From the IMG/VR virus record IMGVR_UViG_3300026097_000876, positions 1 through 64,000 of that record: a stretch of DNA of 64,000 nt. One strand, 5' to 3'. Below the pieces are notes generated by a model. It did not search any database and was not told the origin of the DNA. It saw only the letters and a list, made by a program, of their open reading frames with translations. Positions 1 through 64,000 of the stretch are shown here, one piece after another (the first letter of the stretch is position 1; every line of letters starts with the position of its first letter). The translations under genes and the position numbers were made by a program. This DNA comes from a virus.

Positions 1-17
1 TACTAAGAGACCAAAAA

Positions 18-93
<76 letters not shown>

Positions 94-97
94 AATA

Positions 98-172
98 TGG
101 TGGAGGATGGGAGGGTCGAACTCCCGACTTCGCCGTGCAAGGGCAATGTTTTCCCAACTATACTAATCCCCC
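98..172 (-). tRNA. tRNA-Ala (anticodon TGC)
   Basis: Minus-strand cloverleaf with acceptor GGGGGAT paired to ATCCTCC. The G3-T70 pair is the alanine identity element. The anticodon loop CTTGCAC gives TGC, and CCA is encoded. Confidence 0.93.
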
Positions 173-176
173 AAAG

Positions 177-260
177 TGGTGGAGAGTGATGGATTCGAAC
201 CACCGCGCAGTTACGACCTGATTTACAGTCAGGTGCTTTCGACCACTCAGCCAACTCTCC
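177..260 (-). tRNA. tRNA-Tyr (anticodon GTA)
   Basis: Class II tRNA with a long variable arm. The anticodon stem-loop is CCTGA-CTGTAAA-TCAGG, the acceptor is GGAGAGT/ACTCTCC, and CCA is encoded at 177-179. Confidence 0.94.
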
Positions 261-302
261 GCAAACTTGGGACTGTCTTTAAGGCGCAGTCATTCCTTTA
301 AA

Positions 303-379
303 TGGCTCCGGATGAGGGACTCGAACCCCCGCAGACGCGGTTTTGGAGACCGCCGCTCTTCCAACTGAGCTAATCCGGA
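303..379 (-). tRNA. tRNA-Trp (anticodon CCA)
   Basis: Minus-strand cloverleaf. Acceptor TCCGGAT/ATCCGGA with discriminator G, anticodon loop CTCCAAA giving CCA, and an encoded 3' CCA. Confidence 0.94.
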
Positions 380-385
380 ATAAAA

Positions 386-462
386 TGGTCGGGATTGCTG
401 GATTCGAACCAACGACATCATGCTCCCAAAGCATGCACTCTACCAGACTGAGCTAAACCCCG
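386..462 (-). tRNA. tRNA-Pro (anticodon TGG)
   Basis: Minus-strand cloverleaf. Acceptor CGGGGTT/AATCCCG, anticodon stem CATGC/GCATG around the loop TTTGGGA, and an encoded CCA. Confidence 0.94.
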
Positions 463-466
463 ATAT

Positions 467-542
467 TGGAGCCACGGACAGGAGTTGCACCTGCATAGTA
501 AGGATTTGCAGTCCTCTGCCTAACTGTTCGAGCCACCGTGGC
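467..542 (-). tRNA. tRNA-Cys (anticodon GCA)
   Basis: Minus-strand cloverleaf. Acceptor GCCACGG/CCGTGGC, anticodon loop CTGCAAA giving GCA, T-arm with GGTGCAACTCC, and an encoded CCA. Four bases separate it from tRNA-Pro. Confidence 0.92.
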
Positions 543-640
543 GTAAATTTGGCGACAGCGTGTAGACGGTGCCTCGCTCCACCGTTTCGTGTCGACCGGG
601 TTACCCCACAGTCCAGATCACTACACTTAACCCACGAAAG
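543..640. other. Structured spacer between tRNA-Cys and tRNA-Asn
   Basis: This 98-base spacer has no cloverleaf or open frame but contains a nested hairpin. CGACA (553-557) pairs with TGTCG (590-594), and ACGGTG (566-571) pairs with CACCGT (580-585). It could be a tRNA-processing spacer, a decayed tRNA or a small RNA. I cannot tell which. Confidence 0.4.
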
Positions 641-716
641 TGGCTGCCCGAGCAGGACTCGAACCTGCGACCAAGAGATTAACAGTCTCCTGCTCTACCA
701 ACTGAGCTATCAGGCA
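641..716 (-). tRNA. tRNA-Asn (anticodon GTT)
   Basis: Minus-strand cloverleaf. Acceptor TGCCTGA/TCGGGCA, anticodon loop CTGTTAA giving GTT, T-arm AGGTTCGAGTCCT, and an encoded CCA. Confidence 0.94.
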
Positions 717-907
717 ATAAACTAATGAGCAGTTTCATCCACACTTGCTCAGGTGTGGCCGGCCGGCATTTGTTAATCGTTAAAAGCCATTAGGTCTTAC
801 AAGCCTGATGCCTAAACAGAGCAGGAACAAGCAGTTTAAAATCATACTCAGGATCATCACAATAGGGGAACTCTAAGAGCGCAAACCCTAATGCCTATAC
901 TAAAACA
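717..907 (-). other. Untranslated spacer upstream of tRNA-Asn
   Basis: No gene found. Read leftward it follows structured element A and leads into the tRNAs, so it is probably transcribed and processed. It contains a short hairpin with arms GAGCA and TGCTC, near 725-750. A related sequence (ATGAGYAGTTT then ACTTRCTCAGGT) recurs near 1950-1975. Confidence 0.4.
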
Positions 908-1068
908 CATTAGAAAGTGTGCTTATTTTTATTGCCCGATAGCCTAGGATTTGGCAGGGTCTGTCTAATGCGTCTACAAGGTAGCTAATCCTCTACGACG
1001 AGCTAGGACACTTACAGTTCACGCTGGGGTTACCACACTGAACTCAACCCTAAGCACACTTTCTAATG
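908..1068 (-). ncRNA. Structured RNA element A, closed by an 18-bp stem
   Basis: Positions 908-925 and 1051-1068 are perfect inverted copies of 18 bases enclosing 125 bases. Read leftward, the inside starts with a possible H-type pseudoknot: GGGTT pairs with AACCC, interleaved with AGTTCA pairing with TGAACT. It then has a GTAG/CTAC hairpin and a CCTAG/CTAGG pairing. A consensus promoter at 1092-1120 lies just upstream, so it is transcribed ahead of the tRNAs. A tmRNA-like or 6S-like RNA is conceivable, but I cannot match it to any known RNA family. Confidence 0.5.
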
Positions 1069-1091
1069 TATTTTCTCTAACTGTTATACAC

Positions 1092-1120
1092 AGTATAAAG
1101 TCGTGTTATTGTTTTGTCAA
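1092..1120 (-). promoter_or_regulatory. Sigma70-type promoter with ACTGT dyad, for the tRNA array
   Basis: Leftward TTGACA (1115-1120), 17-base spacer, TATACT (1092-1097). It is followed by the dyad sequence TATACACAGT/AACTGTTA, which is shared with the promoters at about 5.6, 6.5 and 61.8 kb. Confidence 0.8.
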
Positions 1121-1121
1121 C

Positions 1122-1221
1122 CTTATTATAAAGCACACTACGGAATCGAACCGTTTTTTGTGTTGTAACACCTATCGCCACGACCTAGTAGCTACTATAG
1201 GCTAGTGTGCTTTATAATAAG
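1122..1221 (-). ncRNA. tRNA-like RNA element B with 19-bp closing stem
   Basis: Positions 1122-1140 and 1203-1221 are perfect 19-base inverted copies. On the minus strand the inside holds a D-arm-like stem CCTA...TAGG, a GTGT-TACA-ACAC hairpin, and a clear T-arm around GGTTCGATTCC (1142-1152) next to the acceptor-like AGTGTGC. No valid 5-bp anticodon stem is found, so it is not a normal tRNA. Its stem shares AAGCACACT with element A. Confidence 0.5.
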
Positions 1222-1222
1222 T

Positions 1223-1323
1223 GCTGGGCTATCCCCAGCTTGACCTATCTTGTAACATCCAGGCCGCCGCCCATTTATTTTTTATAGTGCTTGTAGGTTC
1301 GCGTTACCATTTGCACTTGCATT
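1223..1323. other. Spacer without a gene
   Basis: It contains a small hairpin, GCTGGG/CCCAGC (1223-1239). I see nothing else here. Confidence 0.4.
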
Positions 1324-1353
1324 AAAAAACCCCGGAGTATTTCTACTTCGGGG
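1324..1353 (-). terminator. Rho-independent terminator
   Basis: Leftward hairpin CCCCGAAGTA-GAAA-TACTCCGGGG followed by TTTTTT. It ends the short transcription unit starting near 1480. Confidence 0.88.
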
Positions 1354-1480
1354 TTCCGTATAATCTGTTAACTTAACTAAACTATACGGAACTCCCACGA
1401 TCATAAATCCAACCACAGAACATCCCCGCCGGATTCGACTGGACCTCTGTTGTGTTCTTATGCATCGTTTTGTTCATCAT
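1324..1480 (-). ncRNA. Short transcription unit: small RNA or 32-residue leaderless gene
   Basis: A complete unit of about 157 bases has a promoter at 1487-1515 and a terminator at 1324-1353. It contains a 10-bp stem GTTCCGTATA/TATACGGAAC (1353-1362 with 1383-1392) and an outer AGAACA/TGTTCT pairing. It also holds an open frame of 32 residues from 1480 to 1382 (ATGATGAACAAAACG start). That ATG falls at the predicted transcription start, so any translation would be leaderless. RNA or peptide cannot be decided from sequence. Confidence 0.5.
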
Positions 1481-1486
1481 AGTGTT

Positions 1487-1515
1487 ATATTAACCTCGTT
1501 GACTCTGTTTGTCAA
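1487..1515 (-). promoter_or_regulatory. Sigma70-type promoter
   Basis: Leftward TTGACA (1510-1515), 17-base spacer, TAATAT (1487-1492). Confidence 0.8.
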
Positions 1516-1546
1516 CCTCTTTTTACCTTTTTATTTATCTTTTTTC

Positions 1547-1621
1547 TGGAGCGGGTAGCGAGAATCGAACTCGCATCTAAGCGTTGGCAACGCTTTGTAA
1601 TAACCATTATACGATACCCGC
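1547..1621 (-). tRNA. tRNA-Gly (anticodon GCC)
   Basis: Minus-strand cloverleaf. Acceptor GCGGGTA/TACCCGC, anticodon stem AAGCG/CGCTT around TTGCCAA, and an encoded CCA. Confidence 0.95.
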
Positions 1622-1628
1622 AATATTT

Positions 1629-1937
1629 TTAAATACGCTGTCCTGGTTCATAAAACTGAAATGTCTTGCCAGCGGCAAACACACAGGCTATGTCATTATC
1701 TTTATTCACAACTATAAAGCTCCAAGACTGTGTTTCTGTGTTTATCCACAGTGACGAATACAGTAAGCTGTCATTTCCCTCAGCAATGCCTTCACTTAGA
1801 AATATTAGTTCTTCGTTGTACTCTTGTTTTATAAAGTCAAGTACTATCTCTGTTTTAGCGCAATCAACTGGAACGTCATATACTTCTGCTTTTGCTGGTG
1901 AGGCGATGAGCAAAAACATCGCCAATAGGTATTTCAT
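1629..1937 (-). CDS. Small secreted protein of unknown function
   Basis: A 102-residue protein with a typical Sec signal peptide: a basic start, a hydrophobic run LLAMFLLIA, then SPAKA before the probable cleavage site. The mature part has two cysteines, so a periplasmic disulfide is possible. The start at 1937 is preceded by GGAG at good spacing. A start four codons upstream is less likely. It lies among tRNAs, immediately upstream of tRNA-Gly in the direction of transcription. No family recognised. Confidence 0.7.
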   Translation of the reverse strand: MKYLLAMFLLIASPAKAEVYDVPVDCAKTEIVLDFIKQEYNEELIFLSEGIAEGNDSLLYSSLWINTETQSWSFIVVNKDNDIACVFAAGKTFQFYEPGQRI

Positions 1938-1949
1938 TTTTCTCTCCAA

Positions 1950-2200
1950 ATGAGTAGTTTTAAAACTTACTCAGGTTTACCTTTCCTGGGCACCATTTGC
2001 TCAATTGTTTTACAAGGGGAACAAAACCCTTAAAAATTTTTACACAATGCAAAGAGTGAGTGGTTAACCAATGCATCGACCTAGCTACTTGATAAACTAT
2101 GTCTATCTTTCACTACTTTCAGGCGGTTCAGGCCTTTATCGCCGTCTCCCTAAGGAGCTTGTGTCTAGGTCTTTTTATAGTAGTACCGAATCTACATATT
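1950..2200. other. Non-coding spacer with inverted repeat
   Basis: No gene found. Positions near 1950-1972 form the inverted repeat GAGTAGTTTTAAAAC/TTACTC, resembling the sequence after tRNA-Asn at 723-754. It may be a processing element of the tRNA transcript. Confidence 0.35.
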
Positions 2201-2277
2201 TGGTGCCGCTGGAGGGAGTCGAACCCCCAACCTTCTGGACCTAAACCAGACGCCTCTGCCAATTGGGCTACAGCGGC
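2201..2277 (-). tRNA. tRNA-Leu (anticodon TAG)
   Basis: Minus-strand cloverleaf. Acceptor GCCGCTG/CAGCGGC, anticodon stem TCTGG/CCAGA around TTTAGGT, and an encoded CCA. Confidence 0.93.
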
Positions 2278-2291
2278 AAATATCATATTTA

Positions 2292-2382
2292 TGGCGGAGA
2301 TGGAGGGATTCGAACCCTCGATACGCTATTAACGTATACTCCCTTAGCAGGGGAGCGCGATCGACCACTCTGCCACATCTCC
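2292..2382 (-). tRNA. tRNA-Ser (anticodon GCT)
   Basis: Class II tRNA with a long variable arm. Acceptor GGAGATG/CATCTCC, anticodon stem CTCCC/GGGAG around CTGCTAA, and an encoded CCA. Confidence 0.94.
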
Positions 2383-2426
2383 ATGTTCCTTTAAATAACG
2401 TTGTAAACTTTTTAGCTTACTTAATT

Positions 2427-2455
2427 ATAATAGCAATTTATTTAGTATTTGTCAA
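2427..2455 (-). promoter_or_regulatory. Sigma70-type promoter for tRNA-Ser and tRNA-Leu
   Basis: Leftward TTGACA (2450-2455), 17-base spacer, TATTAT (2427-2432), 45 bases before tRNA-Ser. Confidence 0.78.
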
Positions 2456-2481
2456 CTACTATTTTTAGTTTTTTCTAAAAA

Positions 2482-3078
2482 CTACCTCATTAAAGTAGAA
2501 ACATCAATATATGATTGGTCTAATGTGTTAAAACTAATAGTGTATCTTTCGTCACTAGAGTTTCTTTGAGTCTCATGATAAAGATAACTAGGCCAAATTA
2601 TTAATTTTCCTGCTTTAGTTGGTATTGCAACATTTTCTATATTATATTCTGTATCATGCTGTTTGGTTTCTGACATCTTAAAAACTGTAGTAGGATTTTC
2701 AATTATTAACGCACAATCATCTGGATCACTAGTTGGATAGTATGCTCCACTTAATACACTCTTTTCATGTCGATGTCTTTTAACTTTGCCGCCTTCTTTG
2801 AGAACATTACACCAACTGTTTACAATAGTGTTTTGTTGTATTCCTGCCTGATCGCAATACACACGCAAACAAGCATCAATTGATTGTCGTAAATCAGCCA
2901 TCGCTAACCTTGTAAGAGCACAATCATATCCTCCAATATAGCTGCTAAGTCCTTTCTCTAAGACTCCGTGCATCTGTAGTCCGCTAATTTGAATTTTCTT
3001 CATAATCACATCGTTATCGACTTGATCAGAAAGATCAAACTCTGCTACAAGAGTAGGAAATAGATTGTGCATTAACAC
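2482..3078 (-). CDS. 2-oxoglutarate/Fe(II)-dependent oxygenase
   Basis: A 198-residue protein of the short 2OG-Fe(II) oxygenase group common in marine phages. Such enzymes use 2-oxoglutarate and O2 to hydroxylate a substrate and release succinate. The iron-binding triad is visible as HRH in KVKRHRHEKSVLSG (about residue 101), and a distal H in LYHETQRN followed by RYTISFN, whose Arg would bind 2OG. It starts with GTG at 3078, overlapping the upstream stop as TAGTG. An ATG two codons in is an alternative. The substrate is unknown. It is one of three such enzymes here. Confidence 0.8.
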   Translation of the reverse strand: MLMHNLFPTLVAEFDLSDQVDNDVIMKKIQISGLQMHGVLEKGLSSYIGGYDCALTRLAMADLRQSIDACLRVYCDQAGIQQNTIVNSWCNVLKEGGKVKRHRHEKSVLSGAYYPTSDPDDCALIIENPTTVFKMSETKQHDTEYNIENVAIPTKAGKLIIWPSYLYHETQRNSSDERYTISFNTLDQSYIDVSTLMR

Positions 3079-3434
3079 TATTGCACATCCTCTGGTGATT
3101 TAATTTTTACTTCCTGCACTCGGTCATATCGAAAGCTTCGCCATCCCTTGGCATTAATGTCCCAAACCGAGCATGTTTTATCAGACGTCTTGCGAGTTTT
3201 AGATGATTCTTTATTTTCTACAACAGGCTTAATAGAATCCATTAATGTGCATGTCATTACACGTTTGTCGCCGTCTAATTTTAGAAAAGTAACTTCAACT
3301 AGTTCTTCACGAAGTATCTTTTCTAGATCCTCTTTGGTCGGAATCCCTTTTAGACTTGCTACTGTTTCGCTCACCAAAGATTCGTTCGTAGTTGTCTCTG
3401 TACTTTGCATCGTCTGCACCTTTTCGTTTTCCAT
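3078..3434 (-). CDS. WYL_2/DUF2693-like small protein
   Basis: A 118-residue protein. After a Ser/Thr/Glu-rich N-terminus it has a pattern I associate with the WYL_2 (DUF2693) SH3/Sm-like fold of phages: VTFLKLDGDKRVMTCTL, then CSVWDINAKGWRSFRYDRV. The role of this family is unknown, possibly ligand or nucleic-acid binding. The start at 3434 follows GGAGGTAAAGGTG. It is translationally coupled to the downstream oxygenase. Confidence 0.65.
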   Translation of the reverse strand: MENEKVQTMQSTETTTNESLVSETVASLKGIPTKEDLEKILREELVEVTFLKLDGDKRVMTCTLMDSIKPVVENKESSKTRKTSDKTCSVWDINAKGWRSFRYDRVQEVKIKSPEDVQ

Positions 3435-3461
3435 CACCTTTACCTCCGTGCCATTCGCTCA

Positions 3462-4079
3462 TTAACGTGCTTCTGCCACTTTATCAGCAAGACCATATTC
3501 TACAGCTTCTTCTGCTGTTAAGAATGTATCAAACTTCATTGTTTCAAATAGCTCTTCGTAGCCTTTGCCTGCTGTGTTGTGTTTTACATACAGTTCGGTT
3601 AGGCGTTTGTTAATCTTTTTACTTTCTTCAAATGCACGTTTTGCATCTTCAAACTCAAGTTCTTGTACATGTACGCTACCGCTTGTGCCACGTGTACCTG
3701 AACTTACACGGTGAATCATTGTGCGGCTTTCTGGCAACACTACACGCTTGCCTGCTGTACCTGCTTGTGCTAGGAAACTACCCATTGAACATGCTTGGCC
3801 CATTACAATAGTTTGCACATCGCATTTGATATACTGCATTGTGTCGTAGATAGCAAGTCCTGCTGTTACAGCACCGCCTGGGCTATTAATATACAGATTA
3901 ATTGTTTTCTCTGGATTTTGTGATTCAAGAAAAAGTAACTGTGCTACAATTACATTGGCCATGTGATCTTCAACTGGACCGTTTAACATCACAATACGAT
4001 CCTTTAGCAACCGACTATAAATGTCGTATGCTCGTTCGCCTTTTGCTTCTTTTTCAACCACCATTGGAATTAGTGCCAT
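3462..4079 (-). CDS. clpP: ATP-dependent Clp protease proteolytic subunit
   Basis: A full-length 205-residue ClpP, the serine peptidase that forms two stacked seven-fold rings and degrades proteins delivered by ClpX or ClpA. The nucleophile lies in [13 protein letters not shown], the catalytic histidine in [10 protein letters not shown], and the C-terminal Asp region near [17 protein letters not shown]. No Clp ATPase is in the window, so it would dock on the host's. The window also encodes the adaptor ClpS (20325-20636). Together these suggest the phage redirects host proteolysis. ClpP also occurs in cyanophages. Confidence 0.93.
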
Positions 4080-4312
4080 TAACGTTGTCTCCCTTGTTTT
4101 ACATCATAATATTTTGGGCCATCGGAAACGAATTCCATGCCTAGTGCTTTACCAAAGTATTCACCTGTTTTATTGTTATACTTCAATACAATTTTATTAC
4201 CAGCAACGCTTACTGTCAACCCGTCTTCTACTCTAAAATTCATAACTTCAGCGTCGACTTCTATATTAGTGTCTACGTTTTTTAATTTGCACGTGTCTTC
4301 GTGTTTAATCAT
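4079..4312 (-). CDS. Small protein of unknown function
   Basis: 77 residues, probably beta-rich ([20 protein letters not shown]). The last base of its stop overlaps the ATG of clpP, and its own start overlaps the stop of the gene upstream, so it sits in a tight operon that includes clpP. No family recognised. Confidence 0.6.
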
Positions 4313-4496
4313 TTTCAGATTCGTCCCATTTAAGAATTTTCATATCTTTTCCTTTGCCTTGAGTTTTAAGATACCCTTTTTCAATCAATGCATCAATAAC
4401 AGCTCCAGCATCGTTAGTAGATTTAATGTACCAGCCAAACGCAGTACCAATAATATATGCAATAAAAATCCAAAATTCGTTTACCCACATTTCCAT
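4305..4496 (-). CDS. Small membrane-anchored protein
   Basis: 63 residues with one N-terminal transmembrane helix (about 7-23, FWIFIAYIIGTAFGWYI) and a short basic soluble tail containing AVIDALIEKGYLKTQ. It overlaps the next gene by 8 bases. Function unknown. Confidence 0.6.
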   Translation of the reverse strand: MEMWVNEFWIFIAYIIGTAFGWYIKSTNDAGAVIDALIEKGYLKTQGKGKDMKILKWDESEND

Positions 4497-4507
4497 TAGT
4501 TGTTTCC

Positions 4508-4783
4508 TTAATTTTCGTATAAGTCAGATCGATCGTCGCCGTTAAGGTTACGCATCAGTTCTTGGTTTTCCCGCTCGACTTTCTGTTTAGCATCACGCCA
4601 CATGTCGCGAATTAGAAAAGCAAAAAAAGGAAGAATCATAAATATCAGTGCTGTAATAATAGCGCCGCCTTCATAAACGTTTTTTTCAATATAAACTGCT
4701 AATGCTATTACACTCCAAACGTATACAGCAACACCTACTGGGACTGCAAGATTTTTAAGAAAGTGTTTCCATACTCTAGGCAT
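4508..4783 (-). CDS. Two-helix membrane protein
   Basis: 91 residues with two predicted transmembrane helices (about 12-32 and 40-58) and a charged C-terminal tail (KQKVERENQELMRN). The size and topology would fit a holin or another inner-membrane phage protein, but there is no family evidence. It lies in the operon leading into clpP. Confidence 0.58.
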   Translation of the reverse strand: MPRVWKHFLKNLAVPVGVAVYVWSVIALAVYIEKNVYEGGAIITALIFMILPFFAFLIRDMWRDAKQKVERENQELMRNLNGDDRSDLYEN

Positions 4784-4793
4784 TTTAATCTCC

Positions 4794-5588
4794 TTATACC
4801 TTGTATAGTTTTACATAGTTAAGACGTGTTTCGTCTGCGCTGAACATACGATTCTTTGTATGCGACTTTACTTTAGCTTTAAGACGCTTGCGAGCACCTA
4901 CAGCGTGTTCGTACTTGTTCATGAAGCTAACTAGGTTGCCGTCAACTACACCTACGTAGTTGTAGCTCTCCCACTGACTGCTGTAACGCTTGTCCAGTAT
5001 TTCAATTACACCTTCTACAGTTGCGCCAACAGGCTCAATGTGACGGCTGTCACGGTACTCAATACGGATAGTTTTTGTAAGACTTGCCTCGTGCTGATCA
5101 CGTGCGATAAACTCCGGAGCAAACGCAATACGGCCCATGCTCTTAACCGCTACTTGGTCTTGCGACAGTTCTTTAACCATATCTACCTTGAAGCTGTCCA
5201 GCTCACCCAAGCCCAGCATCACATAACGCTTCATCCACTTGCGAGCCTCTTCTACACTAGCATAGTCTGCTTCAGTAGGTTCAAACATTTCAAAGTCTGT
5301 AGGAAGATACTTTGCGTCAGCAGTGTCCAACTTCTTAGCCCAGTAGAAACGCACAAGACTCTTATTGTCAAACTGTGTCTTGTTGTCTTCTGAGAAGCGA
5401 CGAGTGTCTTTGGTGTAAGTGTTGCCGTTGATGCGATATACTGCATACGCTACAGCAAGTGCGTCTGCTAGACTTACCGTTTTCAAAGGAACAGTTCTGT
5501 AAGATTTGTTGTGACTGTGCTTTAGAGCTTCGTCTTCGTGACGTAGTTCAAATGCAATTTCATCTTTTTTGAATTGTGAAAGTGCCAT
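4794..5588 (-). CDS. Conserved-looking protein of unknown function
   Basis: 264 residues, soluble, mixed alpha/beta, rich in Lys and Asp/Glu. The middle has the segment MKRYVMLGLGELDSFKVDMV. No motif recognised. It is the first gene after a strong early-type promoter (5622-5650), with RBS AGAGG, so it is probably made early. The operon continues toward clpP. Confidence 0.6.
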   Translation of the reverse strand: MALSQFKKDEIAFELRHEDEALKHSHNKSYRTVPLKTVSLADALAVAYAVYRINGNTYTKDTRRFSEDNKTQFDNKSLVRFYWAKKLDTADAKYLPTDFEMFEPTEADYASVEEARKWMKRYVMLGLGELDSFKVDMVKELSQDQVAVKSMGRIAFAPEFIARDQHEASLTKTIRIEYRDSRHIEPVGATVEGVIEILDKRYSSQWESYNYVGVVDGNLVSFMNKYEHAVGARKRLKAKVKSHTKNRMFSADETRLNYVKLYKV

Positions 5589-5621
5589 GTGTGCCTCTAT
5601 ATTTGCCTAACTGTTATATAA

Positions 5622-5650
5622 AGTATAGTGTCAGAATACAAGATTGTCAA
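5622..5650 (-). promoter_or_regulatory. Sigma70-type promoter with ACTGT-like dyad
   Basis: Leftward TTGACA (5645-5650), 17-base spacer, TATACT (5622-5627). The initial transcribed part (TATATAACAGTTAGGCAAA) matches the promoters at 6.5 and 61.8 kb. The -35 lies inside the 3' end of the upstream gene. Confidence 0.82.
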
Positions 5651-6101
5651 GTGTTTCTTTTAGAAATTCAATTTCTTCTTTGTTGTGCTTCCAAGCAAAT
5701 CCGCGGCTTTTAAATAGTCCGAGGCTAGTGTCTATATCATAAACCTTGCCAAAGCTATTGGTCATATTTTCGCTACTAGTTGCTAGGATAGTGGTATCGT
5801 TGGCACGATAGAACTGCCACCATTCGTTGCACTCCATCAATGGACCATCTAGCATAGTAGTATAAGTTTTATGTCGATCTACCAAATGACTACGGTTGAT
5901 ACCCATGCGACTTACTTTCTTATAACCATGTTCAGCAAACACACGTAGGGCATCTTCGGTAATTCCTATCACTTGCCAATGGTCAGGACATAGCGACAAT
6001 AGCTCTCCTAGCATACGAGCCCGTTTACTAGTTGGTGCTCGCATATTGCGAATTAGCAAGTAATCGTGATATAAATCTTCTTTGTTCACTTTTGTGTCCA
6101 C
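5631..6101 (-). CDS. Protein of unknown function
   Basis: 156 residues. A distinctive central segment (GINRSHLVDRHKTYTTMLDG, then NEWWQFYRANDTTILATSSEN) combines His, Arg and Asp in a way that could be catalytic, but I cannot assign it. Its start overlaps the stop of the SprT-like gene by 16 bases, indicating coupling. Confidence 0.58.
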   Translation of the reverse strand: MDTKVNKEDLYHDYLLIRNMRAPTSKRARMLGELLSLCPDHWQVIGITEDALRVFAEHGYKKVSRMGINRSHLVDRHKTYTTMLDGPLMECNEWWQFYRANDTTILATSSENMTNSFGKVYDIDTSLGLFKSRGFAWKHNKEEIEFLKETLDNLVF

Positions 6102-6496
6102 TTCAAATGGCTAAGACGTTCTTGTTCGCACCAACGTATAAACAAACCTGTTTCACGCCCGTGTGCTTCAATCTCACTTGGCTTATCCCAATAGTCATAT
6201 TCGCTTTCGCTGCCTTGGTCAAGTTCGCCTAGCACGTATTGCTTTACGTGTACCATTTCGTGTGCTAGTGTAGTGAGCATATCACGCATGCCTAGTGTAC
6301 GCTTGAGTTCAACTTCAAACTCGCGATCATCTACGTGACAGCAATAACCGTAGGTTTCATCTTTGCTCATCAGGCGAAGATTGATTTCTACAGTAAGATT
6401 CTTGTGTCGAGGAAGGAATTTGTTAACACAAAAGAGTGCCATGCTTTCTGCATACTTCTTTTGATTGCGTGAACCGCCTGATACAATAATTTCCAT
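6086..6496 (-). CDS. SprT-like zinc metallopeptidase
   Basis: A 136-residue protein with a gluzincin signature: HEMVH at residues 79-83 (two zinc ligands and the catalytic Glu), then a third-ligand candidate in PSEIEAHGRE (108-115). SprT/Spartan-like proteases act on DNA-bound proteins in cells. A phage role could be clearing DNA-protein crosslinks or host chromatin proteins. It is the first gene after the promoter at 6530-6558. Confidence 0.72.
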   Translation of the reverse strand: MEIIVSGGSRNQKKYAESMALFCVNKFLPRHKNLTVEINLRLMSKDETYGYCCHVDDREFEVELKRTLGMRDMLTTLAHEMVHVKQYVLGELDQGSESEYDYWDKPSEIEAHGRETGLFIRWCEQERLSHLKWTQK

Positions 6497-6529
6497 GTGC
6501 GTCTCTGTGTTTGCCTAACTGTTATATAC

Positions 6530-6558
6530 AGTATAAATTCGTCCGGCAAAAATGTCAA
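6530..6558 (-). promoter_or_regulatory. Sigma70-type promoter with ACTGT-TATAT-ACAGT operator
   Basis: Leftward TTGACA (6553-6558), 17-base spacer, TATACT (6530-6535). The perfect dyad ACTGTTATATACAGT overlaps the -10 and the start of transcription. Confidence 0.85.
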
Positions 6559-7712
6559 GACTTTTTAAATATATAAATGCCTTCACTTTTGTATGCGTTT
6601 TTTAATTTGTTGTTGCCAGTTCCAGGACGGACGTTTAGTAACATATCTATCTGTTCTACATAGTCAAATCCAATTTTTTTACTAACATCCTTCCAGCGAT
6701 CTACAATTTTAAATTCTTCCTTGCCGTCCTTGTAGTCTGCAATATTAACAGCATACAGGCTTTCTTTTGCAAGAGCTGTGTGTAACATCTTAACAGTTGG
6801 CTCTACGTAATTATCAAACCATTCGTCTATTGTGCTACAATTGTTCATACATTGTGTATCTTCATCTGTGTATGTTTCTAAGTTAAAGTAAGGGGGACTA
6901 CTAAATGCGGCATCAAAAGAGCCCGGCTCTGGATCAAAGTCTTCACTAGGCATATGATTCATATCATACCCAGATCCAAGTCCTAATTCTTTCATTAGTT
7001 CGCCTAACGCAACTAACCCGTTGTAAGTTTTTGTATTCGGATCAATTCCTGTATAATGATAACGCATGTTACTAGTAAGAGATCCAATCATTCTTCCACC
7101 GTAGCCAGAGCTAAAATCTAGAACATTACCAAACATTTGAGGACAGATATACTCATACACAGCTCTAGCATTCATAGGTTTAAAGTTTGCAATAGTGCCT
7201 CCGCTTACAAGATCTAATGCTCGACGTATGTTTTGAGGTAATACACTTTTTTCGCCTTCATCTCTATACTTGTAGCAAAAGCTAATAGCACGTTTCAAAC
7301 GAGTGTCATCATAAAATCTTGCTCGCATACTAACCATTTTATCTTTACGAGTGTACGCTTCCTGCATATTAGGAAACCAAAAACGACTGAAAGTTTGTCC
7401 TGCGGTATTTCCTACAGCTATCTTTTTGTCTTTTACTTCGTGTGATTTTTGACTAATTGCTGTTAGTTCTTTTTTACAGCCTTCGAGTGTAAAGTAAGTA
7501 ATAGGAATAACGTTTACGCTTCTGTAAATATTAAAAACATCTTGTACAATTTGATCTCGACCGTTGTCATCTGCTTTGTTCCAGCGATCTTTAGTATAAG
7601 TCTTTAATTGTTCTTCCACACTTTCATAACCAGAATAAGAATCATTAGTCGGTGTCACATTCCATTCTTTACAGATATGATTGTAGTAATTTTCAATTAA
7701 AGTGTTTTGCAT
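6555..7712 (-). CDS. DNA methyltransferase (amino-methyltransferase fold)
   Basis: 385 residues. The N-terminal 190 residues are family-specific. The SAM-binding motif I is NVLDFSSGYGG (197-207), followed by an acidic residue in GIDP (222-225). The catalytic motif IV is SPPY (272-275), the form usual for N4-cytosine and some N6-adenine methyltransferases. Motif order is I then IV. It overlaps the upstream methyltransferase-like gene by 20 bases and ends the helicase-led operon. It probably modifies phage or host DNA. The target site is unknown. Confidence 0.8.
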   Translation of the reverse strand: MQNTLIENYYNHICKEWNVTPTNDSYSGYESVEEQLKTYTKDRWNKADDNGRDQIVQDVFNIYRSVNVIPITYFTLEGCKKELTAISQKSHEVKDKKIAVGNTAGQTFSRFWFPNMQEAYTRKDKMVSMRARFYDDTRLKRAISFCYKYRDEGEKSVLPQNIRRALDLVSGGTIANFKPMNARAVYEYICPQMFGNVLDFSSGYGGRMIGSLTSNMRYHYTGIDPNTKTYNGLVALGELMKELGLGSGYDMNHMPSEDFDPEPGSFDAAFSSPPYFNLETYTDEDTQCMNNCSTIDEWFDNYVEPTVKMLHTALAKESLYAVNIADYKDGKEEFKIVDRWKDVSKKIGFDYVEQIDMLLNVRPGTGNNKLKNAYKSEGIYIFKKS

Positions 7713-8868
7713 ATATTTCTTTTACCTGTTCCTTGTGCTTGTAATGTGGAATTTTTGACCAAAACCCTGTGCCGTTTGCCGGACTAGTTTCATTTAGACT
7801 TAGCACTAATCTTGTAATTTCTTTGCTATTGTAGTAATTAATTATTTCTTCTGCTTCTTGTTTGTCTTCAACCTGAATCCAAATTGCATTATGTCCAGTT
7901 CCGTATTCTGGACTAGCATATTTTAGTGTGCTCTTAGTATTTCGATTACCATTCTTACTGATAACAACTTTGTGTACACCAACGCCTTCACGGGGTGTAA
8001 TAATGCTTTTGTCTACACCAACTGTTTTCCTAAAGTCAGCGCCTTCAGTTCCTACTTGATAGATTAGTTGCACATCGCCGGGATTGTTAATAATTTTTTT
8101 ATCGTTGATATAATATGATCCATAATTTGCTGTAAATGTTTCAAAATTCTGTTCGAACAGTTCTTTCGCAAACATATAGGTCTTCAAATCAAATGCTGGA
8201 AGATATGTAGGATTATCAACAATAACACTAGTGTCATCCGTAATAAACTCTACACTATTATTTGTTTTTGCTGTGAAATACATAGCACAAATCGGTGTGG
8301 TAGTTTTAGTTACTCCTAAGAATCTATATTTTGTAATTTCTCTTATGTGTTGTTTCTTGGTGTAACGATTTTTATTCGGACGGGTAAGGACCAGTACGTG
8401 GTCGCATGTTTCTTTAAACTTGGATACAAAACTATTTGTTGTTAAAAAGTCTATAGCACTTAATACTACAGTATGTGAAGATTGAACGTCAATATAATCT
8501 TGTTGCAAAACATTCACATTAAATGTTTTATTGTTTAGTGCTTTTTTAAAATTAGTCTTACAAACTAATGTTTGTAAATTATCAATATCACTTGCATATA
8601 ATTGGTTACTAAAAATATGTTCGATACGTTCAATTTCGTCTGGAATAGCTGGCGATAGCGTAGACATTAAACGTTGAGCAAGATACATTAGTAATGTTCC
8701 ACTACCACACTGTGGATCAAAATATGTAGTAGCAGGATCCGAAAGTAAACTATTGTCCAATAAGTCAATTGCATTCTTAGCAAATTGTTCTTCAATAATA
8801 GTTTGTGATCCGCTACTGTCGTATGCTTTTAATTGTGCAAGACGATTGTTTATATTATTGATGGTCAA
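7693..8868 (-). CDS. N6-methyltransferase-like protein lacking the catalytic NPPY
   Basis: 391 residues resembling gamma-class adenine methyltransferases of type I/IIG systems. Motif X is EEQFAKNAIDLLD, motif I is FDPQCGSGTLL (50-60), motif II ends in ASDID, and motif III is near LQQDYID. Where NPPF/Y should follow, the sequence reads VVLSAIDFLTTNSF, so the catalytic tetrad is missing. The C-terminal half looks like a target-recognition region (YGTGHNAIWIQV, GTGFWSKIPHYK). It may be a DNA-reading subunit rather than an enzyme. It overlaps both neighbours. Confidence 0.7.
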   Translation of the reverse strand: MTINNINNRLAQLKAYDSSGSQTIIEEQFAKNAIDLLDNSLLSDPATTYFDPQCGSGTLLMYLAQRLMSTLSPAIPDEIERIEHIFSNQLYASDIDNLQTLVCKTNFKKALNNKTFNVNVLQQDYIDVQSSHTVVLSAIDFLTTNSFVSKFKETCDHVLVLTRPNKNRYTKKQHIREITKYRFLGVTKTTTPICAMYFTAKTNNSVEFITDDTSVIVDNPTYLPAFDLKTYMFAKELFEQNFETFTANYGSYYINDKKIINNPGDVQLIYQVGTEGADFRKTVGVDKSIITPREGVGVHKVVISKNGNRNTKSTLKYASPEYGTGHNAIWIQVEDKQEAEEIINYYNSKEITRLVLSLNETSPANGTGFWSKIPHYKHKEQVKEIYAKHFN

Positions 8869-11011
8869 AGTATTGTCCTAACGCTCGATTTGCTGAAACA
8901 GTGTTTATAGTATTCATTATACTTGACCATTCGTCAGTTGTCAATCCCGTAACTTGTGCTACAATGCCATTGTCTATATTTGTTACATCTTGTATCTTGT
9001 CAAATTCAAAGTCATTAGCCCAAGCAATGTCTGCTAGTTTATAAATCTGTTTTAAACTATAGCGAATACGTTGCATAGTTACATTTAACTCATCCTCATC
9101 TCTAGCTTCAGGTTGAGCCGAATTTGTCTTAGAACGTGTTTTATTTTTGCCTTCTTCAATATCGTTAGCATTAAATTGTGTTCTGCTACTATTACTATTA
9201 GCGTCTTTGTTTTTATCTTGTAACAGTGCAATAATGTTATCATCAATTTCATTTTGTTTAATACAAGATCCAATGCGATCAATATGGTTGGTAATATCTG
9301 ACAGGAAACGTTTTGAAATTTCTGCACCTGACATAATGTTCCATGCATTACCGTCATAATCATATACATCGCTTACTTCTAACCATTCACTAATTACTGA
9401 TTCAGCGGTACGTCCTGTAGTGTCTGCAACACGCTCGCAATAATCGTACACTACACTAACAAAACGTTCAGGCGCATAATCAAATACTACTACACTTTCT
9501 TTTCCGTCTGCCGGCGACTTACAACGGAAACTACCTTGAAAGTAATCTGCCGCACTCTTGTCGTTATTAATTTGATGTACACTCCACCATTCAGGTACAG
9601 TAGTGCCTTCTAAGAAGCGTCCGCATGTGAGTGTAATAGTGCCGGCGCCACCGTCATGGTCGTTGCGAGAAATTATATCTTTTACTTTTTGTATATTCTT
9701 AACGCCTTTTCCACTTGCATTAATAATCTTACGTTTACAAAAGAACGGATGTGCTTCTAATGCTTGTGCAAATAACCCAATTGCTTCCACGTTATCAGGC
9801 AATACAAATAGTGTATGACGGCTAAGTTTGTCAGCAACATTACTAAATCTTGATGGTGGTTTTTTAAAGTTTTTCATAATAAATGTAATAAACTCATTTA
9901 CACCCATTACATTTTTAAAAGAACCATTTTCAGTTGCAAACAATTTAGAAAATGTAAATCCTTCGTCGCCGAGTAGCTGTTTTACTTTTTCCGGAACATT
10001 AACTAATGCATAGTTGATGTCAGCACGTTTGCGAAACTGATCTGTTAAGAAGTTGTCTTCGTTTGCTTCTAAAAGTTCTTTCCGTATATTTTGTTCGTCG
10101 ATATAATCAAAATTATATGTATCTTCTGAAGCGTATCGTCCACTTAGCATAGTCTTGTACGGAGTTCCGCTTAATTCAACTTTAAGTTTAAATTTTAGAT
10201 TACTCCAAAGACGTTGTGTGTTGTCGGTTGATGTAGCATAATGTTGTTCATCAAAAAATACACTGTCCCATTGTGTGTCAAACATTTGTTTTAAGAACTT
10301 ATTATTACTACCAAAATGTTTATTGATAAACTGTAAACTAACAAACACAACATCAGTGCCTGTAAATTCCAAAGACTTAGTTGTTTTATAGTTGTGGTAT
10401 TTCCAGCCAGCATAGTCAATGTGGTTCTCTTCTCCACCCGGCAATAAACTTGCCCAACTATCATTAACACCTACTTTTGCTGTAACTACTAAAATTTTCT
10501 TAGCACCAAGTGCTCGTGCAATTTCATAGCTAATACGACACTTACCGGCTCGCATAATAGCATTTATAAGCAAGTCACTAGATACCGAACTACGAGTTAC
10601 GGCCCAGTCGATAATGTCTTGTTGATAATCAAAACTATTCCAATCTTCTAGAGCTTCTACGCCATTAATAAGACCGTTGAGTACTTCTCGAACTGTTTTA
10701 CTAGCATCCTTTGCTGTTATGCTGTCAGGAAAATCAAACCATTCACGGTTCTTATCGTCGCGACTTTTAAAATAACCTTTGCGTTGGAGAGTTTTATGTA
10801 ATGCAATATCAGTAATATGCGTAGGAACTTGTCTTGAATAAATTATTTCTAATTTTTCAGAATTCGATGTGCTATCTTGTTGCTCAACCCGTTCTTCTGC
10901 TGTAAGCATAGTCTGTCCAACTTTAAGTTTTACATTGAAAACTTCACCGTCGACTGTTGCTACGCTTTGTTTGCTTTGACTTTTTGTAGTGTAAAGATAG
11001 ATTGTGTTCAT
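8855..11011 (-). CDS. Superfamily 2 helicase with GIY-YIG/T5orf172-like N-terminus
   Basis: 718 residues. Residues 1-95 resemble a T5orf172 GIY-YIG domain: IYLYTT, VKVGQT, ERVEQQ, a conserved D in HITDIALHKTL, and EWFDFP. An SF2 motor follows with a Walker A-like MRAGKCRIS, Walker B DEQH, motif III SGTPY, and motif VI near YFQGSFRCKS. This pattern is typical of restriction-type translocases. It heads a three-gene operon with two methyltransferase-fold proteins. A dyad-controlled promoter lies upstream. A phage-encoded restriction or DNA-processing system is likely. The activity is inferred. Confidence 0.75.
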   Translation of the reverse strand: MNTIYLYTTKSQSKQSVATVDGEVFNVKLKVGQTMLTAEERVEQQDSTSNSEKLEIIYSRQVPTHITDIALHKTLQRKGYFKSRDDKNREWFDFPDSITAKDASKTVREVLNGLINGVEALEDWNSFDYQQDIIDWAVTRSSVSSDLLINAIMRAGKCRISYEIARALGAKKILVVTAKVGVNDSWASLLPGGEENHIDYAGWKYHNYKTTKSLEFTGTDVVFVSLQFINKHFGSNNKFLKQMFDTQWDSVFFDEQHYATSTDNTQRLWSNLKFKLKVELSGTPYKTMLSGRYASEDTYNFDYIDEQNIRKELLEANEDNFLTDQFRKRADINYALVNVPEKVKQLLGDEGFTFSKLFATENGSFKNVMGVNEFITFIMKNFKKPPSRFSNVADKLSRHTLFVLPDNVEAIGLFAQALEAHPFFCKRKIINASGKGVKNIQKVKDIISRNDHDGGAGTITLTCGRFLEGTTVPEWWSVHQINNDKSAADYFQGSFRCKSPADGKESVVVFDYAPERFVSVVYDYCERVADTTGRTAESVISEWLEVSDVYDYDGNAWNIMSGAEISKRFLSDITNHIDRIGSCIKQNEIDDNIIALLQDKNKDANSNSSRTQFNANDIEEGKNKTRSKTNSAQPEARDEDELNVTMQRIRYSLKQIYKLADIAWANDFEFDKIQDVTNIDNGIVAQVTGLTTDEWSSIMNTINTVSANRALGQYFDHQ

Positions 11012-11031
11012 TTTATTGCCTTACAAATGAA

Positions 11032-11068
11032 TGTGCCTGATTACTCTACTATAATATAATCAGGCACA
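11032..11068. promoter_or_regulatory. 12-bp inverted repeat, probable operator of the helicase operon
   Basis: TGTGCCTGATTA (11032-11043) and TAATCAGGCACA (11057-11068) are perfect inverted copies flanking the -10 box of the promoter. This is the layout of a repressor operator. Confidence 0.75.
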
Positions 11069-11079
11069 CGGTTTGTCAA
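11051..11079 (-). promoter_or_regulatory. Sigma70-type promoter of the helicase-methyltransferase operon
   Basis: Leftward TTGACA (11074-11079), 17-base spacer, TATTAT (11051-11056), 40 bases before the helicase start. Confidence 0.82.
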
Positions 11080-11101
11080 TCTATTTTTTGTAATTTAAAA
11101 A

Positions 11102-11662
11102 TTAAATGTTTTGCAAATATTTTAATACTTTCTTTGGATCTGTTTCTCCGTAAGGATCGTCATCGTCACCGCAATCATTAATGCCTGGCTCTTCGAACCA
11201 TTTCTCCACTACACCGTCCTTGATTACTGCGGCATATCGCCAAGAGCGATTACCAAAGCCGACATGATCTTTGCATACTAACATGCCCATGCGCTGAGTA
11301 AGTTGACCCGAGCCGTCTGGAATAAATTTAATATGCTGAATACCTTGATCAATCATCCACTTGCGCATAACAAAAGTGTCGTTTACTGAAACAACATATA
11401 TTTCGTCAACGTCACAGTTGCGAATGTCATCGTACAATTCTTCAAATCCGGGTACTTGATACGTACTGCAGGTCGGAGTAAATGCTCCGGGTAGCGAAAA
11501 AACAACGATTCTCTTGTTGTTAAAAATTTCGTCAGTTGTAACTTCTTTCCAGTCAAATGGGTTTTCACTTCCATTGTTATTGTTTACATATGTTATAGGG
11601 TGTCCGTCTGTACGAACACGATAATGAAAAGTAACTGGTGGTACTTTTACGCCTTCTTTCAT
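11102..11662 (-). CDS. Peroxiredoxin (Prx5-like)
   Basis: 186 residues. The thioredoxin-fold peroxidase motif PGAFTPTCS carries the peroxidatic cysteine, which reduces H2O2 and organic peroxides. Other cysteines (RNCDVDE, MLVCKDH, INDCGD) could resolve the sulfenate. The family conserves GNRSWRYA as here. A clear RBS (GGAGAAATAAATG) precedes the start. It is the last gene of the unit rubrerythrin-sdhB-GNAT-peroxiredoxin. With glutaredoxin elsewhere in the window, a reductant is available. Confidence 0.9.
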   Translation of the reverse strand: MKEGVKVPPVTFHYRVRTDGHPITYVNNNNGSENPFDWKEVTTDEIFNNKRIVVFSLPGAFTPTCSTYQVPGFEELYDDIRNCDVDEIYVVSVNDTFVMRKWMIDQGIQHIKFIPDGSGQLTQRMGMLVCKDHVGFGNRSWRYAAVIKDGVVEKWFEEPGINDCGDDDDPYGETDPKKVLKYLQNI

Positions 11663-11905
11663 TTATTTCTCCATTTTAAATAGTTTTCGCCCTAATGGCG
11701 ATATTGGTTCTTGTGGAACCGGTTTCTTCCCTGTTTGTTCTTCTACCATCATTAACAGTCTGGTAGCATGCCCGTGCTTTCTATACACGGGATTTACAAA
11801 AATATATTCTATTTCCGCTTGTTCATCGTATCTCACAAACGCAATAGTAGTATTAGTGTTCTTGAAAGTGATGACGCCATCACCATAGATGACGTCCCAC
11901 ATCAT
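11663..11905 (-). CDS. Minimal GNAT-family acetyltransferase
   Basis: 80 residues, shorter than usual GNAT enzymes (about 140). It keeps the acetyl-CoA core: EIEYIFVNPVYRKHGHATRLL, where RKHGHA corresponds to the Q/RxxGxG/A loop. Its ATGA start overlaps the sdhB stop. The substrate is unknown. It may be a truncated or specialised modifier. Confidence 0.68.
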   Translation of the reverse strand: MMWDVIYGDGVITFKNTNTTIAFVRYDEQAEIEYIFVNPVYRKHGHATRLLMMVEEQTGKKPVPQEPISPLGRKLFKMEK

Positions 11906-12609
11906 GATGCTCGTGCTAACAGCATGTCGCGAATGTGTCCAATTGCTCTAGTAGGATTAAGTCCTTTAGGACACACACTCACACAGTTCATAATACCTCT
12001 GCAACGAAACACCGAGAATGGATCTTCAAGGTTTGTTAATCGTTCTTCGGTGGCATCGTCTCTGGTATCTGCCAAGAAACGATAACTGGTGAGCAGTGCC
12101 TGTGGTCCAAGAAACTTGTCTGGATTCCACCAATAACTGGGACAGCTGGTTGAGCAACATGCACACATGATACACTCGTATAAGCCATCCAGTTTGGCAC
12201 GATCCTCTGGGCTCTGTAGCCTTTCCTGCGTGGGTGCTACAGTGCTGTTGGTAAGAGTGGGCATTACTTTTGCATAGCTCTTGTAGAACTGTGTCATGTC
12301 CACAACCAAGTCGCGAATAACTGGCATACCTGGAAGCGGACGAATAACCAACTTCTTGCCGTTAGGAGCAATCTCCGACACTGGAGTAATGCAAGCCAGT
12401 CCGTTCTTACCGTTCATGTTCACACCGTCACTACCACAAACACCCTCCCTGCAACTCCTACGGAAGGTGAGGGTTTGGTCCTGTTCTTTGGCACGAATCA
12501 TAACATCCAGCACCATTAAGTCCTTGTCTGCAGGGACATCTACTTCGACTTCCTGCATCCACGGTGCTCGATCCGTTTCCGGATTATAACGATAAACACT
12601 AACTTGCAT
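11902..12609 (-). CDS. sdhB: Succinate dehydrogenase iron-sulfur subunit
   Basis: A full-length 235-residue SdhB. It carries electrons from succinate oxidation in SdhA to the quinone site in the inner membrane (TCA cycle, complex II). The [2Fe-2S] site is C53, C58, D61, C73. Asp in the third position is the E. coli form. The [4Fe-4S] site is C146xxC149xxC152, and the [3Fe-4S] site is around C203, C209 and C213. All ligands are intact. No sdhA, C or D is present, so it would have to join host subunits. It has a strong RBS and lies between rubrerythrin and GNAT. Confidence 0.95.
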   Translation of the reverse strand: MQVSVYRYNPETDRAPWMQEVEVDVPADKDLMVLDVMIRAKEQDQTLTFRRSCREGVCGSDGVNMNGKNGLACITPVSEIAPNGKKLVIRPLPGMPVIRDLVVDMTQFYKSYAKVMPTLTNSTVAPTQERLQSPEDRAKLDGLYECIMCACCSTSCPSYWWNPDKFLGPQALLTSYRFLADTRDDATEERLTNLEDPFSVFRCRGIMNCVSVCPKGLNPTRAIGHIRDMLLARAS

Positions 12610-12619
12610 TGTGTTCTCC

Positions 12620-13054
12620 TTAGGCGTTTTCTTCTCGGTATGCGTCTAAAGTTTTCTTGAACTTGTTAGCATGCGAGCGTTCTGCTTTGGCTAGGGTTTC
12701 AAACCAATCAGCGATTTCATCATATCCTTCGTCGCGAGCAGTTTTAGCCATTCCCGGGTACATATCTGTGTATTCATGTGTTTCACCAGCAATCGCTGAC
12801 TCCAGTGCTTCTTCCACTGTCTTAGCGGCAAGCCCTGTCTCCGGATCACCTGAACCACCTTCGATTAGATATTCCATATGTCCATGTGCGTGTCCAGTTT
12901 CGCCTTCCGCAGTATTACGGAATACATTGGCTACATCTGGTGCACCTTGAATGTCTGCTTCGTTTGCGAAGTAGAGATAACGACGGTTTGCTTTTGACTC
13001 ACCTGCGAAAGCATCTTGCAATGCTTTTTCTGTTCCTGTTCCTTTCAATGACAT
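12620..13054 (-). CDS. Rubrerythrin, diiron domain only
   Basis: 144 residues forming the four-helix ferritin-like diiron domain. Iron ligands are visible as E in [10 protein letters not shown], ExxH in [11 protein letters not shown] in AGETHEY and ExxH in [10 protein letters not shown]. The C-terminal rubredoxin domain (two CxxC) of classical rubrerythrin is absent. It probably reduces hydrogen peroxide or binds iron. The start at 13054 follows AAGGAGACAAAT. An upstream start would add 20 unlikely residues. First gene of the redox operon. Confidence 0.88.
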
Positions 13055-13137
13055 ATTTGTCTCCTTGTATCTTAAAAAGAATGTTGATCCTTCAACTTGT
13101 GAATAATCCTTCATTGTGTTATTGTATAGGTATTTAC

Positions 13138-13165
13138 AATATAAATCAACCTAAAAATAGGTCAA
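13138..13165 (-). promoter_or_regulatory. Promoter of the redox operon
   Basis: Leftward TTGACC (13160-13165), 16-base spacer, TATATT (13138-13143), about 85 bases before the rubrerythrin start. Confidence 0.6.
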
Positions 13166-13200
13166 GTCTATGTTATTTTTCAATGGATACAATAGATATT

Positions 13201-13737
13201 TTAAATTGGTGATTCGCGGCGGATGCCTAATGCTTTGTATGCAGGATATAGTTCTACGTTTACTTTGTTGTTTTGATTACCGCCGAGTATTTTATAATAA
13301 GTTATATCGCCTACATTAACAGTACCGAAGTAAAAACCTACATGTCCTTGCCACTGTGAGCCGCCTCTTGGAAATACTATAATATCTCCAGGCTGCGGCT
13401 CACCTGTGACTTTCTCGCCCCAGTCAAGAAAACTGCGAGCCAAGAGAGGATAATCACTTACACTTTCTGATCCTGGGGTATTGCTGTCTCTAAGAACAGC
13501 ATTAACAAATGCTGCGCACCATTCTGTACGTACAGGATCAACACCTGTAAGTTGTTTTAGCTCTGCCCTATGCGTTTGTTCTCCATAGTTTAGATACTGA
13601 AACGCAATCATTGTTGTCATAGCTGCAGGTTTAGGTTTCTCAAACAAACTTTCAATAGCTGGTTTCCTGTCAATACCTTGTACATCAGTACAACCAGCTA
13701 TTGCTGTTAGCAACAACAAAAAAGCTACAAACCGCAT
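13201..13737 (-). CDS. CHAP/NlpC-like cell-wall amidase, lipoprotein
   Basis: 178 residues of the TIGR02594-type papain-fold group. A lipoprotein signal ends at AIAGC, so it is probably anchored in the cell envelope. The catalytic Cys is in EWCAAFVNAVL, His in GHVGFYFG, and the polar residue in ILGGNQNN. It would cut peptidoglycan peptide links during lysis or entry. It overlaps the membrane-protein gene upstream by one base, suggesting a lysis or envelope cassette. Confidence 0.78.
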   Translation of the reverse strand: MRFVAFLLLLTAIAGCTDVQGIDRKPAIESLFEKPKPAAMTTMIAFQYLNYGEQTHRAELKQLTGVDPVRTEWCAAFVNAVLRDSNTPGSESVSDYPLLARSFLDWGEKVTGEPQPGDIIVFPRGGSQWQGHVGFYFGTVNVGDITYYKILGGNQNNKVNVELYPAYKALGIRRESPI

Positions 13738-14339
13738 CAGTTAGCCAACGGATTGTCCAGCGCACGTTGTAGGCGTCTGTTTAAACGATCTTCAAGTTCT
13801 TTTAGATCGCGAGCAACCCCGTCTTCAAGATCAATAATACGATTGTCATTACGCTCTGCTAAACGATTTGCTTTTTCGTCATAGTCGTTTTGTAGTGCGT
13901 CACGCTTGTTTTCAAAACGCTCTTCTGCATTAGAAATAACTGCACGGTTCTCGTCTTCTTGCTCACGCAACTTGTCTTCCATACGGTCAACACTCTTTTC
14001 AATTGATAGAATGTCATCACGTAGTCCGCTCTTGATATCACGAGTATAATCTACTGCTTCTTCGAGTTTTAGTTCAATTACTTCCATACGCTGATCGTAA
14101 TCTGCAATCTTTTGCTCATACTCTTGTTGTTGGTCAACAAACGCAATTGCTTCTTCTATTTTTTGATACATCAAGAAGCCTCCGTATAGTGAACCAATTA
14201 CGGCACCTACTACACTTAACATTGCTGTTGCACTTACGAATGTTACTTTTATTCCAAGGATACGAAACTCTTTGTTTTTGAGATCTTCGATGCCTTGCTC
14301 CATATTTTCTAGGCCTTCACCTAAATCCTTATCACTCAT
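13737..14339 (-). CDS. Membrane-anchored coiled-coil protein
   Basis: 200 residues: a short acidic cytoplasmic start, one transmembrane helix (about 30-55, VTFVSATAMLSVVGAVIGSL) and a long charged coiled coil from about 65 to the end. The topology could suit a spanin-like or envelope-bridging role. Starts and stops overlap on both sides, linking it to the CHAP-like lipoprotein and a 54-residue membrane protein. Confidence 0.65.
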   Translation of the reverse strand: MSDKDLGEGLENMEQGIEDLKNKEFRILGIKVTFVSATAMLSVVGAVIGSLYGGFLMYQKIEEAIAFVDQQQEYEQKIADYDQRMEVIELKLEEAVDYTRDIKSGLRDDILSIEKSVDRMEDKLREQEDENRAVISNAEERFENKRDALQNDYDEKANRLAERNDNRIIDLEDGVARDLKELEDRLNRRLQRALDNPLAN

Positions 14340-14496
14340 TGTCCTCTCCTATAACTGTGGTTGATAATACGTCAGTTCTGTCTTCTTCGACTGTTTCTTC
14401 TGCGGTTTCTTGTATTTTGTCATACTGCTTGTGAGCAAACTCACCTATCTCTGTGCCAAAATAAGCAAAAAATCCAAATACTATTGCTTCAATCAT
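14332..14496 (-). CDS. Small membrane protein (54 residues)
   Basis: ATG at 14496, TGA at 14332. A hydrophobic N-terminus (IEAIVFGFFAYFGTEIG) is followed by an acidic tail (QETAEETVEEDRTD). It overlaps the stop of the cysteine-repeat gene by 4 bases and the start of the coiled-coil gene by 8, which supports it as real. Function unknown, perhaps holin-like. Confidence 0.6.
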   Translation of the reverse strand: MIEAIVFGFFAYFGTEIGEFAHKQYDKIQETAEETVEEDRTDVLSTTVIGEDNE

Positions 14497-17024
14497 TTCA
14501 TTTTCTCATATTGTAAATCTACCATTTCTTGGTGTAATAACTGTTGTGCAAGTCCGTTGCGTAGCCCTCGTTGATTCTCCGGAACTTTCTCGTCTGCGTA
14601 AAATGCTTGATCAGCATATATATCACCGCCCGGTATACCTACCTGTCCGTAAGCATTAAATCCTGGCACAAAGTTAATCAGTGCCGCTATCTGTGCCTGT
14701 AAGGCCTGCTGTGCTTCTAGTGTTGCGGCTGCACCCATTGTCTCTGCAAGTGCCATTGCACGTTTAGTAGCAATTTCTTTCATTTTCTTGCGTTTGGCTT
14801 TTTGTTTTTCTTCGGCCGTCATTTCTTTCTTTTTTCCAGATTCTTGAGATCCTTCTTCTTTTGAATCATCTCCGCTATCCGACTCTCCTGATTTATCATC
14901 CCCTTCGCTATCAGATTTGGAATCTTCTTTGCTTGGTTCTTTTCGTTCGTCGCTAGTTTTGTCCCCTGCTGAATCCATTCGCTCGTCCACATTATCACGG
15001 GACTCTGATACTTCTTTTTCATTGCCGTCTTTCCCTTCTGTTTCTACCAAGGCAACCAGTTCTTGTTCCATTTGCTCTTCTTGGGATTCTTCTTTTGTTG
15101 TTCTTTCTTGTGTTGCTCTGGGTGTGTTCGTCGCCACAGTTCTTTCTGTTTGCGGTGCAGGTATAGATATTGCAGGTCCTCTATCCACCACTTGATTTGT
15201 TGTAGCATTGTTAGTCCCCCTCAATACTTCATCAACCGTGCTATCGCCTGTAGCACTTGGTTGTGTTAGTGCCGCAACAGGATCTTCTGCTGTTTGAGCA
15301 TCTACTGTGGTGTTAGTTGCTGTGCTTGACGCATCATCATTGCTAACTCCTGCTGCCTGTTCTGCCTGTTTGTCTAATCCTGGTTTGATATATTTGTCGT
15401 AGTATGCGGCTTGATACCCCGAGCAACCTGCATCATAAAGTGCGTCTAACCCACATTGCTGATCGTAGTAAGCCACCGCATAGCCTGGGCACTGTGTGTC
15501 GTACAGTGCATCTAAACCACACTGCTGGGCGTAGAATGCGTCTGCGTAGCCATTACAGCCAGTATCATACAGTGGATTTAAACTACACTGATTGTCGTAG
15601 TATGCTTGTTCATAGCCAGGACAGCCTGAATCATATAGTGCATTAACTGAACACTGTTGATCATAATATGCTGATTGATATCCAGGGCAACCACTGTCAT
15701 ATAATGGATCAATACCGCATTGTTGATCATAATATGCTGATTGATATCCAGGGCAACCACTGTCATATAATGGATCAATACCGCATTGTTGATCATAATA
15801 TGCTGACTGATATCCAGGACAACCACTGTCATATAACGGATCGGCACTACACTGCTGATCGTAGTACGCACTAGCATATCCTGGACAATTTGTATCATAG
15901 AAAGGATCTGCACTACACTGTTGGTCATAGTAGGCTTGTTCGTATCCTGGGCAACCTGAATCATATAACGGATCAGCACTACATTGTTGTTCATAATATG
16001 CTTGTTGGTAGCCCGAACAACTCGGTGAGTACAACGGATCGGCATTACATTGCTGTTGTTCGTAGGCTTGTTGATATCCAGGACAACCTGGATCGTACAT
16101 TGGATCAGCTGTACAATTATTATTGTACTCTTGTTCAGCGTATGCTTCGCCATATCCTTCACAACTTGGATCGTATAGAGGATTAGCCGCACAAGGATCA
16201 GCACGATAGATAAACTGTAGATTTACATCTTTAACTTCAGGTCCGTAGTATCCGCCCCAATATCCGCCATCTTGCCCTGTAATACGAATACTAGCACTAC
16301 TAGGGTCAAGATATGATGTCCCAAATGCCTGTAGGAATTCTTCTGTTGTCCATTGGTCTGTTGTGCCGTAGCCTGATCCATCGCTACGATCATATGAATA
16401 TCGTTCTACAACTGCGCCGGAACTGTCTTTTACTTCAACATCAAATTGAAGTATATCACCGTCTCTGCCATTGTTGCCTATGCGTCTCCAAGTCCAGCCA
16501 TAGCTGAGTCCATCTAGTTGTATTCCACTTTGTGCTAGTGCTTGGTTAATAGCAATAGTCTGTGCAAGGATATCTCGACCATATGAGAACATAATGGTAT
16601 CAGTGGACTGATCGTATAGAGCACCATTACCGCTTATACTTGAACAACACCCACCTGGATCGTTACCGTAAGTAGCGCCGTCCCAAGCATTGTTGTCGAT
16701 TACATTCGGTGATAGTGTGTTACTACCGTCGTATTCTAACATAGTATAACCAGGGGCGATTTCATCACAGTCAAGTCCAAACCCAGTAACAGTCATATTA
16801 ACATCGTCACGTAGACAGATGCCACTACCATCAGGTCTGTATGAATAACTTTCTACGCCTGCTCCAGGTAATGACATGTAGAAGTCTTGGACTGCCTGAT
16901 ATTCAGGTTGACTCCACGTTTTGTTGTCGAATCTTTGCTGTGCGTTAGAAGGCGACGCCGCCGGTAGCAACACCAATAATAATAGCACCGAGTATACCCA
17001 GTCCAATACCTTTAATTGTGTCAT
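14493..17024 (-). CDS. Large secreted cysteine-repeat protein
   Basis: 843 residues. A Sec signal peptide (VYSVLLLLVLLPAASPSNA) is followed by a beta-rich domain of about 250 residues. Then come 12 tandem 22-residue repeats of the form C-x2-DPLYDSGCPGYxxAYYDQQ with two cysteines each (about 275-545). A highly charged Lys/Glu/Ser linker and an Ala-rich C-terminal helix region end the protein. Repeats of the latter kind are typical of surface or virion fibrous proteins. The cysteines imply disulfides made outside the cytoplasm. Its start overlaps the upstream gene by 80 bases. Not assigned to a family. Confidence 0.75.
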   Translation of the reverse strand: MTQLKVLDWVYSVLLLLVLLPAASPSNAQQRFDNKTWSQPEYQAVQDFYMSLPGAGVESYSYRPDGSGICLRDDVNMTVTGFGLDCDEIAPGYTMLEYDGSNTLSPNVIDNNAWDGATYGNDPGGCCSSISGNGALYDQSTDTIMFSYGRDILAQTIAINQALAQSGIQLDGLSYGWTWRRIGNNGRDGDILQFDVEVKDSSGAVVERYSYDRSDGSGYGTTDQWTTEEFLQAFGTSYLDPSSASIRITGQDGGYWGGYYGPEVKDVNLQFIYRADPCAANPLYDPSCEGYGEAYAEQEYNNNCTADPMYDPGCPGYQQAYEQQQCNADPLYSPSCSGYQQAYYEQQCSADPLYDSGCPGYEQAYYDQQCSADPFYDTNCPGYASAYYDQQCSADPLYDSGCPGYQSAYYDQQCGIDPLYDSGCPGYQSAYYDQQCGIDPLYDSGCPGYQSAYYDQQCSVNALYDSGCPGYEQAYYDNQCSLNPLYDTGCNGYADAFYAQQCGLDALYDTQCPGYAVAYYDQQCGLDALYDAGCSGYQAAYYDKYIKPGLDKQAEQAAGVSNDDASSTATNTTVDAQTAEDPVAALTQPSATGDSTVDEVLRGTNNATTNQVVDRGPAISIPAPQTERTVATNTPRATQERTTKEESQEEQMEQELVALVETEGKDGNEKEVSESRDNVDERMDSAGDKTSDERKEPSKEDSKSDSEGDDKSGESDSGDDSKEEGSQESGKKKEMTAEEKQKAKRKKMKEIATKRAMALAETMGAAATLEAQQALQAQIAALINFVPGFNAYGQVGIPGGDIYADQAFYADEKVPENQRGLRNGLAQQLLHQEMVDLQYEKMK
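15395..16195 (-). repeat. Twelve 66-bp coding repeats
   Basis: In-frame 66-bp units encoding the 22-residue cysteine repeat. Neighbouring units near 15653-15784 are identical in DNA, implying recent duplication. Outer units have diverged. Confidence 0.9.
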
Positions 17025-17514
17025 CTGAGCGTTTCTCCATTTCTTGTGCTTGTGGCCACTTGTCTACGTTCTGTGCCCATAGTTCAGCGGCCTCAGCACC
17101 GATCTTGCCGTCAAACGGACAAGGTGTTCCTGCAAACATCATTGCATTGAATACTCTTGAGTCTTGACACATCACACTCACTGCCGCAACTTTCATACCC
17201 ATATCGTACAACACTTTGGCATTCTTTAGTCGCTCACAGTTCATATCACGAACAGTATTGCCTGAACTGATACCCAGTATCTGTGTTTGAACAGCACCTG
17301 ACACACCAACAGTACATAGGTCACTGTTGCTAGAGTTTATGCTTGGACTAATAGCACTAGCAGGTGGCGATTTAACGGTGGTTTCTGTTTTACCAGTAGT
17401 AGTTACTGTTGAATTTGAAGTTGAGTCTGTTACAATCGGGTCCGATGCAGAGGCTTGTGGCACTGCATTTATAGCCAGCACTATGAATAATACTGCTGTA
17501 ATTCGTTTGATCAT
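16945..17514 (-). CDS. Secreted protein with C-terminal hydrophobic segment
   Basis: 189 residues. It has a signal peptide (KRITAVLFIVLAINAVPQASA), a Ser/Thr-rich region, then a domain with five cysteines (DLCTVGVS, RDMNCERL, VMCQDS, GTPCPF). A C-terminal glycine-rich transmembrane helix (GIGLGILGAIIIGVATGG) ends it. The start at 17514 follows AGAGGGGATTAAA. It shares an operon, and an 80-base overlap, with the cysteine-repeat protein, so the two may interact in the envelope or virion. Confidence 0.68.
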   Translation of the reverse strand: MIKRITAVLFIVLAINAVPQASASDPIVTDSTSNSTVTTTGKTETTVKSPPASAISPSINSSNSDLCTVGVSGAVQTQILGISSGNTVRDMNCERLKNAKVLYDMGMKVAAVSVMCQDSRVFNAMMFAGTPCPFDGKIGAEAAELWAQNVDKWPQAQEMEKRSDDTIKGIGLGILGAIIIGVATGGVAF

Positions 17515-17578
17515 TTTAATCCCCTCTGTTTGTATAATTAACAAACAATTATTGTAAAGCCCTCACGCTCTACAATAC

Positions 17579-17586
17579 TATTTATC
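17579..17586 (-). promoter_or_regulatory. T4-type late promoter (GATAAATA)
   Basis: Leftward GATAAATA, 65 bases before the start of the secreted protein at 17514. Confidence 0.6.
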
Positions 17587-17613
17587 GTGATTTGGGGGAT
17601 TTTATAAGGTCAG

Positions 17614-18975
17614 TTATTTCTTAATATTAGATCTTACTTTTGTAACATCTTTCATCACTGGTCCTTTTTGAATAATATGTCTCAGTGTTTTAGTTGCTGA
17701 GCTACCTTCTATTTTAGGACGAATTGACATAAATGTATTTTGTTTAGATTTCTTTTTGTTAAAAATATGTAGTACTGGCCAACCATTAGATTGTTTCTGC
17801 ACTTTAGCATCAAGATCAAACTCATCTCGATTCATTATTTTAGTTAATTTTTTAAAATCTAATAGATAATATTTGTTTTCTTCGAATTGTAAAAGTTTAA
17901 CATTGTCATCATTGAGGGTAGCATGTCGTTTAATACCGTCAATAAATTTTTTCATAAACTCTGCTTCATTTTCAACATCGGCACCGGATAACTTAGTTTT
18001 AAGATCTTTGGATGCGGCTACAAATGCCTTAGTTAGAGCGGATGCATAGTTTTTACTTTTTAAATAGTCTTGTTGAGTCGAGCTAATATCAACTCCAAAT
18101 ACTTCAAATAACGATGTAGTTTTTTCCCAATTACTCTCGCTAGGTTTTTCTAAACTAGAACCTCCTCCTGATTGACCAAACTGAGGGGTAGTTCCTGATT
18201 TAAGACTTAGATCAAAATGTTTAATTTTACGTTCATTATTTTCATCTAGATAAACCATATAAATGTCAGTTTTTCTGCCTTTGTTATCAGATATTCCGTC
18301 ACTTATAATTTCAACAACATCAGGTCTTTGATTTTGTTCAAAAAACTTTGCATATGCTTCTACAGTTCTAGCATCATTACAAAATGCTACAATCTGATTC
18401 ATTGTTTTAAACATTTTATTGTCTGATTTTAACAACTCAGTATTTAAAAAACTTTCCATAGCTGCTTTATTCAATCTAACAGTTAATTTAAAAACATCTG
18501 TAATGTTTTCTTTGCCTTTTGCTTTAAATTCTACTGTGCCGCCGTCGGCAGGCGTTGAATTAATTAAATTTATAACATTATCTAATGTAATGTCTGCTCC
18601 AGGACGTTGCATTAATCTTGCAACTGTTGCCGCTCCTAGCACACCTTCAGTAACATCACCTCTGTTGGAAATTTTATCTCTTTTTTCTCCTGCTACAGTT
18701 GCTTGGCCGCCGTATTCGCCTGTTTTTGTAAGCTCCTTTAAAGATATATCATTGCCATCAATGTCTTTAATAAAATAATTATTAGGTGCTCGTTTACCAG
18801 AATTTAAATCACTTTCTAATCTATCTGCTTCCTGGGGATCTAAAATAATCGAACCCCCTGTTTCTAAAGTATGGGGTTGTTTGTTGCGAACTTTATTAAC
18901 AAAGATCTCGATATTATCGCGTTTTCTTAGTTCTGAAAATTTTAATTGTCCTTCAATTAAATGTTGATAGCGCAT
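17614..18975 (-). CDS. Possible PD-(D/E)xK-like nuclease, candidate packaged protein
   Basis: 453 residues. The middle has GRKTDIYMVY followed by KHFDLSLKSGTT. A D then an S/L-K pair on adjacent strands is the usual PD-(D/E)xK arrangement. The N-terminus MRYQHLIEG resembles a T4 capsid-targeting peptide with a protease site LIE/G. If both readings hold, this is a nuclease injected with the DNA. A late promoter (19000-19007) precedes it. Fold and function are inferred by eye only. Confidence 0.5.
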   Translation of the reverse strand: MRYQHLIEGQLKFSELRKRDNIEIFVNKVRNKQPHTLETGGSIILDPQEADRLESDLNSGKRAPNNYFIKDIDGNDISLKELTKTGEYGGQATVAGEKRDKISNRGDVTEGVLGAATVARLMQRPGADITLDNVINLINSTPADGGTVEFKAKGKENITDVFKLTVRLNKAAMESFLNTELLKSDNKMFKTMNQIVAFCNDARTVEAYAKFFEQNQRPDVVEIISDGISDNKGRKTDIYMVYLDENNERKIKHFDLSLKSGTTPQFGQSGGGSSLEKPSESNWEKTTSLFEVFGVDISSTQQDYLKSKNYASALTKAFVAASKDLKTKLSGADVENEAEFMKKFIDGIKRHATLNDDNVKLLQFEENKYYLLDFKKLTKIMNRDEFDLDAKVQKQSNGWPVLHIFNKKKSKQNTFMSIRPKIEGSSATKTLRHIIQKGPVMKDVTKVRSNIKK

Positions 18976-18999
18976 TAACGTATTCCTTAAATGTTTAAA

Positions 19000-19007
19000 T
19001 ATTTATG
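19000..19007 (-). promoter_or_regulatory. T4-type late promoter (CATAAATA)
   Basis: Leftward CATAAATA, 25 bases before the start at 18975. It overlaps the 3' end of the bilin reductase gene. Confidence 0.65.
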
Positions 19008-19686
19008 CCAGTTTAGGAAATAACATATCTGTGCAGAACTTATCAACATCGTCTTCGGCAAGACCTAAACTTTTCATAACCCTAGGAGTATGAGGATTTT
19101 GTTGCTGATTATGACAGTAATAATTTTGTCCGGCTGTAACTAATTCTTGAATTCCATATCCATTAAACTCACCAACTTGGTCAAGATACTCGTGTAAGTT
19201 AGAAAGTGCAATGTCAATAATAACACCAGCTTCGTCTTCTTTCACATTGCTTGCTGCAATCATACTAGGCGTAAAGATATTAGTAGCCCATTCAGGTAGT
19301 TGTCGTTTTTTCTCTGGAATAAATTCTTTTACAGTTTCTTCGTACCATTGAACCATAGGATGGTCTAGTTCGCAACTGGGCGAAAAGTCGTGAAATGCAC
19401 CTGTCATTTTAGATTTACCTGAAATTACATCAAATCCATATATTGGTGCTGTGTTGTGAAGTTGTGGGAAGACACAAACATGCATCATCCACAATCCTTT
19501 TGTGTCTCGAGCATCAACTACATCAATGTGAGCTCTTCGAACATCTTCATTTTCCCAAACTCTATTAATCCAACCACCATCGGGTTGATTGAAGTGTGCC
19601 ATTCCTGGTTCTTCAACTTCAACCCCATGATGATCAAACGCTTGAATGATTTGATCTTTACAATCAATAAGTTGATCCCAGATCAT
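19003..19686 (-). CDS. pcyX: Ferredoxin-dependent bilin reductase, PcyX-like
   Basis: 227 residues of the ferredoxin-dependent bilin reductase family, which reduces biliverdin IX-alpha to phycobilins. The core LWMMHVCVFP and APIYGFDVISG, then GAFHDFSP, is diagnostic. H69 matches the active-site His and D86 the active-site Asp of PcyA. D55 (AHIDVVD) lies where PcyA has its catalytic Glu76, by eye. PcyX, known from uncultured ocean viruses, makes phycoerythrobilin. The ATG is one base past the heme oxygenase stop, so the two are co-translated. Confidence 0.88.
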   Translation of the reverse strand: MIWDQLIDCKDQIIQAFDHHGVEVEEPGMAHFNQPDGGWINRVWENEDVRRAHIDVVDARDTKGLWMMHVCVFPQLHNTAPIYGFDVISGKSKMTGAFHDFSPSCELDHPMVQWYEETVKEFIPEKKRQLPEWATNIFTPSMIAASNVKEDEAGVIIDIALSNLHEYLDQVGEFNGYGIQELVTAGQNYYCHNQQQNPHTPRVMKSLGLAEDDVDKFCTDMLFPKLA

Positions 19687-19687
19687 A

Positions 19688-20278
19688 CTAGGAATATTCT
19701 AAATCGTTTAATTGCTCAAAAACTTTAACGGCAAATTCAAATGCTTTATTAGCTTCGTCTGCCATTCCGTCATGTGTGCGTCTGCGGATCATTTCCTTCA
19801 TTTCTTCAACCGAATGAGTCATTTCTTCAAATGCATACATTTTCCCAGAACCTGGAACTTTGCTTCTAATCATCTGTCCGCCTGACAAATCACCCATGTG
19901 TCTTACATAAATGTGTGCAAATAATTTGTCTGGATCATGCTGACACTGTGTGACAATATGTGATCTATACTCATGTACAGCATCAACTTCTGTTGGAGGA
20001 TTTTCTGGATCCCCACCTAACTCTACAAAGTCGGCCATAATATCGTCTGCCTGAATCAACCCGTCTAGTGGAAGATCATCATCTGGCATACTTAAATCTT
20101 GTGGGCCAAAACAACCCATACTTAATGCAACATCTTCTAGAACATCATACATTAACCACATGTTCCATAAGTATGTTTTATATTCTTCAGTGCTCATATT
20201 ACCAGACATCATTTTTCTTGCAAATTCCTGACGTTCTGCGTTCTGATGAGCTACTTGTGTTAAACTTGCTAAACTCAT
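19688..20278 (-). CDS. ho1: Heme oxygenase (biliverdin-producing)
   Basis: 196 residues, the usual length of bacterial/cyanophage HO1. It opens heme to biliverdin, CO and Fe2+ using ferredoxin electrons. The proximal heme ligand is H11 (VAHQNAERQ) and the distal helix is HIYVRHMGDLSGGQ with D130. It is followed after one base by the bilin reductase. A strong RBS (GAGGAGTAAACA) and a perfect TATAAATA late promoter lie upstream, so the pair is probably expressed late. Confidence 0.94.
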   Translation of the reverse strand: MSLASLTQVAHQNAERQEFARKMMSGNMSTEEYKTYLWNMWLMYDVLEDVALSMGCFGPQDLSMPDDDLPLDGLIQADDIMADFVELGGDPENPPTEVDAVHEYRSHIVTQCQHDPDKLFAHIYVRHMGDLSGGQMIRSKVPGSGKMYAFEEMTHSVEEMKEMIRRRTHDGMADEANKAFEFAVKVFEQLNDLEYS

Positions 20279-20316
20279 TGTTTACTCCTCGTAAAAGTTA
20301 ATCATTCAATACAGTG

Positions 20317-20324
20317 TATTTATA
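20317..20324 (-). promoter_or_regulatory. T4-type late promoter (TATAAATA) of the heme oxygenase-pcyX operon
   Basis: Perfect leftward TATAAATA, 38 bases before the heme oxygenase ATG and adjacent to the clpS stop. Confidence 0.8.
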
Positions 20325-20636
20325 CTATTCTTTTTCAATTGCCACTTGCAACGGAAACCCATTTTCCCTAGATAATTTAGTTGCTTCTAAAGATTTTTGT
20401 TCTGCTAATTCATAATTATAAAGACCAACTACAGAACTTCCGTTTTCATGAATTTCCATAGTAATGTTTCTTGCAACAATTTCCGAGTGTTTGAAAATTT
20501 CTATTAAAATTTCAACTACAAAATCCATCGGCGTAACGTCGTCGTTGAGCATAAGAACCTTGTACTTTCCTGGTTCAAGCATGATTTCTTTAGTAGATTC
20601 GTCTATGTTAATTTGTGTATCTAATTCTACGCTCAT
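20325..20636 (-). CDS. clpS: ClpS protease adaptor
   Basis: 103 residues, full length. ClpS binds N-terminal Leu, Phe, Tyr or Trp of N-degron substrates and hands them to ClpAP. The conserved MLNDDVTPMDFVV loop holds the Asp residues that bind the substrate N-terminus, and EIHENGSSVVGLYNYELAEQK carries the second conserved helix. RBS TAGGAGAAACAA. Together with phage ClpP this could steer host ClpA. Confidence 0.93.
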   Translation of the reverse strand: MSVELDTQINIDESTKEIMLEPGKYKVLMLNDDVTPMDFVVEILIEIFKHSEIVARNITMEIHENGSSVVGLYNYELAEQKSLEATKLSRENGFPLQVAIEKE

Positions 20637-20649
20637 TTGTTTCTCCTAA

Positions 20650-20680
20650 AATAAAAATGGGGGAGATATCTCACTCCCCC
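20650..20680 (-). terminator. Rho-independent terminator after hsp20
   Basis: Leftward GGGGGAG, 8-base loop, CTCCCCC, then ATTTTTATTTT. It separates hsp20 from clpS. Confidence 0.85.
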
Positions 20681-20689
20681 TAGACTGTG

Positions 20690-21154
20690 TTACTCGCTGT
20701 CAATAGCGTCTTGCACATGACCGTTATAGTCTGTGATTTCAATACGCTTAGGCTGTAGTTCTTCTGGAACTTCACGCTTTAGATGTACGTTAAGCATGCC
20801 GTTTTCAAGGCCTGCACTTACTACTTCTACGTGATCAGCAAGTGTAAACTCTCTACGGAAATTGCGTTCGCCAATTCCTTTGTGCAGATAGTTTACGTTT
20901 TCACCCCCTTTAGGAGATGTACCTTCTACACGCAAGATATTCTTGTCCTTAGTAATGTCTAAGTTATCCATACCGAAGCCAGCGACTGCGAGAGTAATCA
21001 TAAACTCATCTTCGTCGATCTGTGCAATGTTGTATGGAGGATATCCTGTGCTCTGACTATTAGCAAATGATCTGTCTAGTTCATCAAATAGTCTGTCAAA
21101 GCCAATAGTAGCTCTGTGTAGGTTAGGTAGGTCTAGAGTTGTTAGTCTTGTCAT
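20690..21154 (-). CDS. hsp20: Small heat-shock protein (Hsp20/IbpA type)
   Basis: 154 residues with the alpha-crystallin domain: YNIAQIDEDEFMITLAVAGF, then GIGERNFRREFTLADHVEV and the closing GLENGMLNVHLKREVPEE. An ATP-independent holdase. Hsp20 is a hallmark core gene of T4-like marine phages, where it may guard capsid assembly. It has its own late promoter and terminator. Confidence 0.93.
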   Translation of the reverse strand: MTRLTTLDLPNLHRATIGFDRLFDELDRSFANSQSTGYPPYNIAQIDEDEFMITLAVAGFGMDNLDITKDKNILRVEGTSPKGGENVNYLHKGIGERNFRREFTLADHVEVVSAGLENGMLNVHLKREVPEELQPKRIEITDYNGHVQDAIDSE

Positions 21155-21211
21155 TTTGTTTCTCCTTTAATAAGCAAGATTTTAATGTACCCATTTAATG
21201 GCGTACATTTT

Positions 21212-21219
21212 TATTTATC
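21212..21219 (-). promoter_or_regulatory. T4-type late promoter (GATAAATA) of hsp20
   Basis: Leftward GATAAATA, 58 bases before the hsp20 ATG. Confidence 0.62.
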
Positions 21220-21224
21220 ATCTG

Positions 21225-22385
21225 TTAGTAACCAACAGTTGATTTTTCGTACACAGCATTATGTGTCTGTGTACATCTAACAAATGTAGTACATTTGCTA
21301 AGATTCTTTAGTTTTACTGCGCCAGCGTAAGTACAAGTACTACGCAACCCACCAAGAATACCTTGAACAGTATTACCCACTGTTCCTCGGTAAGGCACAA
21401 GAACTTCTCTTCCTTCACTGCTTCTATACTCCTTAAGTCCGCCAAAGTGTTTGTCATTGGCTGCTGTTGAGCTCATGCCATAGAACTGTACAAACTTCTT
21501 TTCTTCAATAACACGACGACCTTCATCCCAGTCAGTTCCGCTCATCTTAGGAACAGGACGTAGCTCATCTGTGGCATAGCGTTTGACAATTACTTCTCCA
21601 CCACCTTCATCGTGTCCGGCAAGCATGCCGCCCAGCATTACAAAGTCAGCGCCAGCGGCAAATGCTTTGGCTACGTCACCAGGGCAAGTGCAACCCCCAT
21701 CAGCAATAATATGGCCGCCGAGTCCGTGAGCCGCATCGGCACACTCAATAACAGCCGAGAGTTGAGGATAACCAACACCTGTCTGAATGCGAGTAGTACA
21801 CACACTACCAGGACCAATCCCAACTTTAACAATATCTGCTCCTGCAAGAATTAACTCCTCTGTCATTTCACCAGTAACTACATTACCGGCGATGATTACA
21901 ATATTTGGATACGTCTTACGCATCTCTGACACAAAGTCACGAAAGCGATTTGAATATCCATTTGCTACATCAATGCAAACATATTTTAGATTGCCGTCTG
22001 CACGATCATATACGTCTTTAAACTTGTTCCAGTCACTGTCATTAATACCAATGCTCATTGCTACATGATTAGTGCGTAGATATTCGTCTGTGTCAAAAAA
22101 GTCTACAAGCTCGTCTGCCGTGTATGTTTTTACAAGACAGGTAAACATACCCAAACGTGCAAGTTCATCTGCCATTTCAAACGTACCAACACCGTCCATA
22201 TTGGCCGCCATAATAGGAATTCCTTTATAGTGAGCATTTAAAACATTGTCAGGAAATTCTATTTCGGAGTTACGAAATGTATATTCACGCACCAACTCAA
22301 CTTCTTTACGACTACCAAGTGTGCTACGTTTAGGACGTATCAGCACATCTTTGTAATCTAGTTTGCTTTCGGTTTCGATTCTCAT
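21225..22385 (-). CDS. guaC: GMP reductase
   Basis: 386 residues of the IMPDH/GMPR family without CBS domains. It converts GMP to IMP and ammonia with NADPH. The catalytic Cys is in [13 protein letters not shown]. The GMPR-specific C-terminal half ([40 protein letters not shown]) separates it from IMP dehydrogenase. It could rebalance purines from degraded host nucleic acid towards IMP and AMP. ATGA overlap with the upstream 2OG oxygenase. Confidence 0.92.
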
Positions 22386-22957
22386 CTTTTTACGCCATAA
22401 TTAAAACTAATTGAAATTCTGTCTTCATTAGTTACATTTGGTTGTACGCTATGTTTCATCCAACCAGGAAAAATATAAATTGCATCAGTCATAGCTTTGT
22501 ATGTTGTAGCTGTGCTAGTGAAATAATTAGGCTGTTCCATTGGAGGCAGAAAATACTCTGCGTTATCACTCCTTTCAAAAAACAAGTTTCCCTGCTCCGG
22601 AGTACTCTTTACGTAATAAACACCACTTAATATTGCACCTGCGTGATTATGTAAATGATTATATGCTCCGGGCTTATTGATATTAATCCAAATATTTTGT
22701 ATTTCCAACTCAGGAAGTTCAGACTGAACAGAACAATTAATCATCTCAGTATTGATAACTTTTACTAACTCATCAAACGCTTTGTTGTCGCCTTCCTTAA
22801 TTGAATTACTTTGCCAGCCAATATAATTAGAGACAGTAACACCGTCATCTGTTAACTGTCTGTCATATGCAAACGTAGACAATGCATCATTATCTACACC
22901 AGACAATAGTCCGGACCAGATTACACTAGGAAACCATTGTTCTGCCTGCAACGCCAT
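22382..22957 (-). CDS. 2-oxoglutarate/Fe(II)-dependent oxygenase
   Basis: 191 residues from MALQAEQW. The facial triad is HNH in [14 protein letters not shown], plus H in WMKHSVQPN, and RISISFN supplies the 2OG-binding Arg. I chose the start at 22957, one base after the bS21 stop. A start 26 codons upstream would run through the bS21 gene. It is the second of three short 2OG oxygenases and sits between bS21 and guaC. Ribosomal or nucleotide targets are only a guess. Confidence 0.8.
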
Positions 22958-22958
22958 A

Positions 22959-23234
22959 TTAATAACCTCGTTCTGCTTGTTTTTTCTCAACAGTTTTGAG
23001 CCAACGTTTACGTCCAGCTGCTTTTGCTCTTGCACGTTTTTCGCTTGGTTTAATATATTCTCGACGTTCTTTTACTTCTTGTAATCTACCGTCTTCTTGA
23101 ACTTTCTTTTTGAACAATCGAAGAGCTTTACCTACATCGTCATTTCTTACTTCTACAGTAAGACCTTGTTTTTCTGTTTCGTTAGGACGAAACTGTTTTT
23201 TATTATTTCGATTGTTGTTATTGTGATATGCCAA
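22959..23234 (-). CDS. rpsU: Ribosomal protein bS21
   Basis: 91 residues: a basic Asn-rich extension (HNNNNRNNKKQF), then the bS21 core LTVEVRNDDVGKALRLFKKKVQEDG and the basic helix RREYIKPSEKRARAKAAGRKR. bS21 binds near the anti-Shine-Dalgarno end of 16S rRNA on the 30S subunit. Phage-encoded copies (pelagiphage HTVC008M, huge phages) are thought to favour phage mRNA. It overlaps the upstream gene by 17 bases. Confidence 0.93.
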   Translation of the reverse strand: MAYHNNNNRNNKKQFRPNETEKQGLTVEVRNDDVGKALRLFKKKVQEDGRLQEVKERREYIKPSEKRARAKAAGRKRWLKTVEKKQAERGY

Positions 23235-23607
23235 AATGATTTACTCCTTCCATAAATTGACTTAACTCGTATATTCTATTAACATTAACTATATTGTACA
23301 CTGGATGTGCTTCTGTTGTCAAGTAAAAAGTCTTGTCAAGACCTAATAAGTAACCTATTATCCATGTATTATTTTTAGTATTGTCAATATCAATTACAAT
23401 ATAATCTACACTCTGTGACACATCAAGTAACCAAGGCAAGTTTAAATCTTCTTCATACAAATAAAGATTAATTGTGTGTTCAAAATATTTTGCATGTTCG
23501 TTGAAACTTGTTTTGATATCATCACTAGGATTTATCAATAATAAACTTGGATTGTTATTAAATAGTTTGTCAGGTGAGGTTATTAAATTAATAATTGTGT
23601 CAGACAT
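23218..23607 (-). CDS. Protein of unknown function
   Basis: 129 residues from the ATG at 23607 (a TTG one codon earlier is possible). It contains DISQSVDYIVIDIDNTKNN-like alternation of strands suggesting a Rossmann-like or receiver-like fold, but no catalytic motif. It overlaps rpsU by 17 bases. Confidence 0.5.
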   Translation of the reverse strand: MSDTIINLITSPDKLFNNNPSLLLINPSDDIKTSFNEHAKYFEHTINLYLYEEDLNLPWLLDVSQSVDYIVIDIDNTKNNTWIIGYLLGLDKTFYLTTEAHPVYNIVNVNRIYELSQFMEGVNHFGISQ

Positions 23608-23612
23608 CAATA

Positions 23613-25457
23613 TTACTTATTGTTTTGGTTATGTATTTTTTGCCAAACTGAACTTTCATTTTGTTCACTGTTTTGAACATATCCGTCTGGTTCGATTACT
23701 TGTGTAAGATCGGGCTTAGGACGCACATTCTCAGCCCAAGGTAATTCATCAATGGTTCCTGTAAGGTATGCATGTTTCCAATCTTTAATATTTTGTTCTG
23801 GATTTTCTTTTTTCCATTGGCGTTTTGCATCGACCCAATCTGCATCTCTGTCATAGTCTTCTAATTTTTCAGCTTTTTCTTGTATAGACGTTTTGTTTGA
23901 TTCTTCCGACGATTCTAGTTCTTTTTTTTCGACGGTGGTATAAGTAGAAGCAATTTGTTCTTTTAGTTGATCAACTTCGTTATAATGTAGACCATCGTTA
24001 CCATTTTGACCGATAATGTCCATACGCTCGTCATTTTCTTCGTACCATTGATCTTCTTTGCTTACGGGTGCTTCCTCATTGTAAAAATCATCTACTAGCC
24101 CTTCAGTTTCTTTTTGTGTGGCTTCGTCCCAGTCTTCTATTTCTTTTTGTGTTTGCTGAGGATCTTGGTCTTGTTCCACTGGAACTCCTGCCTCACTTTC
24201 TCTATCCGGTCCATCAGTAGGTCCGTTTGGGTTAGGATCCTCTGGTCCGGGTCCATCATCGTCGGACTCATCTTCTTCCTCGGTGGTAACATAGTCTTTG
24301 CCCTCTCTGCTCCAGTTGAATGTGTATTGACTTGCAATCAATAACAATACAGCCAGTGGATCAAATACCACAATGATAACAATAATAACCCAACGAACTG
24401 CTTCCTCTAGTAAATTCTTGTCGGCTTGATCACCGTAGATAAACTCAGCGATGTATTTGATAGGACCAACTTCTGCTTCCAGTTTGCGATACTCTGCTTC
24501 TAGCGTGAACTTCTCTTCGGTGAGTGTGTCAAGCTCTGTGTTTGCCTGTTTGATTTTGGCTGACTGTTCTGCTATAATAGTGTCAATGTCTTCGCCTGTG
24601 GTTTGTCCTAGTTGTCCTCTCAGTCTTGCGATAAGAGTATTGCTGTCGTCGATTTCACTTTCAGCACGACTGCGTAGTCTAGCAATCTCTTCCTGTGCCG
24701 TGGACTTTAGTTCTTCTACTTTGTTAAAGATATCAGCACGTTCTGCTTCTAGGCTTTCTTTATAAGCCTTTACTGCTCGAGCGGTTCCGCCACCGTATGC
24801 TCCGTCTGGTCTAGCACCTACTAGTGCTTGTAGTCGCTTGACTGCTTCTTCGTTTTCTGTGTTGATGTTTGTGGCAATTGCCAGTTGCTCTAGTCGTTCG
24901 TCAATCTTGGGCAACTGGTCTAGGTAAAACTGTTTGTCTGTTTCAATACGTTCATTAGTTGCGTCAATGGCAGGTTGCACTCGATCGTAGGCGGTATCAA
25001 TGCGTTCTTGTTCGCGATCGATTTGTGCTTGTATGTTTTGATCTGCGCCTGTACCAGATGTCTGTGTCTTTTCAATAGCCTGTTCAGCACGAACAACAAT
25101 TGCCTGTTGTCTAGCAATCTCTGCATCAATCTGTTCTATTTGTGCAACGCCTTCGCCTGCGGCGGCAGTCTGTTCTATATGTGCCTTTGACAGGAAGCCA
25201 AAGATACCCATTGACGTAATGAACATTAGGATAATAACTGCGGCACCTAGATAACTCTTAAGCCACCATGTAGCACGATCCCAATACTTGTGTAGCCATA
25301 CTGCTGTGACTAATTTGCCTACTTCAAGCACACCACCCATGATGATAATGGGAACGGCAGCTGCGGCAAAGATAGCCACAAGTCCTGCTACTGAGTAGTA
25401 AATAGCAACAGCACTGATTGACAGTGCTGTGATAAGTGTTAAGATTCCTAAAAACAA
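23613..25457 (-). CDS. Large membrane protein with coiled coil and PG-binding-like segment
   Basis: 614 residues from a TTG start preceded by GGAG. Three transmembrane helices span the first 90 residues. A long coiled coil of about 110-330 follows, which includes VKRLQALVGARPDGAYGGGT, a peptidoglycan-binding-1-like motif. Further transmembrane helices lie near 350-385 (VVIIVIIVVFDPLAVLLLIA). The tail is acidic and Pro/Gln-rich. The family is widespread in marine T4-like phages as I recall, with unknown function. It may bridge envelope layers or reorganise the membrane. Confidence 0.7.
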   Translation of the reverse strand: MFLGILTLITALSISAVAIYYSVAGLVAIFAAAAVPIIIMGGVLEVGKLVTAVWLHKYWDRATWWLKSYLGAAVIILMFITSMGIFGFLSKAHIEQTAAAGEGVAQIEQIDAEIARQQAIVVRAEQAIEKTQTSGTGADQNIQAQIDREQERIDTAYDRVQPAIDATNERIETDKQFYLDQLPKIDERLEQLAIATNINTENEEAVKRLQALVGARPDGAYGGGTARAVKAYKESLEAERADIFNKVEELKSTAQEEIARLRSRAESEIDDSNTLIARLRGQLGQTTGEDIDTIIAEQSAKIKQANTELDTLTEEKFTLEAEYRKLEAEVGPIKYIAEFIYGDQADKNLLEEAVRWVIIVIIVVFDPLAVLLLIASQYTFNWSREGKDYVTTEEEDESDDDGPGPEDPNPNGPTDGPDRESEAGVPVEQDQDPQQTQKEIEDWDEATQKETEGLVDDFYNEEAPVSKEDQWYEENDERMDIIGQNGNDGLHYNEVDQLKEQIASTYTTVEKKELESSEESNKTSIQEKAEKLEDYDRDADWVDAKRQWKKENPEQNIKDWKHAYLTGTIDELPWAENVRPKPDLTQVIEPDGYVQNSEQNESSVWQKIHNQNNK

Positions 25458-25473
25458 TTTTTTCTCCGCAACA

Positions 25474-25481
25474 TATTTATC
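25474..25481 (-). promoter_or_regulatory. T4-type late promoter (GATAAATA)
   Basis: Leftward GATAAATA, 17 bases before the TTG start at 25457. It overlaps the stop of the upstream lipoprotein gene. Confidence 0.5.
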
Positions 25482-25917
25482 TTACAAACCGCCAAGTATT
25501 GTCCACGCTGTTTACACAGGCTGTCTCAGAAAAGTCTCTTTGATTGCCATTGTATACTATTTGGCTCATTAATACTTTGCAGTATCCACTTCCTTGTGGA
25601 TAAGTCATAGCAACTTGTACCGCGCCATGGGCGCCAGTATTTCCGTTGTACCATTTAGTCATTTCGCCCGGAGCAAGGGTGTTTAACGCAAAAAACACAG
25701 CCTGTTCCTGTTGTTTCCTATCGTTTGCATTCATTCTATTAACAGACCACTTTGTGTAGTTTGCTAACAGCCCTAGTGTACTAGAAGGAGACTTATAGTC
25801 TGAGACTGTACTAGCATATGTACTATGGCTGTTATAAGTCATAGTCTTATTGGAAGTGCAACCACTTAAAAGCCCAACACTAATTGTAAGGGTGATTAAT
25901 AACTTCCCAGGTTCCAT
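25477..25917 (-). CDS. Lipoprotein, 17-kDa surface antigen-like
   Basis: About 146 residues from the ATG at 25917. The lipobox is LLSGC. The C-terminal domain (NTLAPGEMTKWYNGNTGAHG, then SGYCKVLMSQI and TACVNS...TWRFV) resembles the Rickettsia-type 17-kDa surface antigen domain with two cysteines. Starts at 25962 and 25977 are possible but would give an odd lead before the signal peptide. It overlaps the upstream lipoprotein gene by 38 bases. Confidence 0.68.
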   Translation of the reverse strand: MEPGKLLITLTISVGLLSGCTSNKTMTYNSHSTYASTVSDYKSPSSTLGLLANYTKWSVNRMNANDRKQQEQAVFFALNTLAPGEMTKWYNGNTGAHGAVQVAMTYPQGSGYCKVLMSQIVYNGNQRDFSETACVNSVDNTWRFVR

Positions 25918-26212
25918 CAAGTTTTTGACAAACGAACCCACGTTGCTTCTGTTTTTTTCCATGATACCATACATCATAATAGTGCTCTCGACACTTTTTA
26001 GCCATACCGCTGAAGGCTAAAAAGTGTTTGTTGTTAGGATTATCTGAACATTCTGTCACGTCTTGACTAGAAATCTCATTACCGTTTTTAGTTTCAATCT
26101 TAGTAGTTTGATAACAATACTGTGGTTGAAACTGTGCCATTACAGGAGTTTGATTATGTGAGGAGCATGCAGTTAAACACGCACATACTCCTAGCAAAGT
26201 TAACACTCGCAT
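25880..26212 (-). CDS. Lipoprotein of unknown function
   Basis: 110 residues. Lipobox CLTAC, after a short hydrophobic signal. The mature part has four cysteines and ends in RGFVCQKLDGTWEVI, similar in layout to the C-terminus of the next lipoprotein, so the two may be diverged relatives. It lies two bases after the LPP20-like gene. Confidence 0.68.
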   Translation of the reverse strand: MRVLTLLGVCACLTACSSHNQTPVMAQFQPQYCYQTTKIETKNGNEISSQDVTECSDNPNNKHFLAFSGMAKKCREHYYDVWYHGKKQKQRGFVCQKLDGTWEVINHPYN

Positions 26213-26213
26213 G

Positions 26214-26729
26214 TCATTGTACCTGTGTAGGTTTTTCTTTTGCTTCAGCTAACAACTGATTAAACACATCTAAAGGCATCTTGATGCGTACATATGTGTG
26301 TACACGGTTTGTAGATGCAAGTTCATATGCGTAACGTTTAACTTCAAGGTGCTCGCGGATTGCTGTGTTGTTTACAGAGTGTTCAACAAATGTTCGTGTC
26401 TCTCGATTTTCGTTGTTACCGTTGCCTGTGATATCAACTACAGTACTAGAGTTGACTTCGCCATTAATACGTTCTGCAAATGCTTTCACAGCAAATGCGT
26501 ATGCTTGTGCTTCGCTTGCTTGTTCAAATCGACTCTCACCCATGCCACATGCGTATGCATAATCTTGTCGATTAAAAAAGATAAAACCTTCTGTTCCGAT
26601 CTGTTCGCAATCTACATACCAATTAGGATGTGCTTTATTATCACGTACTGTAATTTCTTGCATGCTAGAACAGCCTGCGAGGGTTGCAATTGTGGCTCCG
26701 ATAGCCAATGCCTTAAGTGTGCCTTTCAT
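26214..26729 (-). CDS. LPP20-like lipoprotein
   Basis: 171 residues from the ATG at 26729 (RBS GGAG). Lipobox TLAGC. It contains HPNWYVDC, then an alpha/beta domain with EAQAYAFAVKAFAERI typical of LPP20-family outer-membrane lipoproteins. First of three lipoprotein genes behind a consensus promoter. A role in superinfection exclusion or envelope remodelling is possible but unproven. Confidence 0.68.
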   Translation of the reverse strand: MKGTLKALAIGATIATLAGCSSMQEITVRDNKAHPNWYVDCEQIGTEGFIFFNRQDYAYACGMGESRFEQASEAQAYAFAVKAFAERINGEVNSSTVVDITGNGNNENRETRTFVEHSVNNTAIREHLEVKRYAYELASTNRVHTYVRIKMPLDVFNQLLAEAKEKPTQVQ

Positions 26730-26762
26730 TGTATTGCTCCAGTTGTTTAACAATGTTTATAT

Positions 26763-26791
26763 AGTATAGAATACTTTTATCGTTTTGTCAA
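26763..26791 (-). promoter_or_regulatory. Sigma70-type promoter of the lipoprotein operon
   Basis: Leftward TTGACA (26786-26791), 17-base spacer, TATACT (26763-26768), 34 bases before the ATG. Confidence 0.85.
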
Positions 26792-26795
26792 CCAT

Positions 26796-27287
26796 TTAAT
26801 TCCAGCGATAAAAGATGTGTACGCCAATGCGTCCTACCAGTTGCAAACTGCTGGCCCAACGTGGATTTACATAGTCTGCATGATAGTGTGTAGCACCTTC
26901 GGTGAGTCCACGTCCATTATTATTTTTTAGCATGTTGTATGCGATCATCTGTGCGTTAACCCACGAATCGTCGTCAACTGGCCAATCACTTTTGCCGTCA
27001 CAGTACCATGAGAACTGACAAGCGTTGCGTTTCATACCGCCGTCTGCGTTCTTCTTGCCTTGCTTAACTACCTCGCATACAGTATTAGGGTAACGAGTGT
27101 CTTGCACACGATTGAGCACTACGTCTGCAACAGCAATTTGATCTGCATAATTAGATCCGCGAGCTTCGTAGTAGATGTTCTGCGCTAGGCACCAAGCCAC
27201 AGGTTGTTGTTCTGCTGTGAACAGACCTTTTGCCTGTGCGCTAGACGCAGACACTATCAGCACAAGTGCTGTAATAAACTTTTTCAT
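26796..27287 (-). CDS. SleB-family cell-wall hydrolase, secreted
   Basis: 163 residues from the ATG at 27287 (RBS AGAGGGC). It has a signal peptide (FITALVLIVSASSAQA) and then the hydrolase-2 domain. Its catalytic Glu lies in NIYYEARG, followed by VADVVLNRV, CQFSWYCDG and ATHYHADYV. Such enzymes cleave peptidoglycan glycans. With its own export signal it could act without a holin. Confidence 0.85.
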   Translation of the reverse strand: MKKFITALVLIVSASSAQAKGLFTAEQQPVAWCLAQNIYYEARGSNYADQIAVADVVLNRVQDTRYPNTVCEVVKQGKKNADGGMKRNACQFSWYCDGKSDWPVDDDSWVNAQMIAYNMLKNNNGRGLTEGATHYHADYVNPRWASSLQLVGRIGVHIFYRWN

Positions 27288-27306
27288 TAAATTGCCCTCT
27301 ATATAT

Positions 27307-27753
27307 TTAGTTGCGACGCATTTGCGCAATTTCTTTGGCTTGTTCTTTGTTGTCTTCGAAGATTGGAACCATGTTGCTCTTGTGCATTGTGGCTATTCCG
27401 AGGAGTCGTCTTTCTCCTGAGTAGACTTGGGTTTCTCTTTTGGCTGCGACTCCTGGGACTTGATTCGACGTTTCGAGGCTTCGATGCTTCTCTGTGTTGC
27501 GGACATACGATTGGGTTGGCGCATAGGTTTTAAACTCCTTTTCTTCCTTACGCTTTGGTGGGTTGCCTTGTGTATATGCTACGTAATCTTCAAACACATC
27601 GTACTGTAAACTGTGCATATTCTTTTGGCGCATACGTTTGTTGTATTGACGCCATTCAACTCGAAGAGCTTCGAGCTGTTTATTTGTAGGCTTCTTAGCT
27701 TTGCGCTTCTTAGTACTAATTGTAGATAGCCCGCGGGCTAAATGCATAGTCAT
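27307..27753 (-). CDS. Basic protein of unknown function
   Basis: 148 residues, strongly basic, N-terminus STKKRKAKKPTNKQLEALR, with no hydrophobic segment. It may bind nucleic acid. Similar basic proteins occur in marine T4-like phages to my recollection. The start follows GCAGGAGTTTTTTT, and a consensus promoter lies 35 bases upstream. Confidence 0.6.
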   Translation of the reverse strand: MTMHLARGLSTISTKKRKAKKPTNKQLEALRVEWRQYNKRMRQKNMHSLQYDVFEDYVAYTQGNPPKRKEEKEFKTYAPTQSYVRNTEKHRSLETSNQVPGVAAKRETQVYSGERRLLGIATMHKSNMVPIFEDNKEQAKEIAQMRRN

Positions 27754-27787
27754 AAAAAAACTCCTGCTTGTTTAACTTAATGTAAAC

Positions 27788-27816
27788 ACTATAGCAGGAG
27801 TCTAGTAGGTTGTCAA
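27788..27816 (-). promoter_or_regulatory. Sigma70-type promoter with 8-bp dyad
   Basis: Leftward TTGACA (27811-27816), 17-base spacer, TATAGT (27788-27793). ACTCCTGC (27761-27768) and GCAGGAGT (27792-27799) are inverted copies across the start region. Confidence 0.78.
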
Positions 27817-27822
27817 GTATTT

Positions 27823-28029
27823 TTATTCGTCTTTTTTGCTGCCACCGATATAACCAGCAATTACACCAATCATACCAGTAATCGACATCTTCATCAATAC
27901 AATAATTTCACTGTCGATTGGACGATTTTCAGCTAGTGCTATATAATAATCGCCTACAATAATAACTCCGAGCAATATTAGTACACCCGTTGTTATTATT
28001 AAAATTACAGTGTCTTTGAAGTTTCTCAT
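27823..28029 (-). CDS. Small two-helix membrane protein (holin-like)
   Basis: 68 residues with two transmembrane segments (TVILIITTGVLILLGVII and MSITGMIGVIAGYIGG) and a short charged tail SKKDE. The size and topology resemble class II holins. No family proof. It lies between a nuclease gene and a basic-protein gene. Confidence 0.55.
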   Translation of the reverse strand: MRNFKDTVILIITTGVLILLGVIIVGDYYIALAENRPIDSEIIVLMKMSITGMIGVIAGYIGGSKKDE

Positions 28030-28037
28030 AACAGTAT

Positions 28038-28520
28038 TTATTTGTCTGCCATTTTAGCAACTGCGGCATCGTAGTCTTCACGACTTACTACACCTTCAGT
28101 TAGCAAACGCTTGCGGTTTACTTCGTGTGCTGCTTGAGTGTCTTCTTTTGATCCGCCGAAGTATGGAACGCAATGTCCTTCTTCTTCCATGATCTTAGTG
28201 ACTGTTTTCATTTCGCCATTGTATTCTACTTTGAAGTCACCTAGGATACGTCCGAACTTGCCTTTCATGTCTTCGCCGTGTTTGTTTTCTGTGGTGATGA
28301 GCTTTGCTCCGTCTGACATAAGTTCTTTGAGTCTCGCTTTGGCTGCTTCTCCAAAGAGGTCCTCCACTTTGTCTCTAGTTCTGCTCTCTGGAGTGTCAAT
28401 GCCCATAATTCTAACTCGTTCATCTTTTAGTGTTACTCCAAATCCTAGATCAATATCTACGTCTACTGTGTCGCCGTCAACTACTTTAACGACAGTTACG
28501 TCGTATTCATTTGTATTCAT
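28038..28520 (-). CDS. Thermonuclease (SNase-like)
   Basis: 160 residues of the staphylococcal-nuclease family, Ca2+-dependent nucleases. The conserved VVDGDTVDVDIDLGFG and VRIMGIDTPE are present, and Arg/Glu catalytic candidates lie in GRILGDF. No signal peptide, so it acts in the cytoplasm. A likely role is host DNA breakdown. Late promoter 25 bases upstream. Confidence 0.85.
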   Translation of the reverse strand: MNTNEYDVTVVKVVDGDTVDVDIDLGFGVTLKDERVRIMGIDTPESRTRDKVEDLFGEAAKARLKELMSDGAKLITTENKHGEDMKGKFGRILGDFKVEYNGEMKTVTKIMEEEGHCVPYFGGSKEDTQAAHEVNRKRLLTEGVVSREDYDAAVAKMADK

Positions 28521-28544
28521 ATTAAAGCCCTCTATTAATATGAA

Positions 28545-28552
28545 TATTTATC
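28545..28552 (-). promoter_or_regulatory. T4-type late promoter (GATAAATA) of the thermonuclease gene
   Basis: Leftward GATAAATA, 25 bases before the ATG at 28520. Confidence 0.68.
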
Positions 28553-28804
28553 TTAAATATCTGTTCCTTCTTGATACGGACGAACACCGTGTTCTTCGAG
28601 TTTGTCTTCACGGATACACACAGAGTCATGTATCTCCCATCCCGCAGGATAGATGTAGTTCAGTGTTTGAATGATTCTCACAGGATTGTTCTCTGCCCAC
28701 GAAACACACTGTTGTTCTGTTTCGAACACAGGATCATACCATAAGAACCCTTCGTGCATGCCTTGGCTAATCTGTGTGACGAGAATCATCACATACCAAG
28801 GCAT
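28553..28804 (-). CDS. Small protein of unknown function
   Basis: 83 residues with two cysteines, an aromatic-rich N-terminus and the sequence SWAENNPVRIIQTLNYIYP. Its ATG overlaps the stop of the 45-residue gene upstream (TAATG). No family recognised. Confidence 0.55.
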   Translation of the reverse strand: MPWYVMILVTQISQGMHEGFLWYDPVFETEQQCVSWAENNPVRIIQTLNYIYPAGWEIHDSVCIREDKLEEHGVRPYQEGTDI

Positions 28805-28941
28805 TAACCTTGTCCTCTATATGTTTTCTTTTTGGCGTGTTTGCCTTTGTAAGAACTATTGTGTGATTTGCCTATTGACGTTCTTTTTGGTGTCCGTCTT
28901 TCTTGAATAAGATTAGATAATGCTGAAGAGTTTCCTGCCAT
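28804..28941 (-). CDS. Small basic protein (45 residues)
   Basis: ATG at 28941, TAA at 28804. Begins MAGNSSALSNLIQERRTPKR and ends in a basic GKHAKKKTYRGQG. Excellent RBS (AAAGGAG) and two late promoters upstream (28969, 28985). The TAATG overlap with the next gene supports it. Probably nucleic-acid binding. Function unknown. Confidence 0.68.
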   Translation of the reverse strand: MAGNSSALSNLIQERRTPKRTSIGKSHNSSYKGKHAKKKTYRGQG

Positions 28942-28968
28942 GTGATGCTCCTTTAAGTGCGTACTTTT

Positions 28969-28976
28969 TATTTATC
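28969..28976 (-). promoter_or_regulatory. T4-type late promoter (GATAAATA)
   Basis: 28 bases before the ATG at 28941. Confidence 0.7.
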
Positions 28977-28984
28977 TTATTCAA

Positions 28985-28992
28985 TATTTATA
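28985..28992 (-). promoter_or_regulatory. Second, perfect late promoter (TATAAATA)
   Basis: 44 bases before the ATG at 28941, in tandem with the one at 28969. Confidence 0.65.
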
Positions 28993-28994
28993 GC

Positions 28995-29576
28995 TCAATC
29001 CCATAAATTTTCGTAGTATTTTCCAAAAAGTCTAAAACCGTTTGATATGCGTTCTTGTTCTGCGTTCATTGCGTCTCTTTCTTCGACATCAAAACGCATG
29101 TACACATCGTCTTTGTTTGCCTTACAATCAAATGCATAAATCATTTCGTCCAACACCCAATCCCAGCGTTCAAAGAACTTAGGATCTGTGTCACCAGTTT
29201 TAGTATATTCTAATAATTCTTTTTTAGATGGCCATAGTTTTTTAGGAACATCTTCTAGATCCACTTGCGGTGCTCCGTGTTTAGTTTTCTTTAGTTGTTT
29301 AAGCATGGGCAAGATAATTGGAGCAAGAGTATGATCCATACTCCAAGTGTCCCACGGATCGATGTGTATCCTTTGCTTTTGTCCTGTGCGTCTATCAAAC
29401 CACAGCCAGTTGAACACATTGTAAAAGTCTTGCACACGATCTTCTAGCCATTCAAGACTGTGTTCGAATCGTGTTTGTTCGTCAGGCCAGCTTATGCAGC
29501 CATGCTTACTATCCATATAACGTGTATGTACTCTACACATCAATCTGTTTCTGTAGTTTGATATTTTAATCTTCAT
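28995..29576 (-). CDS. Conserved protein of marine T4-like phages, unknown function
   Basis: 193 residues, rich in Trp, His and Asp. The central segment IHIDPWDTWSMDHTLAPIIL, then MLKQLKKTKHGAP, and the ending with FERWDWVLDEMIYAF are ones I recognise from marine myoviruses. The fixed His/Asp pattern hints at metal binding. It begins a run of five overlapping small genes in the opposite reading order. Confidence 0.68.
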   Translation of the reverse strand: MKIKISNYRNRLMCRVHTRYMDSKHGCISWPDEQTRFEHSLEWLEDRVQDFYNVFNWLWFDRRTGQKQRIHIDPWDTWSMDHTLAPIILPMLKQLKKTKHGAPQVDLEDVPKKLWPSKKELLEYTKTGDTDPKFFERWDWVLDEMIYAFDCKANKDDVYMRFDVEERDAMNAEQERISNGFRLFGKYYENLWD

Positions 29577-29763
29577 AATAATCTACCACCATTACATTTT
29601 CAGGCTTGTCAGGATGTTGAAACGTTTGTGCAAACGTCATTGCTTCTTGTGCATCATTGAAAGTCTGTACTTTAAGATTCCACATATCACACTTGTCTGT
29701 GTTTTCTGTAACATAAATCCAATCGTCTTTGCCATCTAGACAAACCATTACAGCATATTTCAT
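29566..29763 (-). CDS. Small protein of unknown function
   Basis: 65 residues, mixed charge, contains two cysteines? only one is certain (DKCDMW) besides MVCLDG. It overlaps neighbours by 11 and 4 bases, which supports translation. Confidence 0.55.
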   Translation of the reverse strand: MKYAVMVCLDGKDDWIYVTENTDKCDMWNLKVQTFNDAQEAMTFAQTFQHPDKPENVMVVDYYED

Positions 29764-30161
29764 GTGTTATCTCCTTCTCTATCTAATGTTTCACAAAAAA
29801 TTCTAGGAAAGTTACCCCAATGACGTTCGGTAATCTCTTCGCCAATATAGGTATCTTTTTCTATGCATACCCATCCCAGATTGTTTAGTTTTTTTTCAAT
29901 TATAGGATGAACATATCCTTCGTAGCCCGAGCAATACCAGTCAATATAATCTCCTTCATTACGTAGATCTGCAATAATACTGCCTACAGCTCTCCAAGTA
30001 GCACTCCACGTTTCATTTTTGAGAACGTTTATTATATCGATAGGTTGCCATACTGTATTACATAATGCTGAATACAACTTATGTGCATACTCAGGATTCT
30101 TTACTTGTTCTAGTATTTCAGCATCACTTTTTATGTCTTGATACAAATCGCGATCATTCAT
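29760..30161 (-). CDS. Protein of unknown function
   Basis: 133 residues, acidic N-terminus, motif ADLRNEGDYIDWYCSGYEGYV. No family recognised. The ATGA-type overlap with the next gene indicates a coupled operon. Confidence 0.55.
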   Translation of the reverse strand: MNDRDLYQDIKSDAEILEQVKNPEYAHKLYSALCNTVWQPIDIINVLKNETWSATWRAVGSIIADLRNEGDYIDWYCSGYEGYVHPIIEKKLNNLGWVCIEKDTYIGEEITERHWGNFPRIFCETLDREGDNT

Positions 30162-30354
30162 CCTTTAAACCAGCAATAAGTCGTTCAGCGTCTGGATATC
30201 TTTCCATATGTTTTAACGCAACTTCGATAGCCTCTAACATATCTGGACTATCGTAAACTGTTTGTTTTGGATGCAATCCCCAACTGTATGTAGGATAGTC
30301 TGTGCATGACCATTTACGTTTATTATTGTCCCATTGCCAATTTGCTTTACTCAT
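30154..30354 (-). CDS. Small protein of unknown function
   Basis: 66 residues, aromatic-rich N-terminus (ANWQWDNNKRKW) and a helix with EVALKHMERYPDAERLI. It overlaps both neighbours by a few bases. Confidence 0.55.
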   Translation of the reverse strand: MSKANWQWDNNKRKWSCTDYPTYSWGLHPKQTVYDSPDMLEAIEVALKHMERYPDAERLIAGLKDE

Positions 30355-30557
30355 TTAATAAACCTCAGTGTACAATCATCCATAATAGGTTGTATTTGTT
30401 GTACTGTTTTTATTTTAGTCCATGTATCAAACTCAGTTTTATATTTTTCAAAAAAATTAAATAATAATCTTTTTGCTACTTCAAACTGTTGATAGTTTTC
30501 ACAACTTTTAAAAACAGTTTTTACTTTTTCAAAATCGTGTAACATTGATGCATTCAT
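30351..30557 (-). CDS. Small protein of unknown function
   Basis: 68 residues, helical and lysine-rich (FEKVKTVFKSCENYQQFEV). First gene of the five-gene unit behind the promoter at 30590-30618. Confidence 0.55.
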   Translation of the reverse strand: MNASMLHDFEKVKTVFKSCENYQQFEVAKRLLFNFFEKYKTEFDTWTKIKTVQQIQPIMDDCTLRFIK

Positions 30558-30589
30558 GATAATTAATCACCATACTTTAATGTACTTAT

Positions 30590-30618
30590 ATTGTAATGTC
30601 TAAAATTTAGAAAGTCAA
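30590..30618 (-). promoter_or_regulatory. Sigma70-type promoter
   Basis: Leftward TTGACT (30613-30618), 17-base spacer, TACAAT (30590-30595), 33 bases before the ATG at 30557. Confidence 0.7.
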
Positions 30619-30626
30619 CTAGTGTT

Positions 30627-30842
30627 TTAAGGAGTGTGTATGACAGAGATATTAGTTGCTACTGGTTTTCCGTTATGGTCTTCAATAGTATACTCTACAG
30701 TCATACCTTCAATTACTTTTTTGATTCCGTTTTTTCGAAATTCTGAAATATGTACAAATAGGTCCGGTTGATCATTTTCTCTAGATATAAATCCATAACC
30801 TTTTACATGATTATAAAATTTTACGTTGCCCTGATATGTCAT
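30627..30842 (-). CDS. csp: Cold-shock protein
   Basis: 71 residues, a single OB-fold cold-shock domain. RNP1 is KGYGFISR and RNP2 is DLFVHIS. It binds single-stranded RNA or DNA and can act as an RNA chaperone. A terminator lies between it and the histone-like gene upstream. Confidence 0.92.
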   Translation of the reverse strand: MTYQGNVKFYNHVKGYGFISRENDQPDLFVHISEFRKNGIKKVIEGMTVEYTIEDHNGKPVATNISVIHTP

Positions 30843-30850
30843 ACTCTTGT

Positions 30851-30885
30851 CCTAAAAAAACTGCAGAGTATTTAAACTCTGCAGT
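30851..30885 (-). terminator. Rho-independent terminator
   Basis: Perfect 10-bp stem ACTGCAGAGT/ACTCTGCAGT (30860-30869 with 30876-30885) followed leftward by TTTTTTT. It ends transcription after the histone-like gene. Confidence 0.9.
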
Positions 30886-30893
30886 ATTATTTA

Positions 30894-31070
30894 TTACATA
30901 TTGTTTTTCTTGTCTTGAATTTCAGCTCGGCGTGCCTTGCCTAGCTTACCAATTTCACCAAGTGCTTTACGAGCTCGAGCTGCTGATGCCTTTACTCCTT
31001 TTGATTCAAACGCTTCGTGCTCTTTTAGATATGTTTCGTATTGTGCAATAATTTCTTCATGTAGTGTCAT
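30894..31070 (-). CDS. Histone H1-like basic protein (58 residues)
   Basis: ATG at 31070, TAA at 30894. Begins MTLHEEIIAQYETYLKEHEA, then a KGVKASAARARKALGEI basic helix and GKARRAEIQ. Similar short Ala/Arg/Lys proteins in marine T4-like phages are called histone-like. It probably binds DNA or fills the capsid. Followed by a strong terminator. Confidence 0.7.
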   Translation of the reverse strand: MTLHEEIIAQYETYLKEHEAFESKGVKASAARARKALGEIGKLGKARRAEIQDKKNNM

Positions 31071-31085
31071 TGTTTTTTTTCCTTG

Positions 31086-31358
31086 TTATGGTCCTACAAA
31101 GACCGTGTTTAATCCTGCGGCTCTAGGATGTCCGCAAGAGTCTGCATCACCTTTACTGTTTATCGGTATACCTTCAGCATAAACTGTTGTATCACCATTT
31201 GCTGTAACAGGCGATGCATGTTCGCCTACACCGTGTCCTGCTACCGGACTTCCGTCTACCGCAACTAATTCTCCTCCAGCGTAAACTGTTGATTGTAGAG
31301 AGCTAGTAACTGGAGCGTCGGCTGTGTTCGGATCTGTAACACGATGTATTTCTGTCAT
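31086..31358 (-). CDS. PAAR-domain spike-tip protein
   Basis: 90 residues. Repeating beta pattern with Gly-rich turns (VDGSPVAGHGVGEHASPV, TVYAEGIPINSKGDADSCGH). Its His and Cys can bind the metal at the cone tip. In T4 the PAAR protein gp5.4 sharpens the central spike that pierces the outer membrane. It follows the Lsm-like gene with a one-base overlap and lies in the nrd operon, unusual company for a baseplate gene. Confidence 0.85.
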   Translation of the reverse strand: MTEIHRVTDPNTADAPVTSSLQSTVYAGGELVAVDGSPVAGHGVGEHASPVTANGDTTVYAEGIPINSKGDADSCGHPRAAGLNTVFVGP

Positions 31359-31645
31359 TACAGTGCTATTCCGCTTGTTTGTGATGTGTATTGCTTACTA
31401 ATTTCATTTTCAGTTTTAGCAACACAACTCACTGCGTGTGATTGAAGTACAAATTTGGCTTCTGGAGATACCCCAAACATAAATGGTGCTAGTCCTAATC
31501 CTTGCTGTTGCGCAATTAGTACCATTGGTTTATGTAATGTATAGCCTTTAGCATCTTCTGCATCTAATCTTCCGATTAGTTCTTCTCCTGAGTTTAATTT
31601 AAAGCTAACGTTGTCGCCAACTTTATATGGTGCTTCTATTAACAT
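31358..31645 (-). CDS. Sm/SH3-like small protein
   Basis: 95 residues. The first half (YKVGDNVSFKLNSGEELIGRL, then GYTLHKPMVLI) looks like an Sm/LSm or SH3 barrel. The rest is flexible. It may bind RNA or act as a virion assembly factor next to PAAR. One-base overlaps on both sides. Confidence 0.6.
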   Translation of the reverse strand: MLIEAPYKVGDNVSFKLNSGEELIGRLDAEDAKGYTLHKPMVLIAQQQGLGLAPFMFGVSPEAKFVLQSHAVSCVAKTENEISKQYTSQTSGIAL

Positions 31646-31917
31646 TATAATGTGTGTCCTGTTCCGTTGTATCCTGTTTCTTCTAAATATGCTGTCAGCT
31701 GATCATAGCCTCCAATATATGTACCTTGTAAGAAAATTTGAGGAGCCGTTCTAGGCTGTGGTAGCCCTTTTGCTTCAAATAAATCAAACAATTCTTGTGG
31801 TTGAATGTCTTCACCAAGTTCTTTAACTACATAAGTCAATTCGCGATCGTCTAATAGTTTTTTTGCTTTTACACAATTAGGACACGAAGGCTTACTGTAT
31901 ACAATATTCTCACTCAT
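31645..31917 (-). CDS. grx: Glutaredoxin
   Basis: 90 residues, one thioredoxin fold. Redox site CPNC near residue 12, cis-Pro region TAPQIFLQGTYIGGYDQL. It reduces ribonucleotide reductase. ATGA overlap with nrdB makes the partnership explicit. Confidence 0.94.
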   Translation of the reverse strand: MSENIVYSKPSCPNCVKAKKLLDDRELTYVVKELGEDIQPQELFDLFEAKGLPQPRTAPQIFLQGTYIGGYDQLTAYLEETGYNGTGHTL

Positions 31918-33017
31918 AGTGAGAATCCCTTCAAACTGTTTTCGTCTACATCCTGTTTAATACCGCCAATGATATATGATTCAACTTCTGTTTCTTGAGG
32001 AGCAACCTGCAAGCCTGAACTCGACAACCAGTGCTGTGTCCACGGTAGCGGATTAGTGTTGATTGGACGATCGTAAATAGTGTTGTATCCTAGCGCCTTG
32101 AGTCGTTTGTTAGCAATAAATTCTACGTAATGATGCAAAAGTTCTTCATTAAGTCCGATAATCGCACCATCTTTGAATAGATAGTTAGCCCAAGATTTTT
32201 CTTCGTTGACACAAGTCTTCCACATTTCGTATACTTCGTCTTCGCATTCTTTGGCAATCTCGGCCATTTCTGCATCGTCTTTGTTCTTAATCCAATTTTT
32301 AAGAATTTGTGTACTTAGGTTCAAGTGTGTTGCTTCGTCACGGGCAATAAGGCTAATAATCTTAGCAGACCCTTCCATCATCTTAGATTCGGCAAAAGAA
32401 AACGTACAAGCAAAACTAACATAAAATCTTAGTCCTTCTAAGATATTAACATTCATCATTGCAAGGAATAATTTTTTCTTTACGTCTCTTAAACTACCTT
32501 CTTTCCTATGGAACCAACCGTCAGCTGCCTGCGTAAATGCATCGTAATTTTTAGTTACACTTACCGCACGTTCAATAATCTTTTCATCGTCTAGGATAGT
32601 ATCGAATACTTCTGCAGGGTCAGCATACACGTTCTTCATAATGTGTGTGTAGCTGCGTGAGTGAATTGTTTCAAAGAAGTCCCAAGTAACAATACAGCCT
32701 TCTAACTCAGGTAAACTTACATAAGGAAGGAACGCTAAACTAGGGCCGCGACCTTGTACTGAGTCTAACAGTGTTTGATACTTTAGGTTAGCGGTAAAGA
32801 TATGCTTCTGCTCTGGACGGAAGTTGGCAAAATCTGATCGATCCTTTTGCAGACTTACTTCTTCCGGGCGCCAAAAATAGCCCAGCATAGTTTGATTAAG
32901 TTTATCAAACTCCGGAAATTTAAACGTGTCATAACGCTGTGTATTTTGATCTGCTCCGAAGAACATGTTCTGTTTAGTAAAGTCTACTTTATCTTGATTG
33001 AATACGGTTTTTGCCAT
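31914..33017 (-). CDS. nrdB: Ribonucleotide reductase class Ia, beta subunit
   Basis: 367 residues. Diiron ligands lie in the ferritin-like helices (for example FFETIHSRSYTH and RDEATHLNLS). The radical tyrosine is in LKYQTLLDSVQGRG. It generates the tyrosyl radical for NrdA, giving dNTPs for phage replication. A perfect consensus promoter (33039-33067) precedes it, so nrdB and grx can be made without nrdA. Confidence 0.95.
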   Translation of the reverse strand: MAKTVFNQDKVDFTKQNMFFGADQNTQRYDTFKFPEFDKLNQTMLGYFWRPEEVSLQKDRSDFANFRPEQKHIFTANLKYQTLLDSVQGRGPSLAFLPYVSLPELEGCIVTWDFFETIHSRSYTHIMKNVYADPAEVFDTILDDEKIIERAVSVTKNYDAFTQAADGWFHRKEGSLRDVKKKLFLAMMNVNILEGLRFYVSFACTFSFAESKMMEGSAKIISLIARDEATHLNLSTQILKNWIKNKDDAEMAEIAKECEDEVYEMWKTCVNEEKSWANYLFKDGAIIGLNEELLHHYVEFIANKRLKALGYNTIYDRPINTNPLPWTQHWLSSSGLQVAPQETEVESYIIGGIKQDVDENSLKGFSL

Positions 33018-33038
33018 TATATTTTCCTTATGTCCTAT

Positions 33039-33067
33039 ATTATATCTTACTTTGTATTATTTGTCAA
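33039..33067 (-). promoter_or_regulatory. Consensus sigma70 promoter of nrdB
   Basis: Leftward TTGACA (33062-33067), 17-base spacer, TATAAT (33039-33044): all twelve consensus bases match. Confidence 0.9.
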
Positions 33068-33068
33068 G

Positions 33069-35375
33069 TCAGATTGCACAACTATCGCAAACTTCATCAT
33101 CGTCTGTATCAATTGTTTCTGTTACAGCAAGAGGTTCTTGTGTTGGTTCTTCGGCTATTTCACCGTCTGTCTTATAATCATATGTGTTTTGATAGTAACT
33201 TGTCTTCCAACCAAACTTGTAAGTATTCAGTAAGTCTTTTATCATAACACTCATTGGCACTTCGTTGTTTTCAAAGTGCGTTGGATTATAACTCCAGTTG
33301 CCTGAAATTGCTTGGTCAAAGAACTTTTGCATTACAGCTACAATATTAATGTAACCTTCGTTACTAGGCATATCCCATAGTAAAGTGTAATGTTGCTTGA
33401 GGCTTTGATATTGCGGGACAACTTGTTTCAAAGGACCTTTCTTTGATTTCTTAACACTTAGATATCCCCTAGGCGGCTCAATTCCATTTGTTGCGTTAGA
33501 TACAACACTTGAACTTTCTGACGGCATCTGTGCAGACAACGTGCTGTGTCTAAGACCGTGCGTTTTAATATCATTTCGCAAACTTTCCCAGTCATAGTTT
33601 AACTTGTTTTCTACGATAGTATCAACATCTTTTTTATAAGTATCAATTGGTAAAATACCGTCTGAATACTTTGTGCGATCAAAATATTCGCAAGCGCCTC
33701 GCTCTTGCGCTAACTTATTTGACGCTTTTAGCAAGTAATACTGGAATGCTTCTGTAAGATCGTGTACTAACTTCCATGACTGTTTATCGCTATACTGTAC
33801 TTGATTTTTAGCTAGATAATGAGCAAGTCCGATATACCCTACACCAAGTGAACGTCTTGCTTTAGTCGACTTTTCAGCCGCTAAGATTGGATATCTTTGA
33901 TAATCAATAATTTCTTCTAGAGCACGAACAGCAAGTTCACACAGCTCGTCTAAGTCATTCAAATCTTTAATTATGCCTACATTAATGGCACTTAGAATGC
34001 ACAGTGCAATCTCGCCCTCTGGATCATCAATATGATTTAATGGTTTAGTAGGCAATGTAATTTCTTGACACAAGTTACTCATGTACACTGTGTCTTTGAA
34101 CGAACTGTGTGTGTTAGCGTGGTCTACGTTCATGATGTAGATACGTCCTGTCTCTGCACGTTCTTTGACCAATGCGGAAAACAACTCCATCGCTGGTATA
34201 CGTCTCTTTTTAATACTTGTAGCACGTTCATACTTTTCGTATAGTTCTTGGAATTTGTCTGCATCGCCAAAGTATGCTTCATACAAACCAGGAACATCAT
34301 GTGGCGAGAAAAGAGTAATATCTCCCCCAGATAACAATCTTTCATACATTGTTTTGTTAAGTTGGATTGAATAGTCTAGCTTGCGCACACGGTTGTCTTC
34401 TGTGCCTTTGTTGTTCTTTAGCACAAGGATGTCTTCAATCTCTTGATGCCAAAACGGGAAGTGTGTTGTAGCTGATCCGCCACGTACACCGTTTTGTGTA
34501 CAGCAACGTACTGTACTTTCGAATTTTTTAAGGAACGGAATGATTCCTGTGTGCGCTACTTCTCCGCCTCTGATTTTTGAGTTGACGCCTCTGATGCGGC
34601 CTGCATTGATGCCGATACCCGCTCGCTGTGCAGTGTATCTACCAATCGACATATCGCTAGCGAAGATACTATCAAGGGTGTCGTCACTGTCAACAAGGAC
34701 GCAACTAGCAAACTGTCGCACAGGCGTTCTGACCCCGGCCATGACTGGTGTCGGGATATTGATTTTAAAAAGTGAGGTCGCATCATAGTATCTCCTTACA
34801 TAATGCATACGTGTTTCTGCAGGATAGTTTGCAAACAACGTAGCTGCGATCATCATGTACATGTGCTGAGGAGTTTCAAATATTTCGCCTGAGGAACGAT
34901 CTTGACATAGGTACTTGTCTACTACTTGGCGAAGTCCAGCATAGGTAAAGTTTTCATCACGCTTGTGACGAATATAACCATCAAGTGTTGCAAGTTCTTC
35001 TGCGGTGTACTTCTCGAGAATTTCTGCATCATACACGCCGCGTTCGATATTTCTAGAAATCATTTCAGCTAGAGATAGCTTTTCAAACCCGCCAAACACT
35101 TCCTTGTACACTCCGTACAGCAACAATCTTGAAGCGGCATATTGATAATTAGGAGTTTCTAAACTGATTAGATCATTTGCTGACCTAACTAATAAATCTT
35201 GAATTTCCTTAGTTGTCATTCCGTCCGAAAATTGAATTCCAGCATTCATTTGGATCAAACTACTACTAACGTTAGCTAGTCCCTCACATGCAAAATTAAC
35301 TACTTTATGGATTTTTTGGATATCTAGGCGTACCCTATCGCCATGACGTTTTACAATGCTAAGGTCTTGTTTCAT
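33069..35375 (-). CDS. nrdA: Ribonucleotide reductase class Ia, alpha subunit
   Basis: 768 residues from the ATG at 35375. A start 8 codons upstream is possible. ATP-cone-like N-terminus, active-site Cys in QFASCVLVD, NLCQE holding the Asn-Cys-Glu set, the partner Cys in EIALCILSAINVG, and the C-terminal redox pair CDSC. It reduces NDPs to dNDPs with NrdB and glutaredoxin. It is preceded by an ACTAAATA late-like box at 35404-35411. Confidence 0.95.
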   Translation of the reverse strand: MKQDLSIVKRHGDRVRLDIQKIHKVVNFACEGLANVSSSLIQMNAGIQFSDGMTTKEIQDLLVRSANDLISLETPNYQYAASRLLLYGVYKEVFGGFEKLSLAEMISRNIERGVYDAEILEKYTAEELATLDGYIRHKRDENFTYAGLRQVVDKYLCQDRSSGEIFETPQHMYMMIAATLFANYPAETRMHYVRRYYDATSLFKINIPTPVMAGVRTPVRQFASCVLVDSDDTLDSIFASDMSIGRYTAQRAGIGINAGRIRGVNSKIRGGEVAHTGIIPFLKKFESTVRCCTQNGVRGGSATTHFPFWHQEIEDILVLKNNKGTEDNRVRKLDYSIQLNKTMYERLLSGGDITLFSPHDVPGLYEAYFGDADKFQELYEKYERATSIKKRRIPAMELFSALVKERAETGRIYIMNVDHANTHSSFKDTVYMSNLCQEITLPTKPLNHIDDPEGEIALCILSAINVGIIKDLNDLDELCELAVRALEEIIDYQRYPILAAEKSTKARRSLGVGYIGLAHYLAKNQVQYSDKQSWKLVHDLTEAFQYYLLKASNKLAQERGACEYFDRTKYSDGILPIDTYKKDVDTIVENKLNYDWESLRNDIKTHGLRHSTLSAQMPSESSSVVSNATNGIEPPRGYLSVKKSKKGPLKQVVPQYQSLKQHYTLLWDMPSNEGYINIVAVMQKFFDQAISGNWSYNPTHFENNEVPMSVMIKDLLNTYKFGWKTSYYQNTYDYKTDGEIAEEPTQEPLAVTETIDTDDDEVCDSCAI

Positions 35376-35403
35376 TCTTTTCTTTTTCCTTTTTATCAAA
35401 AAA

Positions 35404-35411
35404 TATTTAGT
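35404..35411 (-). promoter_or_regulatory. Late-promoter-like box (ACTAAATA) of nrdA
   Basis: 29 bases before the ATG at 35375. One deviation from TATAAATA in the key half. Confidence 0.45.
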
Positions 35412-35832
35412 GAAGCGGCGGCATGTGATATATCTTTTGTGATATTACACTTTGTGGAAGTTCGTCGATGGAAACTGCTTCTGTATCGTATCCCAAGACC
35501 ATACTCCTGTCCAAATATACTAGGTACATTACTTGTTCTTTTTCAATGTCCTTACTGATATGTATCTCTACCTGTGACTCACTAAACCTATCGGTTAATT
35601 GTAACGTATACGCACAAAGTTGTGCGATTTCATACTCAGTAAATGAACTGTTTTCAATTAGATTCCAAGGTCCTAATTGTGTATTTGGATCAAACGGATT
35701 GCATTTGCGACTACTAATCGGCAAGTCGTTTAAAAATTTTTGTAACAAAGAAAATGGCCGCGGATGTGTTTCTAATGTGTTCCGAAGATCTCTCCATACT
35801 TTGACTTTATCTTCAAATTTTAATTTGTACAT
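35407..35832 (-). CDS. Protein of unknown function
   Basis: 141 residues, no clear motif. Contains HPRPFSLLQKFLNDLP and KCNPFDPNTQLGPWNLI. Its start overlaps the tailspike stop by one base, so it may be co-expressed with the tailspike, for example as a chaperone, but that is a guess. Confidence 0.55.
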   Translation of the reverse strand: MYKLKFEDKVKVWRDLRNTLETHPRPFSLLQKFLNDLPISSRKCNPFDPNTQLGPWNLIENSSFTEYEIAQLCAYTLQLTDRFSESQVEIHISKDIEKEQVMYLVYLDRSMVLGYDTEAVSIDELPQSVISQKIYHMPPLH

Positions 35833-37454
35833 TAACTTATGACTTTGATTTTAAAATTAAATTCGCCCTGATCATTTGTTGTAGAGTTTAACATGCTGAT
35901 AATAAGTGTGTCAACCCCTGATGCACCATCGGTGTCTACCATAGCAGCTTGGAACTGTAGATTGCTTTCGTATGCAACATCACCTTGGTAACTATGATCG
36001 TCTATAAAATTAATTGCATTACTGTTAGACTTGTCTAACTGAAATGTCATTACACCTGTTCTTTGTGCATTTACAATAGCACTATAATAAGAATATTCAA
36101 CTTCATAGGTTCTATTATAATCGCCTGGCAATCTAAACAAATAGGTATAAGAACTTGCTTCGGACATTTCTAGACTATGCCAGCCTCCGATAGTCGAAAT
36201 TACTTTACCTTTGATTTCTGAAACATATTTGCTGTTTGTAATGTATGTTTGGTTGTAGGACAAGTCAGCTGTTCTAGCAAAGTAATCTTCAACACTACTG
36301 TTTCCTGATTGTACAAAGTCAATCACACTGTATTGTGCGTTGCCTTCGTTGCCGCCGACGTTACCGACTCCTTCATAATTGTTGTGAGAACTAATATTAT
36401 TAGTTCCGTTTGTAATTGCAATTGCTTCTCTATCAATGTTTGTAAAGGCAGATTGACTGATCGTGTTCTTGCACGGTCCTGTGCTTTGTCCAGCTGAACC
36501 AATTGCTGTGTTTTCGCCAAACACAACTCCTTGGCCAATATCTTGGAAATAACAACAATGCCAGTGATTATTGTACACATCATCATCACTTGAAATAGCA
36601 ACACTTAATCCGCTAACCATAACATGATCAAACTTGTTTTTTTGAGTGCCTACTAGCGAACTTAGCGAGTTTAATTTAAACCCTGCGTTAGTTGAAGTAA
36701 TAGTATCTCCAGTTGTCCAAGGACCTGTGATTTTAATTTCTTTAAAATGACTATTCTTACAACTATCTAATACAATAGCCGGCTGTGTTGTACTTACGGT
36801 ACTAACAGTTATTCCTTCTATATGAATATTAGTTGGTTGATTATCTGCTGTATTACTACTTCCGTCAGTATATGCTCCCGGAGTACTTGATCCATTTACT
36901 GTTGAAAATGCTAAATTATCCCCAGTCATAGTAAACTTTGTCTTGTCCATTCCTGCTCCGATAATACTAGCGTATGGAGGAATTTTAATAGTGTCACTGA
37001 TTGTATACACACCTGCAGGAAAATAAAGTTTAACTCTGCTTTGTTCTGTGCCTTTGGTTGAGTTATTAATAAACAGTTGGTCAATGGCTCGTTGAATTGC
37101 CACAGTTTGATCTGTTCCGTCGCCGTTACCGCCAAAGGATCTAATGCTTACGATTTCGTCTAGTCTAGATTGTAATGTTCTTTTGATAGGGGATGTTGCA
37201 CTAGCACCTGTCTGTACTGTGACTCCGTTTAGATAGGCATACGTGTTTGCAAGAGTAAAAAGATCGTCGTGCTCAGTAATTACTTTAGTGTTACCAACTG
37301 CCGGAGCACCTTCAGCAACACTACCGTTACCAATGTACAGTTCTCTCGAATCAACAGCCCAACCAAGTTCGCCGCCTGCAAGTTGTGGTATTCCCGAACC
37401 TTGATTTTTTTGTCCTCTACGTACCTGTATCCTGGAGATCTGCACCACGGCCAT
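35832..37454 (-). CDS. Tailspike/fibre protein with pectate-lyase-like beta-helix
   Basis: 540 residues. The N-terminal attachment motif of virion fibres (IQVRRGQKN, GGELGWAVDSRELYIGNG) is followed by a right-handed beta-helix from about residue 100: SIRSFGGNGDGTDQTVAIQR and YFPAGVYTISDTIKIPP, the start of the Pectate_lyase_3 fold. It ends in a beta-rich domain. It probably binds or cuts host surface glycan. Late promoter 28 bases upstream. Confidence 0.85.
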   Translation of the reverse strand: MAVVQISRIQVRRGQKNQGSGIPQLAGGELGWAVDSRELYIGNGSVAEGAPAVGNTKVITEHDDLFTLANTYAYLNGVTVQTGASATSPIKRTLQSRLDEIVSIRSFGGNGDGTDQTVAIQRAIDQLFINNSTKGTEQSRVKLYFPAGVYTISDTIKIPPYASIIGAGMDKTKFTMTGDNLAFSTVNGSSTPGAYTDGSSNTADNQPTNIHIEGITVSTVSTTQPAIVLDSCKNSHFKEIKITGPWTTGDTITSTNAGFKLNSLSSLVGTQKNKFDHVMVSGLSVAISSDDDVYNNHWHCCYFQDIGQGVVFGENTAIGSAGQSTGPCKNTISQSAFTNIDREAIAITNGTNNISSHNNYEGVGNVGGNEGNAQYSVIDFVQSGNSSVEDYFARTADLSYNQTYITNSKYVSEIKGKVISTIGGWHSLEMSEASSYTYLFRLPGDYNRTYEVEYSYYSAIVNAQRTGVMTFQLDKSNSNAINFIDDHSYQGDVAYESNLQFQAAMVDTDGASGVDTLIISMLNSTTNDQGEFNFKIKVIS

Positions 37455-37481
37455 ATCTCATCCTCCTAAATTTATTACTAG

Positions 37482-37489
37482 TATTTATG
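37482..37489 (-). promoter_or_regulatory. T4-type late promoter (CATAAATA) of the tailspike gene
   Basis: 28 bases before the ATG at 37454. Confidence 0.7.
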
Positions 37490-38189
37490 CGTGTTGCTCG
37501 TAGAATTGATAGACCCTGTTGTACCACTCGTTGCGCCATTCGTCATATTCGTGTGGCCAAAGATCAAATTGTAGATATTGTTCGCCGCCTAGCGCCATTG
37601 AATCATCGCCACGAGTACACATAAACACGTGTCCTTCTCGAATATCTGTACCATATATTTCGTTGTGTGCTTCTGCATATGCAACCATTTGTAGGTAATA
37701 GTCCACTACCCACTCTGGTTTCTTAACTTTGTTTGATTGCTTAAAATCCATGATAGCAGGATTGCCTTTGTATTGACCAACTAAATCTGTTGTGCCAGCA
37801 TACATTTGCGGCATGTATAAGTTAATTTCACTACCCCAAATTTCATCTACATCAATCATAGCACAGTCACGAATTTGTTCCGCCATACGATGTGCTTTGA
37901 TTGCAAAAGGATTACTTCCAGGAGTAGGCCATTCACCAAACTCAATATAATCTTCAAGATACTTGTGCATGCGTGTACCAACGCCTGCGGCTTCTGTAGT
38001 AATTTCTTGTGCTTTCTTTTCGCCTACACGCTTGCGCCATGCAATAAGATGTGTTTTATCTTTAGTGGCATCAAGAATAGTTGTTACGCTTGCAACTGCT
38101 CCGCCGTCTGGAGTAGCATACAATCTCTTGCCGTTTATTTCTTTACGTGATATTGGTTGGTAATCAAACTTTTCTGTAATTAAACTCAT
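37485..38189 (-). CDS. RecB-like PD-(D/E)xK exonuclease
   Basis: 234 residues. Motifs in order: GVGTRMHKYLED, an acidic residue in EIWGSEINLY, the catalytic AGTTDLVGQY...AIMDFKQS (D...DxK), and YYLQMVAYAEA (QhxxY). This is the RecB/Cas4-type nuclease found in many marine T4-like phages, used in recombination and host DNA degradation. Confidence 0.86.
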   Translation of the reverse strand: MSLITEKFDYQPISRKEINGKRLYATPDGGAVASVTTILDATKDKTHLIAWRKRVGEKKAQEITTEAAGVGTRMHKYLEDYIEFGEWPTPGSNPFAIKAHRMAEQIRDCAMIDVDEIWGSEINLYMPQMYAGTTDLVGQYKGNPAIMDFKQSNKVKKPEWVVDYYLQMVAYAEAHNEIYGTDIREGHVFMCTRGDDSMALGGEQYLQFDLWPHEYDEWRNEWYNRVYQFYEQHA

Positions 38190-38193
38190 ATTC

Positions 38194-38793
38194 TCACTTT
38201 ATGTTAAAGTCCCAAACTAGGGCTCGTCTGTTATCTTCTGTTGGGTATGCACCGTGCCATACCCTATCATCCATTATAACCACTCTGCCGGGTGCAGGAT
38301 GGAACTTGTGATCGTATGTATATCCATTTTGATCTTGCAAAACAGTATACAAGCATCCGTTGAAGCGATTATCTTTGGTAGGAACAATGTTATCAAAGAA
38401 CATTACACTAGATGCAAATCTTTTATTTGTCTGTCCTACTTTATCTGTTGAATGAAAATGACCAGCTTGCCAGCCTCCTGGAAAATAATTAAGTGTCCAG
38501 GCTTTGTGAGCTTGCTCGTCTGTTCTTTCTTCTAGTTGTGTTATAGGCATATTCAACTGAGAAAAGATGTCCAACAACCATTCTTTGTATTCTTTTCTTT
38601 CTCTAGACCATTCTTCATTTTGCAAAGGTTTTTGTATGCCATTGACCGTACAAGATCCAGTAGAGATATCTGCTGACGTAAAATCAAATAATTTTTCCAT
38701 ATCTTTGTAATAAGGATAAATTGCAGATACTACCCAGTGCTGATTTGGAACAGCATAGAATTCGATGTCATTTATTTGTTTTAATAGACTCAA
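38194..38793 (-). CDS. 2-oxoglutarate/Fe(II)-dependent oxygenase
   Basis: 199 residues. Iron triad HFH in WQAGHFHSTDKVG and H in DRVWHGAYPT, then RRALVWDFN with the 2OG-binding Arg. Resembles phage prolyl-hydroxylase-like proteins. The substrate is unknown. Own sigma70 promoter 20 bases upstream, and 4 bases after its stop the exonuclease begins. Confidence 0.8.
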   Translation of the reverse strand: MSLLKQINDIEFYAVPNQHWVVSAIYPYYKDMEKLFDFTSADISTGSCTVNGIQKPLQNEEWSRERKEYKEWLLDIFSQLNMPITQLEERTDEQAHKAWTLNYFPGGWQAGHFHSTDKVGQTNKRFASSVMFFDNIVPTKDNRFNGCLYTVLQDQNGYTYDHKFHPAPGRVVIMDDRVWHGAYPTEDNRRALVWDFNIK

Positions 38794-38812
38794 TGGAAAC
38801 TCCTATTCTTTA

Positions 38813-38841
38813 AGTATATAACAAAAGTCTTAGGAAGTCAA
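38813..38841 (-). promoter_or_regulatory. Sigma70-type promoter
   Basis: Leftward TTGACT (38836-38841), 17-base spacer, TATACT (38813-38818). Confidence 0.78.
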
Positions 38842-38845
38842 CAGT

Positions 38846-39109
38846 TTATTTGAGTGCGGCTTTGGTTGCTCTGTCAGCCATTTGGTCAACGGTCTTGTCG
38901 TCGTCTGGTTCTCTAGGAGTTTCTGCGCCAGCGAGAACAACACCGTCTTGATCAAAGTTATTAACAAGATCTTTTACTCTTGTGTCGTTGTTATATGCCT
39001 GAACAAAACTGTCTTTGTCGAAGTGTTCGCTGCCTACATTTGAAAGAATGTCGTTGAGTTTTTCCCAACTAATTTTTGTTGAGCCTTGTTCTAACTCTAG
39101 ATAGAGCAC
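38846..39109 (-). CDS. Small acidic protein of unknown function
   Basis: 87 residues, helical first half (ISWEKLNDILSNVGSEHF) and an acidic tail. It lies just downstream of a scaffold-like acidic protein, so a virion role is possible. Confidence 0.55.
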   Translation of the reverse strand: MLYLELEQGSTKISWEKLNDILSNVGSEHFDKDSFVQAYNNDTRVKDLVNNFDQDGVVLAGAETPREPDDDKTVDQMADRATKAALK

Positions 39110-39141
39110 TTGTGATAGTTTATCGTAACTTTCAGACTCGT

Positions 39142-40062
39142 TTACTTTTTTTTTGAATCTGATAGCATCTTGCCTAGACGTCTACTTAGATCGATACTTT
39201 CTCTTTTCTCTCTATCTGCTGGCTCGTCTCCTCCAGCGGATGCATCTGCTGTTGCAAATTCATCTTCGTCGTCTTCAGGGGCGTCATCTTCTGCATCGAC
39301 TGGCTCCATTTCTAGATCCATTTCGTCGTCTACTTCATCGCCCATTGTTTGAGGTGCACCTTCGCCTGTTAAAGTAGCTACGCCACCTGTCAAAGCATCT
39401 CTAGTACTTTCCAATGATGTAAACAGTTCTTCTAGCGCAGGTTTAACTGCGGCAATAAACTGTTCAGATTTTTCAATACCTAGTTCGTCTTTAATTTTAT
39501 CGCCTAGTTCTAACATTGATTCGGTTTGCATTTCTGCTGTGTCTTCCATCCAACTAGTAACACGATCAACCATATCTTTAGCTGCCATTACTAGTGTTGC
39601 CTCTTGTTCAGCACCTTCACGTACAACAGATTCTTTCTTGGCTCCTACGTTAGGGTCCTCGTCGTCTTTGTCTGCCCACGGTGGAACTCCGTCGCCATCT
39701 CCGTCTGGCATACTACCTTTGCCTGACTTAGCTTTTTTATCTTCTGGCTTCTTGCTTTTATTCTTTTCTTGATATGCTTTAAGACCTGCTGGAACTTCAC
39801 CTTCTGCCATCTCACGCTCTGCAATCTCTGCATTTACAACATCAAGGAACATTTTACTTTTTTGATACGTATCACTTGTAGAAACGCTGTCAAAACTTTC
39901 ATTAGTTTCAACTTGAAAAAGTTTTGTTCTCAATTTGTTACGAACGTCTTCTAACTGTTCTGTAGTAAATGCATCTACATTAACTGTTTGTCCGAATCTC
40001 TTAGCCAAACTTTCATTTAGTGTCTTGACCGTAATAGGTTTTGAAAATTCTGAAATAAGCAT
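39142..40062 (-). CDS. Acidic protein, candidate head-interior or scaffold protein
   Basis: 306 residues, N-terminus MLISEFSKPITVKTLNESL like a capsid-targeting peptide. A Lys-rich hinge, a helix VDRVTSWMEDTAEMQTESML and a very acidic region (about 245-285) follow. Proteins of this build are common in cyanomyoviruses as I recall. Late promoter 29 bases upstream. Scaffold or internal head protein is an inference. Confidence 0.55.
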   Translation of the reverse strand: MLISEFSKPITVKTLNESLAKRFGQTVNVDAFTTEQLEDVRNKLRTKLFQVETNESFDSVSTSDTYQKSKMFLDVVNAEIAEREMAEGEVPAGLKAYQEKNKSKKPEDKKAKSGKGSMPDGDGDGVPPWADKDDEDPNVGAKKESVVREGAEQEATLVMAAKDMVDRVTSWMEDTAEMQTESMLELGDKIKDELGIEKSEQFIAAVKPALEELFTSLESTRDALTGGVATLTGEGAPQTMGDEVDDEMDLEMEPVDAEDDAPEDDEDEFATADASAGGDEPADREKRESIDLSRRLGKMLSDSKKK

Positions 40063-40089
40063 TACTGTATGTTCCTTGTCATTATAGTT

Positions 40090-40518
40090 TTATTTATCAA
40101 ATATAAATGTTTCTATTGCTTCTAAAGCGGTCCAACACTTCTCCATAGCAATATCAAACTGTATTTCTGCGGTGTCTTTTTTAATATTGTTTTTTGAATT
40201 CTCGTATGATCTTTTGGCAAATACAGCATCCATGTAGTATTTACTCGCTCGGTCGTCAAAATTCATTACACTATTAATGTGTTCTTGTTTTTGTTCTATT
40301 GTTAGTTTTGCTATAGCAAGAGCTGCCGCTTTAGTAAATGTTGTAACTATGTGGGAGTTTGTTTTACAATCAAAAAGTTTATAACCTTTTTTGTGTTTTC
40401 GAATTGCAATATGCTTTAGACGAATGCTGTTGCCTTTTTCGTAAGGAATCGCCACTCGATCTAAACCAGTAGTTATTACACGATCTAATTCTTCTGCTAA
40501 TTGTTCATTGAAGATCAT
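40090..40518 (-). CDS. Conserved phage protein of unknown function
   Basis: 142 residues, Lys-rich, mixed alpha/beta then helical. Contains IRKHKKGYKLFDCKTN and AVFAKRSYENSKNN. Overlaps the next gene by 14 bases. I recall similar proteins from marine T4-like phages. Confidence 0.58.
   Translation of the reverse strand: MIFNEQLAEELDRVITTGLDRVAIPYEKGNSIRLKHIAIRKHKKGYKLFDCKTNSHIVTTFTKAAALAIAKLTIEQKQEHINSVMNFDDRASKYYMDAVFAKRSYENSKNNIKKDTAEIQFDIAMEKCWTALEAIETFIFDK
40091..40098 (-). promoter_or_regulatory. T4-type late promoter (GATAAATA)
   Basis: 29 bases before the ATG at 40062. Confidence 0.7.
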
Positions 40519-40711
40519 TTGCTACAACCAATACAGTCCCGTTATTCACTATTTTACTTAATAAACATTTACGAATCAAAGATTCAATTATGAATCTGTC
40601 TCGTTCTGAAAAACTATGTATTGGTCGTACCGAACTACATTTTTTCAACACTTGTTTCTCCTCATTGGAAGTTTGAATGTCGAAACTTGATAGTAGTTCG
40701 TTTAATTTCAT
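40505..40711 (-). CDS. Small conserved phage protein
   Basis: 68 residues, helical. The MKLNELLSSFD start resembles a capsid-targeting peptide, but without a clear LxE cut site. Overlaps both neighbours. Confidence 0.55.
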   Translation of the reverse strand: MKLNELLSSFDIQTSNEEKQVLKKCSSVRPIHSFSERDRFIIESLIRKCLLSKIVNNGTVLVVANDLQ

Positions 40712-41094
40712 TTTTGGATTAGCTGTTGCACAGCGCCTTTAATTTGGTCTGAGTCCTTTTGATAAACTATCTTTGGTCCTTTTTTGTTTTTAGGATCAGC
40801 TATTGTGATTTCGTTTCCTGCTACTTTATCAACTACAGTTTCTTGATCACCTATGTTGAGTTTTGCACCTGGCTTTAACAATTTATTAGCTGCCATAGTG
40901 TTTGTTTTTTGTGCTACTTTTTGTGCGGCTTTCTCCTGTGCTGTTTTAGGAGGATTAGCTGCGTTAGTTGCTGATTTTACGGCATTTCCCATTGCCTTTC
41001 CAACTCTGCCAACAGCCGAAGAAACTACTTTGCCAACTTGACCCACTGTAGGAATCGCTTCATTAGTATTTTGGCTAAACTCATAAAACCTCAT
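40708..41094 (-). CDS. Ala/Lys-rich protein, candidate packaged protein
   Basis: 128 residues. MRFYEFSQNTNEA start with a possible cut after NE. An Ala-rich helix (AVKSATNAANPPKTAQEKAAQ) and a small beta domain with KLNIGDQETVVDKVAGNEI follow. Function unknown. Confidence 0.55.
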   Translation of the reverse strand: MRFYEFSQNTNEAIPTVGQVGKVVSSAVGRVGKAMGNAVKSATNAANPPKTAQEKAAQKVAQKTNTMAANKLLKPGAKLNIGDQETVVDKVAGNEITIADPKNKKGPKIVYQKDSDQIKGAVQQLIQK

Positions 41095-41405
41095 TTCATT
41101 CTCCTACGTTTTGTACTACGCTTGGTTGGTTTCATTCTAGTTTTATTTAACTTTGAAACTAACTTTGAACTTGGATTGGTCCTTTTAGTAAATCTCGACT
41201 TGATCTTAATTAAAGGTGACTTCTTTGCCTTTGTTTTTTTAAGAGCTTGTTTACTAGCAACGTTAACCGGAGTCGAGCACGTTTGTGCTTTGGCAACAAT
41301 ACGACCTTTCTTTTGTCCTGAGTTACAGCGATACTTGCGAACAAGTTTACCACCTTGGCGACTAAAGATTTGCGTTGCGCCTTCTGTGATGTCGGTAATA
41401 TTCAT
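41091..41405 (-). CDS. Very basic protein, paralogue of the next gene
   Basis: 104 residues. MNITDITEG start with the LxE-type site ITE/G, then KLVRKYRCNSGQKKGRIV and a poly-basic tail (KRSTKRRRMK). The KLVRKYxCxxGQxKGRIV block and a later Cys are shared with the 41402-41683 protein. Probably DNA-binding and packaged. No family name known to me. Confidence 0.6.
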   Translation of the reverse strand: MNITDITEGATQIFSRQGGKLVRKYRCNSGQKKGRIVAKAQTCSTPVNVASKQALKKTKAKKSPLIKIKSRFTKRTNPSSKLVSKLNKTRMKPTKRSTKRRRMK

Positions 41406-41683
41406 CTAGCACTCTTGTTTAATCTTGCAAGTGCAACTGATGCTGGATTAGTTCTTTTGGTTTTGCGAGCTTTCCTAGCAATTCTCGGCCCTAGTCTTGC
41501 ACGAGTTTTCTTGAGGGTCATGCGGGCTTTTAAATTAGGCGATGCAAAACACTGTGCCATGTTAGACACAATACGGCCTTTTCTCTGACCCATAGAACAT
41601 TTGTATTTGCGGACGAGTTTTTTACCTTTGCGGCCCCAAACTTGTTTTTCTTGTATTTTTGATGTTATTTCTGTGATCTGCAT
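41402..41683 (-). CDS. Very basic protein, paralogue of the previous gene
   Basis: 93 residues. MQITEITSKIQE start, then KLVRKYKCSMGQRKGRIV, a second Cys in AQCFASP and a Lys/Arg/Ala-rich tail. Tandem duplicate of its neighbour with ATGA overlap. A CATAAATA box 5 bases before the ATG is too close to be a normal late promoter. Confidence 0.6.
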   Translation of the reverse strand: MQITEITSKIQEKQVWGRKGKKLVRKYKCSMGQRKGRIVSNMAQCFASPNLKARMTLKKTRARLGPRIARKARKTKRTNPASVALARLNKSAR

Positions 41684-41702
41684 ATGGTATTTATGCAGGA
41701 TG

Positions 41703-41939
41703 TTATTGAAAGGATATTAATAGAACTACGATAGTAGATAATAGGCCTGCAACAATAGTACCGGTTGCACCAATCAAGACTTTCATCATAGACTTGTTGC
41801 CTTCTTGAATATCATTGTGTATATCTTCAACTTTAAGCTCAATCTTGTTAAGACGTGACTCAAGATTTTGATATCTCTGCTCGCACAAATCAACATGTGC
41901 TTCTAAACTTTCTCTTTCTAGTTTGGTGGCTCTTGCCAT
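41703..41939 (-). CDS. Tail-anchored coiled-coil protein
   Basis: 78 residues: coiled coil (RYQNLESRLNKIELKVEDI) and a C-terminal transmembrane helix (VLIGATGTIVAGLLSTIVVLLI). The layout could suit a holin or a tail-anchored assembly factor. Unknown. Confidence 0.58.
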   Translation of the reverse strand: MARATKLERESLEAHVDLCEQRYQNLESRLNKIELKVEDIHNDIQEGNKSMMKVLIGATGTIVAGLLSTIVVLLISFQ

Positions 41940-42010
41940 AACCGAATCTCCGTTCCTATTTTCTCTGGAAGGGGCCTTACTTTGTACCTAAATGATTATG
42001 TGATGTTTGC

Positions 42011-42403
42011 CTATTCTATTACTATGTTTTGTTGTTTGCCTTGTGCTCTAAACACATTATTATTTATCTTAATGGTTTCATTTAGACCCGAAACAACCGG
42101 AACTAGGTCGAAATCTTTTAATAAGTCAATAGGATTAGGAAATTCTTGACCTTCATCTATCTTGCATTCCAGTGTCCAAACATGATGGCTTCCTTTGTAG
42201 TCTTCGCCAAAGCCTAGCTTTTTTAATTTTGCTGTTGATATTTTTTCAACAGTAGGAGACTGATCAAAATAAATGTTAGTCCTTAGAGTTAAGGTTTGTA
42301 CAAAAGTCATAAAGTTTGCTTGTTGATTGATCGCAATATTATCCATGCTATTACTTTTATGTTGTTTAGTTTCTGTGATATCAATCAAGGTATAGACTTT
42401 CAT
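42011..42403 (-). CDS. Conserved phage protein of unknown function
   Basis: 130 residues from the ATG at 42403. MKVYTLIDITETKQHKSNS start, a form I recall from marine T4-like phages. Beta-rich, with LRTNIYFDQSP. The start was chosen because the upstream extension crosses a terminator. Confidence 0.6.
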   Translation of the reverse strand: MKVYTLIDITETKQHKSNSMDNIAINQQANFMTFVQTLTLRTNIYFDQSPTVEKISTAKLKKLGFGEDYKGSHHVWTLECKIDEGQEFPNPIDLLKDFDLVPVVSGLNETIKINNNVFRAQGKQQNIVIE

Positions 42404-42419
42404 AAACTTACTTATTGCT

Positions 42420-42454
42420 GATAAAAAAAGAGCCACTTAAAAAGTGGCTCTTTA
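42420..42454 (-). terminator. Rho-independent terminator
   Basis: Leftward AAAGAGCCACTT-TTT-AAGTGGCTCTTTTTTT. It ends the unit of the Ala/Gly-rich protein. Confidence 0.9.
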
Positions 42455-42498
42455 GTGTGACGCCTTCCGTTGTCACGGTTCCTAAGGTAGTAGGAATC

Positions 42499-42894
42499 TT
42501 ATGCTGCGTTAAGACCGATGAATGTGCCTGGCTCAGTTACTGTTACAACTGCGTTTCCGCCTGCTGCATCTTTCCAAATACCTGCACCTTCAATAAGACC
42601 TGTGTCTTCGATGATGTGGCCTAGACGTGCTGCAATTGAAGTAATGTCATTTGCATGACCGTCCATTACAACTACTAGTTCTTCACCGTCTGCTGCAAAC
42701 TCAGCTAATAGTGGGCTTAGTGCTCTTAGCATTCCACGTGCTGTACCTTCGGTGATTGCTGTGCCTGCGCCGCCTGCTTGTGTGTCAGCTGTTGCTGCTG
42801 TTTCTAGTACGATTTTAAAAACTTTTAGTTGAGCTGTGCTTACTAAATCTTCTAGTGCGATTAAATCGCTGTTTACTCTTGTTACTCCTGCCAT
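42499..42894 (-). CDS. Ala/Gly-rich small protein, possibly structural
   Basis: 131 residues, neutral to acidic, low in Lys/Arg, with EELVVVMDGHANDITSIAARLG. Monocistronic: strong RBS (AAGGAG), a GCTAAATA late-like box upstream (42949) and a strong terminator. These are signs of a highly expressed single product such as a virion protein. No family recognised. Confidence 0.58.
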   Translation of the reverse strand: MAGVTRVNSDLIALEDLVSTAQLKVFKIVLETAATADTQAGGAGTAITEGTARGMLRALSPLLAEFAADGEELVVVMDGHANDITSIAARLGHIIEDTGLIEGAGIWKDAAGGNAVVTVTEPGTFIGLNAA

Positions 42895-42972
42895 TTTCTT
42901 TCTCCTTTTCTTGAAATGACACTTCGTTACTCTACGAAGTTGTTATAAGTATTTAGCTTAGAAGAAAAAAAA

Positions 42973-43845
42973 CTACTTTTTAGGTTCTTTTTTGGCTCGA
43001 TTTTCTAAATTTCTTAACTGTTGGGCAAATCCTGGTCCAGCTTTAACTATGTTGTCTATAACTTGTATTGCAGGCAAGTATCCCTGAACTACACTTGAAG
43101 GGATGCTCTTGCCGTCCTTAGCTAATTCTAAAAACTTTTTAGTCATCATTAAGTTTTTGGTTCCTACAAGATATCTATACGACAACATATCTTGTCCTGT
43201 TACAGCAATGTCCGGAACACTAACTTTTGGTTCTGAATCACTTACTGTGCTAGTTTCTAAATTTTTATCAGCGGCTAACTTTTCTAAGTTGTCAATAATA
43301 TCACTTGAACGTAGTTTTGCTCGTGATGCGAATAATAACCTGGTTACTATTGCTTTACGATTTACTCGGTTTAGACTTGCCCAATTGAATACAGACCTGC
43401 GGATTGCCTTGTAGTCTGAATTAGTAATACTCAGTGCGGCTTCTATTTTAATAAAAGTTTCTGCATCAGATCTATCAACAGCACTTCCGTTTGATAGTTT
43501 AGACATATAACCGTTAAATCGCATTGTAGGAAAGTTTGTGCGTTGTCTTAGAGTCATTGCAGCGCCAGGATCTTTTAGTTTATTTAGAGCAACTTCGTCA
43601 CCATTTACAAAATAAACAAAATTATGCAGGTCAGTCCCGTTCATTTTAAACTGGGAATAATCACTATCTTTAGTTTTCTTTGCATAGTTTACAGCCGAAA
43701 CACTGTGTGTAGGATATTTTCTTAGCAATTCAAGAACCAGCATCGTGAGATACAGACGCTGACCACAATCGGTATAGGTCAGCGATCTTACATTGTTTTG
43801 ATCACGGGTCAATCTCGCTTCGTGTAGTTCCTGTAAAAACTTCAT
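42973..43845 (-). CDS. Protein of unknown function with capsid-targeting-like N-terminus
   Basis: 290 residues. MKFLQELHEA start fits a gp21-type cut (LHE/A). Mostly helical, basic. It is the third gene of the unit 46877 to 42973, following the nucleotidyltransferase/ligase-like protein. Confidence 0.55.
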   Translation of the reverse strand: MKFLQELHEARLTRDQNNVRSLTYTDCGQRLYLTMLVLELLRKYPTHSVSAVNYAKKTKDSDYSQFKMNGTDLHNFVYFVNGDEVALNKLKDPGAAMTLRQRTNFPTMRFNGYMSKLSNGSAVDRSDAETFIKIEAALSITNSDYKAIRRSVFNWASLNRVNRKAIVTRLLFASRAKLRSSDIIDNLEKLAADKNLETSTVSDSEPKVSVPDIAVTGQDMLSYRYLVGTKNLMMTKKFLELAKDGKSIPSSVVQGYLPAIQVIDNIVKAGPGFAQQLRNLENRAKKEPKK

Positions 43846-43846
43846 C

Positions 43847-44236
43847 TTATTTCATATATTTTTGAACAAAGTTTTGTACAATTTGTTTTGGATTGTCTGA
43901 AAGAACATCTTCTAATCCTACTGAACTTTGAATATCTTTTTGGAACTGAGCGCGGATAGTGCTTTTAACATTGTCTGTTCTTGCTAGCATACCTAAAGTT
44001 TTAGCTTGTTCTGGACTTATGTTAAATGTTTTGCCGTCGTCAGTCTTGACCGAACGAACAGGATCTTTAATATCATCTCCCTGACTTTGAACAATTTTTT
44101 CTAACTGGTCTGTCATAGGATCTTCATCGTATCCTTTACCCATAGTTGCATCATCATCTTGATCTAGTTCTGACCCTACTCCGCCTAGTTCTAAATCATC
44201 AAATTCACTTTCATTAAGCAAATCAATTAATTTCAT
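43847..44236 (-). CDS. Acidic small protein with capsid-targeting-like N-terminus
   Basis: 129 residues. MKLIDLLNESEF start, an acidic region up to about residue 50, then a helical domain (SPEQAKTLGMLARTDNVKST). One base from the next gene. Function unknown. Confidence 0.55.
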   Translation of the reverse strand: MKLIDLLNESEFDDLELGGVGSELDQDDDATMGKGYDEDPMTDQLEKIVQSQGDDIKDPVRSVKTDDGKTFNISPEQAKTLGMLARTDNVKSTIRAQFQKDIQSSVGLEDVLSDNPKQIVQNFVQKYMK

Positions 44237-44245
44237 TTGTTTCTC

Positions 44246-46627
44246 CTATCGTTCTATAGCTCTGTTCGCAGCACTAAATCCTGCTCTGTTAACTAATTTA
44301 ATATCGCCTTCGGGATGTGCTAGTACATAGCCTTCGCCGCCTGACTTTCCAGCTGTTTTTGCTTTAACGGTTCCTGGTCTGCTGTCTAAATCAGAAATAA
44401 TACTATCTTTAACTTTCATTATTCCTGATATAACTTCAAACAACGATGTCCATGCACTCATGTTCTGTTTAATATATTCGATAATCTTTTGTTTCTTACC
44501 TTGGCTGATGTCTTTTTTAGTATCTAACCATTTAATAAAGTCGCGCCCAAGATTATCAAGACCTGTGTCTACTTTGCTGTTCATATACTTATAAATGATT
44601 TTAGGAAAGTCTTTCATTTTCATTTGTGTAAGTTTGTTTACATCTAATAAACTATCAATATCAGCAGAGTCTTTTTTAATAATTTGTGCAAGTCTATTAA
44701 TTTCTGAATTATCAACTTGTGCAGGCTCTTCAATAGTCACAGGCGGTACCACTAATAAATCATTGCCTTGGAATATGTCTAAGTCTTTTAATGGCTGTTC
44801 ACTGCCGTCTGCATTTACCATTCTGTGTACAACTACACCGGCGGTTGATCTAGCAATCTTTTTACCTAGATCGCTTTCAACATCTATAGCATATTCAACA
44901 ATATTTGGTTTGAACACAAAGTTTTTATCTTGTACTGGCGGAGTATCATAGTATAACAGATCACCTTTGAAGTATCCTCTATACTCTTCAGGAACTGCCT
45001 TTTCAAACACACCGAATGCTTGTGCCATGTTGTTCGCAAATGCAATACGTTTAGGATCGTCTTTGTTTTTACCACCGCTTCGATTGAGAAGTTCTTGTTT
45101 AAGTGCTTCTGGATCAGTTGTTCTGCCAACTCCGCCTGACTTAATAAACCCTCCTTTGTCTGTGAATACAAATTCGCCATTATCATTTCGTCCAAAAACA
45201 ACCGCTGGTGATCCATCCCATTTTAGTGTTACATTGTTTTTGCCTTCTTGTGCCATATTACGTAAACTTTTTAAAGCTCTAAGTGCTCCTTGTGACCCTT
45301 GTAGATACACTAGGTCTTCTGCATGATCAATGCGAGCACCTTCTGTAAGTTGTATGCTTTCTGTAAATTTATTGTAAAATTTTAGACCGCGTTTTTTATC
45401 TATTGTTTTTATCTTGTCATTTTGAACGCTAGTCCAAATTTTTCTTTTGTCGTCATAGGTCCAAATGTTTTTTTGCTTGTCAACAAAAGAACTTCCTGAT
45501 TTAATATCTTTAGTGTCTTTGCTGTCGCTAGCTTTTCCTACTACTGGATCACTGGTAATGCCAGCTGTCTTTTTAACAGCATCAACTCCTTTTGATATTT
45601 TATCGCCAACTTGGCCCGGGATTGTTTTTGCTCCGCCTGCTTTTTTATATTCTCCTGGCATATCTTTTAATTCACCGCCTGGAGAAAATGTTGATCGGCC
45701 TGCTTTGTATCCTGCATATCCCGATTTTGCCGCGTCTCGCCCTATCATGTACGCCTTGCCAGCTGTTTTAGCGGCAAGTTTTCCTGCTCCTTTGATTGCT
45801 TTCCCTACAAACTCGTCTGTGCGTTTTCTCTCAGCTATTCTAATTCCTGCCCTAAGAGCATTAGTATGTTCGGGTACCAATTTACCCTGCTTTTCCATAT
45901 TCTCTTTCCAAGGAGCAATTAGTTCATCGTAGTTAGGATCACCTTTTAACTTTGCCAACATACTTTCAACAGTATGGGTATCTGGTTCTTTAGCACCTTT
46001 GCCCAATAGTATCTCTGCAATCTCATCCCAGTTGTCTGCAACAACAGCATCACCGTTGTTAGGATCAACTATGCCCTTTGTAGGACTAAACTTGTAACCT
46101 CTGCCTCTTGCGAGACTAGACAGTAGTACAGCTCTGTCTGCTCCAGTATAGTTTTCTGTGCCGCCACGCTTTGCACCTTTTTGTAGTGCAGGATTGTCTG
46201 TCAGCATAAAGTCTGTTTGTACAAAACCGTTTTTAGGATTGCCTTTTATAGGTGTGCGGAAGTGTACTTGATTTCCAGCATCTTTGATCCATCCTGCTTC
46301 GAAGGTCCTGCCCTTATTCATAATCTCTAAATCAGGGATGCCTTGCTTTTGACACCACGCACTAAGTTTTGCTATTATTTCTTCTTTAGGCAATTCCCTA
46401 GTATCTGTGTTTAGATCTAAATCACCAGATGAGTTCTTTTTAAATGTTCCATCTGGATCTGTTTTTGTACCTGTAGTTCCTAGAAATTCTTTTTTAGTAA
46501 ACTTAAATCCGAATGTACTATTAAGCCAATCTATTGTTGGTTGTACATCAGCTGTAGCAATTCTTGATGCAATTAATTCCTTTTCAGGTTCTGTCTTAAA
46601 AACATTGCCGCTTTCTTTAAGAATCAT
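44246..46627 (-). CDS. Fusion of nucleotidyltransferase-like and DNA/RNA-ligase-like domains
   Basis: 793 residues. After MILKESG, the first domain has GTTGTK...SSGDLDLNTD, a Pol-beta-type nucleotidyltransferase signature (about 45-75). A Lys/Ala-rich linker (270-360) follows. The C-terminal half has ligase-type motifs: KWDGSPA (I), YFKGDLLYYD (III), EGYVLAHP (IV) and IKLVNR (V). It may be a repair or capping enzyme, perhaps packaged. This matches what I recall as DUF6267. Activity is inferred from motifs. Confidence 0.65.
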   Translation of the reverse strand: MILKESGNVFKTEPEKELIASRIATADVQPTIDWLNSTFGFKFTKKEFLGTTGTKTDPDGTFKKNSSGDLDLNTDTRELPKEEIIAKLSAWCQKQGIPDLEIMNKGRTFEAGWIKDAGNQVHFRTPIKGNPKNGFVQTDFMLTDNPALQKGAKRGGTENYTGADRAVLLSSLARGRGYKFSPTKGIVDPNNGDAVVADNWDEIAEILLGKGAKEPDTHTVESMLAKLKGDPNYDELIAPWKENMEKQGKLVPEHTNALRAGIRIAERKRTDEFVGKAIKGAGKLAAKTAGKAYMIGRDAAKSGYAGYKAGRSTFSPGGELKDMPGEYKKAGGAKTIPGQVGDKISKGVDAVKKTAGITSDPVVGKASDSKDTKDIKSGSSFVDKQKNIWTYDDKRKIWTSVQNDKIKTIDKKRGLKFYNKFTESIQLTEGARIDHAEDLVYLQGSQGALRALKSLRNMAQEGKNNVTLKWDGSPAVVFGRNDNGEFVFTDKGGFIKSGGVGRTTDPEALKQELLNRSGGKNKDDPKRIAFANNMAQAFGVFEKAVPEEYRGYFKGDLLYYDTPPVQDKNFVFKPNIVEYAIDVESDLGKKIARSTAGVVVHRMVNADGSEQPLKDLDIFQGNDLLVVPPVTIEEPAQVDNSEINRLAQIIKKDSADIDSLLDVNKLTQMKMKDFPKIIYKYMNSKVDTGLDNLGRDFIKWLDTKKDISQGKKQKIIEYIKQNMSAWTSLFEVISGIMKVKDSIISDLDSRPGTVKAKTAGKSGGEGYVLAHPEGDIKLVNRAGFSAANRAIER

Positions 46628-46877
46628 TTTTCTTTGCCTCGTTTATTTTATTAATGCCACGCTTAAACTTGCGAGGATCGGAACTTTTAACACTATTAAT
46701 AAACCGTCTTTCTAATTCTAGTGCTTCCTCCGGATCATAATGGTCGGAAATCTTTTCAAATAGATTGATAACACTTTCAATTAAATTTTGACCAGTTGTC
46801 TCGATAAGATGTGCATTATCGCGATTCAAATTTAAATTGTTTAGCTCTTCTAATATCGATCGAGTATGTTTTTTCAT
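46617..46877 (-). CDS. Small conserved phage protein
   Basis: 86 residues, helical, ending KFKRGINKINEAKKND. It overlaps the fusion gene by 11 bases and is first in its operon. Late-like box 20 bases upstream. Function unknown. Confidence 0.58.
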   Translation of the reverse strand: MKKHTRSILEELNNLNLNRDNAHLIETTGQNLIESVINLFEKISDHYDPEEALELERRFINSVKSSDPRKFKRGINKINEAKKNDS

Positions 46878-46896
46878 TTATTACGGCTCCGTAATG

Positions 46897-46904
46897 TATT
46901 TAGC
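46897..46904 (-). promoter_or_regulatory. Late-promoter-like box (GCTAAATA)
   Basis: Leftward, 20 bases before the ATG at 46877. Confidence 0.5.
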
Positions 46905-46914
46905 GTAGTGTTAC

Positions 46915-46922
46915 GGTAAATA
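46915..46922 (+). promoter_or_regulatory. Late-promoter-like box (GGTAAATA) of the lipase gene
   Basis: Rightward, 25 bases before the ATG at 46947. It is divergent from the box at 46897. Confidence 0.5.
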
Positions 46923-46946
46923 TGCATATAGATGAAGGAGGGCATC

Positions 46947-47708
46947 ATGTCTATTATTAACCTTACTCTCGCTCAGAGAGGACTGTTGTTTGCTAAACTT
47001 GCTAGTATTGCGTATTTTAATGCTAAAGAAGCAAAAAGTCAAGCAAAAAAATTAGGATTTACTACAGTAGAGTTTTATGATAAAGCAGGGGCACAGGCTT
47101 ATCGCTTTATGAACAAAGTCGATCTTGTTATTATTTGTCGCGGTACGGAGCCAACAGAATGGAATGACATCAAAGCAGACCTAGACGCTGTACCTGTAAT
47201 GGCAGAGACTGTTAGTCGTGTACACAGAGGTTTCAAAGCAGAAGTTGACGAGCTATGGCCAATGGTTATGGAAGATGTTCAAAGAGAAGGTGACGAACGA
47301 GATGTTTGGTTCTGTGGGCACAGTCTAGGAGCAGCAATGACTACTATTATGGCAAGTCGTTGTTTCCACGATCCAGACTTACCAAATCCTGTGGAAGTAC
47401 ACACCTATGGTTCGCCTCGTGTAGGATGGCCAGGATATGTTAAGGGGTTAGGCATGACACATCATCGTTGGGTAAACAACAATGATATCGTAACCAAAGT
47501 TCCAATGGCTATCATGGGTTATCGTCATCACGGTATCGAACATTACATTGATTCAGAAGGTGATGTTGATCAAGAAAAGGGCTTTGCTCGCTTCTGGGAT
47601 GGCTTCCAAGGGTTCTGGAGAGGACTTGTTTCAGGTAAGGTTGATCAAATCGACGATCACAATATGAGTAACTATATTGCTCACTTGGAGCGTTTTGCTA
47701 ACAAGTAA
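46947..47708 (+). CDS. Class 3 (alpha/beta-hydrolase) lipase
   Basis: 253 residues from the ATG at 46947, 5 bases after AAGGAGGG. Oxyanion region VIICRGTEPTEW, nucleophile elbow GHSLGAAM, Asp in NNNDIVTKVP, and C-terminal His in DDHNMSNYI complete the triad. No signal peptide. It would hydrolyse acyl esters, possibly host membrane lipids for lysis or storage lipid for energy. First rightward gene of the window. Confidence 0.88.
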   Translation: MSIINLTLAQRGLLFAKLASIAYFNAKEAKSQAKKLGFTTVEFYDKAGAQAYRFMNKVDLVIICRGTEPTEWNDIKADLDAVPVMAETVSRVHRGFKAEVDELWPMVMEDVQREGDERDVWFCGHSLGAAMTTIMASRCFHDPDLPNPVEVHTYGSPRVGWPGYVKGLGMTHHRWVNNNDIVTKVPMAIMGYRHHGIEHYIDSEGDVDQEKGFARFWDGFQGFWRGLVSGKVDQIDDHNMSNYIAHLERFANK

Positions 47709-47887
47709 CGAATGACCGTTGCCACTGACAGTATGCCTGCCCAACACAGATATACTGTCAGTCCACTTCCGCCTGTGAGTTCTAAGAGCTCAGTTCTACT
47801 AAAAAACGATCCTGCTACACCTAGGCTTACCAGCATAAAAGCAAATGCCACAGCCCAACAAATTAATAAGTTCAATAACAGTTTCAA
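47681..47887 (-). CDS. Small two-helix membrane protein
   Basis: 68 residues with transmembrane segments LLLNLLICWAVAFAFMLVSL and LTVYLCWAGILSVATVI. It overlaps the lipase 3' end by 28 bases on the opposite strand and couples with the ParB-like gene upstream. Confidence 0.55.
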   Translation of the reverse strand: MKLLLNLLICWAVAFAFMLVSLGVAGSFFSRTELLELTGGSGLTVYLCWAGILSVATVIRYLLAKRSK

Positions 47888-48258
47888 TCCAGTATCCCCT
47901 TAATAACAAAACTCGGACGCTCGTCGTATTCCTCTCTGAAGTATGGAGGTATCTTGATGTCACTGGAGAAATACCAATGACTGCCATTTGCAGGATCTCC
48001 CACACTCTTGTTGCTTATTCTGCACACACAGGGCAAATGAGTCCAACCCATTAGAGGCATCATATACACACGATGATTGCCACTGTCTAATCTTATGGTT
48101 CGTTCAATAATGTTTACCCAGATAATGATAGGATCCTTCACACCATTGCGATCCACGTCTCTACCCAGCTCAACCATGTCCAGTGCATCTACAGGTGTAG
48201 GAGGCATCGCGGCCCATTGTAATAGTTTTTTGATTGATATCTGCTCAATTACATCCAT
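47884..48258 (-). CDS. ParB/sulfiredoxin-like domain protein
   Basis: 124 residues. GVKDPIIIWVN...RLDSGNHRVYMMPLMGW follows the ParB-N pattern (GxxxPI, DGxHR, LG), with N in place of the usual G. It may bind CTP or nucleic acid. One base separates it from the glycosyltransferase stop. Role unknown. Confidence 0.58.
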   Translation of the reverse strand: MDVIEQISIKKLLQWAAMPPTPVDALDMVELGRDVDRNGVKDPIIIWVNIIERTIRLDSGNHRVYMMPLMGWTHLPCVCRISNKSVGDPANGSHWYFSSDIKIPPYFREEYDERPSFVIKGILD

Positions 48259-48259
48259 G

Positions 48260-48973
48260 TCAGTCCCAGTATTTGTCTCCGTCTATGTTGTCCCAGTATT
48301 CTTCGTTGTTGCGATTCCAAAAGTTCTTTATCAAATACCATGCCATGCCAAAGTATCCCATCTTCTGAAAACGTCTGCTGTCCTGTCCGAAGTGATGATT
48401 AATTAACTTGAACTTTTCTGGCTTGTACTGCTTGCTTAGGAAGAAATCTTCGGAAGTAACATAACGGCAAGGAAAGCCTCCCAGTTCTTCAAAGCGGTCT
48501 CTGCGTGTGAGCATGAACGCACCCACCGCAAACGGCACTGAATACTGCATGAAGCTGTTGACGATGTTGAACAGGGTAAATCCTATTCTTGCTCGAATGT
48601 CTCCGTCATAGCATTTGATATACATGCCCAGCAAATCCAAGTCGTGCGACTCAAAGATGCACACACTGTCTGCTATTTCTGTGTGGGTAAAGAAACGCAC
48701 GTCAGCATCTATGAACAGGATGTATGGTGTTGTCGCATGCTTTGCACCATTGTTCTTGGCTTCTGAAACAGGTCCGCCTTCAACCACTTTGATGTTGAGT
48801 TTGTGCTGTTTCTGTTTGCGTTCGATAACCTTGCGAGTGTCATCGTCACTGGCATCTGCTATAATGATTTGAGTGTCGGCTACCTGCTTTGCTAGATCGT
48901 CAAGTAGATGTCCAATATAGTCCTCCTCGTTCTTAGAGGGTATGACTATGGTTATCTTGTTCTTCAATGTCAT
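48260..48973 (-). CDS. Family 2 glycosyltransferase
   Basis: 237 residues from MTLKNKIT (48985 is an alternative start). GT-A fold: ITIVIPSKNEEDYIG, nucleotide-binding LFIDADVRFF with DAD, acceptor region GAFMLTRRDRFEELGGFP and SEDFFLSKQY. A C-terminal helix may touch the membrane. It overlaps the LpxH-like gene by 41 bases. It probably decorates host LPS or virion glycan. Confidence 0.85.
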   Translation of the reverse strand: MTLKNKITIVIPSKNEEDYIGHLLDDLAKQVADTQIIIADASDDDTRKVIERKQKQHKLNIKVVEGGPVSEAKNNGAKHATTPYILFIDADVRFFTHTEIADSVCIFESHDLDLLGMYIKCYDGDIRARIGFTLFNIVNSFMQYSVPFAVGAFMLTRRDRFEELGGFPCRYVTSEDFFLSKQYKPEKFKLINHHFGQDSRRFQKMGYFGMAWYLIKNFWNRNNEEYWDNIDGDKYWD

Positions 48974-49730
48974 CCGGTTTTCCATCGTTGTTGTATTCGT
49001 AAAACAGTATTTCCCAGCGTCCGTCGGTGTGTTCTAACAGAGCTGAACAGCTCTCGACCCAGTCGCCATCGTTCATGTATTCTATGCCGTTTATTTCTTT
49101 TATCTCTGCTGTGTGAATATGTCCACAGATAGCACCATCGTAGCCTTTCTTATAACAATAGTCTGCGACGTGCTCTTCGAATGAGTTGATGTAGTTCACA
49201 GCACCCTTAGTTTTTGATTTGAGAAACTTGCTTAGGCTCCAGTAAGGCATGCCAATCCAGCCGCGAACTGTGTTGAAGTGTGTGTTAAACCATATCAGTG
49301 TGTTGTATGCCGCATCGCCCAAATGCATTATCCACTTCTTGTTTGGCATCATCAAGCCATCAAACATGTCGCCATGAACAACCAAATACTTCTTGCCGTT
49401 CACCGCACGATAATCATAACGGTTTAGTATTCGAATGCGTCCTATGTCGATGTCGTATGACAGGAACTTGCGGATAACTTCATCGTGATTGCCCAGTATG
49501 TAATACACTTTGGTATCACGCTTGGCTGCTGTGAATATGCGTCTAATAACATTGGCGTGGCTTTGTGGGAAATACCAGCGTTTCCTCAGTCGCCAGCCGT
49601 CTATGATATCGCCAACTAGGAATAAGTTATCACAGGTGTTTTCTTTTAGAAAGGCACAAAGAGCATCGGCTTGGCAACCACGAGTGCCTAAATGTATGTC
49701 TGAGATGAAGATGCTCTTATAATGAGCCAT
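48933..49730 (-). CDS. LpxH-like metallophosphoesterase (UDP-2,3-diacylglucosamine hydrolase type)
   Basis: 265 residues. Metallophosphatase motifs: ISDIHLGT, VGDIIDGW, GNHDE, VVHGDMFD and CGHIHTAE, in the arrangement of LpxH-type enzymes that cut UDP-diacylglucosamine in lipid A synthesis. Paired with a glycosyltransferase, it suggests remodelling of the host outer membrane. A perfect late promoter lies 23 bases upstream. Confidence 0.82.
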   Translation of the reverse strand: MAHYKSIFISDIHLGTRGCQADALCAFLKENTCDNLFLVGDIIDGWRLRKRWYFPQSHANVIRRIFTAAKRDTKVYYILGNHDEVIRKFLSYDIDIGRIRILNRYDYRAVNGKKYLVVHGDMFDGLMMPNKKWIMHLGDAAYNTLIWFNTHFNTVRGWIGMPYWSLSKFLKSKTKGAVNYINSFEEHVADYCYKKGYDGAICGHIHTAEIKEINGIEYMNDGDWVESCSALLEHTDGRWEILFYEYNNDGKPDDIEEQDNHSHTL

Positions 49731-49741
49731 AGCGTGTGTCC

Positions 49742-49767
49742 TTCTGCTTACGTATTTATAAGCAGAA
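49742..49767. promoter_or_regulatory. Late promoter inside a 9-bp inverted repeat
   Basis: A leftward TATAAATA (49753-49760) lies between TTCTGCTTA (49742-49750) and TAAGCAGAA (49758-49766). The dyad around a late promoter is unusual and might bind a regulator. Confidence 0.65.
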
Positions 49768-49790
49768 AGACTACACCTTTGTTACAATGA

Positions 49791-49952
49791 TTAGAAACCG
49801 TCGGCTAATGTCCACTTGGGATTAAAAGACTTGCCTTTCGCTTTACGGTCTAAGATTTTGGCTAGTTCTAGCTCACGCAGTTTGCGTATCATCTTGCCGT
49901 CGTGGGAAAGAGAAGCCGAATACATTTCTTTTAATAGTTTTGATTGTTTCAT
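49791..49952 (-). CDS. Small basic protein (53 residues)
   Basis: ATG at 49952, TAA at 49791, RBS AAAGGAG. Helical and basic: KMIRKLRELELAKILDRKAK. Follows no other gene on its strand. The divergent region to the right holds the DUF1127 locus. Function unknown. Confidence 0.6.
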   Translation of the reverse strand: MKQSKLLKEMYSASLSHDGKMIRKLRELELAKILDRKAKGKSFNPKWTLADGF

Positions 49953-50028
49953 GTGCTTTCTCCTTTCTTACTACATATATAGTATATATGCAAATTGTAC
50001 GACTTTTAAATGGTTAGTTTATTCTTTG

Positions 50029-50036
50029 TATAAATA
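50029..50036 (+). promoter_or_regulatory. T4-type late promoter (TATAAATA)
   Basis: Perfect rightward box, about 87 bases before the ATG at 50123. The leader can form ACTTG/CAAGT. Confidence 0.7.
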
Positions 50037-50122
50037 CCGAGGCAAGATACGTTCTCGACCTGACAACTTGGTAAGACAAGTCGCGCTCGCGATAAAAAGC
50101 ATCATTACGATAGGAGACTAAA

Positions 50123-50293
50123 ATGATCAAGATGGCAGAAATGCTTGGTCGTGTAATGATGACTGCGGTCAATCAGCCACGCACCAAGAACAAAGAAGAA
50201 GACCTTTGGAGATACGCAGAAATAGAATATAAGAAAGATGCACTCTTTGCTTATAACAGTTTGATGTCAAGTCGAAAGCCAACAAAACATTAA
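50123..50293 (+). CDS. Small protein (56 residues), DUF1127-like neighbourhood
   Basis: ATG at 50123 after TAGGAGACTAAA, TAA at 50291. Helical with RYAEIEYKKDALFAYNSLM. Lies upstream of the DUF1127 operon with its own late promoter and terminator. It is a small, basic helical protein like its neighbours. Function unknown. Confidence 0.62.
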   Translation: MIKMAEMLGRVMMTAVNQPRTKNKEEDLWRYAEIEYKKDALFAYNSLMSSRKPTKH

Positions 50294-50299
50294 ACAAGA

Positions 50300-50326
50300 A
50301 AGCATCCCTTAGGGGGTGCTTTTTTA
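50300..50326 (+). terminator. Rho-independent terminator
   Basis: AGCATCCC-TTAG-GGGGTGCT followed by TTTTT, 8 bases after the 56-residue gene. Confidence 0.87.
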
Positions 50327-50419
50327 TGCCTTAGAAATTCTAATGACACCCATGCAAAAATAACATGTACGGTATGCACAAATAACAGTTGATTTTTGTC
50401 AACCTTTAAACTATAGTAG

Positions 50420-50427
50420 TATAAATA
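50420..50427 (+). promoter_or_regulatory. T4-type late promoter (TATAAATA) of the DUF1127 operon
   Basis: Perfect rightward box, about 139 bases before the AT of the first ATG. It leaves an unusually long leader. Confidence 0.72.
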
Positions 50428-50433
50428 AACATG

Positions 50434-50565
50434 TTGCACAGCAACAAAGCGTCTTCAGCTTGTAAAAAATGAAGGGCATGTCCTATGCCATAAAAAGGTG
50501 ACGCCGGAAGAGACCGGGGTACGTGACGAACCTTAGAAGCACACACACATACAAAGGAAAATAAA
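50434..50565 (+). ncRNA. Structured 5' leader RNA of the DUF1127 operon
   Basis: The leader can fold as a three-way junction: GCGTC (50449-50453) with GACGC (50500-50504) encloses TTCA/TGAA (50454-50457 with 50470-50473) and GGCAT/ATGCC (50475-50479 with 50485-50489). A CCGG-AAGAGA-CCGG hairpin (50504-50517) follows. Such density before a coding operon suggests a regulatory RNA or riboswitch-like element. No known family matched by eye. Confidence 0.55.
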
Positions 50566-50814
50566 ATGACTAATATAACAATGGCGGCTGACACAATCGG
50601 CTTACCAGTTATTGCAAACTGGTTCAAAAAACTAAACGCAAAAATGGCTCAGAGAGCAAAAATCCAAACTACAATCAATCAACTATCAGCACTAACCGAT
50701 CGCGAACTACGTGATTTAGGTATTAGCCGCGGTGACATCTATTCAGTTGCACACGGTACAGCCGATATCAAAGAAATTCGTGATGCGAATGCAAATTTGA
50801 AGGGGTGGGTGTAA
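50566..50814 (+). CDS. DUF1127 (YjiS-like) small protein
   Basis: 82 residues. The DUF1127 core is clear: NQLSALTDRELRDLGISRGDI. Such 45-80-residue proteins are abundant in Alphaproteobacteria, and in some species they act in phosphate or carbon-stress regulation and RNA turnover. Rare in phages. First gene of a TAATG-coupled three-gene operon with a structured leader. Confidence 0.88.
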   Translation: MTNITMAADTIGLPVIANWFKKLNAKMAQRAKIQTTINQLSALTDRELRDLGISRGDIYSVAHGTADIKEIRDANANLKGWV

Positions 50815-51044
50815 TGGAAGTATCACTAGACGCAAAACGCAATGGTGTTGCATTCAGACGTGCAACTTTTAAAAACCCACTACCAAGTATCCTAAGAGGC
50901 ACAGGCAAAGTATTGCTTAGTGTGCTTATGGGCATTGTCGCATTTGGTGAGTCAGCAGGTAGAGCAAGAGCGGCGGCGGAATTGTCACGTCAGGGCTATC
51001 ACGAAGAAGCAAGAAACTTGATGCTGCGCAAGGATGAAGTATAA
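50814..51044 (+). CDS. Small protein coupled to DUF1127
   Basis: 76 residues with a possible amphipathic or membrane-touching segment (ILRGTGKVLLSVLMGIVAFGESAG) and AAAELSRQGYHEEARNLMLR, similar in layout to the end of the next protein (LRALGHYKEAQRI). Overlaps both neighbours as TAATG. Confidence 0.68.
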   Translation: MEVSLDAKRNGVAFRRATFKNPLPSILRGTGKVLLSVLMGIVAFGESAGRARAAAELSRQGYHEEARNLMLRKDEV

Positions 51045-51172
51045 TGTGGGAACGTTTTATCAAAGCAATGGAATATCGTGCCTACTGTAAAACTATTCTG
51101 CAACTACGTGCGCTTGGACACTACAAAGAAGCACAGCGTATAGCAGATTATAAACACGCATTATATTCTTAA
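51044..51172 (+). CDS. Small DUF1127-related protein (42 residues)
   Basis: ATG at 51044 inside the previous stop, TAA at 51170. Sequence MWERFIKAMEYRAYCKTILQ, then LRALGHYKEAQRIADYK. It resembles the C-terminal helix shared by DUF1127-associated proteins. Followed by a terminator. Confidence 0.65.
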   Translation: MWERFIKAMEYRAYCKTILQLRALGHYKEAQRIADYKHALYS

Positions 51173-51178
51173 AAACAA

Positions 51179-51211
51179 AAAAGCGCCAAAAATATAATAG
51201 GCGCTTTTTTC
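51179..51211 (+). terminator. Rho-independent terminator of the DUF1127 operon
   Basis: AAGCGCC (51181-51187) and GGCGCTT (51200-51206), then TTTT. Confidence 0.88.
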
Positions 51212-51240
51212 TTGACATAAATAAAAGACTACGTTATATT
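51212..51240 (+). promoter_or_regulatory. Sigma70-type promoter overlapping a late box
   Basis: TTGACA (51212-51217), 17-base spacer, TATATT (51235-51240). CATAAATA (51216-51223) overlaps it, so the gene could be read both early and late. Confidence 0.78.
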
Positions 51241-51284
51241 AATAATGTAGTACACACTACACACAGACACATAGGAGAAATACA

Positions 51285-51611
51285 ATGTCAAAAGTAGAAA
51301 CAACCTACGGGGAAACTATCCTCAAGCAAACGCAAGAACTTGCAGACATGTTCAAGCAGGCAATGCCAAAAGTAAGCACAAATAAAAACGGTTACGAAAT
51401 CCGCACACAAGTATTAGAAATGGCCAAGGACAATGTCTGGAGCGATTATCATGCTAAGTTTGCAGGATGGGAACAGACTGTAACACGTGATCCAGAAACT
51501 GGAGAAGTAGTACAAACTGTTACACTTCCAGAGATTCCTGGAGTGGATCAAGTACTAGAAGCCGCGGACAAGTTCTACGACTTCGTTAACGGTACTACCA
51601 ATAAGAAATAA
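51285..51611 (+). CDS. Conserved phage protein of unknown function
   Basis: 108 residues. Helical N-terminus (ETILKQTQELADMFKQAM), then NGYEIRTQVLEMAKDNVWSD and PEIPGVDQVLEAADKFYDFV, a pattern I recall from marine T4-like phages. RBS AGGAGAAATACA. Own dual-type promoter and a hairpin downstream suggest strong expression. Confidence 0.65.
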   Translation: MSKVETTYGETILKQTQELADMFKQAMPKVSTNKNGYEIRTQVLEMAKDNVWSDYHAKFAGWEQTVTRDPETGEVVQTVTLPEIPGVDQVLEAADKFYDFVNGTTNKK

Positions 51612-51685
51612 ATAATATTACAAAGAAGTTAATATAACAATTTCACGGACATAGTCCATACAATAATAAGTACATTACACCAAGC

Positions 51686-51725
51686 AAGCCCTCGTTCTAG
51701 TATCACTAGTTCGGGGGCTTAATCT
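51686..51725. terminator. Long hairpin between convergent genes
   Basis: AAGCCCTCGTTCTAG and CTAGTTCGGGGGCTT pair over 15 positions with two mismatches (51686-51720). A T-rich stretch follows on the plus strand. Likely shared terminator. Confidence 0.7.
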
Positions 51726-51726
51726 T

Positions 51727-53805
51727 TTATAGTGCTGTTTGATTGATGTCGACTGCTACAGCCGATGTTGATGGACCAAATCCTGTTGCATCTTCTGCTT
51801 CAAATCTCAATCCTGTGTCAGTGAATGCATAGGCAACTTCTACATAATCGTCTGCGTCAAGAGTCAATGTAAATGCATAACTCAATGTAGTATAGATAAA
51901 GTTGTCAGTGGTTGATGTGCGTTTCATTGAACGAGGCACGTCTGTGCCATTCTTTCTTAGCCACACATGGAAAGTTTCGTCGCCTGTTTCGCCTGCTGAA
52001 TAACACTGGCATTGCACATTAATCGCATACAATCCACTTTGATCCACTACCATTCTACTTGCGGGTGTGCCTAGGCTGATACCACTTGTTTCTACGTAGG
52101 TGTCGTCTAATGCAACTACGTAGGCTGTGTTGGTGCTGTCGGCTGTGACGTTTGTAGTTCTTGCAAAGCGGCCATAGTTCATCTTCTGCTCAATGGTAGG
52201 ACGAACAAATATCTCACCTTCTGTGGCATCTACGTGTAGCACTGCCGCAACTGGAACAACATTGTTAGGTGCTGTGGGTTTGACATTAGTCAACGCACCT
52301 GCTGTTGTAGGGCTTACATACAGTATGTTGCCCACTGCCCAACTCTCGCCACCGCCTGTAGTGTCGATTCCACGAACTTTACCAAACACTGTGATGCGTC
52401 CGCTTTCGCCATCGCTTAATGTGTGAGTGGCAATGCCCAAACCGTATAGGCTTGGAAATGCTCCATCTGCTTCAAACGGTGCTACTTCTAGTCTGTAGCC
52501 ATCAGTGTCGTCTGCACCGTCAAATCTAACCACAGCACCGTTGGCTATTTCACTGCCTGTGTTGTTGATTACATAAGCATACTGTTCTTGTCCAACCTGC
52601 TGAACAACGCCGTCTGCGTGATGTATGTTCAGTGTGCCATCTTCTGCACTCCAGCATACTGTGCCTTCATCAGTGTGATCGTCAACGTGTGAGGTATCAA
52701 AGGTAATAAAGGTTGCGTTAGATACGCCTGCGTCTGTTCTATTTAGAGTAATACCCGTTTCGTCTACGGTAACAACAGTGTCAGTGGCAATCGTCCCATT
52801 AGGCACTGTGTAAAACTCTAGTCTACTGCCTCGTGCTGTGGCTGTATAGTTTTCGTTGGCGACGATTCTTAGTCCGCCTACGCCTAGTCCGCCGAAGCCA
52901 TTGCTGGCCCAACCTGCGGCTGTGACATTGCCCAGTATGTCATCGTCTTGAACTGCGGTAGTAGAAGCATTGGTTCCTCTACCTGTTCTAAATACCAGTT
53001 CACCACCTGTGATGCTTCTGTCTGTGTCTATGCCATAGGTGTCTATCACCAATATGGCTGTTCTGTCATCTCTGCCTGTGAACTGTGCCACACTGCCAGT
53101 GACTACTGCTGGGGTTTTAGTTAGTCCTGCACCGTTGATAGTGACATTTAACGGTGCTGATAATCCCAGGTCCTCTGAGTTTGATATGTTCAGTGTAGTA
53201 GTCGAAGTGTCTCCATCTGCGTTGACGGCAAACACTGGATCTCTATCACCTATGCTACCGTTGGTAGGAAATACATTAAACTCGCCTACAACACTCACAC
53301 TGCCTGTGCCGTTGGCACGAATGACAATAGGCTCGTTTACATTAGTGCTTGATAGTACTGCGGAGGTAGTTGAGTCTACACCTGGCTCTATTGTGGCACT
53401 GAAGTTGCCGAATGTAAAGTCTAGTCCTTCTGAATCAATAACCAGTTGGTTGTTTGCGTTTAGTGTAACGCCGGGACCTAATCTAATACCACCTAAGGCA
53501 TCGGTTGTGGCAGGGTCAAGTGTGAGATTGTTGCTTCCGTCAAATGTGATTCCGTCACCGTCTTTTACTGCGAGAATGCCTAAACTATCAACTTCTAAAC
53601 CTTGTCCTGGCTGAACTCGTCCTGGGCTAGATGCTGTTGCTAGTGCTGTGGAACTGAATGGTGTGCCTCCTGGAGTAACGCCATCTGATATTCTTAAACC
53701 TGTGATACCAGCATCGTCATAAAACAATCTACCAGCGTGACCTACATAGTCATTAACTGTAACTGCTGCTGAGTTTCTACTTAGGAAGAAGTCATAGACT
53801 GCCAT
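51727..53805 (-). CDS. Tail fibre-like virion protein
   Basis: 692 residues, beta-rich, almost no Lys. The start DFFLSRNSAAVTVNDYVGHAG and DGVTPGGTP resembles fibre attachment domains. Long Asn/Thr/Gly-rich repeats follow (for example DGDGITFDGSNNLTLDPATTDALGG-like blocks). The C-terminal domain (GLYAINVQCQCYSAG, TFHVWLRKNGTDVPRS) looks like a C1q/TNF-type receptor-binding head. Last of three genes behind a perfect late promoter. Confidence 0.82.
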   Translation of the reverse strand: MAVYDFFLSRNSAAVTVNDYVGHAGRLFYDDAGITGLRISDGVTPGGTPFSSTALATASSPGRVQPGQGLEVDSLGILAVKDGDGITFDGSNNLTLDPATTDALGGIRLGPGVTLNANNQLVIDSEGLDFTFGNFSATIEPGVDSTTSAVLSSTNVNEPIVIRANGTGSVSVVGEFNVFPTNGSIGDRDPVFAVNADGDTSTTTLNISNSEDLGLSAPLNVTINGAGLTKTPAVVTGSVAQFTGRDDRTAILVIDTYGIDTDRSITGGELVFRTGRGTNASTTAVQDDDILGNVTAAGWASNGFGGLGVGGLRIVANENYTATARGSRLEFYTVPNGTIATDTVVTVDETGITLNRTDAGVSNATFITFDTSHVDDHTDEGTVCWSAEDGTLNIHHADGVVQQVGQEQYAYVINNTGSEIANGAVVRFDGADDTDGYRLEVAPFEADGAFPSLYGLGIATHTLSDGESGRITVFGKVRGIDTTGGGESWAVGNILYVSPTTAGALTNVKPTAPNNVVPVAAVLHVDATEGEIFVRPTIEQKMNYGRFARTTNVTADSTNTAYVVALDDTYVETSGISLGTPASRMVVDQSGLYAINVQCQCYSAGETGDETFHVWLRKNGTDVPRSMKRTSTTDNFIYTTLSYAFTLTLDADDYVEVAYAFTDTGLRFEAEDATGFGPSTSAVAVDINQTAL

Positions 53806-53808
53806 TGA

Positions 53809-54099
53809 TTATTCCAGTGGGTCGTCGTCGCTGGCAATGTGAACCACCGCTGGGTTTACACCTGCCATTTTTCTAATATCGTTAAGCTCATTGTCGTCAG
53901 AACCACATGCTGACTCGTCATCGTATTGTGAATCGACACCAACACCTTTTTTCAATAGTTCTAGTTTCTGTTGATTAGGTGTCATCATTGTGGGTTCGTC
54001 GCTTGGTTCTGCATTGTTTGGTGATAAGACAGCAGCATCTGGACTATCAATTGTGTCTAATTTATCTGCTAATTGTCTTAATAATTCTGCTACTGTCAT
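53809..54099 (-). CDS. Small acidic protein of the fibre operon
   Basis: 96 residues, Asp/Ser-rich (YDDESACGSDDNELND), helical N-terminus MTVAELLRQLADKLD. Between two virion-like genes, 3 bases from the fibre start. Possibly a fibre chaperone or attachment factor. Confidence 0.55.
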   Translation of the reverse strand: MTVAELLRQLADKLDTIDSPDAAVLSPNNAEPSDEPTMMTPNQQKLELLKKGVGVDSQYDDESACGSDDNELNDIRKMAGVNPAVVHIASDDDPLE

Positions 54100-54122
54100 A
54101 ATATAAAGATCCTTTTGAATAT

Positions 54123-54371
54123 TTAGTCGTCTGCGTAGTCTATTTCGCCATTGTCCGGAAACTCTGGCGGCACTGAGCTATCTTCTAGTCCTTGCCTGTA
54201 ATCTTGAACATAGTTTGCCCAAGCTAGTTTAGCGGCGGCTCTTGCTGCTTTTGTTGCCACGCCATTGCCTGTGTCAGTACTGTCTGTGGCGTGAGCAATA
54301 CCGTTAGGATCGTGTGGATCTGTAGGACGGGTTAGTGCTAGTTGATTTGCACCTAGTGTGTCTAATGCCAT
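54123..54371 (-). CDS. Small protein, first of the fibre operon
   Basis: 82 residues from the ATG at 54371 (RBS AGGAG). Contains [21 protein letters not shown]. The upstream extension would cross the promoter. Function unknown. Confidence 0.58.
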
Positions 54372-54390
54372 GATAAAAACTCCTGTAATG

Positions 54391-54398
54391 TATTTATA
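54391..54398 (-). promoter_or_regulatory. T4-type late promoter (TATAAATA) of the fibre operon
   Basis: Perfect leftward box 20 bases before the ATG at 54371. The same bases read rightward contain TATAAT (54395-54400) 11 bases before the ALA synthase ATG. Confidence 0.75.
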
Positions 54399-54410
54399 AT
54401 AAGTATACAC

Positions 54411-55613
54411 ATGCTAGATATAAAACCGTTTCAAGATATTATAGATCAACTAAAGGGTCAAGGCAACTATCGTGTTTTCAACGACATTGTTAGAGAACGT
54501 GGTAGTTTTCCAGAAGCTATTTGGTATGGTCCATACAATATCAAGAACATAGTTAATTGGTGTTCAAATGATTATCTAGGAATGGGACAACACAAGGTTG
54601 TTATTGACAGTATGTATACAGCCCTTGATCAAACAGGAAGCGGATCAGGCGGCACACGTAACATTGGCGGCACTAGTCATTACCACGTAGCTCTAGAACA
54701 CGAATTAGCAAAGTTACACGCTAAATCAGGTGCTCTATTGTATACCAGTGCCTACGTTGCCAATGAGTGGACACTCATCGCTCTAAGCAAGATCATTCCC
54801 GACATTGTGTTCCTTTCAGACTCAAAGAATCATGCTTCTTTGATACAAGGGATCAAACACAGTGGTGCTGACAAGATGATTTGGCAGCACAATGATATGA
54901 ACGATTTAGAAAAGAAATTACAGGAAGTTTCCGCACAGAACAAAGTCGCCTGCATTGTGTTCGAGTCCGTGTATAGCATGGACGGCGATGTCTCTCCTAT
55001 TTCTTGTGTCTGCGACCTAGCTCAACAATATGGAGCAATGACCTACATTGATGAAGTCCACGCAGTAGGCTTGTACGGGAGTACTGGTGCAGGATATTTA
55101 GAGAAACTGGGTATACAGGATCGGGTAGACATCATCAATGGAACGTTGGGCAAGGCTTTTGGAGTACAAGGCGGCTACATTGCAGGTGAAAGGACTGTCA
55201 TAGACGCAATCCGAAGTGTAGCCAGTGGATTTATATTCACTACCAGTATGAGTCCTGTGATTTGTGCTGGTGCTTTGGCCTCTATAAAGTATCTAAAAGA
55301 TCACAACGAACTAAGAGAGCAACAACAAACGCAGGTACAAAAACTTAAAAACAATTTAATACACGAAGGTATTGAAATACATGCAAGCGCCTGTACTCAT
55401 ATTGTGCCTGTTATGGTACGTGACCCTGTGCGTTGTAAAACTATCAGCGACGAACTATTAAACGAATATGGAATTTATTTACAACCGATTGGCTGGCCTA
55501 CGGTTGCAAAAGGAGAGGAGAGATTGCGCATTGCTCCTACACCCTTTCACACAGACGCTATGATAAGCGATCTAGTAGATGCGCTAGTAAAGGTTTTTAA
55601 AAATGTCAATTAA
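54411..55613 (+). CDS. hemA: 5-aminolevulinate synthase
   Basis: 400 residues, full length. Condenses glycine with succinyl-CoA to ALA, the first step of heme synthesis by the C4 route of Alphaproteobacteria. It is PLP-dependent: [27 protein letters not shown], and K248 in NGTLGKAFG, which binds PLP. The N-terminus [19 protein letters not shown] separates it from KBL and BioF. No convincing RBS precedes the ATG. TATAAT at 54395 suggests a very short leader. Overlaps the YbaN-like gene. Confidence 0.94.
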
Positions 55614-56019
55614 AAAAATGTTATGGTATGTATTGGGCATGGGCTCGTTAGGTATGGCCTATGTAGGATTTGTAGTTCCAGGCATACCATTTTCGATCTT
55701 CCTTGTGTTTGCAGCCTATTGTTTTGCAAAGTCGAGCAAGAAGATGCACGATTGGATATACAATCACAAACACTTTGGTCCGTTCCTTACTAATTGGACA
55801 GAGAAGAAAGTATTTCCTACCAAGATGAAATACATGATGGTTGCTGTAATGAGTTCAAGTGCAGCCTTCCTATGGTTTAGCACCGGCAATATCAAAGCAA
55901 CACTGTGGAGCGCAGGCTTTATGGCGCTGGTCGCTCTATGGGCTTGGAAATTTCCCGGAAGTGTTGCTGAATATGAAAAGCGCAAGAAACTAGGCAAGCG
56001 CATCGGTTGGATACGCTAG
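55603..56019 (+). CDS. DUF454/YbaN-family inner-membrane protein
   Basis: 138 residues with three to four transmembrane helices. Conserved [24 protein letters not shown] and the [14 protein letters not shown] loop define the family. Function unknown. In bacteria it is often near heme or iron genes, and here it overlaps hemA by 11 bases. Confidence 0.85.
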
Positions 56020-56525
56020 AGGTAAGCTGTCCAGCTAGGATGTGCTATCTGCATAGACAACTGTTTGCGTTTGTTTACTAGATCATAGTAGTCAGGCGCA
56101 TAAGGAGCACGTCTTGGTTTCATATTGGTTTTGTTGCCTTTGCGACTGTTGCACGGTCCGCATGCCGCTACAATATTAGTCCACGACGTCTTGCCGCCTT
56201 TGCTTACAGGAGTCACGTGATCAAGTGTTAGATTACTCCTACCATAGGGTGTCCCGCAATACTGACAGGTATATATATCACGTATAAAAAGATTTTGTTT
56301 AGAAAAACGTGGCCTTGCACGGCGCTTCATCATTTCTTTAAGCATGATTACCGCTGGTACACGAGTCTCCCAGGATGGTGAACTTACTATCCAATCGTCA
56401 TACCATTCAAGCACAGTGCACTTGTCTAACCACATATAGGTGACCGCTTCCTTCCACTGTACAGCACTTAGCGGAAGATACGATACTGGTTGGGCATCAG
56501 CGTTCAAAACTAAAACGTCAGACAC
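56016..56525 (-). CDS. HNH endonuclease
   Basis: 169 residues from a GTG start (GGAGAAGTAAAAA upstream). Zinc ribbons CQYC and CGPC with the HNH core LTLDHVTPVSKGG...NIVAACGPCN. The long N-terminal part (VLVLNADAQPVSYLPLSAVQW) matches the chromosomal bacterial HNH family rather than intron homing enzymes. Late promoter upstream. Convergent with the YbaN-like gene, overlapping by 4 bases. Confidence 0.86.
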   Translation of the reverse strand: MSDVLVLNADAQPVSYLPLSAVQWKEAVTYMWLDKCTVLEWYDDWIVSSPSWETRVPAVIMLKEMMKRRARPRFSKQNLFIRDIYTCQYCGTPYGRSNLTLDHVTPVSKGGKTSWTNIVAACGPCNSRKGNKTNMKPRRAPYAPDYYDLVNKRKQLSMQIAHPSWTAYL

Positions 56526-56567
56526 TTTTTACTTCTCCAATGTGTCAAAAACTCTTGTTTACTAGTA

Positions 56568-56575
56568 TATTTATA
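56568..56575 (-). promoter_or_regulatory. T4-type late promoter (TATAAATA) of the HNH gene
   Basis: Perfect leftward box 43 bases before the GTG. Confidence 0.68.
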
Positions 56576-56614
56576 GATTTTTTTGACTGTTAATAATATT
56601 GTAATACTTTACAG

Positions 56615-57181
56615 TCACACCACAGTGTTGTCAATTAACAACTGATCCATCATTTGATCACTGGCCAACTGAATACCCATCTTCCACTGATCTTCTTCAT
56701 CTTCGTTGTAAAAAATTTCGTGATTGGGCTCTACCAACAACCAAGCCTTGTGTTGATACAGTTCTTCCTGAAGCTGTTTGACTCCCCAAGTGCTCATTCC
56801 GGCTATCAGTCTCCAACAGGCAGGTAAGTTGCCATCTACCATCTTGTCCAGCATTAGTTCGTCTGAACTAATACAATTGCCGTGGGTCACAGGAATAGTG
56901 TTTGTGCTGTTCCATTCATCAGTGTGCAGGAGTATTAGGCTCTGTTCACCCACTGGACCGCCTCTGTACACACTGCCAGTGGCACCTGTGTTGTAGATGC
57001 CACGTAGGCCCTGAAGCCTGTCAATGGTGAGATAACTGGGCTTGTTGAGAATCAATCCAAACACTATGAGATCTGTTTGTTCATAAAGATAAACCACAGT
57101 CTGTGCAAAAGTTGGATCTCGCATGGTGCCAGGGCGAGCAATTAATAGCTTGCCTTTGAACTTGGTTTCAACCTTGGTCAT
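56615..57181 (-). CDS. YqgE/AlgH-family protein
   Basis: 188 residues. Starts like the family (GKLLIARPGTMRDPTFAQTVVYL), with FGLILNKP, YRGGPVGEQSL and WGVKQLQEEL following. A cellular protein of poorly known role. Unusual in a phage. One-base overlap with the gene upstream. Confidence 0.87.
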   Translation of the reverse strand: MTKVETKFKGKLLIARPGTMRDPTFAQTVVYLYEQTDLIVFGLILNKPSYLTIDRLQGLRGIYNTGATGSVYRGGPVGEQSLILLHTDEWNSTNTIPVTHGNCISSDELMLDKMVDGNLPACWRLIAGMSTWGVKQLQEELYQHKAWLLVEPNHEIFYNEDEEDQWKMGIQLASDQMMDQLLIDNTVV

Positions 57182-57426
57182 TAGCTGTAGTCCGGAAGAG
57201 GTCCACCATAGGGTTTACCTTTGATGTGTTTGCCTCCCACAGATACTCTGCGTTTGCCGATCTTGTGGCTCTTTTTGCCCGAACGCTTGCGCAGGCCTTG
57301 ACTTCTACAACTGGCCAAAGCACTAGCACCTAGTTTTGAATTAGGTTTACTGCTCTTGCACAGTTTTTTAGAAGCCTGCCATTCTTCAAGATCATCTGCC
57401 GAGGTTAAAAGTTCATCTATTCGCAT
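57181..57426 (-). CDS. Small basic protein with capsid-targeting-like N-terminus
   Basis: 81 residues from MRIDELLTSADDLEE. Basic C-terminal half (GLRKRSGKKSHKIGKRRV). GATAAATA at 57435 lies only 9 bases before the ATG, so any late transcript would be nearly leaderless. Function unknown. Confidence 0.55.
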   Translation of the reverse strand: MRIDELLTSADDLEEWQASKKLCKSSKPNSKLGASALASCRSQGLRKRSGKKSHKIGKRRVSVGGKHIKGKPYGGPLPDYS

Positions 57427-57427
57427 A

Positions 57428-57646
57428 CTAACGATATTTATCCGCGGCACAGCTTTGATCACTGTGAACAGGTCGAGGACTAAGACTGAACGTAAGCGCA
57501 CTGCGTGTGCCTTCCGTCGTACCGATCACAATTTCGCCTGACTTTTCAAAGAATTCAATCTTGGTGATTTTGGCTGGCTTCTTTGATTTGCCCACAAGAA
57601 TTTCTTGTCCTAATTCTAAACTTACGTCAATTGCTCTTAGTGTCAT
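57428..57646 (-). CDS. Small SH3-like protein of unknown function
   Basis: 72 residues: LELGQEILVGKSKKPAKITKIEFF, beta-rich. Downstream gene begins after one base. A perfect 14-bp palindrome lies 20 bases before its ATG. Confidence 0.55.
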   Translation of the reverse strand: MTLRAIDVSLELGQEILVGKSKKPAKITKIEFFEKSGEIVIGTTEGTRSALTFSLSPRPVHSDQSCAADKYR

Positions 57647-57666
57647 AGTATTCTCTCCTGTATAAA

Positions 57667-57680
57667 GTGAACTAGTTCAC
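57667..57680. promoter_or_regulatory. 14-bp palindrome GTGAACTAGTTCAC
   Basis: Perfect palindrome in the divergent region between 57646 (leftward) and 57726 (rightward). Probable operator. Confidence 0.65.
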
Positions 57681-57725
57681 ACAAGTATTTAACTCTGTGC
57701 GTGTCAACGGTTGGTAAATATTAGT

Positions 57726-57908
57726 ATGAGATATCAATTACTAGACGACCAAATAGGAAATTTTTTGATTGTGGACACCTGGAAACAACAGGTGATAGGC
57801 AAAGGAACCAAACTGAAGGTGAGTGCTCGCATGTGTCAAAAGCTCAATCGCAGGTTGGGCCACGACAGAGCACGTGAACAATTTTGCCAATACTGGTTGA
57901 CAACTTGA
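57726..57908 (+). CDS. Small protein of unknown function
   Basis: 60 residues from the ATG at 57726. MRYQLLDDQIGNFLIVDTW then a basic helix (ARMCQKLNRRLGHDRAREQF). GGTAAATA ends 5 bases before the ATG. A GTG start at 57711 is possible. Confidence 0.55.
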   Translation: MRYQLLDDQIGNFLIVDTWKQQVIGKGTKLKVSARMCQKLNRRLGHDRAREQFCQYWLTT

Positions 57909-57925
57909 TCAATCACGTGTAGTAT
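57897..57925 (+). promoter_or_regulatory. Sigma70-type promoter of the small-gene operon
   Basis: TTGACA (57897-57902), 17-base spacer, TAGTAT (57920-57925). Confidence 0.72.
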
Positions 57926-57957
57926 TAACAGTGTAGAAATTAGAACAGGCACTGACT

Positions 57958-58152
57958 ATGATCAAAATACTAGCGTTAGCCATCACACTCACAGGCTGTG
58001 CAAACACAGCTGAATGGGCGCGAGGCACTAGCTCACACGATCCTCACACAGGTGATTGGATCTTTATTCAGAATGAGCCATTAGCAGCTCAACGACAGGC
58101 TTATCGCGAACAAGGTTGGCGTTGGGGCGATGAAAAACCACCACAGTACTAG
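57958..58152 (+). CDS. Small lipoprotein
   Basis: 64 residues with lipobox TLTGC after a short hydrophobic signal (IKILALAI). The mature part is polar with WIFIQNEPLAAQRQAYREQG. First of six tightly packed rightward small genes. Confidence 0.65.
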   Translation: MIKILALAITLTGCANTAEWARGTSSHDPHTGDWIFIQNEPLAAQRQAYREQGWRWGDEKPPQY

Positions 58153-58160
58153 GAACACAC

Positions 58161-58442
58161 ATGCAGATACAAGATCTAACACCAGGCAACAGCTATGCTT
58201 GCCGCTTTCGAACACAAACCACCTTGGACGATCAAGGACAACCCGCTCCCAATCTCCGCAGGCCCACACAAGGCACAGGTGAATACACAGGCTTGGGTGT
58301 GATCATGCAGAGAGACACAGCACAACAGTTGGTTAGGTTAAGAGATGTAGCCAGCGACGAAGTTTTTGTGGTTGCATGGCAAGACTGTTGGGACGTGGAC
58401 ACTGTGGAATGGAAGGAGCCGTTTGATGCGGGAACTGATTGA
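58161..58442 (+). CDS. Small protein of unknown function
   Basis: 93 residues, likely SH3-like (DLTPGNSYACRF, GVIMQRDTAQQLVRLRDV, VFVVAWQDCW). Overlaps the next gene by 17 bases. Confidence 0.6.
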   Translation: MQIQDLTPGNSYACRFRTQTTLDDQGQPAPNLRRPTQGTGEYTGLGVIMQRDTAQQLVRLRDVASDEVFVVAWQDCWDVDTVEWKEPFDAGTD

Positions 58443-58587
58443 ATTTTTAGAAGATCTCCACAGCCTGCCACACAGCGAAGCACTGGAAGATCTCATAAAC
58501 AAATATACACAACAACTGGAACACATGGAGACAGCATATGAACAAGAGTTTTTTGCGAGCACATCCCCTCACGACCACACTGAGTGA
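58426..58587 (+). CDS. Small acidic helical protein (53 residues)
   Basis: ATG at 58426 after GGAAGGAGCC. MRELIEFLEDLHSLPHSEAL then a coiled helix. Overlaps both neighbours in other frames. The good RBS supports it. Confidence 0.58.
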   Translation: MRELIEFLEDLHSLPHSEALEDLINKYTQQLEHMETAYEQEFFASTSPHDHTE

Positions 58588-58729
58588 TCAAGACCGTGAG
58601 CGCATAATTCAAAAGCTGCGCACGGACACCGTCCCCACCACAGAAGAATTGGCTGTGTTGGAAGACCTCGTGTTTGACGGTATAGCAGAAAAACTCAGCA
58701 CCCATCCTCCCGCGGACGAGCTACAATGA
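58538..58729 (+). CDS. Small protein of unknown function
   Basis: 63 residues with TLSDQDRERIIQKLRTDT and VLEDLVFDGIAEKL, helical. It overlaps the previous gene by 50 bases, unusually far, and the next by 4. Confidence 0.55.
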   Translation: MNKSFLRAHPLTTTLSDQDRERIIQKLRTDTVPTTEELAVLEDLVFDGIAEKLSTHPPADELQ

Positions 58730-59004
58730 GCAAGTACACACTGGACGATGACACACGAGAGCTGTTAGAGATCATACTCAACTGGAGTGCACACTACACC
58801 GAACTTCAAGCACACGAAGAAACACAACAGGACATGGCCGCACTGATCCAAGAAACAGCACAAGCATTTGGCATTCCCTACAAAACTGTGCATGTGGAAG
58901 AAATAGAAAACCCAGACGGCACTGTAAAACTGGACGTGACTATCTCTGACAGCGACACAGAGGAAGAAGATTTCCCAGATCCCCCAGAGGATACCCTACA
59001 CTAG
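58726..59004 (+). CDS. Acidic protein of unknown function
   Basis: 92 residues, very acidic C-terminus (SDSDTEEEDFPDPPED). ATGA overlap with the previous gene. It ends the operon before the late promoter at 59036. Confidence 0.58.
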   Translation: MSKYTLDDDTRELLEIILNWSAHYTELQAHEETQQDMAALIQETAQAFGIPYKTVHVEEIENPDGTVKLDVTISDSDTEEEDFPDPPEDTLH

Positions 59005-59035
59005 TCTTTTGTACAACTGTTAACAAAACTTAAAA

Positions 59036-59043
59036 TATAAATA
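59036..59043 (+). promoter_or_regulatory. T4-type late promoter (TATAAATA)
   Basis: Perfect rightward box 28 bases before the ATG at 59072, the spacing expected for a late virion gene. Confidence 0.8.
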
Positions 59044-59071
59044 CGTTTAATAAAGTTTAGGAGAGTGCAAA

Positions 59072-60382
59072 ATGGCCTACGGTGGTGTAAAAGGATCTGC
59101 TAATCTACAATCAGATGTTGTTAAAACAGTTGGACAAGTTTTTGCCCTTGGGTCTGCTGTTGTCGAAGTAAGCGTATGCAATAGAAACAGTGACACAACT
59201 GCTCGTATAAAAATGGCGGTTACAAACGCTACAGATCAATTTGACGACGATGCACATTTCATAGAATACGATGCAGAGCTAGGCCCTAGAGGAGTTCTGC
59301 AAAGAACAGGAATTAATATATCTGAAGAACAGTATGTGACTGTGTCAAGTGACACAGACAATGTAACGGCAATGGTATATGGGTTTGAACACGGAGTAGC
59401 AGGTGAGCCTACATATAATACCTTTGCGCTGGATGCAGACAGTTACGACGAAGGCGATACTGTAACAGTAAGCCTAACAACATCCAAGATAGCACCAGGT
59501 ACCACAGTGACCTACAACATAACCGCACCAGACGCAGCTGATGCTTCCGTTACAAGTGGAACTATCACAGTGGGTACGGATCGTGCAGGTTCGGACTCAT
59601 TTACACTAACAAACGACAACACCACCGAAGGCTCAGAAACACTTACGGTTAGACTAGCTTCTACAGACAGTGCCGGTAATGCCACAGGATCTCTGTCGGA
59701 TTCAGCAACTATCAATGATACTAGTTTAGATCCAAGCTATGATACATTCGAGTTAGATGAGACTAGTTACGACGAAGGGGATACTGTAACAGTTGATCTA
59801 ACAACAACTAGTATAGCAGAAAACACAACAGTAACCTATGATATAACCGGAGTCCAATCAAACGATGTAAGCAAGACAAGTGGTACTATTACAATAGGTG
59901 CTGACGGCACAGGCACAGATACATTTACAACTACTACCGGCGGCGGATTAGAAGGCACAGAAACAATCACAGTTACATTAAGAGCTACGGATTCTAGTGG
60001 CAATGCTACAGGATCACTATCTGATTCAGCAACACTTGTTGAACCAGTAACTGCTAGTGTTACAGCAGATAGTGATACTGTTACCGCGGGCAATAGTCTA
60101 GACTTTAGAATAAATCCCAACAACTATCCAACTGGATATCAAGCCACATACAGAGTAGTAAATGGAACCACTAACAGCTCGGACTTCAGTGGCGGCAGTG
60201 GTTTCTATAATACTGGAACTCAATCTGGCATATTCAACACAGGCTTCGGTGGATCTCTCGACATAACAATTAACATAGCAGATGACGCAGATGCTACTAA
60301 CGAAACATTCCAAGTAGAAGTGTTAAAACCAGACAACACTCGTGCAGGTATATCTGGCATAGTTACTATCGTACCATCATAA
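59072..60382 (+). CDS. Virion surface protein with Calx-beta/Ig-like repeats
   Basis: 436 residues. An N-terminal base domain (about 1-110) resembles fibre or decoration attachment domains. Three Calx-beta-like units follow (YDEGDTVTVSLTT, EGSETLTVRLASTDS, YDEGDTVTVDLTT, EGTETITVTLRATDS), two of them close copies, then a Gly/Asn-rich end. Ig-like folds on virions bind carbohydrates. Monocistronic, late. Confidence 0.82.
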   Translation: MAYGGVKGSANLQSDVVKTVGQVFALGSAVVEVSVCNRNSDTTARIKMAVTNATDQFDDDAHFIEYDAELGPRGVLQRTGINISEEQYVTVSSDTDNVTAMVYGFEHGVAGEPTYNTFALDADSYDEGDTVTVSLTTSKIAPGTTVTYNITAPDAADASVTSGTITVGTDRAGSDSFTLTNDNTTEGSETLTVRLASTDSAGNATGSLSDSATINDTSLDPSYDTFELDETSYDEGDTVTVDLTTTSIAENTTVTYDITGVQSNDVSKTSGTITIGADGTGTDTFTTTTGGGLEGTETITVTLRATDSSGNATGSLSDSATLVEPVTASVTADSDTVTAGNSLDFRINPNNYPTGYQATYRVVNGTTNSSDFSGGSGFYNTGTQSGIFNTGFGGSLDITINIADDADATNETFQVEVLKPDNTRAGISGIVTIVPS

Positions 60383-60439
60383 CAGTCCAACAAGCGCGAA
60401 GCGTCCAAAAAAAATTTCACACTCAGTGTAAATATCTAT

Positions 60440-60661
60440 ATGTACATAGAGTTCACACAAGTTAAAAACGCTGGCTTTCATCGACACACACTGCGCAATG
60501 ATATCTTCGACAAGCTGACTAGCATACATACTCCCTATAGTGTAGACAGTGACATTCCTGATGAGCTGGTTGTGTACATGGCAGATCGATACTATACTAT
60601 ATTCTGTATACAATGGAATCCCCACAGTAAGATCTACTATGCATACACAGCACACAAGTAA
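60440..60661 (+). CDS. Small protein of unknown function
   Basis: 73 residues, aromatic-rich (DRYYTIFCIQWNPHSKIYYAY). TGTAAATA lies 5 bases before the ATG, again too close for a normal leader. No family recognised. Confidence 0.5.
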   Translation: MYIEFTQVKNAGFHRHTLRNDIFDKLTSIHTPYSVDSDIPDELVVYMADRYYTIFCIQWNPHSKIYYAYTAHK

Positions 60662-60664
60662 GAG

Positions 60665-60734
60665 CGCATATACAAAGGCCCCGCACAAGAGAGCTTTATA
60701 TATACTCGCAAGCTCGCATATACAAAGGCCCCGC
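60665..60734. repeat. Two direct copies of CGCATATACAAAGGCCCCGC
   Basis: Exact 20-bp copies at 60665-60684 and 60715-60734. The tail GGCCCCGCTGCTAG recurs at about 60727-60740 and 60767-60780. Confidence 0.85.
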
Positions 60735-60885
60735 TGCTAGCTATACACAAAACAAAATTTCCTTGAGGCCCCGCTGCTAGTATCACGGTATCACACACAC
60801 TCTATACAGTGTAGATGCTTGCCGTAGAAAGACTGTGTGTCTAGGTTGATTTTATAGTGTGACTAGGTTGAATCTAGCGTGGGAA

Positions 60886-60951
60886 GAACCGTAAAAAGCG
60901 TTTGAAAGAAAGGTAAAAAGTATTTGAGAGAAAGGTAAAAAGTATTTGAAC
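60886..60951. repeat. Three 22-bp iteron-like repeats
   Basis: Copies start at 60886, 60908 and 60930, exactly 22 bp apart, core GGTAAAAAGTATTTGA. The first copy differs at a few bases. Confidence 0.85.
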
Positions 60952-61014
60952 TATGCCTCTCGTCACCACGGTCAAGAAATTTTTTTTTGGCTATAGATCG
61001 TGCCAGAACCGTAA

Positions 61015-61029
61015 TGCGAATAATTCTTA
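61015..61029. promoter_or_regulatory. Fur-box-like 7-1-7 dyad
   Basis: TGCGAAT-A-ATTCTTA, close to the Fur pattern TGATAATNATTATCA and its GAGAAT/ATTCTC variants. Flanked by TTAGGCC as in the copy at 61277. Confidence 0.4.
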
Positions 61030-61276
61030 TTTAACATTAGGCCTACAGTATTGGCACCGTAAACCCACCATTAAACTGTCTGAGAACTCGGCCTCTGTGG
61101 GGATAGATCTCTTACTAGCTATACAGTATACAGAGTGTGTGTATAGTATAGTGTAGCATGTTATACAATGTGACCGTTAGCGTAGTGTACGGTGTGTAGT
61201 GTATGGTATAGTGTGTATAGCTACTATAGTGCATAGTGACTTATTGCATACTGTGTGTTTGGCTGTGTGATCTAAA

Positions 61277-61291
61277 TGCGAATTATTTGCA
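61277..61291. promoter_or_regulatory. Fur-box-like 7-1-7 dyad
   Basis: TGCGAAT-T-ATTTGCA inside a longer AAATGC/GCATTT palindrome. Confidence 0.4.
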
Positions 61292-61310
61292 TTTAGGCCT
61301 CTGCACTTTT

Positions 61311-61330
61311 TGTGTATAACTTGTGTATAA
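61311..61330 (-). promoter_or_regulatory. DnaA-box-like pair 1
   Basis: TGTGTATAA at 61311-61319 and 61322-61330, the reverse complement of TTATACACA (consensus TTWTNCACA), 11 bp apart. Confidence 0.65.
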
Positions 61331-61356
61331 GTGTGTGCGAGAATATTGTGTGTAAA

Positions 61357-61398
61357 ATCAAACACTTAGCAAATCTTGTGTAAAATCAAGCACTTAGC
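61357..61398. repeat. Direct repeats ATCAARCACTTAGC
   Basis: Copies at 61357-61370 and 61385-61398 (28 bp apart), with an inverted copy at 61593-61606. Confidence 0.8.
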
Positions 61399-61511
61399 TC
61401 TGTGCATAAGTCCGCCGTTCGCCGCCTCGTTTGCGTTCGTCCCGTGTAAGTTATTGTTTTTGTTGAGGATTTTGTGTTCGTTTTGTTCTTTCTAAACAAG
61501 CACTTATGTGT

Positions 61512-61531
61512 TGTGGATAAGCTGTGGATAA
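61512..61531 (-). promoter_or_regulatory. DnaA-box-like pair 2 (perfect TTATCCACA)
   Basis: TGTGGATAA at 61512-61520 and 61523-61531, both perfect E. coli R1-type boxes in reverse orientation, 11 bp apart. Confidence 0.72.
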
Positions 61532-61557
61532 CTTTTGCGAGGGGTGCGCATAATGTG

Positions 61558-61678
61558 TATTATGTTAAATGAGAATTGGATGAGGAACGTGCGCTAAGTG
61601 TTTGATATTGTTGAGGTGGGGCCGTGCGCATTTAACATAATACCGGCCGTGTGCGCATATAATATATTATGTTAAATG
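61558..61678. repeat. TATTATGTTAAATG repeats (two direct, one inverted)
   Basis: Copies at 61558-61571 and 61665-61678, with the inverted copy at 61629-61642. GTGCGCAT occurs beside each. Confidence 0.82.
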
Positions 61679-61692
61679 AAGGTGGGGCGACT

Positions 61693-61712
61693 TGTGGACA
61701 AGCTGTGGATAA
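61693..61712 (-). promoter_or_regulatory. DnaA-box-like pair 3
   Basis: TGTGGACAA at 61693-61701 and TGTGGATAA at 61704-61712, same orientation, 11 bp apart. Confidence 0.68.
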
Positions 61713-61800
61713 CTTTCGGTTCGCGCACCCTCCCTCCTTGTACTCCGGTCTCTTCGTTCCCGCTTGTATGTTTTGTGCCTTTGCCCTAACTGTTATATAC

Positions 61801-61829
61801 AGTATACGGCCTCGCCGCCAAAAAGTCAA
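61801..61829 (-). promoter_or_regulatory. Leftward sigma70 promoter reading into the origin-like region
   Basis: TTGACT (61824-61829), 17-base spacer, TATACT (61801-61806), then the ACTGTATATAACAGT operator shared with the 5.6 and 6.5 kb promoters. No gene lies downstream on this strand, so its RNA may be a primer or regulator. Confidence 0.78.
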
Positions 61830-61928
61830 CCTTCTGAGGTCTTGTAAGTCATTGTTTCGTAAGGGAAAAATAAATTAAAAAAAGTTTTTTTCCTCTGTGT
61901 TTTCAATAGCTTACAAAAAAAATAATGC

Positions 61929-61957
61929 TTGCTTTTTTGCGCAAACGAGGCTATACT
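61929..61957 (+). promoter_or_regulatory. Early promoter 1
   Basis: TTGCTT (61929-61934), 17-base spacer, TATACT (61952-61957), with a TACTG-CTTATA-CAGTA dyad over the -10. Confidence 0.72.
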
Positions 61958-62002
61958 GCTTATACAGTAAAAAATTAACTTAAACTATATAGAGGGCTAT
62001 AT

Positions 62003-62368
62003 ATGCAAAACTTTACACAAGCAGCACTTGCAGACGTGCAAGCACTAGTTAACACTTACGCTAATATTGCGGGCGATTACGAAGCAACGCTGTTATGCGG
62101 CGTATGGCACTACATGTGCGACAGCGGCATATACACAGACGCATTTAGCGAAGCAGATGCGGAGTATGTAGAAGCGCACTACGACAACAATGTGCAATAC
62201 TACAACGACGACGATTGCGGCTACACAGACGCATTTTATGCTGTAATATTTGACGACGATAAATTGCAATGCAATGCAGTGTTACAAGCACAAGATGCAA
62301 TTGCAAACAAGCATAATTTGCATAACGAAGATGTTGCACGTATGTGTATGCAACTAGAAGCAAGTTAA
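62003..62368 (+). CDS. Acidic early protein of unknown function
   Basis: 121 residues, strongly acidic: many Asp/Glu and only three Lys/Arg. It also carries four or more Cys (CGVWHYMCDSG, DDDCGYTD). RBS AGAGGGC and ATGCAA start, a leader form shared with the next three genes. Acidity and early promoter fit a DNA-mimic or host-takeover protein, but there is no family match. Confidence 0.7.
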   Translation: MQNFTQAALADVQALVNTYANIAGDYEATLLCGVWHYMCDSGIYTDAFSEADAEYVEAHYDNNVQYYNDDDCGYTDAFYAVIFDDDKLQCNAVLQAQDAIANKHNLHNEDVARMCMQLEAS

Positions 62369-62381
62369 TTGTAAAAAACAC

Positions 62382-62414
62382 TTGACAGCAGCATGCTTTT
62401 GTAGTATGCTGCTG
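62382..62414 (+). promoter_or_regulatory. Early promoter 2 with 9-bp operator
   Basis: TTGACA (62382-62387), 17-base spacer, TATGCT (62405-62410). CAGCAGCAT/ATGCTGCTG inverted repeat spans -35 to -10. Confidence 0.82.
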
Positions 62415-62448
62415 CATATACACTAAAAAATTGCAAAGAGGGCAAACT

Positions 62449-62901
62449 ATGCAATACAACAAGATTTTTACAAACTGCGCTGTAGTAAGCGACGAGAATT
62501 TTGACTTGCTTACAGCAGAACAGCTAGAAGCATTTACACAAGCGGAACGTGCTTTTGTGCTTGTGTTTTTAGCAGACACACTTGCAAACTTGACACAGGT
62601 TAACGCAGACTGTGCAGTAGAAAACGACAACTACTTTGTGCGACTAGCGGATGCGCAGGAGGTTATGCAAAATTTGCAAATGCTGTACGACACACTAGAC
62701 GACAGCGACGACTGTACAAATATACAGTTTACGCTAGCGGATGCGGGTGCTGCGCTGTGTAGTTACGACACAGAATACAGGGAATGCATAGCGGAGCAAT
62801 TTGAAGACGCATGCGACAACGCTGCTAAACTTGCAAAGCAAACTGGCAACACAAACGCAGACTACAGCACACTTGCTGTGCGTGTGCTGTGTAGTTATTA
62901 A
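62449..62901 (+). CDS. Acidic early protein of unknown function
   Basis: 150 residues from the ATG at 62449 (RBS AGAGGGC). Acidic and cysteine-bearing (LDDSDDCTNIQF, EQFEDACDNAAK), helical. Similar composition to the previous protein. Possible anti-defence or takeover protein by position only. Confidence 0.7.
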   Translation: MQYNKIFTNCAVVSDENFDLLTAEQLEAFTQAERAFVLVFLADTLANLTQVNADCAVENDNYFVRLADAQEVMQNLQMLYDTLDDSDDCTNIQFTLADAGAALCSYDTEYRECIAEQFEDACDNAAKLAKQTGNTNADYSTLAVRVLCSY

Positions 62902-62908
62902 AAAGGGG

Positions 62909-62950
62909 TTGACAAATGTGTTTATGTGTGCTACTATGTACACATAAACA
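62909..62950 (+). promoter_or_regulatory. Early promoter 3 with 11-bp operator
   Basis: TTGACA (62909-62914), 17-base spacer, TACTAT (62932-62937). TGTTTATGTGT (62919-62929) and ACACATAAACA (62940-62950) are perfect inverted arms around the -10. Confidence 0.85.
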
Positions 62951-62973
62951 ATTAATTGCAAAGAGGGCACGCT

Positions 62974-63177
62974 ATGCAAAAACTAAACGAAAAAGCACTA
63001 CAGCAGTGGAACGCAACACGGCGTTTTATGCGTACACTAGACGAAGCGCAGCTGCATTTATTAATAGCGGCGCTAGACGGCGACAACAAGTTGCAAGTTA
63101 CGCAAACGCTAGTAGACAGCGCATATGACGCAATAGACGACAACATGCGCAAACAATATGCACAACACTTAAAATAG
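62974..63177 (+). CDS. Small early protein of unknown function
   Basis: 67 residues from MQKLNEKALQQWNATRRFMR. Helical, with DEAQLHLLIAALDGDNKLQV. Same leader (AGAGGGC, ATGCAA) as its neighbours. Unknown. Confidence 0.65.
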   Translation: MQKLNEKALQQWNATRRFMRTLDEAQLHLLIAALDGDNKLQVTQTLVDSAYDAIDDNMRKQYAQHLK

Positions 63178-63180
63178 GGG

Positions 63181-63220
63181 TTGACAACTGTGCATATTGT
63201 GTTATACTGTATGCACAGTT
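63181..63220 (+). promoter_or_regulatory. Early promoter 4 with 10-bp operator
   Basis: TTGACA (63181-63186), 16-base spacer, TATACT (63203-63208). AACTGTGCAT (63186-63195) and ATGCACAGTT (63211-63220) flank the -10. Confidence 0.84.
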
Positions 63221-63241
63221 AAACAATATAGAGGGCACTAT

Positions 63242-63502
63242 ATGCAAAACACTACATACTATCCTGCCGCAGTCGCAAACGTTATAACACATTACGCACA
63301 AGCAATTGCACGTGCTAGTTATGACAGCGTAGTGGAAGCAGGCGACTACAGCATAACAGACAACTGTGCAAAAATACAGTACCTGTTGTCTGCTAGTGCG
63401 CAACACACCTCAGTTAAAAGTCTAGCAGTTGCCGCACTAAACAGCGCAGAGGATACAGTGCTGCGCGAATGCATGTACACACAATTAATGCAACACGCAT
63501 AA
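63242..63502 (+). CDS. Small early protein of unknown function
   Basis: 86 residues from MQNTTYYPAAVANVITHY. Helical, slightly acidic, rich in Ala, Ser and Tyr. Followed by a Fur-box-like dyad and a terminator. Function unknown. Confidence 0.65.
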   Translation: MQNTTYYPAAVANVITHYAQAIARASYDSVVEAGDYSITDNCAKIQYLLSASAQHTSVKSLAVAALNSAEDTVLRECMYTQLMQHA

Positions 63503-63508
63503 TCTAAA

Positions 63509-63523
63509 TAAGAATCATTTGCA
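63509..63523. promoter_or_regulatory. Fur-box-like 7-1-7 dyad
   Basis: TAAGAAT-C-ATTTGCA, flanked by TCTAAA and TTTAGG like the copy at 61277. It lies 48 bases before early promoter 5. Confidence 0.4.
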
Positions 63524-63532
63524 TTTAGGAGG

Positions 63533-63558
63533 CTGTAAATAATTACAGTCTTCTTTTT
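63533..63558 (+). terminator. Rho-independent terminator
   Basis: CTGTAA-ATAA-TTACAG followed by TCTTCTTTTT. Confidence 0.75.
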
Positions 63559-63570
63559 GCAAATTAGGGG

Positions 63571-63599
63571 TTGACAGGCGCAACCTTTGAGACTATACT
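63571..63599 (+). promoter_or_regulatory. Early promoter 5
   Basis: TTGACA (63571-63576), 17-base spacer, TATACT (63594-63599). AGGGG directly before the -35, as in promoters 3 and 4. Confidence 0.85.
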
Positions 63600-63635
63600 G
63601 TATAAACAATGAAGCATTAGAGAGAGGGTTTTGAA

Positions 63636-63920
63636 ATGCGAGTAGTTGAGCAATATGGCATGTTTACCGACGCTGGTGACAAGATGGTAGACCGCATAGT
63701 ACGTGCCGCACTCCAGTTGGGGCAAGAGCAGGCAGCTACCAATGCCGATGTGTGGGGATTTGCATATCGCGAGTTGGAGAAGCTCCAGACCAGCTTAGAG
63801 TTCTCGGAAGCAACAGACACCGTAGTACGTGAGGAAGTGTTCTCAGCACTGTGGGACAACCTTCCAGGATTTAATCTAACAGAAGAAGAGTACTGGTTCT
63901 TTGTTGAGGAGACAGCGTAA
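63636..63920 (+). CDS. Acidic early protein of unknown function
   Basis: 94 residues, acidic, helical, with GFAYRELEKLQTSLEF and NLTEEEYWFFVEE. RBS GAGAGAGGG. Stop and next ATG overlap as TAATG, so it leads an operon running out of the window. Confidence 0.68.
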   Translation: MRVVEQYGMFTDAGDKMVDRIVRAALQLGQEQAATNADVWGFAYRELEKLQTSLEFSEATDTVVREEVFSALWDNLPGFNLTEEEYWFFVEETA

Positions 63921-64000
63921 TGATGAATCAATATTTCGTTTACTATGATGGTCGGTTCCAAGGAACTGTGATGGCACTGAGTGAACAGAGTGCAAAGCAA
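63920..64000 (+). CDS. Start of a protein truncated by the window end
   Basis: 27 residues are visible (MMNQYFVYYDGRFQGTVMAL...) with no stop before the window ends. It is coupled to the previous gene. Too short to identify. Confidence 0.55.
   Translation, partial: MMNQYFVYYDGRFQGTVMALSEQSAKQ

Follow-up and report, generated by a model that had tools for sequence, protein, structure and literature searches.

In ColE1, RNA II is a structured primer RNA that comes with an antisense RNA I and an RNase H site. In phage lambda it is transcription from pR that activates the origin, and transcriptional activation has also been discussed for oriC (PMC5043065). RNA priming is known from T4 oriF and oriG, where an origin of this kind combines a promoter with an unwinding element on its downstream side, and UvsW unwinds the R-loops (PMC3016281).

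The locus considered here lies in the window, by which we mean the whole 64,000-nucleotide stretch that was analysed, and which covers positions 1 to 64,000 of a 261,806-base IMG/VR virus record. In the reading that we favour, and to which we would give a probability of roughly 0.45 on sequence grounds, an untranslated sigma70 early RNA crosses a replicator leftward and transcription helps to activate the origin, as lambda pR does. Like the lambda origin, the locus appears to combine iterons and origin-crossing transcription with a promoter under an operator, but pR yields the mRNA for cro, O and P, whereas the RNA predicted here is without a credible gene, and where lambda has O iterons the present region has DnaA boxes and dif-like sites as well. 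The resemblance to T4 oriF and oriG lies in the shared virus superfamily, the presence of a UvsW-type helicase in the genome and a promoter as the core of the putative origin; the minimal T4 origin is however a middle promoter with an AT-rich element just downstream, whereas this locus has an early-type promoter, stable downstream DNA, DnaA boxes and iteron-like repeats. With E. coli oriC and the iteron plasmids it shares iteron-like repeats and a cluster of DnaA boxes, most of which have the same orientation, and perhaps also a weak duplex to one side of them, but no DnaA or Rep gene was identified in this phage, paired dif-like sites lie inside the cluster, and the general independence of iteron plasmids from transcription (PMC5043065) counts against activation by transcription.

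Each of these ingredients is known, and for their apparent combination in a T4-superfamily jumbo phage we found no precedent in the part of the literature covered. The same partial coverage, which is not proof of absence from print, gave no paper pairing "DnaA box" with "jumbo phage", while the literature met on dif or XerCD together with phages concerned mainly filamentous phages and reviews of Xer. Nor did we meet, in the literature covered, a description of how T4-like jumbo phages choose and time their origins.

The phage and its relatives

Matches to Pfam and PHROGs identify the virus as a jumbo phage of the T4 superfamily, and comprise among structural proteins a T4-type terminase, the portal gp20, the capsid gp23 and the sheath stabiliser gp15, and among proteins of replication and metabolism a UvsW-type helicase, a RecA/UvsX-like protein, a DnaB-like helicase and a ribonucleotide reductase. 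The nearest named phages are those of the Paride/PA5oct group (Pseudomonas phages; Arenbergviridae, Wroclawvirus), with 54.6% identity in the terminase and, in the case of Paride, a partly collinear gene order. Paride has an AT-rich non-coding stretch at approximately the corresponding place, but one without a DnaA cluster, 12-mer repeats, the conserved element or a promoter of the class described below. Blastn with the region and with the regions of two relatives gave no match to a named phage, and a search of named phages with the 48-nt conserved element returned only weak Sulfolobus virus matches at 46% coverage. A phage-encoded protein at L004:18298-19809 (+) matches tryptophan halogenase (Pfam E 1e-85).

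No match to DNA polymerase A, B or C was found in the 261.8-kb record. We reject the idea that this points to a reliance on the replication machinery of the host, since the record is a fragment that, judged by the gene order of Paride, ends just short of the polymerase region, and since a family-B polymerase is present in four large relatives. A phage-plasmid form is likewise unsupported, the terminase search having led only to weak partial plasmid matches.

More distant relatives came to light through a 19-nt element, AGTATTTGAACTATGCCTC (TCG..CC), which was exposed by blast of the window against loci sharing a DnaA pair, the regions being otherwise unalignable. About 30 jumbo-phage contigs with flanks that cannot be aligned carry it, hardly varied, in front of their early-gene region, and the relatives share a layout in which the element is followed by a non-coding stretch and then by rightward early genes with strong promoters. 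A scan for AGTATTTGAACTATGCCTC gave 32 viral stretches and a further 9 in genome assemblies, 4 of which were accepted. One viral match, L146, was judged to be a chance match in coding sequence and was dropped, as was L152, a duplicate of L155; identical contigs were collapsed, and L143, L144 and L147 were left uncounted, their contigs ending within 160 nt of the element. The ends of the stretches were set manually just before, and sometimes near, the first rightward promoter. The element-bearing contigs L168, L171, L172 and L173 have been assigned to genomes of Neomarinimicrobiota, Sulfitobacter and Loktanella, probably through misbinning of phage DNA.

The leftward promoter and its RNA

The leftward promoter (Table 1) agrees with the consensus at 10 of 12 positions. 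When a position matrix is built from 12 rightward early promoters (62-71 kb) with the leftward promoter held out, the latter scores 40.6 and ranks 8th among all positions on the two strands of the 261.8-kb record; every other position that scores at least 22 is a training promoter or another member of the class, and unrelated positions reach at most 13.4. The class is defined by TTGACA-17-TATACT with ACTGT...ACAGT and AGTTAGGGCAA downstream, and the held-out rank places the leftward promoter within it; the operator-like palindrome recurs at other early promoters of the record. The leftward promoter is a full member of the phage's early promoter class, in agreement with the earlier note on this DNA, which had described a leftward promoter with a shared ACTGT operator, and by virtue of this membership it is presumably both strong and early. 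Leftward promoters of the same class are also found at 1120, 5650 and 6558 (-) of the window, in or just past the tRNA region, with ACTGT...ACAGT or a near match.

Table 1. Sequence features of the candidate replicator and its surroundings, in window coordinates
Feature	Position	Strand	Detail
Conserved non-coding element	60941..60967	+	AGTATTTGAACTATGCCTCTCGTCACC; highly conserved, far end of region
DnaA pair 1	61311..61330	-	two TTATACACA
Three further strict DnaA boxes	61349..61409	-	at 61349, 61377 and 61401
Six iteron-like 12-mers	61357..61856		TAAGTNNTTGWT; 61357-, 61385-, 61447+, 61495-, 61595+, 61845+
DnaA pair 2	61512..61531	-	two TTATCCACA
dif-like Xer site 1	61543..61570	+	
dif-like Xer site 2	61650..61677	+	direct orientation, 107 bp from site 1
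DnaA pair 3	61693..61712	-	TTGTCCACA (one mismatch) and TTATCCACA (exact)
G-rich leader segment of predicted RNA	61722..61749	-	weakly like the conserved leader motif of relatives
Operator-like palindrome	61789..61803		ACTGTATATAACAGT (ACTGT-ATATA-ACAGT); judged from sequence, shared copies and a shared 25-mer
Sigma70-type early promoter	61801..61829	-	-35 TTGACT 61829-61824, 17-nt spacer, -10 TATACT 61806-61801; predicted start about 61794
AT-rich island	61855..61925		upstream of leftward promoter; candidate unwinding or UP element
Weak divergent rightward promoter	61929..61957	+	TTGCTT-17-TATACT, ahead of gene at 62003; matrix rank 23, score 10.4

The RNA predicted from this promoter carries no credible gene. 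Its first 295 nt contain no frame of at least 25 codons, so that the frame with a ribosome site expected near the start of a leftward mRNA is not found there; beyond this point the longest frame has 62 codons and begins with GTG, with no Shine-Dalgarno sequence seen before it. A 65-codon frame beginning with TTG is excluded as the gene of the RNA, since it starts inside the -35 box and hence outside the transcript. The earlier statement that there is no frame beyond a few codons is therefore right near the promoter but, in view of the GTG frame, too strong for the whole path. No convincing leftward terminator was seen from 61794 to 60328.

A replicator-like region

All three DnaA pairs, each held in a 25-mer repeat (61310, 61511 and 61692), lie leftward and downstream of the promoter, which reads over them from pair 3 to pair 1 as had been claimed. 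Strict TTWTNCACA boxes number eight within 61311-61712 (400 bp) and 57 in the whole record, from which about 0.09 would be expected per 400 bp, and all six copies of the iteron-like 12-mer in the 261.8 kb are confined to the interval given in Table 1. Clustered repeats of initiator type that are confined to the site are accordingly present, as the six 12-mers and the eight strict boxes. The record has only two dif-like sites, both between DnaA pairs 2 and 3, and site 1 matches 5,373 of 5,426 E. coli genomes, at a median of one place per genome and nearly always on the chromosome, in what we take to be the chromosomal dif site. An inverted XerD-type arm is found beside the dif-like sites at 61629-61643. 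As a whole the region looks like a replicator, and its standing as an origin would derive from these features of its sequence.

Similar repeats are found in the relatives. Across 22 stretches, 9 loci contain DnaA-box 9-mers and 10 contain the core TAAGTCATT, while no 9-mer reached more than 4 loci in a shuffle control of 30 sets; the window and L042 have both. The core TAAGTCATT is related to the 12-mer and recurs in box-free relatives. These observations also bear on a reading in which there is no origin at all and the boxes and dif-like sites serve to capture host DnaA and XerCD, for titration, dimer resolution or integration, the promoter being incidental. Such a capture site would be in agreement with the pairing of the dif-like sites, which are spaced almost identically in the distant relative L148 (106 bp apart), with the fact that no phage tyrosine recombinase was found in the incomplete record, and with the retention of the rest of the region in relatives without boxes. 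We nonetheless consider it quite improbable, since unique iteron-like repeats within the same 500 bp, and a core whose recurrence exceeds that of any shuffled 9-mer, fit the site of an initiator better.

Duplex stability and the role of the RNA

The DNA just downstream of the promoter is unusually stable, since 60-bp segments that begin at 61680-61720 fall within the 0.7-3.2% of the window with the strongest duplex. The AT-rich island is on the upstream side, so that the predicted transcript would not enter an AT-rich unwinding element just downstream as it does at T4 oriF. The island itself is not conserved, the 60 bp to the right of the promoter being 46-53% AT in 5 of the 6 other loci with both boxes and promoter. 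Each of the 8 box-bearing loci does have a weak-duplex stretch, either at the left edge of the boxes or farther to the left, non-coding DNA being AT-rich generally, and the RNA would therefore reach such a stretch after some hundreds of bases. Judged by the R1 box of E. coli oriC, left is the side on which weak duplex is expected.

These properties weigh on the possibility that the leftward RNA primes the leading strand, by forming an R-loop that is trimmed and extended leftward by the phage polymerase, as at T4 oriF or in ColE1. A T4-like phage that encodes a UvsW-type helicase, a UvsX-like recombinase and a DnaB-like helicase would be suited to this, and the predicted RNA begins rich in purines (0.68 over its first 100 nt) and with a positive GC skew, oligo-G stretches directly preceding DnaA pair 3. 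The purine fraction is however only 0.56-0.68 when the leftward leaders alone are considered, and the T4 pattern leads one to expect AT-rich DNA just downstream, where that of the present locus is exceptionally stable. For this reason we rank activation by transcription above priming, which we regard as rather unlikely. The earlier note had the promoter firing into an origin with an RNA of a kind that often primes replication or opens the duplex; an early-class promoter directed into a gene-free, replicator-like region, an arrangement that recurs in distant relatives, is what remains of this, while the AT-rich downstream element of the T4 type does not.

If transcription does activate the origin, host sigma70 polymerase would use the early promoter to make an untranslated leftward RNA over the iteron-like repeats, the DnaA boxes and the dif-like pair. 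What counts would be transcription itself, by way of negative supercoiling behind the polymerase and the removal of bound proteins. A T4-like replisome would then load at the region, perhaps with host DnaA aiding the opening of the DNA. Activation of this kind would tie firing to the early phase and to whatever binds the ACTGT operator. More tentatively, and with considerable doubt, we suggest that a class of T4-superfamily jumbo phages may have a mosaic origin, made up of host DnaA boxes, phage-specific iterons and paired dif-like sites, for which an untranslated early RNA bearing a conserved leader would act as the switch; such phages would recruit host RNA polymerase, DnaA and possibly XerCD despite a T4-like replisome of their own. 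If true, the region would offer a candidate origin small enough to clone, and point changes could separate what transcription, host DnaA and the Xer sites each contribute.

Promoter and leader in the relatives

A strong leftward promoter is found in 11 of 20 of the relatives' stretches, whereas 200 shuffled sets averaged 1.18 and never exceeded 5; the stretch of L149 was lengthened from 670 to 890 nt, past a rightward promoter at 679, to take in its leftward promoter, and the count would otherwise be 10 of 20. Two cut stretches, L156 and L151, are included in the 22 used for the repeats and absent from these 20. With L168, L171 and L172 added (from genome assemblies, none with a leftward promoter), the promoter accompanies the DnaA cluster at 7 of the 8 loci that have one and is present at 4 of the 15 that do not, and the corresponding Fisher p of 0.009 should be read as no more than indicative, since the loci are related and not independent. 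In all seven loci that have both (the window and 6 of the 7 other box-bearing loci) the boxes lie downstream of the promoter. The promoter is absent from 12 of the 23 evaluated loci, including L042 in spite of its DnaA cluster, and is therefore not essential across the family.

The same counts speak to the notion of an ordinary divergent early promoter without a role at an origin, whose RNA would be a by-product or would drive distant leftward genes. Early promoters are indeed dense on the right, and some relatives, L026 among them, do have leftward genes on the left side of the region, but an ordinary promoter would hardly be kept beside DnaA clusters so regularly or be followed by a conserved leader, and in the window the first genes met by the RNA are antisense, the first long leftward gene starting at 57181, more than 4 kb away. 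We consider this explanation very improbable. The nearest clear genes to the left are furthermore mostly opposite-facing in the relatives, which argues that the leftward RNA is not simply an mRNA.

The leader in question, TCGAAGGACTACAATTCCGGGRTGGACG, follows the leftward promoter in almost the same form in L128, L026, L142 and L165, about 45-80 nt past the predicted start. Scanning the viral collection with its 23-mer pattern gave 7 contigs of four lineages (L128 with L103, L111 and L032; L026; L142; L165), every one of which has a leftward promoter about 80 nt upstream, and a shorter form is present in L154, L155 and L092. Such conservation would suit a regulatory non-coding RNA with a 5' leader acting in cis or trans, for example as antisense to rightward read-through or in replication control. 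The window however resembles the motif only weakly, tRNAs are the sole matches in an Rfam search that included the window, folds of single leader sequences read by eye show no common shape, and the motif might just as well serve as a DNA-binding site, all of which makes a regulatory RNA improbable, if somewhat less so than a mere capture site. No strong opposing promoter was found inside the leader.

Two further features were considered at the left of the region. GC skew is rejected as a mark of an origin, since the minimum at about 60.8 kb of the window is local and the cumulative minimum of the record, itself a fragment, lies at about 189 kb. The conserved element at 60941 is likewise rejected as a coding remnant, a comparison of frames across loci having shown that the window does not maintain the surrounding frame. 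Directly before it, at 60884-60949 of the window, three tandem 22-nt repeats of the AAGAAAGGTAAAAAGTATTTGA type run into the element.
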